Assembly: GCA_004297825.1 (NCBI GenBank) | Contig: SCSX01000087.1 | Span: 1-46,408 of the forward strand | Length of the DNA: 46,408 nucleotides | Direction: 5' to 3' | DNA from: Spirochaetota bacterium | Lineage (GTDB): Bacteria; Spirochaetota; UBA4802; UBA5368 | In this document: positions 1-46,408 of the stretch, piece after piece | How positions within the stretch are numbered: the first letter of the stretch is position 1 | How the letters are laid out: every line of letters starts with the position of its first letter | The notes under the pieces: model-generated | The model's input: the letters and a program-made list of their open reading frames with translations, nothing else | Database searches by the model: none | What the model was told of the DNA's origin: nothing | Program-made: the position numbers and the translations under genes

Positions 1-772
1 ACGCTGACTTTAAAACGCGTGAACGGACAGGGCTCCTGGTTGTTTTGAATTTATGCACCGTTTCTATAAGCAGCACGAGATGGTGCAGCATCGCTGATAA
101 TATTATTTTTTGCATACCGCTGAAGGCCCCGGATGAGGGGAAACTCGGATGGCCGTTCTTGGTTGCAGGGAGTGCATTCATCCCGGCAATCAGCGCGTAG
201 AGCGGTGGCTTGAGTTTGTGAAAACTATCCCTAACGGAGGTTTTGCCGAGGCAATCCGCAACAAGCGTATAACTTTCACTTTGATCATGATAATACTGAA
301 AGTAATTATCCAGATTATATTCGAACAGTAATAGTTGCTCCCGGTAGTAAGCCGCGGTTCTTGATGATCCCGGCCGAGGGAACCCGGTCCGATAGAACAT
401 GAACGGATTAAATATCTGGTCTGTGATAAGATGGGACACGTAGCCGTAAAAATATGCCCTTTGCATTGCGGCCCACTCGGTGGTAAAAGTGGGGACTTTG
501 AGAGCGAGATCGGCCAGGTACATGAGCGAGGCTGATAAACCACGGGAATGCAGGAACGCTGAACGGGGGGTTCCCAGGTGGTCGCGATCGCTTACGAGGG
601 AAAGATAATCATATATGTCGGGCCCGATGGCCCCGAGAAATGCGGCACCCAGGAATTCAGGTTCGCAAAACAGGGATTCGAGCGTGCGGGTGAACGGAGA
701 AATTTCCTTTTTTTTCTGCAGATGAAGCCTTGATTCGGCGATGAGCTTGAAATGAGTGATTATAGATGGCAT
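1..772 (-). CDS. zinc-dependent phospholipase C-like protein, 3' end outside window
   Basis: The frame stays open from an ATG at 772 to the left edge (257 codons seen, no stop), so the C-terminus is missing. It begins MPSIITHF, then FLGAIGPDIYDYL near residues 35-50 and YGYVSHLITDQIFNPF near 115-130. This spacing of an N-terminal His, a G-x-x-GPD segment and an H-x-x-x-D segment is that of the bacterial zinc-dependent phospholipase C family, which uses His and Asp to hold zinc. The family's usual HP after the D-x-x-x is NP here, and the later His/Glu pair is not obvious, so metal binding may be altered. No signal peptide is visible. It lies downstream of the small cytochrome gene on the same strand, separated by a hairpin terminator, so it is probably not cotranscribed with it. 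Family assignment is moderately sure, catalytic activity is not. Confidence 0.72.
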   Translation of the reverse strand, partial: MPSIITHFKLIAESRLHLQKKKEISPFTRTLESLFCEPEFLGAAFLGAIGPDIYDYLSLVSDRDHLGTPRSAFLHSRGLSASLMYLADLALKVPTFTTEWAAMQRAYFYGYVSHLITDQIFNPFMFYRTGFPRPGSSRTAAYYREQLLLFEYNLDNYFQYYHDQSESYTLVADCLGKTSVRDSFHKLKPPLYALIAGMNALPATKNGHPSFPSSGAFSGMQKIILSAMLHHLVLLIETVHKFKTTRSPVRSRVLKSA

Positions 773-806
773 TATTCGGCTTCTTATCGATATTTCGAAG
801 GAATAA

Positions 807-835
807 AAAAGCATGCTTTATCAAGGCATGCTTTT
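807..835 (-). terminator. Rho-independent terminator of the cytochrome gene
   Basis: There is a perfect 10-bp inverted repeat, AAAAGCATGC and GCATGCTTTT, around a 9-base loop. On the minus strand the second arm runs straight into a T tract, giving a hairpin plus U-run. It lies 25 bases past the cytochrome stop codon and ahead of the phospholipase-like start. Confidence 0.75.
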
Positions 836-860
836 CGCTTCCGTTCATCCGGTACTACCT

Positions 861-1085
861 TTACCGGGGATGGCATCCGCTTCCGAGACAGAACGCATTA
901 GTATTCATTTGCGCCTTGTTTCCCGCTTTCTTCTCAAGTCCTGCGGTTGTATGGCAGTATGCGCAGTTGATCTTGGTGCCGTCTTTAGCCAATCCCGAAT
1001 GCTGCTTGTTTATCGCGGTATTCGCGAAAATCGCCGGGGTCCCGATAAAAGCCGTCAGCACCAGCAAGAACAATGCTTTTTTCAT
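861..1085 (-). CDS. small exported two-haem-motif cytochrome c
   Basis: This 74-residue protein has a signal peptide (MKKALFLLVLTAFIGTPAIFA, cleavage probably after Ala21), so it should be periplasmic. The mature part has a classic haem-binding CAYCH at residues 41-45 and a CLGSGCH at 66-72, a spaced C-x4-C-H variant. His29 and the haem-motif histidines could serve as axial ligands. Electron-transfer proteins of this size occur as small c-type cytochromes. Start at 1085 is chosen because AGGAG sits 8 bases upstream and the signal peptide begins there; a longer frame opening at 1142 lacks these. A sigma70-like promoter lies directly upstream and a terminator downstream, so it looks monocistronic. 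It is divergent from the YedE gene. The redox partner is not visible in the window. Confidence 0.8.
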   Translation of the reverse strand: MKKALFLLVLTAFIGTPAIFANTAINKQHSGLAKDGTKINCAYCHTTAGLEKKAGNKAQMNTNAFCLGSGCHPR

Positions 1086-1113
1086 CGATCGCTCCTGAAA
1101 TAGTGATGCGCAA

Positions 1114-1142
1114 AGTATTAAGCTTGTCGGCGTATCTGTCAA
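1114..1142 (-). promoter_or_regulatory. sigma70-like promoter of the cytochrome gene
   Basis: On the minus strand TTGACA (1142-1137) is followed after 17 bases by AATACT (1119-1114). That puts the start of transcription near 1107, about 22 bases ahead of the ATG at 1085. The -35 is perfect, the -10 matches four of six positions. Confidence 0.65.
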
Positions 1143-1289
1143 TTAAAATATACGGGGGATGCGAACCAGTACAATAATTCACAATTAGAATACATGCTAT
1201 CTATTTTATGATTGTCTTTGCCGGTTGATAATTTCTAATGTCCCCCGCGAAGGCATTGGATGGAAAAACCTTGATATTGGGTAATCGTA

Positions 1290-2405
1290 ATGAAATGGAT
1301 AAGTGAATTTCTCGGCTCGGTTAAAGGCATACTACTGACCGGGGCTTTTATCGGTGTGATCGCCCCGCTGCTTCAGAATTTTGGAAACCCGCCGAATATG
1401 GGAATTTGCGTCGCCTGCATGGAGCGTGATATCGCCGGGGCGCTCGGTTTTCACCGGGCGGCGGTCGTTCAATATCTGCGCCCAGAAATAATTGGATTGG
1501 TACTCGGGGCCGCGATTGCAGCCGTAATGTTCGGTGAATTTCGGGCCCGGTCGGGATCGGCGCCCTTGATGCGGTTCATGCTTGGATTCTTTGCAATGAC
1601 CGGAGCACTGGTATTCCTTGGCTGCCCATGGAGGGCATTCCTGAGACTGGCAGGCGGTGATTTCAATGCGCTCACGGGATTGGCCGGGATGCTTGCCGGG
1701 GTTTGGGCGGGGGTGTTTTTCATAAAAAAAGGATTTTCTCTCGGGTCCAGCAGACGGACCCCCGCAATGGCCGGATGGGTTTTCCCGGTGCTTATGATCG
1801 GTTTGCTTGTTCTGCTGCTGGCGAATATGTATGTCTCGTATCTCCCCGAATCCGTGATATACAAGGAACAGGGGAAGTTCGCACCCTTCTTCAGCCTGTC
1901 CGGTCCGGGTTCACAGCACGCACCGTTGATTATTTCATTCGGCGCGGCGCTGGCGATTGGATTCTTAGCCCAGCGGTCCCGGTTTTGTACGATGGGCGCC
2001 ATAAGGGATGTGATTCTGATAAAGGATATGCATCTCATGTGGGGGATACTTGCGCTCGTACTGGCGGCGTTCGGTACAAACCTGATGCTCGACCAGTTCA
2101 AGCCGGGTTTCACCGGCCAGCCTATCGCCCATACCGAACACATCTGGAATTTCCTTGGTATGGGACTTGCAGGACTGGCCTATGCTCTTGTGGGAGGGTG
2201 TCCCGGCAGGCAGCTTTTCCTGGCAGGGGAAGGCGACGGGGACTCGGCGGTTTTTGTAATTGGAATGATCTCGGGAGCCGGTTTCGCGCACAATTTCGCG
2301 ATTGCAAGCTCTGCCGCGGGTACAGGTTTATGGGGGCCGGCGGCGGTGATTGTCGGGCTGGTGTTTTGTCTTGGAACGGGTTTTTTTATGCGTCAAAAGA
2401 TATAG
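1290..2405 (+). CDS. yedE: YedE-type selenium/sulfur permease (YeeE/YedE family)
   Basis: This 371-residue inner-membrane protein has two homologous halves, each with several hydrophobic segments. The family cysteine motifs are present: GICVACMERD (Cys40, Cys43), FLGCPWR near residue 110, RSRFCTMGAIRD in the second half and GGCPGRQLFLAGEGDGD near 310. This is the subgroup called selenium metabolism membrane protein YedE; wider family members transport thiosulfate, passing it between conserved cysteines. Immediate neighbours are a TusA-like carrier and a cysteine-desulfurase-like enzyme, the company typical of selenium or sulfur-transfer loci. The true substrate (thiosulfate, selenium-containing species or another sulfur compound) cannot be read from sequence. 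The ATG at 1290 has only a weak Shine-Dalgarno. No selD or other selenoprotein gene is in the window. Confidence 0.88.
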   Translation: MKWISEFLGSVKGILLTGAFIGVIAPLLQNFGNPPNMGICVACMERDIAGALGFHRAAVVQYLRPEIIGLVLGAAIAAVMFGEFRARSGSAPLMRFMLGFFAMTGALVFLGCPWRAFLRLAGGDFNALTGLAGMLAGVWAGVFFIKKGFSLGSSRRTPAMAGWVFPVLMIGLLVLLLANMYVSYLPESVIYKEQGKFAPFFSLSGPGSQHAPLIISFGAALAIGFLAQRSRFCTMGAIRDVILIKDMHLMWGILALVLAAFGTNLMLDQFKPGFTGQPIAHTEHIWNFLGMGLAGLAYALVGGCPGRQLFLAGEGDGDSAVFVIGMISGAGFAHNFAIASSAAGTGLWGPAAVIVGLVFCLGTGFFMRQKI

Positions 2406-2417
2406 AGGGGGGACATC

Positions 2418-2672
2418 ATGGGTGATATGATTGATGCCAGAGGGCTTTCTTGCCCGCAACCGGTATTTGAAACCCGGAAGAAAATGCTCTCGCTTTCGCA
2501 CGGCAATTTTACGGTGCTGGTGGACTCTCCCACCGCACGGGACAATATTATCAGGCTGGCAGCCGGCCAGGGATGGCGCACGGTGGTGGAAACCAGCCAT
2601 GACGAGTATACGATCAGCCTTGAAAAGACATGCGGGGACGCTAGTCAAATCTTCAGCGCAGAAGGATTATGA
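2418..2672 (+). CDS. TusA/YedF-like sulfurtransferase carrier
   Basis: The 84-residue protein contains the TusA signature GLSCPQPV with the acceptor Cys at residue 12, near the N-terminus. Proteins of this family carry sulfur (or selenium) as a persulfide on that cysteine. Full-length YedF of selenium loci is about 190 residues with an N-terminal TusA domain and a C-terminal DsrE-like part; only the TusA domain is present here. It starts 12 bases after yedE behind a G-rich Shine-Dalgarno, and its stop overlaps the next start by four bases (ATGA), so the three genes are surely one operon. A likely role is to pass sulfur or selenium between the permease and the desulfurase-like enzyme; this is inferred from context. 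Confidence 0.87.
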   Translation: MGDMIDARGLSCPQPVFETRKKMLSLSHGNFTVLVDSPTARDNIIRLAAGQGWRTVVETSHDEYTISLEKTCGDASQIFSAEGL

Positions 2673-3820
2673 TTTACCTGGATAACGCGGCAACCTCATG
2701 GCCGAAGCCGCCGGGGGTCCAGCCGGCCATGGCCGGCTACATGACGGATATAGGCGCAAACCCGGGAAGGTCGGGGCATCGGCTCTCCGTCGATGCAGCG
2801 CGGATACTATTCGATACACGGGAAAAACTTGCGAGATTATTCAAGGGAAGTGATCCTTCACGGGTCATCTTCACGATGAACGCTACGGCCGCCCTGAATC
2901 TCGCGATGAGGGGCATTTTACGGGAGGGAGATCATGTCCTGACAACCGGCATGGAGCATAATTCCGTAATGCGCACGTTGAACGATTTAAGGGGGAGGGG
3001 TGTTTTATACTCAATTCTCCCAACGCCGCCCAATGGTGTGTGCGACGCGGATGACCTGCGCAATGCCGTAAGGAAAAACACCGTCATGTTGATCATCAAT
3101 CACGGGTCCAACGTGAACGGCGCGGTCCAGGGGATTGCGGGGTTCGGCAAAATTGCGCGAGAACTGGGTCTCTGCGTGCTTGTTGATGCGGCTCAGACCG
3201 CGGGGATCATCGATATCGACCTCGACAGGGATTGTATCGATATGCTGGCTTTTACCGGGCATAAGGGCCTCCTGGGCCCGCAGGGCACGGGTGGCCTTGT
3301 TCTTGGCACCGGATTCGATCATCACAGGATAAAGCCTCAGATAACCGGGGGAACCGGCAGCCTGTCAGAGATGGAGTATCAGCCCGATTTTCTTCCCGAT
3401 ATGTGCGAGAGCGGCACACCCAACACGGTGGGCATCGCGGGATTGTCGGCCGGACTGGATTATATTTTTGAAGCAGGCCTGGAGGAAATCCTTACAAGGG
3501 AAATGGCGGCGGGCGCCCTTCTTCGCGAGGGGTTGGCCTCTATCGATGGGGTCACCGTTTTTTTCGGCCCGGGCGGTAAGAGTCACCTTAGCACGTGTTC
3601 TTTCATTATCGAGGGGCTGGGGATGGGTGAAGTCGGTTTGGAGCTGGACGAACGGTTCAATGTGCTGTGCAGGGTTGGCCTCCACTGCAGCCCCCTGGCG
3701 CATAAATCGCTTGGGACGTTCCCGAACGGCACTATTCGTTTCAGTCCCGGAATTTTCACCAGCCGCGAGGAAATAACGCAGGCGGTCGGTGCGGTCAGGC
3801 AAATTGCGGCTCATTCCTGA
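2669..3820 (+). CDS. class V aminotransferase, cysteine desulfurase family
   Basis: A 383-residue PLP enzyme. The PLP-binding lysine is Lys199 in FTGHKG, preceded by VDAAQTAG with the cofactor-binding Asp, and the catalytic loop has Cys340 in GLHCSPLAHKSLGT. This pattern is that of the short group-II desulfurases often labelled cysteine desulfurase family protein and commonly encoded beside selenium genes. Such enzymes take sulfur from cysteine, or selenium from selenocysteine, leaving alanine. It overlaps the TusA-like gene by four bases, pointing to a desulfurase-to-TusA relay. It is not the housekeeping IscS/NifS type, being shorter and lacking the long cysteine loop, and no Fe-S scaffold gene is nearby. 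Its last 10 bases overlap the convergent cutA gene. Confidence 0.88.
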   Translation: MIYLDNAATSWPKPPGVQPAMAGYMTDIGANPGRSGHRLSVDAARILFDTREKLARLFKGSDPSRVIFTMNATAALNLAMRGILREGDHVLTTGMEHNSVMRTLNDLRGRGVLYSILPTPPNGVCDADDLRNAVRKNTVMLIINHGSNVNGAVQGIAGFGKIARELGLCVLVDAAQTAGIIDIDLDRDCIDMLAFTGHKGLLGPQGTGGLVLGTGFDHHRIKPQITGGTGSLSEMEYQPDFLPDMCESGTPNTVGIAGLSAGLDYIFEAGLEEILTREMAAGALLREGLASIDGVTVFFGPGGKSHLSTCSFIIEGLGMGEVGLELDERFNVLCRVGLHCSPLAHKSLGTFPNGTIRFSPGIFTSREEITQAVGAVRQIAAHS

Positions 3821-4143
3821 GGCGAAGGGATCGTGGATGCTTCAATCCAGTCCAGGTATGGCTGATGGCCTTCCTCTATGGGCATCGTGACAATCTCCGG
3901 GACTTCGTAGGGGTGTTCGGAAAGAATCGCCTCTTTCAGGCCGGGGAACAGTGCTCTCCTGGACTTGATGATCAGGAGGCACTCCTGCTCCCGGCAGATT
4001 TCCCCTTTCCACCAATACACGGAAATCAGGCCGCTCACGATGTTCACGCATGCCGCCAGCTTTCGTGGAACCAGCGTCTGGGCAATTTTTTCCGCAACCT
4101 GCAGTGAGGGGACCGTACACAAGATAACGATATAGTCCGACAT
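3811..4143 (-). CDS. cutA: divalent-cation tolerance protein CutA
   Basis: The 110-residue product matches CutA throughout: an N-terminal ferredoxin-like beta strand (IVILCTVPS), the RKLAACVNI segment with its conserved Cys, VYWWKGEI, ECLLIIKS, and HPYEVPEIV followed by YLDWI. CutA is a small trimeric cytoplasmic protein linked to copper tolerance, though its exact biochemical role remains unsettled. Start at 4143 is chosen because AAGGAG lies 7 bases upstream; a frame extending to 4212 has no such signal and does not resemble the family. The 3' end overlaps the convergent desulfurase gene by 10 bases. A perfect stem-loop lies about 75 bases upstream of the start, in what would be its leader or promoter region. 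Confidence 0.93.
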   Translation of the reverse strand: MSDYIVILCTVPSLQVAEKIAQTLVPRKLAACVNIVSGLISVYWWKGEICREQECLLIIKSRRALFPGLKEAILSEHPYEVPEIVTMPIEEGHQPYLDWIEASTIPSPQE

Positions 4144-4214
4144 GAGGTTCTCCTTCTTGAAAGATTGTCTTTCCCGTCGCTGGGCGAGCAAAACCCTCCA
4201 AATAACAGCCAAAG

Positions 4215-4241
4215 GATGATGGCGCCTCTGAAGCCATCATC
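4215..4241. other. stem-loop in the cutA/oppF divergent region
   Basis: A perfect 9-bp inverted repeat, GATGATGGC and GCCATCATC, encloses a 9-base loop. There is no T tract after it on either strand, so it is not a simple terminator. It lies in the 216-base gap between two divergent genes, 72 bases from the cutA start and 119 from the oppF start. It could be an operator or a leader RNA structure; function unknown. Confidence 0.45.
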
Positions 4242-4359
4242 GATTCCGCTCGAACCCGTGCCCCGTATCCTTTCAAATTTGTTCTCAAGATGCAATATTT
4301 TATTGAAATTGGAATGGGGCGGATTGATAGTGATGCCCAATTGGATCAAGGCAGGTTTC

Positions 4360-5307
4360 ATGGTACACGTATTCGCACTGAAAAAAAGCTTTGTCATCCG
4401 GAAAAGCGGGCTTTTTGAGAAACCAGCACGGGTGAAAGCGGTCGATGGCATCAGTTTTTCGATCCCGCAGGGGAAGACGCTCGGCATGGTGGGCGAGAGC
4501 GGCAGCGGCAAATCAACGGCCGCGCGGGCAATGCTCAGGCTGCTTGAACCCGACAGCGGGCGCGTGCTCGTGAACGGGATCGACGTCGGCGCGCTCGGAA
4601 AGAACGAGCTCAGAAAGTTCAGGGTAAACATGCAGATCGTGTTCCAGGACCCTTATGGTGCACTGAATCCCCGGATGACCGTCGGCAGGATCATCGCGGA
4701 GGCGCTTAGAACGCATACAAACCTGAATAAGGCTGAAATCCGGGACCGAACGGTGCATCTGCTTGAGCTGACGGGGATGCACGGAGATCACTTCGACCGA
4801 TATCCGCACGAGTTCAGCGGCGGTCAACGACAGCGGATCGGCATCGCGCGCGCGATCGCATTAAATCCGAAATTCCTGGTGCTCGACGAGCCGGTATCGG
4901 CCCTGGACGTGTCGATCCAGGGACAGATACTGAACCTGCTCGCGGACCTCAAGGAAAGGCTCTCGCTGACCTACCTGTTCGTCGCGCACGATCTTGCCGT
5001 CGTGGAGCATATCAGCGACAGGATTATCGTCATGTACCTGGGAAGGATCGTCGAGGAGAATTCGAAGCAGGGTCTCTATGCCGAACCGCTGCATCCCTAC
5101 ACGCAATGCCTGTTGAAATCGATCCCCGAGAAAAAGCCGGTGAAGCACGGCTTTTCCGCCCTCAAGGGAGAAATACCGTCACCCGAGAACCCGCCTTCGG
5201 GCTGTCATTTTCATCCGCGGTGTCCGTTCGTGATGCCCGTGTGCAGGGAGGTGTATCCGTATCTTAGGAACGTTGGTGACGCGCGTGTCGCCTGCCACCT
5301 GCACTGA
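4360..5307 (+). CDS. OppF-type oligopeptide ABC transporter ATPase
   Basis: A 315-residue ABC ATPase. Walker A GESGSGKST is at residues 45-53, the Q-loop is in IVFQDPYGALNPR, the signature is FSGGQRQR, and Walker B is FLVLDEPVSALD followed by the switch His in FVAHD. The C-terminus has the oligopeptide/dipeptide extension with cysteines (SGCHFHPRCPF... VACHLH) that marks the OppD/OppF class, where it may hold an Fe-S cluster. Start at 4360 places the protein at the family's normal N-terminus behind an AAGGCAGG-like Shine-Dalgarno; frame upstream of it is unlikely coding. Normally OppF sits with OppA, B, C and D, but here it stands alone between cutA and mtgA, so partners must be encoded elsewhere. 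Confidence 0.9.
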   Translation: MVHVFALKKSFVIRKSGLFEKPARVKAVDGISFSIPQGKTLGMVGESGSGKSTAARAMLRLLEPDSGRVLVNGIDVGALGKNELRKFRVNMQIVFQDPYGALNPRMTVGRIIAEALRTHTNLNKAEIRDRTVHLLELTGMHGDHFDRYPHEFSGGQRQRIGIARAIALNPKFLVLDEPVSALDVSIQGQILNLLADLKERLSLTYLFVAHDLAVVEHISDRIIVMYLGRIVEENSKQGLYAEPLHPYTQCLLKSIPEKKPVKHGFSALKGEIPSPENPPSGCHFHPRCPFVMPVCREVYPYLRNVGDARVACHLH

Positions 5308-5318
5308 ACGTTACCGGA

Positions 5319-5999
5319 TTAATCGGACCTGATTTTCTCCCGCAGCGACCTGTAGCGGTCCTCGAGAATCCCGGAGGAGTGAAATGTTTTTGGCGAGTAC
5401 TTGACGGGGCTCGGCAGGATGGTGATGAGCCTTACGGCCTCGTCCTGCGAAAGGTTGTCCAGGGGTTTTCCGTAATGGGTCCGCGCCGCCTGTCCAAGCC
5501 CGAATACCCCCCGGCCAAGTTCCACGTAATTCAGGTATAGTTCGAGTATCCGCTTTTTGGGCATCGCGAGTTCCATGGTAAGCGCCGCGATGATTTCGGC
5601 GTATTTCCTGAAATAACTTTTTTGGGGCGTCAGGAAAAGCGTCCTTGCGAGCTGCTGCGTGATGGTACTGCCCCCCAGGAAATTTCCCCCCAGGCCCTTG
5701 TTCATCGCATACGCCCTCTTGAGCGCATTGACATCAATTCCGCGGTGCTGATAAAACCCCGCGTCCTCGCACGCAATTGTGAGATGCGGAATCCACGGTT
5801 TTATTTTGTCCAGCGGCTGATATAGAACTTCCCTGATTTCATGCTTGTCAATATGGTGCCGATACAGCATGAGCGTTGAGGACGGCGGGTTTATCCTGGA
5901 AAAAACCAGCGAAAGGCCGAGTATCGCCAGGAAAAATAGCACGTGCACCCCCGCGACGGCGAGCAGCGCGAATTTGATAATTCTGAATATCAGTCCCAT
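5319..5999 (-). CDS. mtgA: monofunctional biosynthetic peptidoglycan transglycosylase
   Basis: The 226-residue protein has one N-terminal membrane anchor (about residues 5-33) and a GT51 glycosyltransferase domain that polymerises lipid II in the periplasm. All GT51 motifs are present: CEDAGFYQHRGID with the catalytic Glu, GGSTITQQLARTLFL, a K-x-x-E-I motif read as RKYAEIIAALTMEL, and KKRILELYLNYVELGRGVFG. There is no transpeptidase domain, and the length fits MtgA rather than a class A PBP. The ATG at 5999 has GGAG seven bases upstream. It converges with oppF, 11 bases apart. The chemoreceptor remnant upstream reads in the same direction and ends 53 bases before this start. Confidence 0.94.
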   Translation of the reverse strand: MGLIFRIIKFALLAVAGVHVLFFLAILGLSLVFSRINPPSSTLMLYRHHIDKHEIREVLYQPLDKIKPWIPHLTIACEDAGFYQHRGIDVNALKRAYAMNKGLGGNFLGGSTITQQLARTLFLTPQKSYFRKYAEIIAALTMELAMPKKRILELYLNYVELGRGVFGLGQAARTHYGKPLDNLSQDEAVRLITILPSPVKYSPKTFHSSGILEDRYRSLREKIRSD

Positions 6000-6052
6000 T
6001 CAAATCTCCGCCAAGGTCCAGCGCCACATCTCACCCTAAGCCGGCCCGGCGG

Positions 6053-6396
6053 TCAAGACTTTACTTTGAAGAATTCGATATGGGCGTTCAGTGATTCCGT
6101 CTGGGCATTGATCTCTTCGGCCGATGAGGCGATTTCCTCGGCGCTCGCGGCCAGCGACTGCGTGATTTCATTGATCTGATCGACGGTAGGTTTAATATTC
6201 TCCTTGTAAGCTTGAAGATCATCACGGTAATAATGAGTGAAATCACCAGCAGGAAGAGTGATATGTGGACGAGCAGCATGTTCAATTCAAAGAATAAGTC
6301 CGACGTGGGCATGAGGAGAACGAGCTTCCCTTCAATTACAGGCATGGGTATGGTGAATCCGGTATAGGCCGTACCTTCAACGACCAGTAGGTGATA
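6053..6396 (-). pseudogene. chemoreceptor (methyl-accepting protein) remnant with internal deletion
   Basis: Two pieces of a methyl-accepting chemotaxis protein are fused in different frames. From about 6396 to 6215 the minus strand reads GTAYTGFTIPMPVIEGKLV, then LMPTSDLFFELN and a long hydrophobic stretch: the end of a periplasmic Cache domain and the second membrane segment. It then passes out of frame. From about 6207 to the TGA at 6053 another frame reads PTVDQINEITQSLAASAEE, then IASSAEEINAQTESL and FFKVKS, the very C-terminus of a chemoreceptor signalling domain. The HAMP and nearly the whole signalling hairpin between them are gone, the two halves are out of frame, and an in-frame TGA near 6395 closes the 5' side against the next gene. 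No product is expected. Confidence 0.75.
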
Positions 6397-6403
6397 TATT
6401 CCC

Positions 6404-7894
6404 TTGTATAATCAAAAGCATACAGCTTACGCGCCCGGTCACGTGGTTCTGCTTCTCGGGATCAATGCAAGATTCACGCATTCGGCTCTGGCCCTGTATT
6501 CCCTGCGGCGCTATTGCGACGGCCTGGACTACGAAATATTTGTTAAGGAATGCAGCATCAATATGCAACCGGGGGTGTTGTTGAATGAAATCGCGTCTCG
6601 GAACCCGGCGATTATCGGAATTTCCGTCTATATATGGAATGCCCATTATATTCGGGAAATCCTGCCTCAACTCGCGCGGCTGTTCCCCAGGGCAAAAATC
6701 GTGCTCGGCGGTCCCGAGGTGAGTTATAATTCGGAGGAGTGGCTCGATGAATTTCCCGAAGTAACGCACATCATTCAGGGAGCGGGTGAAGCCGGGTTCA
6801 GGCGTCTGCTGGAAAATAACGGGGAGCTCCCCGAAAGGGTTGTCAGCGTATCAAACCCCATATTTTCATCCATTCCCTTTCCCTATACTGATCTCGACCT
6901 CGCGAATTTCGGGCACCGATACGTCTATTATGAATCAAGCAGGGGTTGTCCTTTTCGATGTACTTATTGCCTGTCCTCACGGGAAAGTATGCGTGTCGAG
7001 TATCGAGATCCCGAACAGGTATGTCGCGAACTGGAATCCATCCTGAGACACGAACCGAAGATCGTGAAATTTCTAGACCGGAGCTTTAACGCGCGCGTGT
7101 CGCACTCAAGGGCGATCTGGAAATGGCTGATTGAAAAAAATGCGTCCACGAAATTCCATTTCGAAATTCATCCGCAGGTGCTCGAAGAGGAGGATTGGCA
7201 GCTCTTATCGCGGGTTCCCGCGGGAAGGTTCCAGTTCGAGGTGGGAGTACAGACGATTAATTCCCGCTCCCTTCGCGCGGTGAAGAGGGCAATGGACTGG
7301 GAAACGGTTCGCTTCGCAATCCACCAGCTCATCTCCCGGACGAAAATCAGTGTCCACCTGGATTTGATCATGGGGCTCCCCTGCGATACGATTGAAAATG
7401 CCCGCGCCTCGTTCAACGAAATTTACAGGCTTGGTCCGCAGCAGATACAGGTTGGGTTTCTCAAGGTACTGCCGGGAACGGAATTACGTCTTCGAAGTGA
7501 AAAACTGGGTATTAAGTTCAACCCGGAACCTCCCTATGAAGTAATCTCGACCCCCTGGATATCAAGCGGTGATCTCGATATGCTTAGAACAATTTCCAGG
7601 CTCATTAATAATTTGTTTAACAACATGCGATTTCCCCGCATAAGTGCGATGCTGGAAACAATGCATCCGGATCCGTATTCACTGTATGCGGATCTGGCAG
7701 TATGGATGGAAAAGAACGGCCGCAATCCGTCAGTTAAGAACGCGGAACAATGCGCTCAAAACCTGGTCGAATATGCCCTGCACGTGGTGCGCTGCACGAG
7801 GGACCAGGTTATTGCCGATATTACCGCGGATTGGGAAGGCTTGAGGAAAACAAAAGTGCTTCCAAAAGGGGTGCGATCACTTTTTTACGGATGA
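6404..7894 (+). CDS. B12-binding-domain radical SAM protein (DUF4080-type)
   Basis: A 496-residue protein. Residues about 14-140 form a cobalamin-binding-like Rossmann domain (LLGINARFTHSALALYSL, IIGISVYIW, IVLGGPEVSYN) lacking the D-x-H-x-x-G His of corrinoid enzymes. The radical SAM barrel follows, with cluster ligands Cys182, Cys186 and Cys189 in GCPFRCTYC, then EVGVQTIN and LDLIMGLPCDT. The C-terminal part resembles the DUF4080 region of anaerobe proteins of this layout. Substrate is unknown; relatives perform methylation or tRNA/cofactor modification. The start is uncertain: TTG at 6404 has AGGTGA about 9 bases upstream, while GTG at 6443 matches the usual N-terminus better. An in-frame TGA at 6392 excludes anything earlier. 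Its 3' end overlaps the convergent ClC gene by 18 bases. Confidence 0.85.
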   Translation: MYNQKHTAYAPGHVVLLLGINARFTHSALALYSLRRYCDGLDYEIFVKECSINMQPGVLLNEIASRNPAIIGISVYIWNAHYIREILPQLARLFPRAKIVLGGPEVSYNSEEWLDEFPEVTHIIQGAGEAGFRRLLENNGELPERVVSVSNPIFSSIPFPYTDLDLANFGHRYVYYESSRGCPFRCTYCLSSRESMRVEYRDPEQVCRELESILRHEPKIVKFLDRSFNARVSHSRAIWKWLIEKNASTKFHFEIHPQVLEEEDWQLLSRVPAGRFQFEVGVQTINSRSLRAVKRAMDWETVRFAIHQLISRTKISVHLDLIMGLPCDTIENARASFNEIYRLGPQQIQVGFLKVLPGTELRLRSEKLGIKFNPEPPYEVISTPWISSGDLDMLRTISRLINNLFNNMRFPRISAMLETMHPDPYSLYADLAVWMEKNGRNPSVKNAEQCAQNLVEYALHVVRCTRDQVIADITADWEGLRKTKVLPKGVRSLFYG

Positions 7895-9664
7895 ATAATT
7901 TACCAGGTACTGGCCTGTCCCCCACTTTTCCAGCAGCATGGTATACGCCTGAAGTATATCCCGGTGAGTGAGAATTCCGGTCACCACGGGGTCCGAAGCG
8001 GACGAAACAACGGGGATCGTCTGGAGATGGTATTCCTCCAGTTTCTGAATCGCGACGGATACGGACTCGCCGTCCGTTACTATGGGGACGCGCGTCGCGA
8101 GGTCGCCGGCGATCAGCAGGTCGGTCATGTCCGTGGATGCAATTACCTGACGGATTTCATTGAGGGAAATCACCCCGACCAGCCTGTTGCGGTCATTGAC
8201 TATGCACACGTCCCCGTATATCGAGTTTATCAGGCGGTCCACGACGCGCGGGAACGGTGTCCTGAAATTGAGCGAATCGAAACTTGTTCTCTTGAGCTCG
8301 CTGACCTTTATCTTGCCGAGGAGGTTTATTTCCCCTTTTTTGGTGATGTCGATCCCGTCTTGCAGGAGCTCGTTACTGTACACGGTACCGTGGTTTACAT
8401 AAACTACCACGAGATACGCAATTATCGATACGAGCATCAGCGGAAGAATAAACCGGTAGTCGTTGGTCACCTCGAACACGAGCAGGATCGCGGTGAGCGG
8501 GATAGAGTTGATTCCGGAAAGCACCCCGCCCATGCCTACGAGAGCGAAGGTGATCGGGTTCAGCGTCGTGCCGAAAACCAGATTTATCAGACCCGCAAAT
8601 GAATAGCCCAGAAATACCCCCAGCATGAGGGAAGGGGCGAATATTCCTCCGTAAGAACCCGCCTCAAGAAAAAGACATACGAATACCATCTTGCACATGA
8701 GAAGCACGAGCACCAGTTCGAGTGAGAACCTGAGGCCGAGAACGTCGTTGATCGCGGAATAGCCGATCCCGTAGAGCTGATGAAAATAGATGAGCACGAC
8801 ACCAAATATGACTGATACGGGGATCAGCTTAATGAATGGATTGGTAATTTTCAGGAACTCCGTGAAGAAATGCCGGAAAACCCCGCGAAGCCAGAAAAAC
8901 AGGATCGAGAGGAATCCGCAGAGAATGCCGAGAACCATGAACCAGGGGTACTCGAAAATTTCACCGGTGCTGTAGGCAGGTATAATAAATACGTGATGGT
9001 TTCCCAGCAATGCGCGCGAGATGATATCGGCGACGACGGCGGAGACGATGAGCGCGCTCAATGCCTGGTTCTTCAAATCGTTCATCAGGATGACTTCGAT
9101 CCCGAAGAATACCCCCGCGATGGGCGCGTTGAAAACGGCGGCGATCGCCGCACCGGCGCCGGCGGCGGCGTACATCCTCATGTCCTCAGGTTTCAGGCCC
9201 AAAAGCTGGGAGGCGTACGATCCCAGGCCGCTTCCCATCTTCGCGGCGGGGCCCTCCGGTCCCAGCGGCGCCCCGGAACCGATGGAGATGATGGGTGCGA
9301 AAAAGTGAAATACGGTGTTGGTCAGGGGAATGTTCCCGTTGCGCAGGAGAATGGCCTTGATAACGCTTAGTACGTCTTTTTCCCTGGAGATCGCGGGAAA
9401 TGCGAGGGTCATGGCGGCGACGATCACGCTCCCCAGGACCGGGAATATGAAAATCAGGTCGACCCCCAATGAAAGAGCGTTTCCGGTGCTCATGAACTCG
9501 AATAATTTCCTCATACCCTCGAGCAGGGAATGAAAGAACACCGCGGCGAGTCCCGCGATGATTCCAATGAGCACGGACATTAGGATGTGCGAGATATATC
9601 GGGTTATGTCGGTTTGCAGGTACCGGGATCGGAAAATTCTGCCCAGCCTGCTTTTTAAGTTCAT
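7877..9664 (-). CDS. ClC chloride channel/transporter with two C-terminal CBS domains
   Basis: A 595-residue membrane protein. The ClC core shows GSGAPLGPEGPAAK, equivalent to the G-R-E-G-P motif with the gating glutamate kept, and GSYGGIFAPSLMLG, the G-x-F-x-P anion-site motif. The first motif (GSGIP) is degenerate, common in this subgroup. After about residue 440 follow two CBS domains (FDSLNFRTPFPRVVDRL... and GDLATRVPIVTDGESV...), which usually bind adenine nucleotides and regulate transport. The gating Glu suggests a Cl-/H+ exchanger, but channel function is possible. Start at 9664 gives a normal cytoplasmic N-terminus, 31 bases after the EIIA-like stop; a frame open to 9733 would overlap that gene. 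It is the last gene of a four-gene leftward operon with MoxR, CoxE-like and PTS EIIA-like genes. Confidence 0.92.
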   Translation of the reverse strand: MNLKSRLGRIFRSRYLQTDITRYISHILMSVLIGIIAGLAAVFFHSLLEGMRKLFEFMSTGNALSLGVDLIFIFPVLGSVIVAAMTLAFPAISREKDVLSVIKAILLRNGNIPLTNTVFHFFAPIISIGSGAPLGPEGPAAKMGSGLGSYASQLLGLKPEDMRMYAAAGAGAAIAAVFNAPIAGVFFGIEVILMNDLKNQALSALIVSAVVADIISRALLGNHHVFIIPAYSTGEIFEYPWFMVLGILCGFLSILFFWLRGVFRHFFTEFLKITNPFIKLIPVSVIFGVVLIYFHQLYGIGYSAINDVLGLRFSLELVLVLLMCKMVFVCLFLEAGSYGGIFAPSLMLGVFLGYSFAGLINLVFGTTLNPITFALVGMGGVLSGINSIPLTAILLVFEVTNDYRFILPLMLVSIIAYLVVVYVNHGTVYSNELLQDGIDITKKGEINLLGKIKVSELKRTSFDSLNFRTPFPRVVDRLINSIYGDVCIVNDRNRLVGVISLNEIRQVIASTDMTDLLIAGDLATRVPIVTDGESVSVAIQKLEEYHLQTIPVVSSASDPVVTGILTHRDILQAYTMLLEKWGTGQYLVNYSSVKK

Positions 9665-9695
9665 ATTTTCGCCTGACGCCGGCAGTAAACGTTCA

Positions 9696-10154
9696 TCACG
9701 CATCGACGGGGATTTCAAATATTCTGAGCACATCTTCGGAAGAAGCGGATTCGATAAGCCTGTTCCTGGCCCCCTCCTGTTTTAATACCGACATTATTTT
9801 TGATAAAAGCTTGAGGTAGTCCTTGTGCTGTTTTTCGCCCGCGGCGACAAGTATGATGATGTGAACGGGATGGCCGTCTATAGACTCGAAATCGATTCCC
9901 TGCTTTGATACGCCGATAGCGAAGGCGACCTGGTTCACGCTCGCTATCTTTGCATGCGGTATGGCGATTCCAAACCCTATCCCGGTGCTCATGATTTTCT
10001 CGCGCTCGATGAGTGCGACGACGAGCTCTTCAAGGTCTTCGCACACCGCTGATCCCTGGAACGACCGTGCGAGTTCCTCGATGGCCTTGAACTTGTTGCG
10101 GGCTTTGAGTTTGCGGATATACGCCGGGCTGGAATAATCGCTGAGTTGTGTCAT
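9696..10154 (-). CDS. PTS EIIA (nitrogen/fructose type) domain protein
   Basis: The 152-residue protein is a single EIIA domain of the PtsN/fructose class. The phosphorylatable His67 sits in GIGFGIAIPHAK, and VAAGEKQHKDYLKLLSKI is the usual C-terminal helix region. In the classic system His is phosphorylated by NPr/HPr and the protein regulates other proteins, often potassium or nitrogen related, rather than transporting sugar. No EIIB or EIIC gene is nearby, which supports a regulatory role. It overlaps the upstream VWA gene by four bases (ATGA) and is followed closely by the ClC gene, so it may control that transporter. That link is an inference from the operon only. Confidence 0.9.
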   Translation of the reverse strand: MTQLSDYSSPAYIRKLKARNKFKAIEELARSFQGSAVCEDLEELVVALIEREKIMSTGIGFGIAIPHAKIASVNQVAFAIGVSKQGIDFESIDGHPVHIIILVAAGEKQHKDYLKLLSKIMSVLKQEGARNRLIESASSEDVLRIFEIPVDA

Positions 10155-11362
10155 CGTGCAATTCCTGGTTGCTTTGAAGACAGCGTGAGACTCCTGCCTT
10201 TCATAAGATGCTTTATTCCGTCATCCATGCCCTCAAGGGTCAGCTCGAACATGGGAAACAATTCCTTGATCATGCGTGTCGTTTGAATATAATCCCACGA
10301 TCTTCGCGGGAGGGGATTCAGCCAGATGGAATCCTTGAACTTGTCCCGGATGCGCTGTAGCCACACGATGCCCGCCGTGTCGTTATGGTACCAGTAATCG
10401 ATGGCGCCGTTTTTCCAGGTGAGCTCGGAGGGCGCCATCTCGGCGTCCCCTACCAGGATAAGCTTATAGTCATTGTCCTCGCTTTTTAGCAAGTCCGAAA
10501 CCGAAATGGTATCGCGCCTTTCGATATCGACCCACAAATCCTGGTAGGGACAGTTGTGGAAGTAATAATGCTTGAATCGGCTTATCTGTGACGACGCCGC
10601 CGAGAAGAGCCGTTCCACGAGCTGGGCATAGGGCGTCATCGACCCGCCCACGTCCATCATGAGGATTACCTTTGCCGCCTTCTTCTCCTTGTTTTCCCAG
10701 ACAAGCTCGATCTCACCCGCGTTTTTGCTGGTAGTTTCGATGGTCGCCTCGAGGTTGAGTTTTTCCTCGGGCGATATCGGCAACAGGGCCCTCAGGTGCG
10801 CAAGCGCAACCTTCATTTGCCTGGTATCCAGGGTGATAGTGCTTGAATAGTTCTTAAAGACGCGCTTTTCGGCAATCTGGACGGCGCGTTTGTGACGGGA
10901 TTCGCCCTGGCCAATTCTTATACCCGCGGGGTTGTAGCCCCAAGCACCCTGAGTCGAACGGCCCCCGGTGCCTATGGCCTTGTTTCCCCCCACGTGCTCC
11001 TTGTAGTGGCCCTGCCTGAGCTGTTCCTCGAAGTTTCGCAGCACCTCGTCAAGATTCAATTCGTCAATCGCTCTTTTCTCCTCCTCGGTCAGATGAAGCT
11101 CTTTCACCTTTTTCAGGCCCGCGAGTATTTTTTCGAGCATCTCATCCGTGGTCTCGATATCCTTGAAGGTGTCGAGAAAGGCGAGATCGAATTTATCGAA
11201 ATATATCTCGTTTTTCACAAGTATGGAGCGGGCGATATGGTAGAAGCGCGTGAGACTGCAATCATTCAGGTTTTTCGTCAGGGCGTGGTGAAGCGTGATC
11301 CATTCATGCAGGGACACGGGAATGCCGTACGATTTGAGAATGAAAAAGAAATTAATAAACAT
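10151..11362 (-). CDS. CoxE-like von Willebrand factor A domain protein
   Basis: A 403-residue soluble protein. The C-terminal half is a VWA domain with a MIDAS-like motif, VILMMDVGGSMTPYAQL (D-x-G-x-S in place of the usual D-x-S-x-S), followed by YYFHNCPYQDLW and VGDAEMAPSELT. The N-terminal half is helical and charged, with LTEEEKRAIDELNLDEVL, and a glycine-rich stretch around residues 125-160. This is the CoxE/YehP-like family that pairs with a MoxR ATPase as a metal-dependent chaperone-type module. Here the MoxR gene lies directly upstream and overlaps it by 11 bases. The clients of such pairs are generally encoded nearby; the only other operon members are the EIIA-like protein and the ClC transporter. 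Confidence 0.9.
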   Translation of the reverse strand: MFINFFFILKSYGIPVSLHEWITLHHALTKNLNDCSLTRFYHIARSILVKNEIYFDKFDLAFLDTFKDIETTDEMLEKILAGLKKVKELHLTEEEKRAIDELNLDEVLRNFEEQLRQGHYKEHVGGNKAIGTGGRSTQGAWGYNPAGIRIGQGESRHKRAVQIAEKRVFKNYSSTITLDTRQMKVALAHLRALLPISPEEKLNLEATIETTSKNAGEIELVWENKEKKAAKVILMMDVGGSMTPYAQLVERLFSAASSQISRFKHYYFHNCPYQDLWVDIERRDTISVSDLLKSEDNDYKLILVGDAEMAPSELTWKNGAIDYWYHNDTAGIVWLQRIRDKFKDSIWLNPLPRRSWDYIQTTRMIKELFPMFELTLEGMDDGIKHLMKGRSLTLSSKQPGIAR

Positions 11363-12206
11363 TCCTCGACCTTGCGCTGGAATTGTACGCGTAGTGTGAG
11401 GTCCCCGACTGCGCCACCAGGTCCACGTCTTCCTTCTTCTTCAGCAGGGTTCCCAGGAAGGGGAGCTCTTTTTCAATCTTCGACGGAGCAAGTCCCCCCG
11501 CGATAAGCGCCTGGATCCAGTCTATGAGCTCGCTGGTGGAGGGTTTCTTGCGAAGCATGTCGAATTGGCGGATCCAGTAAAATTTTTTCATGCATTCGCG
11601 AAGCAGGACGTCCTGTATCTTGGGGAAGTGAACGTAGATGATCTCTTCCATGAGTTTTTCTTCCGGGAATTCGATGTAGTGGAAAATGCACCTGCGCAGG
11701 AATGGGTCCGGAAGCTCCTTCTCGCTGTTTGAAGTAATAATGATAATGGGCCGATGCTCCGGTTTGACGGTGACGCCGGTTTCCGGGATATAGAAACTCA
11801 TTTCGTCGAGCTCGTTCAGCAGGTCGTTGGGGAATTCAATGTCGGCCTTGTCGATCTCGTCCACGAGGAGCACGACCTGTTCCTTCGCCGTGAAGGCTTC
11901 GCCGAGTTTTCCAAGCTTGATGTAGTGTGAGATATCGGTTATATCCTTGTCGCCGAAGCGCGCATCGTTCAATCGCTGCACGGTATCGTATACATAGAGG
12001 CCTTCACGGGCCTTGGTGGTCGATTTGATATTCCATATTTTAAGCTCCTTCTTGAGACCCTTCGCTATGGAGTGCGCAAGCAGGGTTTTTCCGGTGCCGG
12101 GTTCGCCCTTCACGAGCAGCGGTCGACCGAGCTCTATTGAAACGTTAACGTTATCACGCAGCTCGGAGGACAGTACGTATTCGCTCGTTCCCTTGAAATA
12201 GTCCAT
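11352..12206 (-). CDS. MoxR-family AAA+ ATPase
   Basis: A 284-residue ATPase. Walker A GEPGTGKT is at residues 34-41, Walker B VVLLVDEIDKAD near 111-122, sensor 1 in IIIITSNSEKELPDPFLRRC, which also carries the arginine finger region. The length and motifs are those of the MoxR group, which works with VWA proteins to activate or assemble other proteins. The ATG at 12206 has AAAGGTGG upstream and is preferred; a GTG at 12215 would add three residues. It is the first gene of a leftward operon and overlaps the VWA gene by 11 bases. Between it and the yjbQ terminator lie only about 70 AT-rich bases that must hold the operon promoter. Confidence 0.93.
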   Translation of the reverse strand: MDYFKGTSEYVLSSELRDNVNVSIELGRPLLVKGEPGTGKTLLAHSIAKGLKKELKIWNIKSTTKAREGLYVYDTVQRLNDARFGDKDITDISHYIKLGKLGEAFTAKEQVVLLVDEIDKADIEFPNDLLNELDEMSFYIPETGVTVKPEHRPIIIITSNSEKELPDPFLRRCIFHYIEFPEEKLMEEIIYVHFPKIQDVLLRECMKKFYWIRQFDMLRKKPSTSELIDWIQALIAGGLAPSKIEKELPFLGTLLKKKEDVDLVAQSGTSHYAYNSSARSRNVY

Positions 12207-12274
12207 TTCCGCCACCTTTCTCCAAAGTAATCAGTTATAATTTTTTATTCATTCAATATAGCTCATTTTGTAAA

Positions 12275-12312
12275 GAAAAAAAATAATGACTGCGCGAGCG
12301 GGGTTTCTCGCG
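12275..12312 (-). terminator. probable terminator downstream of yjbQ
   Basis: On the minus strand the stem CGCGAG...CTCGCG (arms 12312-12307 and 12298-12293, 8-base loop) is followed within ten bases by a run of eight T residues. It lies just past the yjbQ stop at 12325. The gap between stem and T run is longer than ideal. Confidence 0.5.
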
Positions 12313-12324
12313 AATGCCACGCGA

Positions 12325-12717
12325 TTACATGATTTTAACCAATACGGTCCTGTTTCTTGGACCGTCAAATTCACATAAAAATATGCCCTGCCACGTTCCA
12401 AGCATGAGTTTTCCCGCTTCAATGAACACCGTCTCGGAGCACCCGACGAGAGATGATTTGATATGCGCGGGCGAATTGCCTTCCCCGTGCGCAAAGGAAA
12501 TCCGTTCGAGTCCAAGCGAGGCAAGACCTTTTATTATGTCGCGCGATACCGAAAAGTCCGCGTTTTCATTAATTGTAATCGCAGCGGTCGTATGCGGAGT
12601 ATAGATACAGCAAAAGCCGTCTTTCACGCCGCTCTCCTGCACGATTTTCCGGATTTCCCCGGTTATTTCAAGCAGTACTTCTTTTTGCGGGGTTCTTACG
12701 TTTATGGTGTGAATCAT
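12325..12717 (-). CDS. yjbQ: YjbQ/UPF0047 family protein
   Basis: A 130-residue protein, the full family length. The hallmark IYTPHTTAAITINENAD lies near residues 40-56, and HGEGNSPAHIKSSLVG near 97-112, followed by LGTWQGIFLCEFDGPRNR. These conserved His, Asn and Glu residues form the family's metal or phosphate site. E. coli YjbQ has weak thiamine-phosphate synthase activity in vitro, and the physiological role is not settled. The gene stands alone on the minus strand, upstream of the MoxR operon but separated from it by a probable terminator. Confidence 0.93.
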   Translation of the reverse strand: MIHTINVRTPQKEVLLEITGEIRKIVQESGVKDGFCCIYTPHTTAAITINENADFSVSRDIIKGLASLGLERISFAHGEGNSPAHIKSSLVGCSETVFIEAGKLMLGTWQGIFLCEFDGPRNRTVLVKIM

Positions 12718-12937
12718 CGTTTGGACTCCTTGGTATCTTTTTCGGGGATTATCAGGGATATGGTGAATAATGACAAATATAATTCAACTTGGAGTGCTCG
12801 CCGGCCTGGATGAGGCACAATTTCAAGTCGGGTTCATTTGGACATAGTGAGGGTATTTCTCCAGGCAGCATAGGCTTAGGGAAGGAAAATGCATCTTTCG
12901 GGAACGGGCTTAAAATTAATCTCTTGAAATATCAACG

Positions 12938-12960
12938 GCGCTTACATACACTGTAAGCGC
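12938..12960. promoter_or_regulatory. 9-bp perfect inverted repeat ahead of the 601-residue gene
   Basis: GCGCTTACA and TGTAAGCGC form perfect 9-base arms around a 5-base centre, ending 28 bases before the ATG at 12989. Neither side is followed by a T tract. The position fits an operator or a leader hairpin covering the region where a ribosome-binding site would be expected. Confidence 0.5.
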
Positions 12961-12988
12961 AATCATTGAAGCAAACCTGACCGCCGCC

Positions 12989-14794
12989 ATGAGCATCCAT
13001 GAAAAAATAGATAAGACACGCAAGAACATTGGCGCCACCGGCATCGACGACAAAGAAAAGAAGGACCTCTTCAATAGATTTGTCGACGCCGGGGGTAAGG
13101 TAATTAATGAATCCGCGAAAAAATCGATGGTCGACTTTGACCGTGAAAAGCAGAAACAGTACAAGGCCAAGGTTGAAACGCATCGTGAAAGGGTTCAAAG
13201 CCCGGCACCTGTAGTACGTAAGCCCAAAGCAACTCCCGCAAGCAGGAATGCCTCCGCGATCGCCGGTCCAGGTTTCTTCCAGGGGATATGGTTTCGATTG
13301 AAAATCAGGCTCAAGCTGTTCTTCCTGGGGGTTACCGATTTTTATGGCATGACCATAAAGCCCGGTTTTCTCGAAAGGGTCAATTCCGATTACAAGGCTT
13401 CGCTTATCGAAATTCAACTGCTGTATCTGGACATTATTAAAAGAAACCCCGGCATAGGCAGGGCGGTAACCGACGACCTCGACTCGTTCAATCCCATCTA
13501 TTTAGAGCTTATCGAAATGGCTGCCGGCGTTTTCGACAGAACCCTCATGAATCAAATCGTAGAGTCGCATGTTTCATTCCCGGACGTGGCGCAGCCCGTG
13601 AGCGAATTCCGGACCTCGTTTATGGCGCTGTTTAAGAAACTGTACGTGCTGCATTCATATCGTGATTTCATCATATATGCGTTTGAAAAGGCCATAAATA
13701 CCCAGGCAAAGTTGGAAAAGAAGAAAGCCGGCGAATATTCGACAAAAAAGAAAAAGATCAACAACAGCGTAGCACTCGTGTATTACAGGCTGTTTAACGC
13801 CCTGTACTGGCTTATGTGCCATTACGCGGGTACCGTGATCCCTCTCGCGGATCCGGGTATGGAGCGCTTCTTGGGAATTGCGGAGGAAGACAAGCCCGGA
13901 AAACGCAAGAAGCACATACTGGCACAGGCCGCCGCGGCGAAAAAGGAACAGGAAGAGGACGAAAACACCGGCGAGGCCAAAGAGGCTGCGATTTCTGAAG
14001 AGACAAAAATCGGGCTGAAAATGATGTCAAGACTTGATTTGAAAGATCTTCAGGCTAAATTTGAAGTCGAAAAACATTTCAAGGTTATTCACGGCACCGA
14101 CAAGGTTCTTATTATTTTCCTGCTTTTCAGAGAGTTTGATGAAGAATATTCGTTCATCCTCACTACAAATAAAATCAAGTATAACGTCGTGTTTTCCCCA
14201 GAGGGCAAGATCGATTTCAGGGTCCAGCTTTCGGATCTCTATAAAGATCTACGGACCTGCATGTCCCTGTTCAAAGACTACGCGGAGATCATGGAAACTT
14301 ACGAGCGGACACGGACTGAACGCCCTGCGAGCAATGCACAGTATATCGATTACTCGAAGCGGATAGAAGAACTTGAAAAGAAAAGGAACAACAGCGGGAA
14401 GAACCTGAGGGGAAGTGTATCCTCTTTCATGGAAAAATGCTCTATCGAATTCGTACGATTGATGGAAGATATGAACGGACCGCAGAAAATAATAGATAAT
14501 CCACAGGACGAGCTGGTTTTCGAACAGGCAATTGAAGGGGCTAAAAAGGTTAACGGGCAAAAGGTTTATGAGGCAATAAAGGTCGCTTTTTGTTATATTC
14601 AGGCTTTCCAGTACCGTTTGGGTCCTGAGGGAGATTTATCCGGCGCCCTTGATTTTAAAGAGGGTCAAAATCCTCAATTGTCTCCGCAGCAGGACGAGCC
14701 GGGAGAGGCGGCCGATGAAAAGCCGAAAAGCAACCCTGAGAAGGACAAAGAAGAATCCGACAGTGTCATCCGCGAGCTCGATGATCTGGTCTGA
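12989..14794 (+). CDS. conserved-looking protein of unknown function, 601 residues
   Basis: I do not recognise this protein. It is soluble, strongly charged and mostly helical: an N-terminal region rich in Lys/Asp/Glu (1-75), a basic proline-containing linker (about 70-90), one modestly hydrophobic stretch near 90-125 (PGFFQGIWFRLKIRLKLFFLG), a long helical middle, a Glu/Lys-rich linker around 310-335 (KKEQEEDENTGEAKEAAISE), a globular segment with alternating strands (KVIHGTDKVLIIFLLFREF), and an acidic disordered tail. No catalytic motif is evident. The ATG at 12989 is the only standard start after the in-frame TAA at 12917, and it lacks a clear Shine-Dalgarno. The perfect inverted repeat just upstream may regulate it. 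The last 29 bases overlap the convergent mnmD gene. Confidence 0.8.
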   Translation: MSIHEKIDKTRKNIGATGIDDKEKKDLFNRFVDAGGKVINESAKKSMVDFDREKQKQYKAKVETHRERVQSPAPVVRKPKATPASRNASAIAGPGFFQGIWFRLKIRLKLFFLGVTDFYGMTIKPGFLERVNSDYKASLIEIQLLYLDIIKRNPGIGRAVTDDLDSFNPIYLELIEMAAGVFDRTLMNQIVESHVSFPDVAQPVSEFRTSFMALFKKLYVLHSYRDFIIYAFEKAINTQAKLEKKKAGEYSTKKKKINNSVALVYYRLFNALYWLMCHYAGTVIPLADPGMERFLGIAEEDKPGKRKKHILAQAAAAKKEQEEDENTGEAKEAAISEETKIGLKMMSRLDLKDLQAKFEVEKHFKVIHGTDKVLIIFLLFREFDEEYSFILTTNKIKYNVVFSPEGKIDFRVQLSDLYKDLRTCMSLFKDYAEIMETYERTRTERPASNAQYIDYSKRIEELEKKRNNSGKNLRGSVSSFMEKCSIEFVRLMEDMNGPQKIIDNPQDELVFEQAIEGAKKVNGQKVYEAIKVAFCYIQAFQYRLGPEGDLSGALDFKEGQNPQLSPQQDEPGEAADEKPKSNPEKDKEESDSVIRELDDLV

Positions 14795-15617
14795 GTCCGT
14801 CGGCAACCCGTTGTTTCATTTCGAGTATTTCTTTCCTTGAATTGCACAACCCGAAATCGCGATAAGGAGCGGCAGAACGATTTTCCCTAAGCATCGCACT
14901 ATCCGATTCAGGGATCAGGGGAATATTTCCCGCGATGGACGCGAGCGTACCCTCCCGCTTCTTCCCGACAGACGGCCCCCTTCCAATTCGAAAACCGGAT
15001 TCAAGCAGCGCCCTTCGGATATGCCTGGCGCTGGAGTATGTAGTGAGAATTCCGGTCGGGCTTATCACACGGCTAATTTCATTGAAAAATTCCACGCTCC
15101 ACATTTCCGGATTTTTTGGGGGGGAGAATGCATCATGAAAAACAGCGTCGAAATGTTTTTCCGGCAGATGTTGGATCGTAAGCCTGGCATCGCCCCGAAT
15201 TACGGTGATGCAGAAGCGCTCGGAGGCAATTGACCCGTACTCGGCGGCGAGGATTATCGAAGCATATAGTTCGTCCCGCGAATCATTGAAGCACAGTGAC
15301 TTCATGAAAGGTATGGCCGATAGATCTTTTTCCAGAGAAACTATTTCAACGGTTCGCCCGTCAGCCAGGGGCAGAAGCTCGAAAAGCGTCGCAAGGCAGT
15401 TATAACCGAGACCGAATCCGATATCCAGCACCCGCAGATTTGATTTCCGCAATCCAGGAAGACCCGAGGGCCGTACATGTTTGAGCAGGGATTCTTCGAA
15501 CGCCCCGGAAAGTGAATGCATCGCTTCATCGTAATCATGGGCGAGAAGCGTCAACGAGCCGTCTCCAGTGGGAACGGGAGTGAATCCGGTTTTCGATTTA
15601 TCTGGAAGATTCGACAT
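14766..15617 (-). CDS. mnmD: tRNA 5-(aminomethyl)-2-thiouridine methyltransferase MnmD
   Basis: A 283-residue SAM-dependent methyltransferase. Motif I is VLDIGFGLGYNCLATLFEL near residues 63-82, and the family hallmark HDAFSPPKNPEMWS follows near 165-180, then ISPTGILTTYSSA. It lacks the FAD oxidase domain of bifunctional MnmC, so it is the stand-alone MnmD type that completes mnm5s2U at position 34 of some tRNAs. The N-terminal TPVPTGDGSLTLLA with HDYDEAMHS is also typical. The start at 15617 overlaps the upstream DUF167 gene by 20 bases, showing cotranscription. The final 29 bases overlap the 3' end of the convergent 601-residue gene. Confidence 0.9.
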   Translation of the reverse strand: MSNLPDKSKTGFTPVPTGDGSLTLLAHDYDEAMHSLSGAFEESLLKHVRPSGLPGLRKSNLRVLDIGFGLGYNCLATLFELLPLADGRTVEIVSLEKDLSAIPFMKSLCFNDSRDELYASIILAAEYGSIASERFCITVIRGDARLTIQHLPEKHFDAVFHDAFSPPKNPEMWSVEFFNEISRVISPTGILTTYSSARHIRRALLESGFRIGRGPSVGKKREGTLASIAGNIPLIPESDSAMLRENRSAAPYRDFGLCNSRKEILEMKQRVADGLRPDHRARG

Positions 15618-15891
15618 GATGCGTGAGTCTCTTCAATATTTCATCCGTGGTGAGCCCGGTGATGGCGATTCTCTTCGTTCTTGCCGAGGCGCCTTTCTCG
15701 ATCTCGATACGTGATTTTGAGATGTCAAGCGCGCGGGCCATAAGCCGTATGCATTCAGCGTTGGCTTTCCCGTCCGCCGGGGGAGAATTGACGAATACTT
15801 TTATGCGTGCCGATTCCTCGATCACGATTTTGCTTTGTGATGATTTTGGAGCGACCCGGATGTCAATTCGTGATATTTGTTTGGATTCCAT
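15598..15891 (-). CDS. DUF167/YggU family protein
   Basis: A 97-residue protein with the DUF167 core: RVAPKSSQSKIV, then the signature VFVNSPPADGKANAECIRLMA and SRIEIEKGASARTKRIAI. The fold is a small alpha/beta domain and the family function is unknown. The start is uncertain. ATG at 15891 gives the normal family N-terminus but has a weak Shine-Dalgarno; ATG codons at 15909, 15927 and 15960 are also in frame and would add 6 to 23 residues of unconserved sequence. The gene overlaps mnmD by 20 bases and is divergent from the hydrolase gene at 15996. Confidence 0.85.
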   Translation of the reverse strand: MESKQISRIDIRVAPKSSQSKIVIEESARIKVFVNSPPADGKANAECIRLMARALDISKSRIEIEKGASARTKRIAITGLTTDEILKRLTHHVESSR

Positions 15892-15995
15892 GCAATAGCC
15901 CGCGCTCATCCATATTCCGTAACTCATAATAAAATCGGTTTGACAGGCCGTCAAGATCAAACCCTTCCTTGATATAAATAATCGGGGGACTCGGG

Positions 15996-16616
15996 ATGAA
16001 TATTGTTACATTAGAGAATGGTCCGTTCCAGGTGAACAGTTACCTGTTATATGATATGTCCGCTCGATCCGGGATAATTATAGATCCCGGAAGTTCGATT
16101 CAGGAGCTGCTTGCCAGGATAGAGAAGGAAAATATCCAGCTTCAAGCGATCCTATGTACGCATGGACATATTGACCATGTCGCAGGAGTCAACGAAGTAA
16201 AGGCTAGATTCGGTGTTCCCCTGTGGATGAATCGCGGGGATAGCGAATTGCTTGAAACGCTTCCCCAGCAGGCGAGGATGTTCGGGGTGAAAAATCCCGG
16301 ACCGGTTGTAATCGATGTCGAGCTGCCCGGCGAGGGCGCGGTCGAGATAGGCGGCATAACCATCACCTTGCTGAGAACTCCCGGGCATTCCCCGGGCTCA
16401 CTTTCATTTGTTATCGACGATACGGTATTCAGCGGGGATACGCTCTTCAATTTCTCGATCGGGAGAACCGACCTGCCCGGCGGGAGTTATGAAGCCTTGA
16501 TCGCCTCGATCGAAAACAAGCTTTTCGCGCTGCCTGACGATACCAGGGTGCTTTCGGGGCATGGTCCCGAGACGACCATAGGAAAGGAAAAGGAATTTAA
16601 TCCGTTTTTCGGCTGA
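15996..16616 (+). CDS. glyoxalase II-like metallo-beta-lactamase-fold hydrolase
   Basis: A 206-residue MBL-fold enzyme. The metal ligands appear in order: THGHIDH with His56, His58, Asp60 and His61, then TPGHSPGSLSF, FSGDTLF with the bridging Asp, and LSGHGPETTIGKE with the final His. Such short proteins hydrolyse thioesters such as hydroxyacylglutathione or related substrates. The true substrate is unknown; the same genome has methylglyoxal synthase (27461), so a methylglyoxal detoxification role is possible but only inferred. GGGG sits just upstream of the ATG, and an extended -10 box (TGATATAAA, 15970-15978) lies about 18 bases ahead. A hairpin terminator follows the stop. Confidence 0.9.
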   Translation: MNIVTLENGPFQVNSYLLYDMSARSGIIIDPGSSIQELLARIEKENIQLQAILCTHGHIDHVAGVNEVKARFGVPLWMNRGDSELLETLPQQARMFGVKNPGPVVIDVELPGEGAVEIGGITITLLRTPGHSPGSLSFVIDDTVFSGDTLFNFSIGRTDLPGGSYEALIASIENKLFALPDDTRVLSGHGPETTIGKEKEFNPFFG

Positions 16617-16634
16617 TTTTCAGGGAATTATATA

Positions 16635-16676
16635 AAGAAAGAGGAAGGAATCACTTTGAATTCTTTCCTCTTTCTT
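16635..16676 (+). terminator. terminator hairpin after the MBL hydrolase
   Basis: A 17-base arm starting AAGAAAGAGGAAGG pairs with an arm ending TTTCCTCTTTCTT, with one G-T pair and an 8-base loop. The pyrimidine-rich 3' arm ends in TTTCTTATTC. It starts 19 bases after the stop codon at 16616. Confidence 0.65.
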
Positions 16677-16679
16677 ATT

Positions 16680-16837
16680 CTAAGAAGGTGACTCTGAGGG
16701 TACACTACTGTACCTTAATCGATGCACCCCTCGGTGCATTAAATCGTACGGCAACGCCTGTTAAACCCTACGACTTAATCTTTAAATTAATAATAGTAAT
16801 TATCGCGGCGAAGTCAACATCGTTAATAATTTTTCTT
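16680..16837. other. structured non-coding gap between convergent genes
   Basis: No gene is seen. Three small stem-loops follow each other: GGTAC/GTACC (16699-16714), GATGCACC/GGTGCATT around a CCTC loop (16721-16740), and TCGTA/TACGA (16744-16773), then an AT-rich tail. The stretch lies beyond the MBL terminator and at the 3' end of the STAS gene. It could contain the STAS terminator or a small RNA; no promoter is convincing. Confidence 0.4.
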
Positions 16838-17167
16838 TTAAAAGCTTTTTAACGCTGCGTCAACGGTGCTGAATACCTTAATTACCGACGATACTTTGGT
16901 GAGCTCCAGTACCTTCTCCACTTCCTGTTGCGGCGCAGCCAGCCTGAGCAGGGACTTCAGGCTCTGATTGATATTCAGGAATATGCCGATGCCGGAGCTG
17001 GTGATGATCTTGACGTCGGACAGATCGAGCACTAGTTTCTTGATCCCCTTATTAACGATCGCCTGCTGGAGCTTTTCCTTGAGCTCAGGCACATCCAGTG
17101 TAAGCACTTCGCTGGTGGTAATCTTTGCTACACAGATCCCTTCCCCAAGTTCCTTTAACTCGAGCAT
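16838..17167 (-). CDS. STAS-domain anti-sigma factor antagonist-like protein
   Basis: A 109-residue single STAS domain. The signature DLSDVKIITSSGIGIFLNIN carries the Ser-Ser pair whose second Ser is phosphorylated by a kinase such as SpoIIAB/RsbW in this family. Such proteins free sigma factors from anti-sigma factors or act in other partner-switching systems. Start at 17167 is fixed by GGAGAGG five bases upstream; an in-frame ATG at 17209 adds 14 residues without such a signal. No kinase, phosphatase or sigma factor gene is adjacent, so the partners are elsewhere. It is divergent from radC. Confidence 0.92.
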   Translation of the reverse strand: MLELKELGEGICVAKITTSEVLTLDVPELKEKLQQAIVNKGIKKLVLDLSDVKIITSSGIGIFLNINQSLKSLLRLAAPQQEVEKVLELTKVSSVIKVFSTVDAALKSF

Positions 17168-17334
17168 GTTCCTCTCCAATTTTGAGATATTTATTACATA
17201 AATAGACAAATATTTGAATAGGTCAATAACTATAGGCAGCAGGTAGAAAATTTTTCAACTATGGCCAGTTCTCCCGCTTTTCGGGATTATATCCTTTACT
17301 ATAAATGCACCGCTCGATCGTATACAGGAATGCC

Positions 17335-18012
17335 ATGAAGAACGATATCCATTCAATACGGCATTTGATGCCGGTGCAGAAATGCCTGTCCGGCGGCGAA
17401 ATATCGGCACTGAGCGATGCCGAGTTGTTATCTGCGATCCTGGCAACAGGCACGCGGTTGCGCGACGTACGGGAGGTCTCCGAGGAACTGCTGAGAACAT
17501 TCCACGGCCTGCAGGGTTTAAGCGCCGCGGGTTTTCGCGAACTCTCGGAAACAGGCGGTATCGGACCCGCAAAATCCGTAAGAATTCATGCCGCCTTCGA
17601 GCTGGGAAAACGAATGCTGGTTCAGACCAGGATGCCCGCGGTCGTGGATACGCCGGTGAAGGTATGGAAGATGCTCCAGCCCGAGATGGCGCGCCTCCTT
17701 CACGAGGAATTCCGGGTGCTCATCCTGAATAACAAGAACATGCTTCTTAAAAATTCCGTCGTTTCAATCGGAACGATATCGGAGGCCCTGGTCCACCCGC
17801 GTGAAATCTTTCGCGACGCGATCCGCGAGGCGGCCGCATCGATAATCGTCGCGCATAATCATCCCTCCGGGGTGCTCGTGCCTTCAAAAGAGGATATCAG
17901 TACCACGATCAGGATTCGGGACGCGGGAAAAATAATAGGCATTGAACTGCTGGACCATGTAATAATCGGCGGAGCATCGTATTTGAGCCTGAAGGAGGGC
18001 GGGTATATCTAG
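17335..18012 (+). CDS. radC: RadC/JAB-type DNA repair family protein
   Basis: A 225-residue protein with an N-terminal helix-hairpin-helix-like region (LSDAELLSAILATG, ELSETGGIGPAKSVRI) and a C-terminal JAMM/MPN+ domain. The metalloprotease motif is HNHPSG...D, with His174, His176 and Asp187. The family name comes from an E. coli recombination phenotype that has since been disputed, and its biochemical role is unknown. ATG at 17335 is chosen because AGGA lies about 7 bases upstream; an in-frame ATG at 17305 has no signal. It ends 38 bases before the convergent fusion gene. Confidence 0.93.
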   Translation: MKNDIHSIRHLMPVQKCLSGGEISALSDAELLSAILATGTRLRDVREVSEELLRTFHGLQGLSAAGFRELSETGGIGPAKSVRIHAAFELGKRMLVQTRMPAVVDTPVKVWKMLQPEMARLLHEEFRVLILNNKNMLLKNSVVSIGTISEALVHPREIFRDAIREAAASIIVAHNHPSGVLVPSKEDISTTIRIRDAGKIIGIELLDHVIIGGASYLSLKEGGYI

Positions 18013-18050
18013 CGTGCCCACCCGATTCGCTGAGGCCGTTTATGCCGTAA

Positions 18051-20303
18051 TCAGACCGGCAGCGAACTTTTCACGTTCAGGCAGCGGACGATGTCGGGCG
18101 TAATGTCCGCGATCCCGGTGCAGCCGGTCAGGATCATCGCCTGTTCGAGTTCCTGCTTGATCGTATTCAAATAATATGATACGCCGCGCGCCCCCATTCC
18201 CACCGCGGCAATCGCAACCGGCCTGCCTATGAGGATGAATTCCGCCCCCAGGGCGAGCGCCTTGAGTATATCCACACCATTCCTGAATCCGCCGTCGATC
18301 ATGATCCGGATATTTCCCTTCACCTCGCGCACGATCTCCTCGAGAACGTCCATGGAGCCGGCCATCTGGTCGAGCACGCGCCCCCCGTGGTTGGAAACGA
18401 TGATCGCGTGCGCCCCGGCCTCGACTGCCAGGGAGGCGTCGCGAACCGTCATTATTCCCTTCAATACGAAGGGAAGCGACGTCGATGAAATAAGCCCTCT
18501 CAGATCGGACAGGCTTTTGGGACCCACGGACTGGTTTTTCATTTTCATGGTCTTGAAGACTACCGCGTCGATATCCATCCCCACCGCCAGGGCGCCGGAT
18601 CTCTCGGCGGCCCTGATCCGCGCGAGCACCTCGTTGTTGTCGCTCCGGGGTTTGAAGACCGGAACACCCATGCCCCTGGCGTCCGACAGGGCCTGCAGGC
18701 CGATCTTATATTTATCCGGCGTCGCCCCGTCTCCCACGAACGCGACGGTTCCCGCGTTCAGGCAGCCGTTTACCACCGCGATATTGTAGTCGAGCTCATC
18801 CATGGCGCTGCCCATGTTCGTTCCCATTCCCGTGATCGGGGCGGCCATGATGGGCATCGACAGCCGGTTCCCGAAAAACACCGCCGAGGTGTCGGGCTCG
18901 GTCACATCGTGAATAAGCCTGGTGTTAATCTTGAAATTTTGAAGGGATTCCGTATTTCTTCTGAAAGAGGCCCCTGTCCCGATACCGCCCATGCCCGGCA
19001 CCCCGCTCGCGCAGTCCTTCCCGTCGCAGGTTTTACACGCGTAGCAGGTTTTTTTAAAGCGCTCGCGCGCCGATACACGGATCGCCTCCATTGAGAGCTC
19101 GGCTTCCTCAAAGACCTCAATGGCGATGACTTCTTTCGCCCTTCGCACCGCCTCTTCGGCCAATTCGAGGGTATCCGCGACGGCGATGATGTGCCCCGCC
19201 TTTTCGACGTTCGATCGGGGAACAATCACGGTATCGCCCGGTTTGACATTTATAAAAATTTCCGCAATCCCGGGAATTTTATTCGCATCTTCTATTCCCG
19301 TAATCCTCCTGACTATGCCCGGCTTCGTGATGAGGGCCCTCTCTATCGCGACCCTGTCGTGCAAAGGCTCAAGGTTGCCCGGCTCCTGGCCGACCGCGAC
19401 TTCGATTGCGGCTTTCATGAGATCTACGCCGCTTGAAAGCGGATAGGTGTAGGCGGACATGAAGCCACCGGAAAGACGAGCGGCCAATTCCCCGATCATG
19501 GCGCCGTGTTTCGTAATCTTGATATCGCCCTTGGCGCATCCGATGGAAATTCCCAGGGCGCGTATTCCCTTGCGCATGACCTCGCACGCTTCCTCCTGCT
19601 TCTCCCGGGAAAGCTGCGAAGGCATGGTGTGCCCGGTTTCGACGAAATAGGGAGGATATTCGATAATCCGGTCGGCGATACCGGTAAAGGTGATTTCATC
19701 ATTGAATACGACCGCGTCAATCGAGAGCTCTTCGCCTTCCATGTATTCCTCGATTATAAGCTCGCCGCTCGGGGAAGCGGCTTTTGCAAGCTTAAACGCA
19801 TCCGCTATCTGGCCCTTGCTGTCAATGCGGCTCACCCCGCGCGCGCCCATGTTGTCCGTGGGTTTGATCACCAGCGGGAACCCCAGTATCTGGCAGGCCC
19901 TCTTCGCGTCCGCGAGCGACCATACGGGAAGAAAATTCGGGCAGGGAACATTATGGGTCTTAAAGCGCATGCGCATCTTTATCTTATTGGTTGCCGCCTC
20001 CGCGTTGTCGAACTTGATGCCGGGCAAATTGAGCGTGTTGGCGACCGCGGCGACGGTCGTGGATGCATCGGTACCTACCGTGAGCACGCCGCTGATCGGC
20101 GTGATTTCGTTTTGAGATTTTGCCACGCGGACGGAACCCTGGACGTCCCGGGTGCTCATGACTATGGGAATATCGGCATATTTCATTCCCATGGCGTGCT
20201 CGTTGTAATCGGTGACAATCACCTGGAAACCCATTTTCTTGGCGGCCTGAATGGCCGGCACCTGTAGAAGCCCGCCCCCGATCACCATTATGGTTTTTTT
20301 CAT
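18051..20303 (-). CDS. ATP-grasp ligase fused to FMN-dependent alpha-hydroxyacid oxidase
   Basis: One uninterrupted 750-residue frame holds two enzymes. Residues 1-400 are an ATP-grasp protein of the carbamoyl-phosphate-synthase/biotin-carboxylase-like ligase type: a Rossmann-like pre-domain (MVIGGGLLQVPAIQAAKKMGF), the nucleotide-binding PLVIKPTDNMGARGV, IIEEYMEGEELSIDA and IGELAARLSGG with metal-binding residues. Residues 420-435 are a Cys cluster (Cys420, 423, 426, 431 in CYACKTCDGKDC). Residues 445-750 are an FMN-binding TIM barrel of the LldD/IDI-2 type: PIMAAPITGMG, LKGI with Lys615, SNHGGR with His639, DGGFRNG and LIGRP. A GGGGGACAA Shine-Dalgarno fixes the start at 20303. The ligase would activate a carboxylate with ATP and the oxidase act on a 2-hydroxyacid or isopentenyl-like substrate; both substrates are unknown. 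Confidence 0.9.
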   Translation of the reverse strand: MKKTIMVIGGGLLQVPAIQAAKKMGFQVIVTDYNEHAMGMKYADIPIVMSTRDVQGSVRVAKSQNEITPISGVLTVGTDASTTVAAVANTLNLPGIKFDNAEAATNKIKMRMRFKTHNVPCPNFLPVWSLADAKRACQILGFPLVIKPTDNMGARGVSRIDSKGQIADAFKLAKAASPSGELIIEEYMEGEELSIDAVVFNDEITFTGIADRIIEYPPYFVETGHTMPSQLSREKQEEACEVMRKGIRALGISIGCAKGDIKITKHGAMIGELAARLSGGFMSAYTYPLSSGVDLMKAAIEVAVGQEPGNLEPLHDRVAIERALITKPGIVRRITGIEDANKIPGIAEIFINVKPGDTVIVPRSNVEKAGHIIAVADTLELAEEAVRRAKEVIAIEVFEEAELSMEAIRVSARERFKKTCYACKTCDGKDCASGVPGMGGIGTGASFRRNTESLQNFKINTRLIHDVTEPDTSAVFFGNRLSMPIMAAPITGMGTNMGSAMDELDYNIAVVNGCLNAGTVAFVGDGATPDKYKIGLQALSDARGMGVPVFKPRSDNNEVLARIRAAERSGALAVGMDIDAVVFKTMKMKNQSVGPKSLSDLRGLISSTSLPFVLKGIMTVRDASLAVEAGAHAIIVSNHGGRVLDQMAGSMDVLEEIVREVKGNIRIMIDGGFRNGVDILKALALGAEFILIGRPVAIAAVGMGARGVSYYLNTIKQELEQAMILTGCTGIADITPDIVRCLNVKSSLPV

Positions 20304-20527
20304 GATTTGTCCCCCGAAATTAGCGTTAGGTCCGGAAACGGCGGTCATAATTTGATTATGTCACACCGTAGCGCTTTCAATATCGGCAAATTCCTGAATA
20401 TTTTTAGCACTATTTACAAAAACGAATAATAGCGGGACTGGAAACGTGGCGGCAGAATACGGCAAGGATTTGCAGGAACACGCTTTCAGCATGAAGAACC
20501 GGGGGTGTGTCACATCCAGGCTGCCGG

Positions 20528-21178
20528 TCAGGGTATTGTCCGCCAGCCTCTCTGCAGGGCGATTCTTCTCAGCGCACGATCCGGGTGTACACACACGGGG
20601 AATCCTATTTTTTCGAGTACGGGGAGATCGGCAAAGGAATCGCCATAGTAGTAGCATTCAGAAAGGGCTATGTCCATGGACCGGCAATAGGCCGCGGCGC
20701 GGACGAGCTTTTCCGCACCATAGCAATATCTGCCCCTGGTCCTGCCGGTGAATATGCCGTTCTCCACCTCGAGTGTTGTGGACAATACCGCATCCATCGA
20801 GAGGTGCCGGCGGGCGGGCTCGCAAATGTAGGATGTCGAAGCAGACAGCAAAACGGTATGGGCACCGCGGGCTTTATGAAATCTGACTTCGTCGACAATC
20901 TGAGGCCTGAAACGGGAGGCGACGCGCTCAATGAAAAAGCGCTCAGTAAAATCGCGCATTTTTGTTTCCGGCCACCCCGCGAATTTTTGAGCCCATTTCT
21001 GAAAGATGTTGGAGGTGTTAAACATGCCGAATCGGTGAATTGCCGCGATAAGCATTCCCGAAATTAATTCCCCGTGACTGATCATGCCCTGCTGGTAGGC
21101 ATACTTTATGAAGAGGCGTCCGCTGCTGGTATCCAGGAGGGTGTGGTCGAGATCGAAAAAGGCTATGAATGGTTTCAC
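20528..21178 (-). CDS. HAD-superfamily IB phosphatase (SerB-like)
   Basis: The 216-residue protein has the HAD motifs: nucleophile Asp in FFDLDHTLLDTSS (motif I), Ser in VLLSASTSY (motif II), and GDSFADLPVLEKIGFPVCVHPD (motif IV). This HAD-IB layout matches small phosphatases acting on phosphoserine, phosphoglycolate-like or lysophospholipid substrates. Two helical cap segments follow motif I. The start is a GTG at 21178 with a weak Shine-Dalgarno, and no better in-frame start was found. A gap of about 225 bases without recognisable coding or terminator separates its stop from the start of the fusion gene downstream on the same strand. It is divergent from pyrB. Confidence 0.88.
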   Translation of the reverse strand: MKPFIAFFDLDHTLLDTSSGRLFIKYAYQQGMISHGELISGMLIAAIHRFGMFNTSNIFQKWAQKFAGWPETKMRDFTERFFIERVASRFRPQIVDEVRFHKARGAHTVLLSASTSYICEPARRHLSMDAVLSTTLEVENGIFTGRTRGRYCYGAEKLVRAAAYCRSMDIALSECYYYGDSFADLPVLEKIGFPVCVHPDRALRRIALQRGWRTIP

Positions 21179-21272
21179 GGTTATTCAGGCTCACTCTTTA
21201 GTATAGGCGGTCACTATCCCTGCGCCGGCAGGTCCGTGTCAAAGAAAATTATCTGCGGGTGAAATATTTAAT

Positions 21273-21300
21273 TTGACAATGTGGCACTTCCTGGGATAAC
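21273..21300 (+). promoter_or_regulatory. candidate pyrB promoter
   Basis: TTGACA (21273-21278) is followed after 16 bases by GATAAC (21295-21300), a four-of-six -10. Transcription would start near 21307, only a few bases before the ATG at 21314, leaving almost no leader and no room for a transcription attenuator. If true, pyrBC is not attenuator-controlled from this promoter. Confidence 0.4.
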
Positions 21301-21313
21301 GCTAAGGCTTAAG

Positions 21314-22255
21314 ATGAAAGGGCTCAAACAAAAAGACCTGCTGGATATTCAGTCGCTCACCACCGATGAAATTTCCCTCATTTGCAAATCGGCGCGATAC
21401 TTTAAAGACCTGTTCACCCGTTCGATAAAAACCGTTCCCGTGCTTAGGGGTAAAACGGTGTGCACGCTCTTCTACGAGCCCTCGACGCGTACGAGGATCA
21501 GCTTCGAGCTCGCGGCCAAGCGCCTTTCGGCGGACCTTATCAACGTGACGGTAGCGGCCTCGAGCGTCGTGAAGGGGGAATCGCTTATCGATACCGTTCA
21601 TACGATGGAGGCCATGAAAGCCGATTATATCATAATACGGCATGCGGCGTCCCTGGCGCCGCATTTTTTATCTAAAAATATCCAGGCCTCGGTCATCAAC
21701 GCGGGTGACGGATTCCATGCGCATCCCACCCAGGCGCTACTGGACGCGTATTCGATTCTGGAAAAGAGGGGGAGCCTCGAGGGCCTCACGATCGGCATCG
21801 TGGGCGACATAAAGCATTCCAGGGTCGCTCGTTCGGACATCGAGGTTTTTAAGAGGCTGGGGGCAAGGGTCATACTCTGCGGCCCGCCCACGCTGGTGCC
21901 GGACGAATTTTCGGCGTATGATGTGGAAATATCGTATAACCTGGATGAGATCATCCCGCAACTTGACGTGATCAACATGCTCAGGCTTCAGCGCGAGCGG
22001 CAGAAGGGTTCGCTCTTTCCCTCGATCCGCGAATACCACCAGCAGTTCGCGCTGACGACGGAGCGCCTGAAGCGCGGGAAACGTGATCTTATAGTCATGC
22101 ACCCCGGGCCCATAAACCGCGGAATCGAAATCGACCACCTCGTAGCCGACAGCCCGAATTCGATTATCAACGAACAGGTCACCAACGGAATCGCGGTACG
22201 CATGTCTATCTTTTACTTGCTCGCAGGCGGCACCCCGCTCGAGGACATGGAATAG
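21314..22255 (+). CDS. pyrB: aspartate carbamoyltransferase catalytic subunit
   Basis: A 313-residue protein carrying the ATCase motifs: FYEPSTRTRISFELAAKRL with the carbamoyl-phosphate-binding STRTR, the HPTQALLDAYSI segment, MLRLQRER, MHPGPINRG and VTNGIAVRMSIFYLL. It makes carbamoyl-aspartate, the second step of UMP synthesis. ATG at 21314 is preferred because TAAGGCTTAAG precedes it; a GTG at 21281 would place residues over the promoter-like site. No pyrI regulatory subunit gene is nearby, so it is probably the class B/C type that works as a trimer or with dihydroorotase. pyrC follows after 9 bases, behind AGGA. Confidence 0.95.
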   Translation: MKGLKQKDLLDIQSLTTDEISLICKSARYFKDLFTRSIKTVPVLRGKTVCTLFYEPSTRTRISFELAAKRLSADLINVTVAASSVVKGESLIDTVHTMEAMKADYIIIRHAASLAPHFLSKNIQASVINAGDGFHAHPTQALLDAYSILEKRGSLEGLTIGIVGDIKHSRVARSDIEVFKRLGARVILCGPPTLVPDEFSAYDVEISYNLDEIIPQLDVINMLRLQRERQKGSLFPSIREYHQQFALTTERLKRGKRDLIVMHPGPINRGIEIDHLVADSPNSIINEQVTNGIAVRMSIFYLLAGGTPLEDME

Positions 22256-22264
22256 GATTACCCA

Positions 22265-23548
22265 ATGGAATTAGTCATAAAAAACGGCACGCTCCTGGAC
22301 CCGGAATCGCGCTTTGAAGGCAAAATGGACGTGAGGATCGCCGGCGCCGGTATCGCGGAGATCGCGAAGTCCATCGTCGCACCCCCCGGAAGCGAAGTAA
22401 TCGATGCGAAGGGGTGCCTTGTGCTTCCCGGTCTCATTGACATGCACGCGCATTTTCGCGAACCGGGCGGCGAGGATGAGGAGACCATCATCGGGGGATC
22501 GATAGTCGCCGCGAAGGGGGGATTTACCTCCGTGTGCACGATGCCCAATACGACACCGGTGATCGATAACCAGGCGCTGGTCAGGTTCATAATACTCGAG
22601 GCGGAGAAGGGTCCGATAAACGTATTCCCCATCGCGAGCATTTCCAAGGGATCGAAAGGCGAAGAGATCACGGAAATGGGCGAGCTTGTCAAGGGCGGCG
22701 CCGTGGGCTTTTCGGACGACGGCAGGCCGGTGATGAGCTCTGTACTCATGAGGCGCGCCCTTGAATACGCTCGAATGTTCGATGTTCCGATAATCACCCA
22801 TTCGGAGGATATTCTCCTTTCCGACGAGGGAATCATGAACGAAGGCGTCAATTCGACGCTGCTCGGCCTCAAGGGGATTCCGCGGGAAGCCGAGGAGGTC
22901 ATGATCGCGCGCGACGTCCTGCTTGCGCGGCTGACGAAGGGGAGGCTCCATGTCGCCCACGTCTCCTCGGGCGGATCGATCCAGATCATCAAGTGGGCCA
23001 AGGATGCGGGCGTCAGGGTCACCTGCGAAACCGCGCCGCATTATTTTTCCCTGACGGACGACGCCATCAGGGAGCATCTTGCGATGGCCAAGATGAGCCC
23101 GCCTTTGCGCACAAAAACCGACCGTGAGGCAATGATCGAGGGACTGCGAAGCGGCGTTATCGACGTGATTGCCACCGATCACGCGCCGCATCTCATGAAC
23201 GAAAAAATGCAGGAACTCGAGTATGCCCCGTTCGGCATAATCGGCCTCGAGACCGCGGTGCCTCTCATTATAAGCATTTTGGTGAAGGAAAACGGTTTTT
23301 CCTACCTGGACGCGTTCAGCAAGCTGACTATCAATCCCGCGAGAATTTTAAAGATTGATCGGGGCGAATTGAAAGCCGGCAAGATCGCCGATATCGTCGT
23401 AATAGACCCGGATAAAAAGGTGCGAATCGACGAGGAATTCATCGCCTCCCGCTGCAAGAACACCCCCTTCATCAACAGGGAACTATACGGGTCGGTGGAG
23501 TGGACGATTTGCGACGGCGAAGTCGTGTACCGCAATGCGGGGAGATGA
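22265..23548 (+). CDS. pyrC: dihydroorotase
   Basis: A 427-residue type I dihydroorotase that cyclises carbamoyl-aspartate. Metal ligands His61 and His63 lie in DMHAHFREPG, further histidines at THSED and HVAHVSS, and the catalytic Asp in ATDHAPH near 300. The length and LYGSVEWTICDGEVVYRN end match the family. It is translationally close to pyrB and forms a pyrBC operon. In some bacteria, type I dihydroorotase associates physically with ATCase, which this operon could support. It ends two bases before the convergent TPR gene. Confidence 0.95.
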   Translation: MELVIKNGTLLDPESRFEGKMDVRIAGAGIAEIAKSIVAPPGSEVIDAKGCLVLPGLIDMHAHFREPGGEDEETIIGGSIVAAKGGFTSVCTMPNTTPVIDNQALVRFIILEAEKGPINVFPIASISKGSKGEEITEMGELVKGGAVGFSDDGRPVMSSVLMRRALEYARMFDVPIITHSEDILLSDEGIMNEGVNSTLLGLKGIPREAEEVMIARDVLLARLTKGRLHVAHVSSGGSIQIIKWAKDAGVRVTCETAPHYFSLTDDAIREHLAMAKMSPPLRTKTDREAMIEGLRSGVIDVIATDHAPHLMNEKMQELEYAPFGIIGLETAVPLIISILVKENGFSYLDAFSKLTINPARILKIDRGELKAGKIADIVVIDPDKKVRIDEEFIASRCKNTPFINRELYGSVEWTICDGEVVYRNAGR

Positions 23549-23550
23549 GA

Positions 23551-25464
23551 TCAGCGTGTGGTGCCCTTGTCGCGGGTCAATTCGTACGATGCGACCACAT
23601 TGGGATAGAAAAAATTCAGGTCCTTATTAATGCACTTTTTCAGATACTCATTCCCGCGGGCGGAATCCTTCACTACCAGTAACCGGTTCATCCCGACATA
23701 GAAATTCGATTCGGAAACCTGCTTCCCGACAGTTTCAGCGTCGACGCCCTTCTGCGCGATCGCCGCAAGCTCCGCTTCAGTTACCTTGCCCAGGAGGTAG
23801 CGTACCACGGTATGGGCCCAGTAAGGGGAAGGCGCCGAGTACCAGGGTGCGGTGATCTTGACGGTATTTTCGTACTCCGCCTTGGAGATTGCCGCTGCTA
23901 CAAGAAGCCTCCACGCGGCGCTGTATGAATATGCCGGATTCGCTTTGAGTGACGCGCTGAAGTCATCCATGGCTTCCTTGTACTCGCCTCGAATGTACCG
24001 GACGATGCCCCGGTTGTGAAAACTGATGAAATCGCCCGGGTCCAGGCGGATCGATTCGGAGAGGTCGGTGAGCGCTTTCGTATACTCCCCGGCAAAATAA
24101 TGGGCTATACCCCGGTTGCTGTATGCCATGGAATAATCGGGCCAGATCGAAAGCGCCCTGGAATAATCATCGATTGCCCTCTGGACGCTTCCCGTATTGA
24201 AATACGCGCTTCCCCTGTTATTGAACGACATGGCATGACGCGGATTGATTTTCACCGAGGATGAAAAATCCTCCGCGGCCTGCGCGTAGAGCTTCTGGTT
24301 AAAATATGCCACTCCCCGGTTGTAGAATATATCCGCATTGTCGGTGTTGATGCGCAGCGCAAACGAGTAATCCTCAATCGCGCTCGTAAAGTTTCCCTTT
24401 TCCGCATAGGCGATGGCGCGCTTGGAATACGCGCTCTCGAATCCGGGGTCCGCCGCAAGGGCCCGGTTATATTCCATTATGGCGAGATCGTAATATCCTT
24501 TCTCTAAATAAGCAGTGCCTTGAACGTAGGAGGCCTCGGCGTATTGGCGGTACAGCGGGTTCGGTTTGGGAATCGATTCGAGTGGCGAGGAGGGAATTTT
24601 CGCGCTTTGAAGTGCGAACTGGCGGTTGCGATAGGCCTCGTCGTCCTGCGGATTTATGCGCAGGGATTGCGAATAATCGCGTGCGGCAGCCGTGTATTCA
24701 TGGTTGCGATGGTAGGCGACGCCCCTGTTGCTATACAGGACGTGGTTGGCAGGATTGAGGCTGATTGCCTTTGAAAAATCGTCGATCGCGCTTGTGAACT
24801 GGGATATTCGGGAAAGGGCTACACCGCGATTATTGTAGAAGGCGGCGTCGCGGGGATCGAGATCGATCGCCTTGTTGAAATCGAAGATTGCGCGGTCATT
24901 CTCCCGAAGCTTGAGATAGGCGACCCCTCTGTTGTTATATGCATTTGCGTACGACGGGTTAAACGCGATCGCCCTTGAATAATCGTCGATCGCTCTCAGG
25001 TAGAGCCCCTGCCCGGAATAGGCGATTCCCCTGTTGTAGTAGGCTTCGTAGAAGTCGTATTTCAAGTAGATGGCGATCGAGTAATCGTTGATGGCATGAT
25101 CGGTACTCGTAAGTATCTGCGCCACGATGCCCCTGTTGTTGTAGGCCTTTGCAAAACCCGGTTCGAGCTCGAGGGCGCGGCTGAAGTCGTCATATGCCTG
25201 CTGGTAAAATTTTTTCTTAACATAGGCGGATCCCCTGTTGTAAAGGATCCGCGCCTTGAGCGCTTTTCCGTGCTCCGGGCCGCACAATTCGAGCGCCTTC
25301 GTAAGATTGGCGATTTTATCCTCGATGGTCGCGGCCCGCATGGCGCTCTGGACGTAAAAATTGAAGCCCTCGGAGGAATATGCGGAGGAACACCAGCTTA
25401 ACAGGATTATGAGCAGCGCTGCTTGAAATCGCCCTGGAGAAATAGTGTCGTTGTTGGTCTTCAT
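23551..25464 (-). CDS. secreted tetratricopeptide-repeat protein
   Basis: A 637-residue protein with an N-terminal signal sequence (about residues 12-31, AALLIILLSWCSSAYSS) and roughly twelve or thirteen TPR units. The repeats share the pattern YNNRGVAY...AIDDYSRAI...NP, spaced 34 residues, from about residue 70 to 530. A C-terminal region (AAISKAEYENTVKITAPWY...) is not TPR. TPR solenoids mediate protein-protein interaction; here the location is probably periplasmic or outer-membrane-associated. A Cys near the signal end (SWCSS) could be a lipobox but is not a strong one. ATG at 25464 is chosen because the signal peptide follows directly; an in-frame ATG at 25614 would bury it. It lies after the symporter genes on the same strand. 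Confidence 0.85.
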   Translation of the reverse strand: MKTNNDTISPGRFQAALLIILLSWCSSAYSSEGFNFYVQSAMRAATIEDKIANLTKALELCGPEHGKALKARILYNRGSAYVKKKFYQQAYDDFSRALELEPGFAKAYNNRGIVAQILTSTDHAINDYSIAIYLKYDFYEAYYNRGIAYSGQGLYLRAIDDYSRAIAFNPSYANAYNNRGVAYLKLRENDRAIFDFNKAIDLDPRDAAFYNNRGVALSRISQFTSAIDDFSKAISLNPANHVLYSNRGVAYHRNHEYTAAARDYSQSLRINPQDDEAYRNRQFALQSAKIPSSPLESIPKPNPLYRQYAEASYVQGTAYLEKGYYDLAIMEYNRALAADPGFESAYSKRAIAYAEKGNFTSAIEDYSFALRINTDNADIFYNRGVAYFNQKLYAQAAEDFSSSVKINPRHAMSFNNRGSAYFNTGSVQRAIDDYSRALSIWPDYSMAYSNRGIAHYFAGEYTKALTDLSESIRLDPGDFISFHNRGIVRYIRGEYKEAMDDFSASLKANPAYSYSAAWRLLVAAAISKAEYENTVKITAPWYSAPSPYWAHTVVRYLLGKVTEAELAAIAQKGVDAETVGKQVSESNFYVGMNRLLVVKDSARGNEYLKKCINKDLNFFYPNVVASYELTRDKGTTR

Positions 25465-25489
25465 TTTATTCGCATGGTGATGGCATCGG

Positions 25490-25693
25490 CTAAAAAATAT
25501 AATACAGGATGCACTGGACAGCAACCAGTATCGTCGCCCAGATCCGAAGGTCTCTCCAGCGCGCGCGGTCGGGAGCCCCGTGAAATACGAACTCGAGGGG
25601 CATGATCCAGGCAATGACCAGGATACTCAAGAAAAAAATGCCCGCACCGATTTTTGCAGTCCAGAGGGGAAGTCCGTGTATCCAGTCGGGCAT
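25490..25693 (-). CDS. small membrane protein coupled to the symporter
   Basis: The 67-residue protein has two hydrophobic segments (KIGAGIFFLSILVIAWIMPLEF about 15-36, and IWATILVAVQCILYYIF about 51-67) with a charged loop PDRARWRD between them. Its ATG lies one base past the symporter stop, with AAGGAGG inside the end of the symporter gene, so translation of the two is coupled. The gene was too small to be assigned a known family with confidence. Some sodium:solute symporters need a small partner subunit, but those I know usually precede the symporter, so this may be a distinct type. Downstream lies the TPR gene, 25 bases on. Confidence 0.72.
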   Translation of the reverse strand: MPDWIHGLPLWTAKIGAGIFFLSILVIAWIMPLEFVFHGAPDRARWRDLRIWATILVAVQCILYYIF

Positions 25694-25694
25694 C

Positions 25695-27191
25695 TCAGGC
25701 CTCCTTCTCCGCGGTGGAATAGGTGAGATTCCGGAGCTCCTCGTCGCCTTTGGGAACGGTATACCTGCTGATCGTGACGAGCACGATGATGGAGAACAGG
25801 AAACTCCAGAAAGCCATATAGAGCATGTTCATGTCGAGATAAAAAAGCAGTGCCGCAAGAATGACCCCCAGGACCAGCGCCCAGAGCCCGGCGCGAGGGG
25901 TAATCTTTTTCGAGAGAATACCCATTAAAATCAGGGCGAATATCGGACCCTGGAAGAATGAGAGCAACTGCTGAACGAATACGTAAATGCCCCTGAACTC
26001 GCCGGTCAGCGGTGCGCAGAAAATTCCGGCGACAAGCGCGATCATGGTGATCCTGCGTCCCAGTCTGAGTTCCAGTGCGTCATCGTCCCGCTTCGAGAGA
26101 ACGCCCATTATATCGCGCGTCACCATCACCGAGGTGGAATTGAGCGTGGAGGAAATCGAGGATTGAAGGGCCGCGATAAAAGAAACGAACAAGAGTCCCG
26201 ATACGCCGGGAGGCAGAAGATTCTTTACGACCCACGGAAGGGCCTGATCGGCGTTGGCGAGCTTATCCTTGCAAAGGAGCAGGGCGAAAAAACCGGGAAG
26301 CACGATGAGAAGGGGGACGAGCGTTTTCGCGAACGCAGCCATCATCATGGAGGCCTTGCCGTCCCATTCCGACCTGGCCCCAAGGCATCTCTGCAATATA
26401 GCCTGGTTTGTACACCAGTATGCCGGGGAGAGCACCATCGCAAGTCCCAGAAGCACCCCCGGCCAGGGGAATTCCTCATGGGTGGAGGGCAGGAACGCCA
26501 GGGCATGTTCCGGGAATTTGGTCTGAATTTCGGACACGAATATATCGACGCCCCCGATCTCATGTATCCCGAGAATCGCGACGACAATGGCGCCGATAAA
26601 CATGATGACCAGTTGGACCGCGTCGGTGTAGGTAACTGCCGCAAGCCCGCCGGAGACCGTGTAAAATCCCACCACGCCCGCGGTCAGGAGTATGCTGAAC
26701 CAGATGGACCAGCCGATATACATTTCCAGCATGATCGCGGTCGACCATAAAAATACGCCCACGATGAGTACGGAAAATACGCTCAGGATCACCGCCGAGA
26801 TCACCCTGACCGGATCGCTGTAGCGCCTGCCCAGGTACTCGGGGATGGAGAATACGCCCGCGCGCCAGTAGAACGGGATGAAGATGAACGCCGCGATGAT
26901 CATCGCCGGGATGGCCCCGATCCATTCGAAGTTCGCCTGCGCGATGCCGATCTTGTACGCTCCTCCGGCCCCGCCCACGTAATCGTTGGAGCCGATATTG
27001 GTGCCGATAATCGACATGCCGATTACCCACCAGGAAAGGGACTTGCCCGCAAGAAAATAATCATGGGAAGAATGTATGCGCGAACTGAATATGTGCCCGT
27101 AAAGGGCTATTCCGACGAGGTATGCGATTATGAGCGCGATATCGAACCAGTGCACCGATTGTTGGGAAAAGCTGAATATTTCTCCGAGCAT
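25695..27191 (-). CDS. sodium:solute symporter family transporter
   Basis: The 498-residue protein has about thirteen hydrophobic helices. N-terminal residues WWVIGMSIIGTNIGSNDYVGGAG near 54-76 match the sodium/substrate-binding TM1 of the SSS/SGLT family, and GFYTVSGGLAAVTYTDAVQ near 177-195 is the most conserved family segment. The later SFIAALQSSISSTLNSTSVMVTRD near 335-360 is another family hallmark (Na2 site serine/threonine pair). Substrates in this branch are often sugars, sugar acids or inositol; none can be assigned. Its start is divergent from mgsA across a 269-base intergenic region. Confidence 0.92.
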   Translation of the reverse strand: MLGEIFSFSQQSVHWFDIALIIAYLVGIALYGHIFSSRIHSSHDYFLAGKSLSWWVIGMSIIGTNIGSNDYVGGAGGAYKIGIAQANFEWIGAIPAMIIAAFIFIPFYWRAGVFSIPEYLGRRYSDPVRVISAVILSVFSVLIVGVFLWSTAIMLEMYIGWSIWFSILLTAGVVGFYTVSGGLAAVTYTDAVQLVIMFIGAIVVAILGIHEIGGVDIFVSEIQTKFPEHALAFLPSTHEEFPWPGVLLGLAMVLSPAYWCTNQAILQRCLGARSEWDGKASMMMAAFAKTLVPLLIVLPGFFALLLCKDKLANADQALPWVVKNLLPPGVSGLLFVSFIAALQSSISSTLNSTSVMVTRDIMGVLSKRDDDALELRLGRRITMIALVAGIFCAPLTGEFRGIYVFVQQLLSFFQGPIFALILMGILSKKITPRAGLWALVLGVILAALLFYLDMNMLYMAFWSFLFSIIVLVTISRYTVPKGDEELRNLTYSTAEKEA

Positions 27192-27460
27192 GAATTCACC
27201 GATCGGTTGATAAGGTAAATTGAAATAACACGATATCGACAGATTTACAAAACGGGAGAATTAATGCAAAAATGCAAGTACTAAATGCAGAGACGAGTGA
27301 TTCAGGTCCGGGGTGGCCGTTCTGGCCCGAATCGGCGGGAATAGATGAATATTTAATGAAAATCATTTGAAATATCATGAAACTTGAGCATTTTCAAAGG
27401 ACGGGAATCGAACACGATCCCCTGATATCGTAAAAAGAAGTAATAAAAGGCAGAGGACTA

Positions 27461-27937
27461 ATGGACAAGATCAAGAACATAGCGCTCGTGGCGCATGACA
27501 ACATGAAAAAGGATCTTATAGAATGGGTGGAATGGAATTTCGAGGTATTGATGCGCCATAATCTCATCTGTACTGGGACGACCGGAAAGCTCGTGGAAAA
27601 CGCGATAAACCCCAGGCTCGCGGGCAGCGGCCTGGGGAACGGCACTGGCGTCGAGGTGACCAAGCTGAAATCGGGGCCGCTCGGCGGGGACCAGCAGATC
27701 GGCGCGATGATCGCGGAAGGGCGCATAGATATCATGATATTCTTCTGGGATCCCATGGAGCCCCAGCCGCATGACGTGGATATAAAGGCGCTGCTTCGCA
27801 TCGCCGTTCTCTACAATATTCCCACCGCGTGCAACAGGTCCACCGCGGATTTCGTGATCTCGTCGCATCTCCTGAACGAGCACTACAGCCCCGCGATTAA
27901 GGATTACAGCGCGTATATACAGAGGCAGGTCCGGTGA
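27461..27937 (+). CDS. mgsA: methylglyoxal synthase
   Basis: A 158-residue enzyme that converts dihydroxyacetone phosphate to methylglyoxal and phosphate, a bypass of lower glycolysis under phosphate limitation. The family markers are there: VAHDNMKKDL with the active His12, TGTTG, SGPLGGDQQIG with the catalytic Asp77, and FFWDPMEPQPHDVDIKALLR with His104 and Asp107. AGAGGAC... upstream is only a weak Shine-Dalgarno. The stop is followed directly by a large palindromic element, which probably terminates transcription. The glyoxalase-II-like hydrolase at 15996 could act later in the pathway, but that is speculation. Confidence 0.95.
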   Translation: MDKIKNIALVAHDNMKKDLIEWVEWNFEVLMRHNLICTGTTGKLVENAINPRLAGSGLGNGTGVEVTKLKSGPLGGDQQIGAMIAEGRIDIMIFFWDPMEPQPHDVDIKALLRIAVLYNIPTACNRSTADFVISSHLLNEHYSPAIKDYSAYIQRQVR

Positions 27938-28026
27938 CGAAAAACAGGTAGAGACGCGATTAATCCAGGTAGAGACGCGATTAATCGCGTCTCTACCTGG
28001 ATTTGCCAATCTCTACCTGTTTTTCG
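27938..28026. repeat. nested GTAGAGACG palindromic element A
   Basis: Positions 27962-28003 are a perfect 42-base palindrome with no loop, core AGAGACGCGATTAATCGCG. Its left half is preceded by a direct copy of CAGGTAGAGACGCGATTAAT (27945-27964). Outside this, CGAAAAACAGGTAGAGA (27938-27954) pairs perfectly with TCTCTACCTGTTTTTCG (28010-28026), a 17-base inverted repeat. The element starts at the base after the mgsA stop and lies between convergent genes, so it would form strong hairpins in both transcripts. Element B at 31893 shares the GTAGAGACG/CGTCTCTAC arms. Confidence 0.9.
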
Positions 28027-28047
28027 CCAGTTGTAAATTGTATTCTA

Positions 28048-30048
28048 TTAAATGGACAGCGCCGCGAGAAATCCCTCGTGGATCGCGTCGTTGATCTTCG
28101 CAGGGCGCACACAGTCCCCGATAGCCTTGAAGGGCACGCCCGTTTTCTCGATTTCTGCCGTCGTTCTTTTTACGGACCTCGAGCCGAACGCGAGCACGAT
28201 CGATCCGAACTGTTGTGCGTCTTCGCGGCCTTCCTTTTCGTAGCGAACCTTTCCGCCGGAAATGGAGAGCACCTTCGCGCCCGTCACCACGCGGACGCCG
28301 AAACGCTTGATGCGATCGACGAGTATCCACCGGGTCGAGCGTCCCACGTCCTTGCCTATTGTGGGGAGCATCTCGAAAATGGTGACCGACTTCGATCCAT
28401 GGAACATGTACTGCTGCAGCCTGTCGGACGACTCCGCATCGAACGCCATGAGGAAATGAAGCACCTCGGGGGACAGGGTGCCCTTGGCTGCCAGGAAGAG
28501 CGCGGTTTCGATTCCCACCGCGCCGCCCCCGATCACGGCTATGTCCTGTCCCAGCATGGGATCGCGCCTGAGAACCTCCCACGCGGAAACGGATGTCGGC
28601 TCCGTGATCCCCTCGATTTTCGGAAGGATCGGTTCGGCGCCCTCGGCCACGATTACCTGGTCCGGCTTGCGTTCGGAAACGGTCGCCGCGGTCACCTCGG
28701 TATTCAAGAATATCGGAACATCAAGCTTTTTCAGCATGGTCCGATAATACCGGATGAATTGAAGAAGCTCATGCTTGTGTGGCGGCGCCCCCGCTATCCA
28801 GAGCTGCCCGCCGATATCGTCCGATTTCTCATACAGGGACACATCATGCCCTGCCTGCGCCGCGGTCACGGCGGCTTCGAGTCCCCCGGGTCCCGCACCG
28901 ATAACCATCACTCTTTTCGGGGAGGATGCTTTTTTTATCACCCTCTCCGCCTCGAATCCCGCGCGGGGATTGCCCACGCAAAAGACCGGCCTGCCGCTGA
29001 AAAGCTCGTCGGTACAGCCCTGGTTGCACGCGACGCACGGCCGGATCTCGTCGACACGTCCTTCGCGCGCCTTGACCGGCCATTCCGGGTCGGCGATGAG
29101 CACCCTCCCAAGGTTGATCAGATCGGCAAGCCCGTCCCGGATCGTTTTTTCGGCAAGTTCCGGATCGGTAATGCGATTTGATGCGTACACCGGAATCTTG
29201 ACCGCGCGCTTGATGTTGAGCGCGAGGTAGGAAAAAACACCGCGCGGGGCTTCCATGGGGAGCTGGGGAACATGAGACTCATGCCAGCCGCCCGTCACAC
29301 TGATCGCGTCTACCCCGGCACGCTCGTACACCTTTGCGAATTCTACGGTTTCAGCCGAGGTGTTGCTCCCGGGAACGAAATCGTTGCCCGCGATCCTGAT
29401 CGTAAGCGGGTAATCGCTCCCGAGCCTGGACCGCATGAGCTCGACAAGCTCGCGCCCGAACCGAACCCTGTTGTCGAAGCTCCCCCCGTATTCGTCGGTG
29501 CGCAGGTTCTTGAGCGGTGAAAGGAACTGGGTGATGAGATACCCCGCGGAGGCGATAATCTCGACGCCGTCAAACCCGGCCTCCTTGGCCCTGAGCGCGG
29601 CGAGTGTGAAGTCTTCCTGCAGCTTCTTGATATCCTCGATGGTCATTGCGCGCGGGGTGCTTTTCGACATCTTGGAATAAACAGCCGATGGCGCTATCTG
29701 CTTCTCATTGTTTATCAGGAATGAATATGCATAAGCGCCGGCATGGTACAACTGGACCCATGCGCGGGCCCCTTCGCTTTTTATGCCGGCCGCAAGGCTT
29801 TTAAACGAAGGTATTTCGCGGTCATTGGCGAGCGACATCGCGACGGACCCGATACCCACGAGGTCGACACCGACGGGACCCACGGTCACGACGCCGGCGC
29901 CGCCCCGGGCGCGCTCACGGAAGTAATTCACGTATCGGTCGTTGAGCTTCCCGTCGTAGGAATAGAGCAATCCGAGCGACGGGTAGACGATACGGTTTTT
30001 TATTTCGCATTTATTTATTGTTATCGGGCTGAAAAGATACGGAAACAT
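28048..30048 (-). CDS. old yellow enzyme-type 4Fe-4S flavoprotein, 2,4-dienoyl-CoA reductase-like
   Basis: A 666-residue protein of the FadH layout. Residues 1-330 form an FMN TIM barrel of old-yellow-enzyme type (WVQLYHAGAYA, GYLITQFLSPLKNLRTDEYGG). Cys338, Cys341, Cys345 and Cys357 in CVACNQGC...C are the 4Fe-4S ligands. The C-terminal part has two dinucleotide-binding motifs, VMVIGAGPGGLEAA near 380 and IAVIGGGAVGIETA near 500. In E. coli FadH this design passes electrons from NADPH through FAD and the cluster to FMN for enoyl-thioester reduction; the substrate here is not known. GGAGAGGAC seven bases before the ATG fixes the start. It lies 39 bases after a nitronate-monooxygenase-like gene, likely cotranscribed. 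Confidence 0.93.
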   Translation of the reverse strand: MFPYLFSPITINKCEIKNRIVYPSLGLLYSYDGKLNDRYVNYFRERARGGAGVVTVGPVGVDLVGIGSVAMSLANDREIPSFKSLAAGIKSEGARAWVQLYHAGAYAYSFLINNEKQIAPSAVYSKMSKSTPRAMTIEDIKKLQEDFTLAALRAKEAGFDGVEIIASAGYLITQFLSPLKNLRTDEYGGSFDNRVRFGRELVELMRSRLGSDYPLTIRIAGNDFVPGSNTSAETVEFAKVYERAGVDAISVTGGWHESHVPQLPMEAPRGVFSYLALNIKRAVKIPVYASNRITDPELAEKTIRDGLADLINLGRVLIADPEWPVKAREGRVDEIRPCVACNQGCTDELFSGRPVFCVGNPRAGFEAERVIKKASSPKRVMVIGAGPGGLEAAVTAAQAGHDVSLYEKSDDIGGQLWIAGAPPHKHELLQFIRYYRTMLKKLDVPIFLNTEVTAATVSERKPDQVIVAEGAEPILPKIEGITEPTSVSAWEVLRRDPMLGQDIAVIGGGAVGIETALFLAAKGTLSPEVLHFLMAFDAESSDRLQQYMFHGSKSVTIFEMLPTIGKDVGRSTRWILVDRIKRFGVRVVTGAKVLSISGGKVRYEKEGREDAQQFGSIVLAFGSRSVKRTTAEIEKTGVPFKAIGDCVRPAKINDAIHEGFLAALSI

Positions 30049-30087
30049 AGTCCTCTCCTTTTTTTGCGAACCTCGTCTGGCGTCCTG

Positions 30088-31125
30088 CTATTTAAGCATC
30101 GCATTCATTTTTTTAAGCGCGTCCTTGGCCTCCGCGATGGTGCGATCAAAGAGCTCTTTTACCGGGGGCATATCGCATACCAGGCCCTGGACCTGACCTA
30201 TGAGATGCACACCCTTTTTGAGATCGCCCGCCTCGGTCGCTTTTTGGATCTGGGCAAACGCGGTGGCCATCTGCGAAAGCTGGATCATCATCTTAGGCCC
30301 CTTGACCAGCGTACCCAGCATGAGCTTGAACCAGGGGAGCTTGAGCTGGCGGGTGATGGAGATTGACGCGACGAACGCACGGGGAAGGCTCATGCCCCTG
30401 CGGATTGACGACTTTGCGGCGGGCGTCTTCATAACGCGGCAATAAAGTCCATCAAAGCGATTAGAATAAATGGTATCGTCCATTCCCCGCTCTATCGTTG
30501 CCTTCTTTGTTATTTCATGCACAGGGCTTTCCTTCGTCACCGAAAGGCGCGTACCCATTGCGATACCATCGGCGCCCAGGGCGAGTGCGGCCGCGAGCCC
30601 GTATCCGTCACCAAAGCCGCCGGTGGCTATCACGGGAATTTTAACCGCGCGCACGATCGTGGGAACGAGGACCAGCGAGGTAACCATGCCGCCATGCGCC
30701 GCCGCTTCGTGACCGGTCACCTGCAGCGCGTCCGCGCCGTCGCGTTCCGCGGCGAGCGCGTGCTTCAGGGTGACCACCGTCGCGATAACCTTGCCCCCGT
30801 ACGCATGGGCGCGCTTGGTGATCCAGTCGCCCTTGCCGAGCGAAAAGTTGATAACCGGCACCTTTTCCTCGAGGAGCACCTCGGCGTTTTCCCGGGCCCC
30901 CGGCATGAGCAGGGTGGCTCCCGCGCCAAAGGGCTTGTTGGTGAGCGCGCGGATTCGCTTGATCGACTGGCGCGTCTGTTCCGGGTTGAGGGGGCCGGTT
31001 GCGAGTATACCCAGTCCGCCCGCGTTGCAGACGGCCGCGACGAGCTCCGGGGTGCTGATCCAGCTCATTCCCGGAAGAATGATGGGGTACTTGATGCCGA
31101 ACAGCTTTGTGATCTTCGTGTTCAT
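30088..31125 (-). CDS. nitronate monooxygenase/FabK-like flavoprotein, paralog 1
   Basis: A 345-residue FMN TIM-barrel protein. Family motifs are PIILPGMSWISTPELVAAV near the N-terminus, NAGGLGILATG, the phosphate-binding region IPVIATGGFGDGYGLAAALALGADGIAMGTR and TGHEAAAHGG with the His typical of this class. Enzymes in this family are nitronate monooxygenases or FabK-type enoyl-ACP reductases; other members act on unsaturated acyl chains. The ATG at 31125 has GGAGAAG seven bases upstream. It is closely related over its whole length to the gene at 31965. A TetR gene lies just upstream on the same strand, and the FadH-like gene follows. Confidence 0.92.
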   Translation of the reverse strand: MNTKITKLFGIKYPIILPGMSWISTPELVAAVCNAGGLGILATGPLNPEQTRQSIKRIRALTNKPFGAGATLLMPGARENAEVLLEEKVPVINFSLGKGDWITKRAHAYGGKVIATVVTLKHALAAERDGADALQVTGHEAAAHGGMVTSLVLVPTIVRAVKIPVIATGGFGDGYGLAAALALGADGIAMGTRLSVTKESPVHEITKKATIERGMDDTIYSNRFDGLYCRVMKTPAAKSSIRRGMSLPRAFVASISITRQLKLPWFKLMLGTLVKGPKMMIQLSQMATAFAQIQKATEAGDLKKGVHLIGQVQGLVCDMPPVKELFDRTIAEAKDALKKMNAMLK

Positions 31126-31226
31126 TGTCTTCTCCTTTAAAAAGTGAAATAAATAACAGCGATGTGCGATCGCCAAAAGGTGCATTATCAGGCATCCGCC
31201 GGAATCGATTATTCCGGCAATGCATA

Positions 31227-31814
31227 TTAAATATGTATTCCCCGATCCACGATCTCGGCCATGAAGCCGCGGAATCGCTCATCCGTGATATCAAGCGCGT
31301 CGAGAAGACCGAGCTTTTTGTACTGGAGCATGCCCTCGGTGACCGCTGCAAGGAAAACCGAGAGCATGAGCGGATCGATGGCGCGTATTCTATTCTCGCT
31401 TATTCCCAGCGAAATCGTCTCCTCTGTAACCCTGGTGAGCTCGGTAAATTTTCGGGCGATTTCATCGGAGCCGGATTCTTGGGACCCGTAATGGGCCTTG
31501 TACTCCATGAGGATGTTGTAGTAATCCCTGTGCCGGTGAAAGAATTCGATGTAGGAGTCGTATATCGAGATGAGCTTCTGGTTGGGGGTGCTTCTGCCGG
31601 CGATACCCTCCCTAAACCTGGTGAGGAGGAGATCGATTGCCTCGTAGCAGATGGTTTTGTAAATATCGCGCTTGCTGGCGAAATGAAAGTATATCGCACC
31701 CGTGGTAAGCCGCGCACGGGCGGCGATGGCCCTGATCGAGATACCGCTATACCCGTAGCGCGGCAGTAGGGAACGCGCAGTATCCAGAATCCGTTCACGG
31801 TTGTTTTTTCTCAT
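31227..31814 (-). CDS. TetR-family transcriptional regulator
   Basis: A 195-residue regulator. The N-terminal helix-turn-helix reads ILDTARSLLPRYGYSGISI, RAIAARARLTTGAIYFHF, ASKRDIYKTI (about residues 8-55), the TetR hallmark. The C-terminal ligand-binding part is poorly conserved, as usual. ATG at 31814 starts the normal TetR N-terminus; a frame open to 31862 would cover the operator-like palindrome. It sits between two paralogous flavoenzyme genes and upstream of the FadH-like gene, all leftward, and probably represses this group in response to an acyl-CoA or an electrophile. That ligand guess is from context only. Its Shine-Dalgarno is weak. Confidence 0.93.
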   Translation of the reverse strand: MRKNNRERILDTARSLLPRYGYSGISIRAIAARARLTTGAIYFHFASKRDIYKTICYEAIDLLLTRFREGIAGRSTPNQKLISIYDSYIEFFHRHRDYYNILMEYKAHYGSQESGSDEIARKFTELTRVTEETISLGISENRIRAIDPLMLSVFLAAVTEGMLQYKKLGLLDALDITDERFRGFMAEIVDRGIHI

Positions 31815-31834
31815 GAGAAGTACCGTATAGACAC

Positions 31835-31853
31835 AACATAACAACGTTATGTT
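31835..31853. promoter_or_regulatory. TetR operator candidate
   Basis: AACATAACAACGTTATGTT is a perfect inverted repeat with 8-base arms and a 3-base centre. It ends 20 bases before the tetR start at 31814, where an autorepression operator would be expected. I did not find a second perfect copy in front of the other flavoenzyme genes. Confidence 0.72.
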
Positions 31854-31892
31854 TTCGGTCAAGAAAAAAATGTGATTAAAGCAAAGGGCCAG

Positions 31893-31951
31893 GTTGGCAG
31901 GGGGTTCGTAGAGACGTCCCGGCGGGACGTCTCTACGAACCCCCTGCCAAC
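31893..31951. repeat. GTAGAGACG palindromic element B
   Basis: A 59-base palindrome with 29-base arms and a single central base at 31922. The left arm reads GTTGGCAGGGGGTTCG then TAGAGACGTCCC; the right arm is its exact complement. The GTAGAGACG...CGTCTCTAC part is shared with element A 4 kb away, but flanks and core differ. It lies 13 bases past the stop of the gene at 31965 and upstream of tetR, so it would act as a hairpin terminator between them. Confidence 0.9.
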
Positions 31952-31964
31952 TCGAGCCGCGGCA

Positions 31965-33002
31965 TTACTTCATTTTAGCATTAAAGGCTTTTTGCGCTTC
32001 CTTCGCTTCCTTGACGATTCTCTTGACGAGATCGGCAACCTTTGGCGTGTCGTGAATCAGGCCGGTAACCTGCCCCAGGGGAAGCACGCCCTGGGAATTG
32101 TCGCCTTCCATCGTACCCACCCTGAATGCCTTAAACCCGTTGGCCATGGTCGCCATTTTCTTGGCCCGTCCGTAACCCTGCAGGAGGATTGCAAGGGCTA
32201 TCTTTATCCACGGATATCCCAAAGCCTGGGCGATTTCGCGGGAATTGATAGCCGCGGTAAGCAGGTTGAGGGGGCGCGACATTATTTTTTTGACCTTTTT
32301 CGATTTCATGAAACGTGCCGGAAGACCGTCCACCTTCGGAGTATACACGGTATCGTAGATGGTCTTTTCGATACTGAGTCTTTTCATGTTCTCGTGAACC
32401 GGGCTCTCGACGGTGTTCATGAAGCGTGAGCCCATGGAAACGCCCTCTGCGCCCAACGCTAATGCCGCCGCAAGTCCCCTCCCGTCGCCGATGCCGCCCG
32501 CGGCGATTACCGGAATTTTGACGGATTCGGCAATGCTCGGTATGAGGACCATGGAGGTGATGTCGCCGCCGTGACCGGCCGCCTCGTATCCCGTCACTAT
32601 GAGCGCATCGGCGCCGTCGCGCTCCGCCGCGAGCGCATGCTTATGGGTGGTTACCGTGGCGACGACCTTGCCCCCGTAGGCGTGTACCTTCTTTGCCAGC
32701 CAGTCCCCTTTTCCAAGCGCGTAGTTGATGACGGGCACCTTTTCATCGATGAGTATCTGCGCGTTGCGCTCCGCCCCCGGGAAATAGAGGGTAATGTTCG
32801 CCGCAAACGGTTTCTTGGTGAGCGACCTGATCTCTTTCACCGCGGCCCTGGTTTCATCGACGCTCATGACGCCGGTCGCGAGAATGCCCAGTCCGCCGGC
32901 GTTCGAAACCGCGGCGACGAGTTTGGGTACGCTGATCCAGCTCATGCCGGAGAGTATTATGGGATATTCGATCCCGAAAAGCTTGGTAATGCGGGTTTTC
33001 AT
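31965..33002 (-). CDS. nitronate monooxygenase/FabK-like flavoprotein, paralog 2
   Basis: A 345-residue protein of the same family and length as the gene at 30088, with matching motifs: LFGIEYPIILSGMSWISV, NAGGLGILATG, TGYEAAGHGG and IPVIAAGGIGDGRGLAAALALGAEGVSMGSR. The two are clearly a duplicated pair, somewhat diverged in the C-terminal third. The ATG at 33002 has GGAGACC upstream. A 12-codon reading frame with a perfect AAGGAGG ends inside this Shine-Dalgarno region. It is the first gene of the leftward oxidoreductase cluster, followed by element B and then tetR, so it may be a separate transcript. Confidence 0.92.
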   Translation of the reverse strand: MKTRITKLFGIEYPIILSGMSWISVPKLVAAVSNAGGLGILATGVMSVDETRAAVKEIRSLTKKPFAANITLYFPGAERNAQILIDEKVPVINYALGKGDWLAKKVHAYGGKVVATVTTHKHALAAERDGADALIVTGYEAAGHGGDITSMVLIPSIAESVKIPVIAAGGIGDGRGLAAALALGAEGVSMGSRFMNTVESPVHENMKRLSIEKTIYDTVYTPKVDGLPARFMKSKKVKKIMSRPLNLLTAAINSREIAQALGYPWIKIALAILLQGYGRAKKMATMANGFKAFRVGTMEGDNSQGVLPLGQVTGLIHDTPKVADLVKRIVKEAKEAQKAFNAKMK

Positions 33003-33012
33003 ACAGGGTCTC

Positions 33013-33051
33013 CTAAAATGAGGTATGGTGTGGAGTATTTATCATGGACAT
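33013..33051 (-). CDS. possible 12-codon leader peptide
   Basis: Upstream of paralog 2, ATG at 33051 opens MSMINTPHHTSF and ends with TAG at 33013. A perfect AAGGAGG lies four bases before the ATG, and the stop codon is part of the TAGGAGA that serves as the next gene's Shine-Dalgarno. That layout would couple translation of the two. The peptide is too short for any family evidence, so this is a candidate only. Confidence 0.35.
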   Translation of the reverse strand: MSMINTPHHTSF

Positions 33052-33181
33052 CAATCCTCCTTATAGTGAATGGCGTGTCTTTCGGGTCAAGTCGATTTTG
33101 AAGCCCCCCATGACGGGAAAGAATCCCTTGAAGATCGTCCATATTCCGATGAAGAGCGGCAAATTCCTCTTCCACGGAAAA

Positions 33182-33195
33182 GCTGACCGGTCAGC
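33182..33195. promoter_or_regulatory. 14-bp palindrome, possible operator
   Basis: GCTGACCGGTCAGC is a perfect palindrome between the divergent flavoenzyme and DUF2147 genes, 180 bases upstream of the former and 130 upstream of the latter. The TGACCGGTCA core resembles dimeric repressor sites in general; no regulator is assigned. Confidence 0.4.
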
Positions 33196-33235
33196 CTGAG
33201 TGAAAATAGCGCAAAATAAATATGAAATCGCGCAT

Positions 33236-33254
33236 AATGCGAAATTTTCGCATT
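33236..33254. promoter_or_regulatory. AATGCGAA inverted repeat, possible operator
   Basis: AATGCGAAATTTTCGCATT has 8-base perfect arms and a 3-base centre, ending 70 bases before the DUF2147 start. It is in the right place for an operator of that gene. Confidence 0.45.
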
Positions 33255-33324
33255 GAACAGGACAGGTCGGTGATATATGGTGGCGGCGTTGTATGCGCTT
33301 ATAATCCCTGAAGGAGGATCAACG

Positions 33325-33750
33325 ATGTTTAGAATTCTGTCTGTAGCAGTCCTGTCACTTTCGCTTTTCATGCTGCCCAACGCGGTCAAGGCCGGAGGGG
33401 ACGATGCGCTGGGAACCTGGTTTACCGCGAAGAAGGACGCCAAAATCACCATTTTCAAATGCGAAGATAAAATCTGTGGAAAGATAAGCTGGCTCAAGAC
33501 GAATCCGGACGACCTCGACACGAAGAACCCGGATCCGGCGCGCCGCAATGATAAAATCCTGGGCAAGATAATGCTCTGGAATTTCGATTTTAACGGCGAA
33601 AAGTGGGAAAACGGTTTTATTTATGATCCCGATTCCGGCGACACGTATAAGTGTATTATGTGGATGGAAGGTTCCGGCGTTCTCATGGTGAAGGGATATA
33701 TCGGATTCTCGTTCATAGGCCGCTCCGAAACCTGGACAAAGGCGGAGTAG
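33325..33750 (+). CDS. DUF2147 exported protein
   Basis: A 141-residue protein with a signal peptide (about residues 1-23, ending NAVKA) and the DUF2147 domain: GTWFTAKKDAKITIFKCEDKICGKISWLKT, then NPDPARRNDKILGKIML, FIYDPDSGDTYKCIMW, and KGYIGFSFIGRSETW at the end. The family is widespread in diderm bacteria and of unknown function; the fold is a beta sandwich with a conserved Cys pair. AAGGAGG eight bases before the ATG at 33325 fixes the start. Two palindromes lie upstream, so it is probably regulated. It converges on ftsK with a gap of 9 bases. Confidence 0.92.
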   Translation: MFRILSVAVLSLSLFMLPNAVKAGGDDALGTWFTAKKDAKITIFKCEDKICGKISWLKTNPDDLDTKNPDPARRNDKILGKIMLWNFDFNGEKWENGFIYDPDSGDTYKCIMWMEGSGVLMVKGYIGFSFIGRSETWTKAE

Positions 33751-33759
33751 CGTTCCACC

Positions 33760-36372
33760 CTACACGAACACCTCTCGCGGTTTGCTCCCCTGCTGGGAGC
33801 CTATGTAGCCCCGCTCTTCCATGAGCTCGATGATGCGGGCCGCGCGATTGTAGCCGATCGAAAGCCTCCGCTGCAGGTACGATGCGGAGGCTTTTTTCGT
33901 TTCTTCGACTATCTTCAGGGCCTCGACGAAAAGCTCGTCGTCATCGCCTTCATCTTCGTCCGATAACTCTTCCTCAAAAATGCTTTCATCGATGTCAATG
34001 TAGTTGGGACTTCCCATTGAGCGCAGGTGCGAGACTATGCTTTGGATCTCGTCCTCGGAAATGAACGCACCCTGGATGCGCATGGGAAAAGAGCTCATGG
34101 GGGACTGATACAGCATGTCTCCTTTTCCAAGGAGCTTCTCGGCGCCATTCTGGTCTATTATGGTCCTGGAATCGGTTTTCTGGGCCACCTGGAAGGCGAT
34201 GCGCGCCGGAAAATTGGCCTTGATCACGCCGGTGATGACGTCCACCGAGGGACGCTGCGTGGCGAGCACCAGGTGGATTCCGACCGCGCGGGACTTCTGC
34301 GCGATCCTCGTAATGCAGCCCTCGATCTCCTTGGACGCCACCATCATGAGATCGGCGAGCTCGTCCATGATGATGACGATGTAGGGAAGCCGTTCGTATG
34401 TGGTTCCATATCCCTTCACCTTCTGGTTGTAGCGATCGATGTCCCGCGTGTTAAGCTGGGAAAGCAGGCGATAGCGCCGCTCCATCTCGTACATGGCCCA
34501 CTTTAATGCCTTGGGCGCCACCTGGGCGTCGACGATCACGGGATGGAGAAGGTGCGGTATACCGTTATAAAGCTGGAGCTCCACCATCTTCGGGTCGACC
34601 ATGATGAAGCGCACAAAATTGGGATCGTAGCAGTACAAAAGGCTTGTGATAATGGAGTTCACGCACACGGATTTTCCCGATCCCGTCGCCCCCGCGATGA
34701 GGAGGTGCGGGAGCTTCTTTAAGTCGAGCATAACGGGTTTCCCCAGGATGTCCTTTCCCAGTGCGACCTTGAGCTGGCCGGTTGAACCCTGGAACTCGCG
34801 CGAGCCCAGGACATCGCCCAATGACACCATCTCCCGGTGGCCGTTGGGAACCTCGACCCCGATTGCGGATTTTCCCGGGATGGGAGCGACGATACGCACC
34901 CGCGAACCGGCAAGCGCCATGGCGATATCGTCCGATAAGCTCACGATCCGGTTGACCTTGATGCCGGGCGCGATCTGCATCTCGTAAAGGGTGATAACCG
35001 GGCCCCGGTTTACATTGATCACCCTGGACTCGATCCCGAAGTCGCGAAGCGTGGTTACCAGTAATTCTGAATTTTTAATGATTTCGGCGCGCCAGCTGTC
35101 CCCGTCGACCACGGAGGATGACTGTAGAAACGCGGTGGGCACTATATACTCGTGATTTATGGGGATTTCCTCGAAAACCTTATCCTCCGGTGTCATGCCG
35201 GCTTCAATCCCCCCGAAGTCGAAGGTCTGCTGCACCTCTCCCGGGGAGCCGCCCTTGCGAACAGGGCTTTGAATTTCCGACTGCGACGGCATCGTCTCCG
35301 TGATGGGAAAATCCGCGACCGGCGCCGTCCGCGCCGCAAGGATTTCGTCCGCCTGGGCGCTGCGGACAGCATCCCTCAATTCTTCCTCGTTATCGGAGAT
35401 GGTGAAGCGGCCTTTTTTTATTATCTGCACATCGCCTTCCTCGAAGCCGTCGGGACGGGCATTTTCCTCTTCGGGCGCGGACAATATCTCCGTAACGGGG
35501 TTGTAATCGACCGTAATTTCCGCGGGGGGAGCGTATTCCCGGGAATCCAACGCGGAATTCCATCCTTCGTCGCTTTCTGCAGGGAACCCATCCGGTACCG
35601 GCGCGCCCGTGGGTTCGGTAGTTTCCGCCGAAAGCGAATTGCGAAATTCCAGGAGGTTGAGCGCAAACCTGCCCCTGCCGCTTTCGTCCTCCTGGATTTT
35701 GCCTTTATACACCTTTACGCGCTTCCTGGTGACCCAGGGGGGCTTTTTCGCTTTTTGGTGCGCGTCGTCAAGATCCTCGTTAATGGAATTCAACGGGGCG
35801 GAATGGTTCCTGGAAAATACGCGGGTGAGCGACGCAAGCCGGTTCTTGAACGCGGGTACCGACTTGAAATGAGAGCTGTTAATGATCCGGGTCACCGATA
35901 ACGCCCCCAGTAATATCAGCCCTATGAGATTGAGAAGTACGATCACCAAAGAAGATCCGACGCTTCCCATACAGCGATCGAGAAAGGTGTGAACGTACAA
36001 GCCTACGAACCCGCCCGCATCTTGGGGCATCCTGCTCGCAAATACGAGCGACAGGAGCACGGATAATGTCAGGAGGAGAAAGGACAGGGAAAATATCCGC
36101 TCAATATCCTGCGATATGTTTCCCCTTGTGAGCACGGAATATCCGGAAAGTCCGAATATGCCGCACAGAACCAGCGCGGAGTACCCGAATGCCGTGCGGA
36201 GGAAATTGGCCATCCAGGCGCCAAACGGGCCAATGAGATTTTTGACCGGCCTGTTCTGCTGAAGCTGGTCAATATCGTTCAGGCTGAAGCTTGCGAGGGT
36301 GAGCATCAGGATAATAGTAAACACTATAATCAAAACGCCCGCAATCTCCTGGTACCGCCGGTCGCTTAACAC
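33760..36372 (-). CDS. ftsK: DNA translocase FtsK
   Basis: An 870-residue FtsK/SpoIIIE protein that pumps DNA at division. Four or five membrane helices lie in the first 170 residues, a charged linker to about 400, then the motor with Walker A GATGSGKS near 565, VDPKMVELQLYNGIPHLLHP, Walker B VIIMDELADLMMVA and the ATQRPSVDVITGVIKANFPARIAF motif. The C-terminal gamma domain is a winged helix, RRLSIGYNRAARIIELMEERGYIG, which reads orienting DNA sites. The start is a GTG at 36372 with AAGGAGG six bases upstream; an in-frame ATG at 36507 would add 45 residues unlike FtsK. It lies downstream of rnj and dut on the same strand but after a 433-base gap. Confidence 0.95.
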   Translation of the reverse strand: MLSDRRYQEIAGVLIIVFTIILMLTLASFSLNDIDQLQQNRPVKNLIGPFGAWMANFLRTAFGYSALVLCGIFGLSGYSVLTRGNISQDIERIFSLSFLLLTLSVLLSLVFASRMPQDAGGFVGLYVHTFLDRCMGSVGSSLVIVLLNLIGLILLGALSVTRIINSSHFKSVPAFKNRLASLTRVFSRNHSAPLNSINEDLDDAHQKAKKPPWVTRKRVKVYKGKIQEDESGRGRFALNLLEFRNSLSAETTEPTGAPVPDGFPAESDEGWNSALDSREYAPPAEITVDYNPVTEILSAPEEENARPDGFEEGDVQIIKKGRFTISDNEEELRDAVRSAQADEILAARTAPVADFPITETMPSQSEIQSPVRKGGSPGEVQQTFDFGGIEAGMTPEDKVFEEIPINHEYIVPTAFLQSSSVVDGDSWRAEIIKNSELLVTTLRDFGIESRVINVNRGPVITLYEMQIAPGIKVNRIVSLSDDIAMALAGSRVRIVAPIPGKSAIGVEVPNGHREMVSLGDVLGSREFQGSTGQLKVALGKDILGKPVMLDLKKLPHLLIAGATGSGKSVCVNSIITSLLYCYDPNFVRFIMVDPKMVELQLYNGIPHLLHPVIVDAQVAPKALKWAMYEMERRYRLLSQLNTRDIDRYNQKVKGYGTTYERLPYIVIIMDELADLMMVASKEIEGCITRIAQKSRAVGIHLVLATQRPSVDVITGVIKANFPARIAFQVAQKTDSRTIIDQNGAEKLLGKGDMLYQSPMSSFPMRIQGAFISEDEIQSIVSHLRSMGSPNYIDIDESIFEEELSDEDEGDDDELFVEALKIVEETKKASASYLQRRLSIGYNRAARIIELMEERGYIGSQQGSKPREVFV

Positions 36373-36805
36373 CCAATGCCTCCTTGCTCGATGCACTAAA
36401 ATTTCATCCAGTCCCGCACAGGACTGCGGCTGACGGAGAGTAGGCCCGTCATCCGCGGCATTCACCGGAATGGCGGAATATCTCCACGCGGGAATAAAAT
36501 CGGGCATTCCCCTGAAGACGCCGCGCCGGGCTGGTGACTTTTCCCTGTCTCCTCTGATTTTCGGTTCAACGAAGGCGATTTTTTAGTGGATTAAGCCGGC
36601 ACCCGGCACCAGAGGGTAAAAATATGGCGCCTTGAGCAAACGAGAATAATAACGGATTCAGACAATATGACCGATACTACCGGCCTGCACAAGGAGCGCC
36701 TTCACGAATTCCCCGGTCTTTTGGGTTAGCTGAAAGGAAGGCGGATCTCCCGGCGGGCCGGGCCCTGTTTCCGGGACGGCGGCTTCGTAAGGATCCGATA
36801 CTGCC
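36373..36805 (-). other. 433-base gap between rnj and ftsK
   Basis: No confident gene. GC-rich inverted segments lie near 36746-36775 (CCCGGCGGGCCGGG) and GTGCCGGGTGCCGGC near 36598-36612, which may be hairpins. A short open stretch ending at 36658 has coding-like codon use (GEFVKALLVQAGSIGHIV) but no credible start. The region must contain the ftsK promoter. Confidence 0.5.
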
Positions 36806-38464
36806 TTAAACTTCGAGGACCAGTACCTCGATGAGCGGATTCCTGCGGGTGAGGCGATATACATGGTTCTTGAGGTTTTTCTTCAAGATTATGGCAATTT
36901 CCCGGGCGGGGGTGCCGTCTTCAAGAAGCTTGTGCGCCTGTTCCTCCGCATCGGCCCTGATCATGTCGACGATGCGCGTGGTGCGACCGGTGATGAACCC
37001 CCGTGCGAGCACCTCGGGTCTTCGTACGAGCATACCTTCCGATACGACGGCAGTTACCACCACGATGCCCTCGTGGGACATCGATTTGCGATCCGTGATG
37101 ATTGCGCTCGAGATGTCCTCAATTTCGTTTCCATCGACGAAGACCTGGGAGAGCTCGATCTTGCCCGATTTTTCGAAGCTTTTACCCGTAAGAGAGAGTA
37201 CGTCGCCGTTTTCGGCGATAAGGATGCGGGAAGTAGGGATTCCGATGGATTCGGCAAGCCGGGCATGCGCGCGGAGGTGGCGGTATTCGCCGTGGATGGG
37301 GAGAAAAAACTTGGGTCGCGTGAGGGAAATCATGAGCTTCAGCTCTTCCTGCGACGCGTGACCCGAGACATGGATATCCTCGTCCTGTTCGTAGAAAACA
37401 TCGGCCCCCATCCGCATGAGGGCATTTATCACCGTGTACACCGTGCGCTCGTTCCCCGGAATGACCGATGCGGTTATTATCACGGTGTCCCCGGCCCCTG
37501 CCATGATATTCTTGTGCGTTCCGGAGGACATGCGTGCGAGCGCCGACATGGGCTCGCCCTGGGATCCGGTGCAAATGACCACGAGGCGCTTCTGGGGGAT
37601 TGAACCCGCCTGCTTGATATCCACCACGAGATTGTCTTTGTAGGTGAGGTAGCCCAGGTTTTTCGCGATCTCGACATTCTTGATCATCGTGGTGCCGGAG
37701 AAGACGACCTTCCGGTTGTATTTTCGGGCCGCGTCGAGTACCTGCTGTATGCGATGGATATTGGACGCGAACGTGGCGACGATGATCCTTCCCCGCGCAT
37801 CGGCGAATATTTCGAACAGCTTTGAGGCGAGAACGCTTTCGGAGCGGGTGTACCCCTTCCTTTCGGCGTTCGTGCTGTCGGACATGAGAAGGAGCACGCC
37901 TTTCTCTCCATATTCCGAAAAGCGAAAGATGTCGGTTACCTTTCCGTCAACCGGGGAATAATCGATCTTGAAATCGCCCGTGTGAATAATGACGCCCACG
38001 GGGGTCGAGATCGCGAGGGCCGTTCCGTCGATAATAGAATGATTAACCCTTAGAAAGTCCACGAGGAATCCCCCGATCCGAACCTGTGAACCGGGTTCCA
38101 CTTCGATCAGGACGGGTTTCTCTGCCGGCGGTTTTTCTTCGAGCCTGCTCTGGATGAGACCCAGGGTCAGCCTTGTCCCGTATATGGGCGCGGATATCTG
38201 CTGCATAAGGTAGGGGACGGCGCCTATGTGGTCCTCGTGTCCGTGGGTTATGATGACCCCCTTCACCCTGGACCGGTTCTTGACCACATACGAAAAATCC
38301 GGGATGATGAAATCTATTCCGGGCATCTCCTCGTTGGGAAACATGATGCCGCAATCGACTACCATTATATCGTCCCCGAACTCGAAGAGCGTCATATTGG
38401 TTCCGATAGCCGCGAGGCCGCCTATCGGGATAATGGTCAGTTTTTGTTCCCTGCTATGTTTCAT
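36806..38464 (-). CDS. rnj: ribonuclease J
   Basis: A 552-residue MBL/beta-CASP ribonuclease. Metal ligands lie in [10 protein letters not shown] (His74, His76, Asp78, His79), then [16 protein letters not shown], the beta-CASP signature around [34 protein letters not shown] and [11 protein letters not shown], then [12 protein letters not shown]. The C-terminal domain is of the RNase J type ([45 protein letters not shown]). It degrades and matures RNA by both endo- and 5' exo-cleavage. The start overlaps the dut stop by four bases (ATGA), so dut and rnj are translated together. Confidence 0.95.
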
Positions 38465-38895
38465 ATACCGGTATGACCGAATCCTCCGTCATTGCGCTCT
38501 GTGCCCGAAAGTTCCCCCGAAAGCTCAAAATCGCCCCTGAATACGCGCGCGAACACCATCTGGGCTATTCTCATCCCGTTCTCCACGAGAAAAGGCTCCT
38601 TGCCGAGATTGGCCACTATAATTTTGACTTCGCCGCGATAGTCGGAATCAATGGTGCCCGGGGTGTTGAGAAGGGTGATGCCATGCTTCAAGGCGAGTCC
38701 GCTCCTGGGACGAATCTGCGCCTCGAAACCCTCGGGCAGTTCGATTACCATCCCGGTCGGAATGAGCGCTATTGATCCGGGCTGAATGCTCAGGGGCGCA
38801 TCCATGAGCGCGAAAATATCGGCCCCGGAGGCCCCATGGCTCTGATAGGACGGCAGGCGCGCGCCCTCTGCTAGCGTAATCTTCACAGGTATCAT
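38461..38895 (-). CDS. dut: deoxyuridine triphosphatase
   Basis: A 144-residue trimeric dUTPase, which removes dUTP and supplies dUMP. The five motifs are present: [47 protein letters not shown] and the flexible C-terminal R-x-x-G-G-F-G ([10 protein letters not shown]). ATG at 38895 gives the usual N-terminus but has no good Shine-Dalgarno; an in-frame ATG at 38928 would add 11 residues ([11 protein letters not shown]). The stop overlaps the rnj start. The stretch upstream to the metalloprotease-fusion gene, about 390 bases, holds a small gene and an operator. Confidence 0.94.
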
Positions 38896-38999
38896 GAAAA
38901 AGGCAGGCTCTGCACCCGCCCTTTCCATCTGAGTGATAACTACACCGTTGTCAAGAAAATACTCGGTTCGCTGAAAATCAGGGACATCCCCGCGTGGTT

Positions 39000-39104
39000 C
39001 TACCGGGGTGCGTTTTGCGCCTGAAGATTCCTGCGATGAAAGTATTTTACGATCGAAGTCTTAAACACGAACGAGAAGATCAGGTACGTCAGCTTGATTA
39101 ACAT
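39000..39104 (-). CDS. possible 34-residue small protein
   Basis: ATG at 39104 opens [19 protein letters not shown], followed by [15 protein letters not shown] and a TAG at 39000. GGAGG sits five bases before the ATG, as strong as any in the window. The N-terminal 20 residues are hydrophobic and the rest basic, so it would be a small membrane-bound protein. A TetR-type operator lies 64 bases upstream. There is no family evidence; it could also be the truncated end of a longer gene. Confidence 0.5.
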
Positions 39105-39167
39105 GGTTTCCTCCATGACGGATTCAGATAGTAAAGGCTTTTTCTTAAGCAGCTCGAAACAAAACGA

Positions 39168-39183
39168 GTGAGTGCTCACTCAC
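39168..39183. promoter_or_regulatory. TetR-type operator upstream of the 34-codon gene
   Basis: GTGAGTGCTCACTCAC is a perfect inverted repeat with 7-base arms and a 2-base centre. TGAGTG/CACTCA palindromes are typical sites of TetR-family repressors, for example those sensing acyl-CoA or drugs. A half site CACTCA recurs 10-20 bases to the right. The regulator is unknown; the only TetR in the window (31227) has a differing palindrome at its own gene. Confidence 0.6.
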
Positions 39184-39283
39184 AACATAAGGATCACTCA
39201 TCATTTTGTCAATAATTTTTTACGCTCCATACCGATAAAAGACAAGAAGAATCGATCCAGGTTGAAAGATATTTACTACATTC

Positions 39284-42211
39284 TTACATTCGAGCGGCCA
39301 GGATCGCGAAAAATATCTCCCTGGTCTGTTCATTGCGATTCTTGCTGTTTTTCTGGTCGAACAGGTAGGACTGGCGATAGCCTATGACCAACGGGATGGG
39401 CAGGGTGAGCAGATGGGTTTCGAAATTGAGTTCCGCCCCCGCTGAACGGAACAAGAGCTGCCGGTTATTGCCCATGCCTGTGCCATGATCATAAAAGGCA
39501 TTGATAAAAATCCTTTTTATGTATATCAGCCCTCCCAGGTAGTGCTGATACATATGCTTCAAATCGGCAAGCGCCTGCAATCCGGGGTTTGTCAGATACA
39601 ACGGTATTGTGTAATTCGAGCTTACCCGGTAAAAATCGTCGAAAAAGACGTACTCATACCCGCGGGAGAAGAGGACCATGCTTTCAAATCTATAGTTATG
39701 CTCCCGCTGGCGCTCATAGGCCCCCTGGAAATACAGGCTTTGATGAGAAAAAAGACCGGGAAAAAACATGGTGGCCCATGCGGAAAACAGGCTGCCGTGG
39801 TAATCCCCCTCGAACGGGGTATGGGCATACGATACCGAAGCCTGCTGCCCGAGGACCGGGTAAATATCCTTAATCCACTGGTATCCCCTGGAAAAATTCA
39901 ATGAATAGGTAAGGGGCGCAAATGTACCGTTATTATTCTTATGGGATTCGGGAAGCTCAAGGTCCGAGATGAAGGTATACGCGATATCGGTTTTCAATTC
40001 CAGGAGCGTCATATAACGGTCCCTTGTCAGGTTGAGCGGCACGCGGATCGAGGCGGTGGGAGAAACTTCCCTCCATGAATAATACCTGGTTTCTGTTTTT
40101 CCGCCGGGGAACTCGATGTCATAGGTCGAGGTGCGGTCTCCGTACAAAATTCCGATATCGACGATCGGGTACAGGCCGGCGTAGCTGAGGAGCGCGAGAC
40201 CGGTGTGGGTGCGCTCATTGTAGTTATATATGTAGCCGGCGGACAATTGCAGCGTATTGAGCATGTTGGTCGAGGTAACGAGCAGCGTGAGATCGCTCGG
40301 GTTTGGGCCGGGCATAGGATTCCAGCTGTGCAGGGTGAAAAGCGCATCGGGACCGCCATAGTCGCGCACCGGGAATTCCTGGTTCGGAATGTCCTTTAAA
40401 ATGGACGAGCCGGCTTCCTGCCGTATCAGCGGAGCAAAATAATCGACACTGCGCTTTTCGACTTTTTCCAGGGGAATCCACGCAGCGGGATCGAGCTCCT
40501 GGCGGGCAGCCATGTATCCGCGCGCAGTGACATCATTGAAAAGCAGTATTTTCCCATCGGGCGACAGGGCGGGATTATAGGCGCCGAACTTCCTGCTGGT
40601 GACCTGCCACACCCGGCGGGTGGCGATTTCGACGGCGTATATGTTGTCGATCCCCGAGAAGGGAGAGCCATAATATATGTATTTGCCGTCCGATACGGGC
40701 GTCTGGGCGTCAAGATGCGCGTAAGTGATAATATCAGCTTCTTTTGCGGTGCCGATATCGTACAGCATGAGCGCTTTTCCCTTGTTCCTGTCGATCTTCG
40801 TGTACACCAGGCTTGTTCCGCCGGGGGTCCATTGCGGCGTCATGATGAACGGGTTTCCGGGATTGGGGATGCGGGATCGCTCTTCGCCGGTCGCGGCATC
40901 GAGGACCACCAGGGAGCAGAGGTTCTGCTCGGTGAACTCGACGCAGGCGATTTCTTTTTCGTCCGACGAAAGCGCGGGCGCGTATAAATTTGATCGTGAG
41001 CGGAAGGTGTGTAGCGCCCCGGTCCGGGCGTTATAGCGCTTAATGACCGAGTAGCTCTGCTGCCCCCAGCGCAGGTCGGGAACACTTTCCGTCCATACCA
41101 CGGAATCACCCACGACCGAGGAATTTAGGTGGCTGATCATTCCGGGCTTGAATACTGGAATTTCCCTGCCCGTAGGGTCTATTTTAACAAATTCGAACCT
41201 GTCTTCCATTCCATACTTTAAAACCAGGATATCCCCGGTGGAGGTGAACTGGGGCGCATTATAATAGGTCCACGCCGATTCGCTCCCGGTGGTGAGCGTT
41301 GTCGCGCCGGTCAGCGTGAGCCCCTCTACCTGACTGCGCCATAATTTTTGAATTTCATCGATAGCGGCCTCGTAGGTTCCGACCGCGCCGTTATCCGTGT
41401 CGGCATACAGGGAATAATGAAACCAGAAGGGAACCGGCAGGCAGGTGGTTTTGTCGATAACACGGCTCCACGTATTGGCCCCATGGTGCCTTCGTGCGTA
41501 TGAAACCATGTAGTATCCCATGAGATAGGGAGATTGAAGCGGATCCCAGTCAAAGTAAGACCCGAACATGGCCTTATAGTAGGGATAACGGATGCCGCTC
41601 AGGAGCTGAGCCCGAAGCTCCACGTCAAACGACGGCTCCCTTCCGCGACCGCTGTCGCTGAGCGCCGTTTCCATGACAACGGCGTCACCTTCGAAAAACC
41701 ACAGGGGGACAGAAACGAATTCCGCGATAAGCAGGCCCTGTTCCCCGCCGAGAAAATACAAACAGGTGTTCACATTCCTGTTCATAAAGTCGAATTGGAT
41801 GATATGCCTGTATTCGTGAACGCCCAGGACGTTGTACCAGTCGTTGGTTCCTATGAAGGGATGCTGCGGGGGGACATTGTACCACTCCGATCGGCGCGGT
41901 GCAAGCGTCGCCATACCGTTGGAGTCGGCGAATTTATTAAAGAGCAGGACAGTCAGCTTACCCGATTTTGCAGGAAGGGTTTTATAATTGAAATTCCTTA
42001 GGTGTTCAAGCGTGTTGGCGACCCTTTGTGCGTCCTTCTCGATTTCTGCGGGGAAAAGGATTTGGAAATGTTCCGTTTCAATTTTCTTCCACTCTATTCC
42101 GGGAGGATTCTGCATCGATTCGGGAATGCCGGACAATACCTGAGAGAAGGCGGCGATATGCAATACGCCTATGCTCGCAAGGATCAGAAGGATAGGCGGT
42201 ATTCTCTTCAT
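39284..42211 (-). CDS. predicted surface metalloprotease with propeller and outer-membrane barrel
   Basis: A 975-residue exported protein. Residues 1-23 are a signal peptide ending at AAFSQ. Residues about 40-290 are a zincin-like peptidase with HEYRH (His132, Glu133, His136) and, 37 residues after, Glu174 in WFFEGDA, a gluzincin-type arrangement. Residues about 300-600 hold beta-propeller blades of the TolB/PD40 kind (FTSTGDILVLKYG, PALSSDEKEIACVEF, PQWTPGGTSLVYTKI, NPALSPDGKILLFND). Residues about 650-975 are an amphipathic beta-strand region rich in Tyr, Phe and Trp, alternating as in outer-membrane barrels, ending in AARM. A propeller presented by a barrel plus an extracellular peptidase would act on the cell surface. 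Similar fusions are known to me mainly from Bacteroidetes and relatives. Confidence 0.8.
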   Translation of the reverse strand: MKRIPPILLILASIGVLHIAAFSQVLSGIPESMQNPPGIEWKKIETEHFQILFPAEIEKDAQRVANTLEHLRNFNYKTLPAKSGKLTVLLFNKFADSNGMATLAPRRSEWYNVPPQHPFIGTNDWYNVLGVHEYRHIIQFDFMNRNVNTCLYFLGGEQGLLIAEFVSVPLWFFEGDAVVMETALSDSGRGREPSFDVELRAQLLSGIRYPYYKAMFGSYFDWDPLQSPYLMGYYMVSYARRHHGANTWSRVIDKTTCLPVPFWFHYSLYADTDNGAVGTYEAAIDEIQKLWRSQVEGLTLTGATTLTTGSESAWTYYNAPQFTSTGDILVLKYGMEDRFEFVKIDPTGREIPVFKPGMISHLNSSVVGDSVVWTESVPDLRWGQQSYSVIKRYNARTGALHTFRSRSNLYAPALSSDEKEIACVEFTEQNLCSLVVLDAATGEERSRIPNPGNPFIMTPQWTPGGTSLVYTKIDRNKGKALMLYDIGTAKEADIITYAHLDAQTPVSDGKYIYYGSPFSGIDNIYAVEIATRRVWQVTSRKFGAYNPALSPDGKILLFNDVTARGYMAARQELDPAAWIPLEKVEKRSVDYFAPLIRQEAGSSILKDIPNQEFPVRDYGGPDALFTLHSWNPMPGPNPSDLTLLVTSTNMLNTLQLSAGYIYNYNERTHTGLALLSYAGLYPIVDIGILYGDRTSTYDIEFPGGKTETRYYSWREVSPTASIRVPLNLTRDRYMTLLELKTDIAYTFISDLELPESHKNNNGTFAPLTYSLNFSRGYQWIKDIYPVLGQQASVSYAHTPFEGDYHGSLFSAWATMFFPGLFSHQSLYFQGAYERQREHNYRFESMVLFSRGYEYVFFDDFYRVSSNYTIPLYLTNPGLQALADLKHMYQHYLGGLIYIKRIFINAFYDHGTGMGNNRQLLFRSAGAELNFETHLLTLPIPLVIGYRQSYLFDQKNSKNRNEQTREIFFAILAARM

Positions 42212-42386
42212 TGACGGGGCTCCGTTTACAATTATGCCGCTCGACCATTACTGCTTATTCGATATACCCCTGACGTTCAACCACTATTTCCCCTGCTGAC
42301 ATTATTAAATAAAAACCCACTGCGTTATTACTATTTGACATCGGCAATCGCAAAAGATATTTTTACAGGGCAAGGAGAAACCGGAT

Positions 42387-42668
42387 ATGGCAAATTTCAC
42401 CCGTGTCGAAGGGAAGGATAAAGGAAGAATCGAGCTTTACGCGATAAGCACGTGCGTGTGGTGCAAGAAGGCGAGAAACCTTCTTGATGAAAGGGGGGTT
42501 GAGTATTTTTACATTTATGTCGACCTCCTTGAATCCGAAGAAAATTCCAAGATCAAGGAAGACATTAAAAAATGGAATCCCCTTTGTTCTTTTCCTACGC
42601 TCATTTTCGACGGAGAGAGGTGTGTCGTAGGATTCGACGAGGGTAAGATTCTCAAGGAACTCGGGTGA
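42387..42668 (+). CDS. glutaredoxin-like thiol redox protein
   Basis: A 93-residue thioredoxin-fold protein. The active site is Cys23-Val-Trp-Cys26 in AISTCVWCKKARNLL, and the cis-Pro motif is in CSFPTLIFDGERCVVGF near residue 67-80. It has the glutaredoxin length and KKARNLLDERGVEY pattern but a CVWC rather than CPYC centre. AAGGAG nine bases before the ATG fixes the start. The next gene, 6 bases on, is a ferredoxin:disulfide reductase with rubredoxin, so the two very likely form a redox pair in which the reductase reduces this protein. Confidence 0.9.
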   Translation: MANFTRVEGKDKGRIELYAISTCVWCKKARNLLDERGVEYFYIYVDLLESEENSKIKEDIKKWNPLCSFPTLIFDGERCVVGFDEGKILKELG

Positions 42669-42674
42669 GCTGCC

Positions 42675-43178
42675 ATGGAAATTCCCGCAACGGACGTAGA
42701 AAGAAATTATCGGGCGCTTAATAAGGACGCGGAATCGGGCGGATATCATCTGAATCCCGATGCTGACTTCACACGGGAGCTCATTATCGGGCTTTTAATC
42801 AATGAAAACCGATACGGCTACTGGGCGTGCCCATGCAGGCTCGCCTCGGGATCGAAAAAAAACGACCTGGACATTATTTGCCCGTGCGATTACAGGGACG
42901 CGGATCTTGGCGAATTTGATGCATGCTATTGCGGTCTGTACGTTTCTTTAAGGGTCCTTGCTGGAGAAGTAACGGTTCATCCCATACCTGAGCGACGCCT
43001 CCCGGATGAGGAAAGGCTCGCGAAAGCGGAGAAAATGGCGAAGGTATCCGACACGCAGAGCCTGGCATATCCGGTTTGGAGATGCACGGTATGTGGCTAC
43101 CTGTGTGCAAGGGAGGAGCCGCCCGAGGTCTGTCCCGTCTGCAAAGCAAAAAAAGAACGATTCGAGAACTTCATGTAA
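42675..43178 (+). CDS. ferredoxin-thioredoxin reductase catalytic domain fused to rubredoxin
   Basis: A 167-residue protein. Residues 1-115 are the FTR catalytic domain, with the six cysteines in place: Cys52 and Cys54 (CPC), Cys69 and Cys71 (CPC), Cys84 and Cys86 (CYC). Four of them hold a 4Fe-4S cluster and two form the redox-active disulfide, as in chloroplast FTR. Residues 135-160 are a rubredoxin-like domain, [10 protein letters not shown]...PEVCPVCKA, with Cys137, 140, 153 and 156 binding iron. FTR-rubredoxin fusions of this type, called ferredoxin:disulfide reductases, are known from methanogens. It would use reduced ferredoxin or rubredoxin to reduce a disulfide on the neighbouring glutaredoxin-like protein. 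Operon with that gene. Confidence 0.92.
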
Positions 43179-43239
43179 CCAGATTTGCAAGCCGCGTATC
43201 ATTCTCCTGTTATCGCCATTTCCTACAGTTTCGGCCCCC

Positions 43240-44181
43240 TCAACGATTGAGCCCTGAATCTGATGCGGAAACCAGTGTCTCCAGGTTCGCCAGCGAGGCC
43301 AGCGTAAGGTGTATATTCCAGATATTCTCGGTTAGAAATTGGAAGTTAATGGTCTTCATGGTATCGAGTTCGGTATGGTAGTTCATATTTCGATAAAAAG
43401 CGGTGTCCGTGAGCATTATTGCCGGGTAACCCTGTTTTACATAGCTGTAATGGTCGGAATGGCTGATTCCTGGGATTGAAGAAGGACCTACCATGTCGAT
43501 AATCTCACGGCGCGCCCGGCCGTTATAAAGTTTTTTCCACAAAAACGTGTATGCAGAGGAAGAGGGGAGCGAAACCACGGCCAGGAAATCTCCGCGCTTT
43601 GGGGTTTTGCGGGCCATATCCCGGAAAGGGACATGCTGCTCAACGTGTTTTCCCCCAAAACCGAGCATTTCCAGGCAGATCATAAGATCGATCCGGTCTC
43701 CGCGGTCGCGGGAATTTTTCGCACTCACCATGCTCCCCATGGTATCCCCGGAGAAATGCGGAGGTTCCTCGAGGGTAAACGCGATGAATCGGATCGTGCG
43801 TGCGTACGATCCGGCGGAGAGAAGCCGGTATACTTCCAGCAGCCCGGCGATGCCGGAGGCGTTATCATCCGCGCCCGGGGTATCAGAGATCGTATCGTAA
43901 TGGGCTCCGATAAGAACAAGTCCCCTGGACGGATCCTTTCCCGGGATATCGGCGATTATGTTGTGAACGCGCTTGTCGTCAACCCTGTACCCTTCTTCGA
44001 TCGGTATATGGCCGAACTGGGCGAACCTGTTCGCGATGTAGGTCGAAGCCGCGGCCAGGTTCTCGTATTTTCTCAGGGTGCGCTCTCCGAGCGAATTTGA
44101 GAGAAAATCGATAATCGCGTGAGAGTTATGAAGTATCTCACGTTTCGCGGCGCGGTTTCTGTTAAATATTGTGTGCAGCAT
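43240..44181 (-). CDS. M28-family zinc metallopeptidase
   Basis: A 313-residue protein of the M28 aminopeptidase type. Zinc ligands and catalytic residues are in GAHYDT near residue 95, PGADDNASG near 105-115, EEPPHF near 138-142, the MICLEM Glu/Asp region, SDHYSYV and YHTELDT near 285. The HYDT, DDNASG and EEPPHF order is the M28 signature. A secreted form is usual in this family, but I see no signal peptide; the N-terminus MLHTIFNRNRAAKREIL is basic and non-hydrophobic, so the protein may be cytoplasmic. An M28 fold also occurs in glutaminyl cyclases, a less likely alternative. Confidence 0.9.
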   Translation of the reverse strand: MLHTIFNRNRAAKREILHNSHAIIDFLSNSLGERTLRKYENLAAASTYIANRFAQFGHIPIEEGYRVDDKRVHNIIADIPGKDPSRGLVLIGAHYDTISDTPGADDNASGIAGLLEVYRLLSAGSYARTIRFIAFTLEEPPHFSGDTMGSMVSAKNSRDRGDRIDLMICLEMLGFGGKHVEQHVPFRDMARKTPKRGDFLAVVSLPSSSAYTFLWKKLYNGRARREIIDMVGPSSIPGISHSDHYSYVKQGYPAIMLTDTAFYRNMNYHTELDTMKTINFQFLTENIWNIHLTLASLANLETLVSASDSGLNR

Positions 44182-44587
44182 GTGAGTTGTTTGTGATTAA
44201 CTGTTATTAATTCACGATACATGGATTCATATGGATAAGAGGCGAAATATTTCAAGATTATTTCTTAAATACGAGGGGAAAGATTAAATCCAAAGTCGAA
44301 GTACGCAGGTGGAAGTCAATTAATTGTCAAAAACAGAAATATATTAATATTTATATTATGAACAGCTTGACTGAAATCATTGTTTAGCGCGAGCACAAAG
44401 CCGCCAGTGTTGACGAAATGTGGATAAGAAATTAATTGACTTTAGGATATTTTTTTAAATTTCAGAGGATTTTCTCAAAATATAATTGACTTAAAATTAA
44501 TTTGAGTATAATTGACGGGATAGCCGTTAAAATTCGATTTGCTTCCCATTCATTTCCAACAGAATAAACGAGGAGAAACCCGTTTAC
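44182..44587. other. AT-rich leader region with AATTGAC repeats
   Basis: No gene seen in 406 bases. The motif AATTGAC occurs at 44434, 44484 and 44510, with its complement GTCAATT at 44315; TATAATTGAC itself occurs twice, at 44481 and 44507, exactly 26 bases apart. The repeats could be a regulator array or part of tandem promoters. The right end contains the start-site-like promoter listed separately. Confidence 0.6.
44486..44512 (+). promoter_or_regulatory. candidate promoter of the 301-residue gene
   Basis: TTGACT (44486-44491) is followed after 15 bases by a perfect TATAAT (44507-44512). The spacing is shorter than the preferred 17, and start of transcription would be near 44519, about 70 bases before the ATG. 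Confidence 0.5.
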
Positions 44588-45493
44588 ATGAAAAGTGCGT
44601 CACAGGCCAGGATAAGCCGGCGGGAAGTGGAAATTAATTTACTAGCGCACAAGGCTGTAAGCAATAATTATTCCAGGAAACGGGTTCTCAGGGAAATCGA
44701 TATGCTTTTTGCGGACTCCGGAAACGCGATTAGGGAAAGGATTCTTCTAAAAGTCATGCGGCGATGCTACGAAACCGTATACGAACCCGTGAAACACGTT
44801 ACTACGGGCGGTTCTGCGCGTACGATATTGCTCGAGAAGGAGTACATTTCCGAGGAAAAATTCTACGAATGCTTCGCGGTCAAGCTTTGTTCATTCCTTA
44901 TTGAAAAATTCCAGGGATCTGCAATCTCCTGCACCAGGGATTACAGGTTCAGTAAAGATTTTTATACCTTTTGCATCCGCGAACTCACGGAAAAGGAAAT
45001 TGTCCCGGAACACGCGGACGCCGAGATACTGGAAATCAATTTAAAACAGGCTCTCATCATGCTCAGGCAGTCCGGCGTGCTTGTTTCGGAACGGGGGAAG
45101 GCTCGTATCACCGACAGGATATTTTCAGGAACTTCTCTTTTCATGTTGGTTTTTTCCTCGTTCTGGAACAGCGTACGATGGGAGGATATATTTCCTTCGA
45201 ATGAAAGCGCCGCACGAGATCTTAAAAAGGATCGATATATTCTTATCGATATCATGTTGAAGCATCACGGGAGCTTCACCGTTGACGATGCCTCGAACGC
45301 CTTTTTTGACCTGACCGGTTTTTCCAGAATAAATGATCTGCATATGATCTCGTTTCTCGACTTCTACTTTTTCACCTGGATGAAGTATTTCGGACTCCTG
45401 TTGTATGAAGAAACCGGCGGGCAGGATTCCGTCAAGGTTTGTCTGACCGAACAGGGACGAAAGTTCCTGTCGGGTCTCCAAAATCCGCATTGA
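44588..45493 (+). CDS. protein of unknown function, 301 residues
   Basis: I do not recognise this protein. It is soluble and mostly helical with a balanced charge, for example FADSGNAIRERILLKVMRRC and a C-terminal part SRINDLHMISFLDFYFFTWM, then FLSGLQNPH at the end. A hydrophobic-looking stretch (TSLFMLVFSSFWNSVRWEDIF near residue 180-205) is too short and polar to be a sure membrane helix. No catalytic motif was found. The N-terminus is basic (SRREVEINLLAHKAVSNNYSRKR). GAGGAG precedes the ATG with a gap of 10 bases. It lies behind the AATTGAC-rich leader and 57 bases ahead of galK, so it may share a transcript with galactokinase. Confidence 0.78.
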   Translation: MKSASQARISRREVEINLLAHKAVSNNYSRKRVLREIDMLFADSGNAIRERILLKVMRRCYETVYEPVKHVTTGGSARTILLEKEYISEEKFYECFAVKLCSFLIEKFQGSAISCTRDYRFSKDFYTFCIRELTEKEIVPEHADAEILEINLKQALIMLRQSGVLVSERGKARITDRIFSGTSLFMLVFSSFWNSVRWEDIFPSNESAARDLKKDRYILIDIMLKHHGSFTVDDASNAFFDLTGFSRINDLHMISFLDFYFFTWMKYFGLLLYEETGGQDSVKVCLTEQGRKFLSGLQNPH

Positions 45494-45550
45494 TTGCGTC
45501 CTCGTTGACTCAAGGCCGCCCGGCCACATTTGCCGACAAGGATTAACGAC

Positions 45551-46408
45551 ATGATGGATCCTTGCATTCAATTAAAGGCCCGGCATAGGAAATCTTTCCC
45601 CGGGAAAGCCGACATCCGGTGTTTTTCCTGCCCGGGCAGAATCAATCTCATTGGTGAACATATAGACTACAACGGGGGCCACGTATTCCCCGCCGCGATC
45701 GATAAAAGGATTCATGTGGCGATCTCTAAAAATGATCTCGGCCTCATTCGGTTCAATGATCTCCTTTTCAACGCGCGGAAGGATTTCCAACCGGGGGATT
45801 TTAGACCTGGTACGGATGTTGAAAAAGTCTGGCTGTATCCGTACGGGGCTATCAGCCTGCTAAAACTTGAGGGTACGCAAGGCTACGATTTGAGTTTTGA
45901 TAATTCGATACCCTCCGGCGCAGGTGTATCAAGCTCCGCCGCAATTACCGTGATAACGCTCTTCGCGGTTTCCGCAATGGACGGCATCCGGATTGATTCG
46001 CCGGGGCTTGCAAGATTGGGCCAAAGGGTCGAACAGGAATTCGCAGGGGTCTCCTGTGGAATTATGGACCAGTTTGCGGTCATTAACGGAAGAAAAAATG
46101 CTGCAATGATCCTCGATACGCGTGATTTATCATTTGAATACGTGGGGGTCGATCCAAACAAGGTCCACTTTATCCTGGTAAACAGCGGGGTAAAGCACTC
46201 GCTCCGCGACAGCGCGTATAACGATCGGAGGCGCGAATGTGAACAGGCGCTCCTGCTCCTGAAAAATGCAGGCATTAAGATTGAGCATTTATGCGACCTG
46301 GATGGTGCTTCACTGGATGTGCTCAGGGCCAATTTGCAGGGGAATACCTTAAAGCGCGCAATTCATTCGGTGTCAGAAAACGGCCGCAGCATCAAATTCT
46401 ATAATGCA
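45551..46408 (+). CDS. galK: galactokinase, 3' end outside window
   Basis: The frame runs 286 codons to the right edge without a stop, so roughly the last quarter is missing. Residues 28-50 carry the galactokinase signature PGRINLIGEHIDYNGGHVFP. The GHMP ATP-binding motif is IPSGAGVSSSAAITV near 120-135, and FAGVSCGIMDQFAV near 160-173 has the catalytic Asp. These are characteristic of galactokinase, which phosphorylates galactose at C1; related GHMP sugar kinases such as mevalonate kinase lack the GEHIDY signature. AAGGA lies about 10 bases before the first ATG at 45551; ATG at 45554 is an equal alternative. No other Leloir genes are in the window. Confidence 0.93.
   Translation, partial: MMDPCIQLKARHRKSFPGKADIRCFSCPGRINLIGEHIDYNGGHVFPAAIDKRIHVAISKNDLGLIRFNDLLFNARKDFQPGDFRPGTDVEKVWLYPYGAISLLKLEGTQGYDLSFDNSIPSGAGVSSSAAITVITLFAVSAMDGIRIDSPGLARLGQRVEQEFAGVSCGIMDQFAVINGRKNAAMILDTRDLSFEYVGVDPNKVHFILVNSGVKHSLRDSAYNDRRRECEQALLLLKNAGIKIEHLCDLDGASLDVLRANLQGNTLKRAIHSVSENGRSIKFYNA

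Follow-up and report, generated by a model that had tools for sequence, protein, structure and literature searches.

The window analysed here, a 46,408-nucleotide stretch of DNA from a Spirochaetota bacterium, carries a gene in which an ATP-grasp ligase and an FMN-dependent alpha-hydroxy-acid oxidase are read as a single protein, raising the questions of whether the fusion is genuine and which pathway would use both activities. The preliminary description had reported one unbroken 750-codon frame at 18051-20303 and left its strand unstated; translation of the minus strand confirmed the frame, with 750 codons and zero internal stops, while an alternative in-frame ATG at 20348, 15 codons upstream of 20303, would give a 765-aa product. 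The domain order is ATP-grasp ligase half, CxxCxxCxxxxC motif and oxidase half, and each half retains its main catalytic motifs at the positions given earlier (PTDNMGARGV, Lys615 and His639). The features of the locus are as follows.

18051..20303, minus strand: whole fusion gene, 750 aa (ATG at 20303, stop at 18053..18051, from the open reading frame)
19104..20303, minus strand: ATP-grasp ligase half, residues 1-400, predicted L-amino-acid-ligase fold (Pfam PF13535, PF18603; PDB 3vot, 4dim)
19833..19862, minus strand: PTDNMGARGV, residues 148-157, just after Lys147, predicted ATP-binding (sequence, homologue alignment)
19113..19334, minus strand: LAL_C2 domain, residues 324-397 (Pfam PF18603, E 1.5e-18)
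18054..19067, minus strand: FMN alpha-hydroxy-acid oxidase half, residues 413-750 (PF01070, E 4.6e-69; mandelate oxidase fold)
19011..19046, minus strand: four-cysteine motif CYACKTCDGKDC, residues 420-431, candidate Fe-S site, kept in 89 of 89 fusions
18378..18461, minus strand: Lys615, His639 and Arg642 of the predicted active site (VLKGIM ... SNHGGR), aligned with PDB glycolate/lactate oxidases
20528..21178, minus strand: HAD-type phosphatase gene directly upstream of the fusion (Pfam), conserved only within the window's family

The ligase half contains Pfam ATP-grasp_4 (PF13535) across residues 141-281 and matches PDB 3vot and 4dim by sequence, and its AlphaFold2 model superposes on the L-amino acid ligase 3vot with a TMt of 0.87. 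The predicted ATP/Mg ligands K107, K147, D260, E272 and R276 are invariant among 19 diverse homologues and align with 3vot. By fold, LAL C-terminal domain and ATP/Mg ligands, this half is predicted to be an ATP-grasp carboxylate-amine ligase of the L-amino-acid-ligase type. It shares fold and ATP/Mg-site motifs with the L-amino acid ligases BL00235 (3vot), RizA (4wd3) and BacD (3vmm), but differs from them in being fused to an oxidase, in its sequence (about 20% identity) and in its predicted substrates, a hydroxy acid and a sugar amine, whereas enzymes of the BL00235/RizA/BacD type use two amino acids.

The Pfam FMN_dh match of the oxidase half is strongest across residues 596-740, and comparison of its AlphaFold2 model with mandelate oxidase gave a TMt of about 0.77. 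Sequence and model together predict an FMN_dh-family barrel with catalytic Lys, His and Arg kept, as in glycolate, lactate and mandelate oxidases. Equivalents of glycolate oxidase Tyr24 and Tyr129 were not seen in the sequence alignment, that region aligning weakly; by sequence alignment alone, a conserved KPR stretch occupies the position of the active-site Tyr129. The usual N-terminus of the FMN alpha-hydroxy-acid oxidase family is replaced by the CxxCxxCxxxxC motif, which had been said to mark stand-alone oxidases of the same subfamily as well and which we found in nine of ten distinct ones; the four cysteines may form an Fe-S site. A 365-aa gene elsewhere in the window (30088-31185, minus strand) is weakly similar to barrel residues 613-698 and probably encodes a different enzyme. 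The AlphaFold2 model of the whole fusion, built with 19 homologues as input, had a mean pLDDT of 89.6 and a pTM of 0.60; the domains are thus well predicted, and their relative placement is not.

A search for the same domain order in other genomes, as the preliminary description proposed, showed that about 49 of the 58 relatives covered encode the fusion at full or nearly full length, with identities of 42-90%. The best 80 loci of the genome collection are likewise fusions, from Spirochaetota (including Leptospiraceae), Nitrospinota and Coatesbacteria, with a few in unplaced or probably misbinned bins. Among 89 different fusions, CxxCxxCxxxxC is retained in 89, the ATP-grasp motif in 87 and SNHGGR in 87, and at least one half finds a strong match in 297 of 393 sampled Spirochaetota genomes. 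The two domains are therefore not separate genes in every relative, nor have their active sites been lost. The fusion is genuine, as the preliminary description had it, but the link is no local oddity: the ligase-oxidase fusion is ancient and has been retained across most of a phylum and beyond. That an assembly error or frameshift joined two genes is a general possibility in any 96-contig assembly, yet it is ruled out to a vanishing probability by the recurrence of the architecture, with identities of 42-90%, across dozens of assemblies made independently, including those of relatives, and by the conserved Cys motif at the junction. Genome G062 additionally encodes a second, diverged ligase-oxidase fusion of 720 aa (L174:6399-8561, plus strand; 26% and 33% identity to the halves) besides a separate ligase, and this diverged fusion is a paralogous system.

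Spirochaetales and Treponema encode the ligase on its own, mostly as a protein of 495-640 aa. On a tree of the ligase half, made by a quick method with a single distant outgroup row and some long branches, the split forms are nested within the fused ones of Nitrospinota, Coatesbacteria, Leptospira and the window's own order, and two state changes are needed. Because the split ligases fall inside the fused ones, fission looks derived and fusion earlier. The Brachyspira-like genome G053 shows an intermediate between the two states, with a full-length fusion whose ligase half is intact and whose oxidase half lacks the Cys motif and SNHGG, and a separate oxidase elsewhere in the same genome:

L043:6342-8492, minus strand: G053 fusion with decayed oxidase half (no Cys motif, no SNHGG)
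L050:6193-7233, minus strand: G053 intact stand-alone oxidase (motif check)

Siblings in this genome's group match in a similar way. Split ligases carry in their tail a motif, FWxAxxRGGxQGxxYxxD, that aligns to the C-terminal helix of the oxidase in a profile alignment (P 0.0015, probability 17%), a result that is no more than suggestive of an oxidase remnant. An oxidase was undetected in 8 of 16 split-ligase genomes at a cut-off of E 1e-20, and so the oxidase is not always required. Both ligase and oxidase are kept in the 1.14 Mb T. pallidum-like genome.

We then considered gene neighbourhoods. In the window's own order the neighbours of the fusion include no glycan gene, and neither RadC, PyrB, PyrC and HAD there nor a GlpX-like gene (family f7) and MnmA (Leptospirales) gave a pathway; the window-order neighbours, the GlpX-like gene and MnmA were identified by eye from sequence, and HAD by Pfam. 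The context of the split ligases is informative. Searched with the operon genes, 10 of 13 sampled loci (L046, L166, L168, L170, L173, L176, L177, L178, L179 and L181) have the order spiroSPASM–(GT-like)–SpsF–SpsG/methyltransferase–ATP-grasp–amidase–(GerMN)–FlaA, in which SpsF is a CTP_transf_3 protein, the SpsG/PseG-like domain is fused to Methyltransf_23 and the amidase is an N-acetylmuramoyl-L-alanine amidase. The operon is shorter in L172, and the T. pallidum-like L162 and T. denticola-like L164 are exceptions. Between the SpsG/methyltransferase match and the ligase match, 10 of 12 genomes have a gap of -1 to 131 bases.

The split oxidase was found in a similar setting: at the T. pallidum-like locus L163 the order is spiroSPASM–GT-like–SpsF/SpsG/methyltransferase–HAD–stand-alone oxidase, with the ligase elsewhere in the genome. 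Each half, when split, is thus placed independently in the same spiroSPASM-SpsF-SpsG/methyltransferase operon, the FlaA link being the ligase's, and both halves therefore point to nonulosonic-acid glycosylation of flagella. Among fusions, 28 bases separate the same operon methyltransferase from the intact fusion downstream of it in G047, and an SpsG/methyltransferase gene lies 2.6 kb upstream of the fusion in G054; in G048 the fusion is elsewhere and the operon (L220) reads spiroSPASM–SpsF–SpsG/MT–amidase–FlaA without a ligase. In two Nitrospinota an SpsF gene stands directly upstream of tandem flagellin genes. The link to SpsF, SpsG and flagellar genes is therefore seen for the split halves and two fusions, and not at the window's own locus. 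The two Nitrospinota loci (L234 and L237) have four or five flagellin genes, with SpsF on the 5' side and a GFO/IDH-like oxidoreductase on the 3' side, and these flagellins resemble spirochaete FlaB in length. Pantothenate synthesis, pantoate being an alpha-hydroxy acid, was also considered as the pathway and was dropped after these operons emerged.

Downstream of the ligase in the split operon come the amidase and GerMN genes, which may indicate a cell-wall role and so count against a glycan. Together with the L-amino-acid-ligase fold and LAL_C2, they would suit a cell-wall or dipeptide enzyme, that is, an L-amino-acid ligase that serves peptide or peptidoglycan metabolism and lies beside the amidase gene by chance. 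We regard this as improbable, as SpsF, SpsG/MT and FlaA adjoin the ligase too, and as it is absent from Borrelia-group and most flagellin-less genomes, all of which are expected to have peptidoglycan.

Co-occurrence was assessed in a panel of 44 chosen Spirochaetota genomes, which were picked partly on presence or absence and are mutually related, so that no probability is attached to the counts. NeuB and the methyltransferase accompany the strong match in all 29 flagellated genomes that have one, the methyltransferase match being weak in G050. Five genomes of the presumed Borrelia group have flagellin and lack the strong match, NeuB and methyltransferase, and five flagellin-less genomes have neither strong match nor methyltransferase. 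G040, G131, G169 and G182, mostly fragmented drafts, are exceptions in having flagellin, NeuB and methyltransferase and no strong match. The clear exception is G358, of which G331 is a sibling: it matches the query and lacks flagellin and methyltransferase, which counts against the glycan reading. Flagellin was present in 12 of 12 tested fusion genomes of Nitrospinota, Coatesbacteria and Leptospirales. In the window's genome, adjacent PseB-like and PseC-like genes are on contig C74 (below curated equivalog cut-offs), NeuB is on C65 and the methyltransferase on C11; in the T. pallidum-like genome PseB-like and PseC-like genes are also adjacent, and NeuB is present.

That scatter of pathway genes over contigs would agree with a nonulosonate that decorates another surface glycan, such as LPS or other proteins, and not flagellin, as would the general ability of Leptospira to make nonulosonates (PMC3438082). 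FlaA within the operon, SpsF beside flagellins in Nitrospinota and the lack of the enzyme in most non-flagellated genomes speak against such a destination, and we give it little credence.

On gene context, the flagellar nonulosonate glycan is the probable pathway, and the preliminary description's suggestion of a small-molecule modification system, which the operon context supports, is the best reading of the fusion. We somewhat favour a bifunctional enzyme that helps to build a nonulosonic-acid (pseudaminic-type) glycan for the flagellar filament: its oxidase would set C2 of an acid and its ligase would join that acid to a sugar amine. The FMN (perhaps Fe-S) half would oxidise, reduce or epimerise C2 of an alpha-hydroxy or alpha-keto sugar acid, for example converting 2-keto-3-deoxygluconate to the 2-hydroxy acid, which the SpsG-linked methyltransferase would O-methylate. 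The ATP-grasp half would then activate the carboxylate as an acyl phosphate and join it to the amine of a 4-amino sugar precursor or of the nonulosonate, producing the extended N-acyl group of the spirochaete flagellin glycan. Amide formation by this half is fairly likely. ATP-grasp ligases normally yield a stable amide, and the ligase is for this reason the likelier last step; the reverse order, in which the ligase channels an activated carboxylate to the oxidase as had been proposed, is less likely.

The glycan of T. denticola is reportedly a mono-acetylated nonulosonate with 2-methoxy-4,5,6-trihydroxyhexanoyl on N7. Taking that acyl structure as reported, the mass sum 274.117 + 176.069 = 450.185 fits a methoxy-trihydroxyhexanoyl amide and the 450.2 Da T. 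denticola glycan. The acid equals 2-keto-3-deoxygluconate + 2H + CH2, which suggests FMN redox at C2, O-methylation and ATP-grasp amide formation. The ligation would replace the usual N-acetyltransferase (PseH) step. PseH occupies the same proposed place in the pathway, amino-sugar acylation between PseC and PseG, but works by acetyl-CoA transfer where the ligase half would use ATP-dependent carboxylate-amine ligation. PseH (TIGR03585) was over cut-off in 0 of 20 genomes, including the window's, and gave no match whatever in the T. pallidum-like genome, G047, G049, G054, G186 and G249; in T. denticola (G063), however, a GNAT protein matched PseH below threshold (E 1e-18), which counts against the proposal.

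This proposal is least secure on the exact substrate and on what the oxidase half does, points on which we are evenly divided, because of the 8 split-ligase genomes of 16 in which the oxidase went undetected. This pattern, together with the degenerate oxidase half beside an intact ligase half in the G053 fusion, would be expected if only the ligase worked in the flagellar glycan pathway, with the oxidase half doing other work, for instance recycling redox equivalents or oxidising free glycolate or lactate, and the fusion serving only co-regulation or stabilisation. We judge such a division of labour unlikely, since the SpsF-SpsG/MT operon of the T. pallidum-like genome includes the oxidase, G053 retains its separate intact oxidase, both halves persist in a 1.14 Mb genome and the fusion has been retained long-term. 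Returning to the favoured bifunctional enzyme, its fullest form is held tentatively, at somewhat under an even chance: one polypeptide in which the FMN/Fe-S domain makes the hydroxy-acid acyl group and the ATP-grasp domain attaches it to the nonulosonate amine, ancestral to most Spirochaetota and later split, with both halves kept in the small T. pallidum-like genome.

Published work offers several points of contact. In T. denticola, a 450.2 Da glycan on FlaB is required for filament assembly and motility (PMC9481697), and in Leptospira cryo-EM FlaB1 appears glycosylated at the core-sheath interface, where glycans were suggested to bridge core and sheath (PMC13144727). Shewanella flagellin bears a mono-acetylated 274 Da nonulosonate and an O-methylated 236-264 Da moiety, and the sfm operon (NeuB, methyltransferase, ATP-grasp) is needed for the nonulosonate with the O-methylated moiety (PMC3765264). 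Compared by description, S. oneidensis sfmABCDE resembles the spirochaete set in its ATP-grasp_4 protein SfmE, methyltransferase SfmD and NeuB-like enzyme (PMC3765264), but has neither oxidase nor fusion; in their place it encodes a TPP enzyme and an SDR reductase. The C. difficile type B flagellin cluster encodes the ATP-grasp protein CDR20291_0245 (PMC5207246), a likeness that again is by description; its glycan system is different and has no fused oxidase. ATP-grasp proteins in flagellin-modification clusters (SfmE, CDR20291_0245) are thus known already. In the open-access literature we found no paper on the ligase-oxidase fusion or on a spirochaete ATP-grasp protein in flagellar glycosylation, and none assigning enzymes to the extended acyl group of the spirochaete flagellin glycan.

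The analysis names a candidate enzyme set for that group, comprising the ligase and oxidase, whether fused or split, together with NeuB, SpsF and the SpsG-linked methyltransferase, and it suggests that nonulosonate-pathway sugars may be acylated at the expense of ATP in place of acetyl-CoA. A function would follow for a conserved protein family that has no close model in NCBIfam.

Three neighbouring genes were recorded alongside. A HpcH/HpaI aldolase-family gene lies directly 3' of the fusion at L095:10175-11053 (plus strand) and 15 other, mostly Nitrospinota, loci. As a keto-deoxy acid source it proved ambiguous, the genes beyond it looking like reductive-TCA citrate cleavage, and a role in sugar-acid metabolism or in the citrate cycle would suit it equally. 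A protein of about 317 aa starting MSTIP or MNTIP, which has zero Pfam and NCBIfam matches, always lies between spiroSPASM and SpsF (L166:11439-12389, minus strand, and relatives) and is a candidate flagellin glycosyltransferase. The spiro-SPASM radical SAM-like protein (TIGR04321) heads the glycan operon (L163:736-2412, plus strand, and relatives), a position that suggests a role for this spirochaete family in the flagellar glycan pathway.
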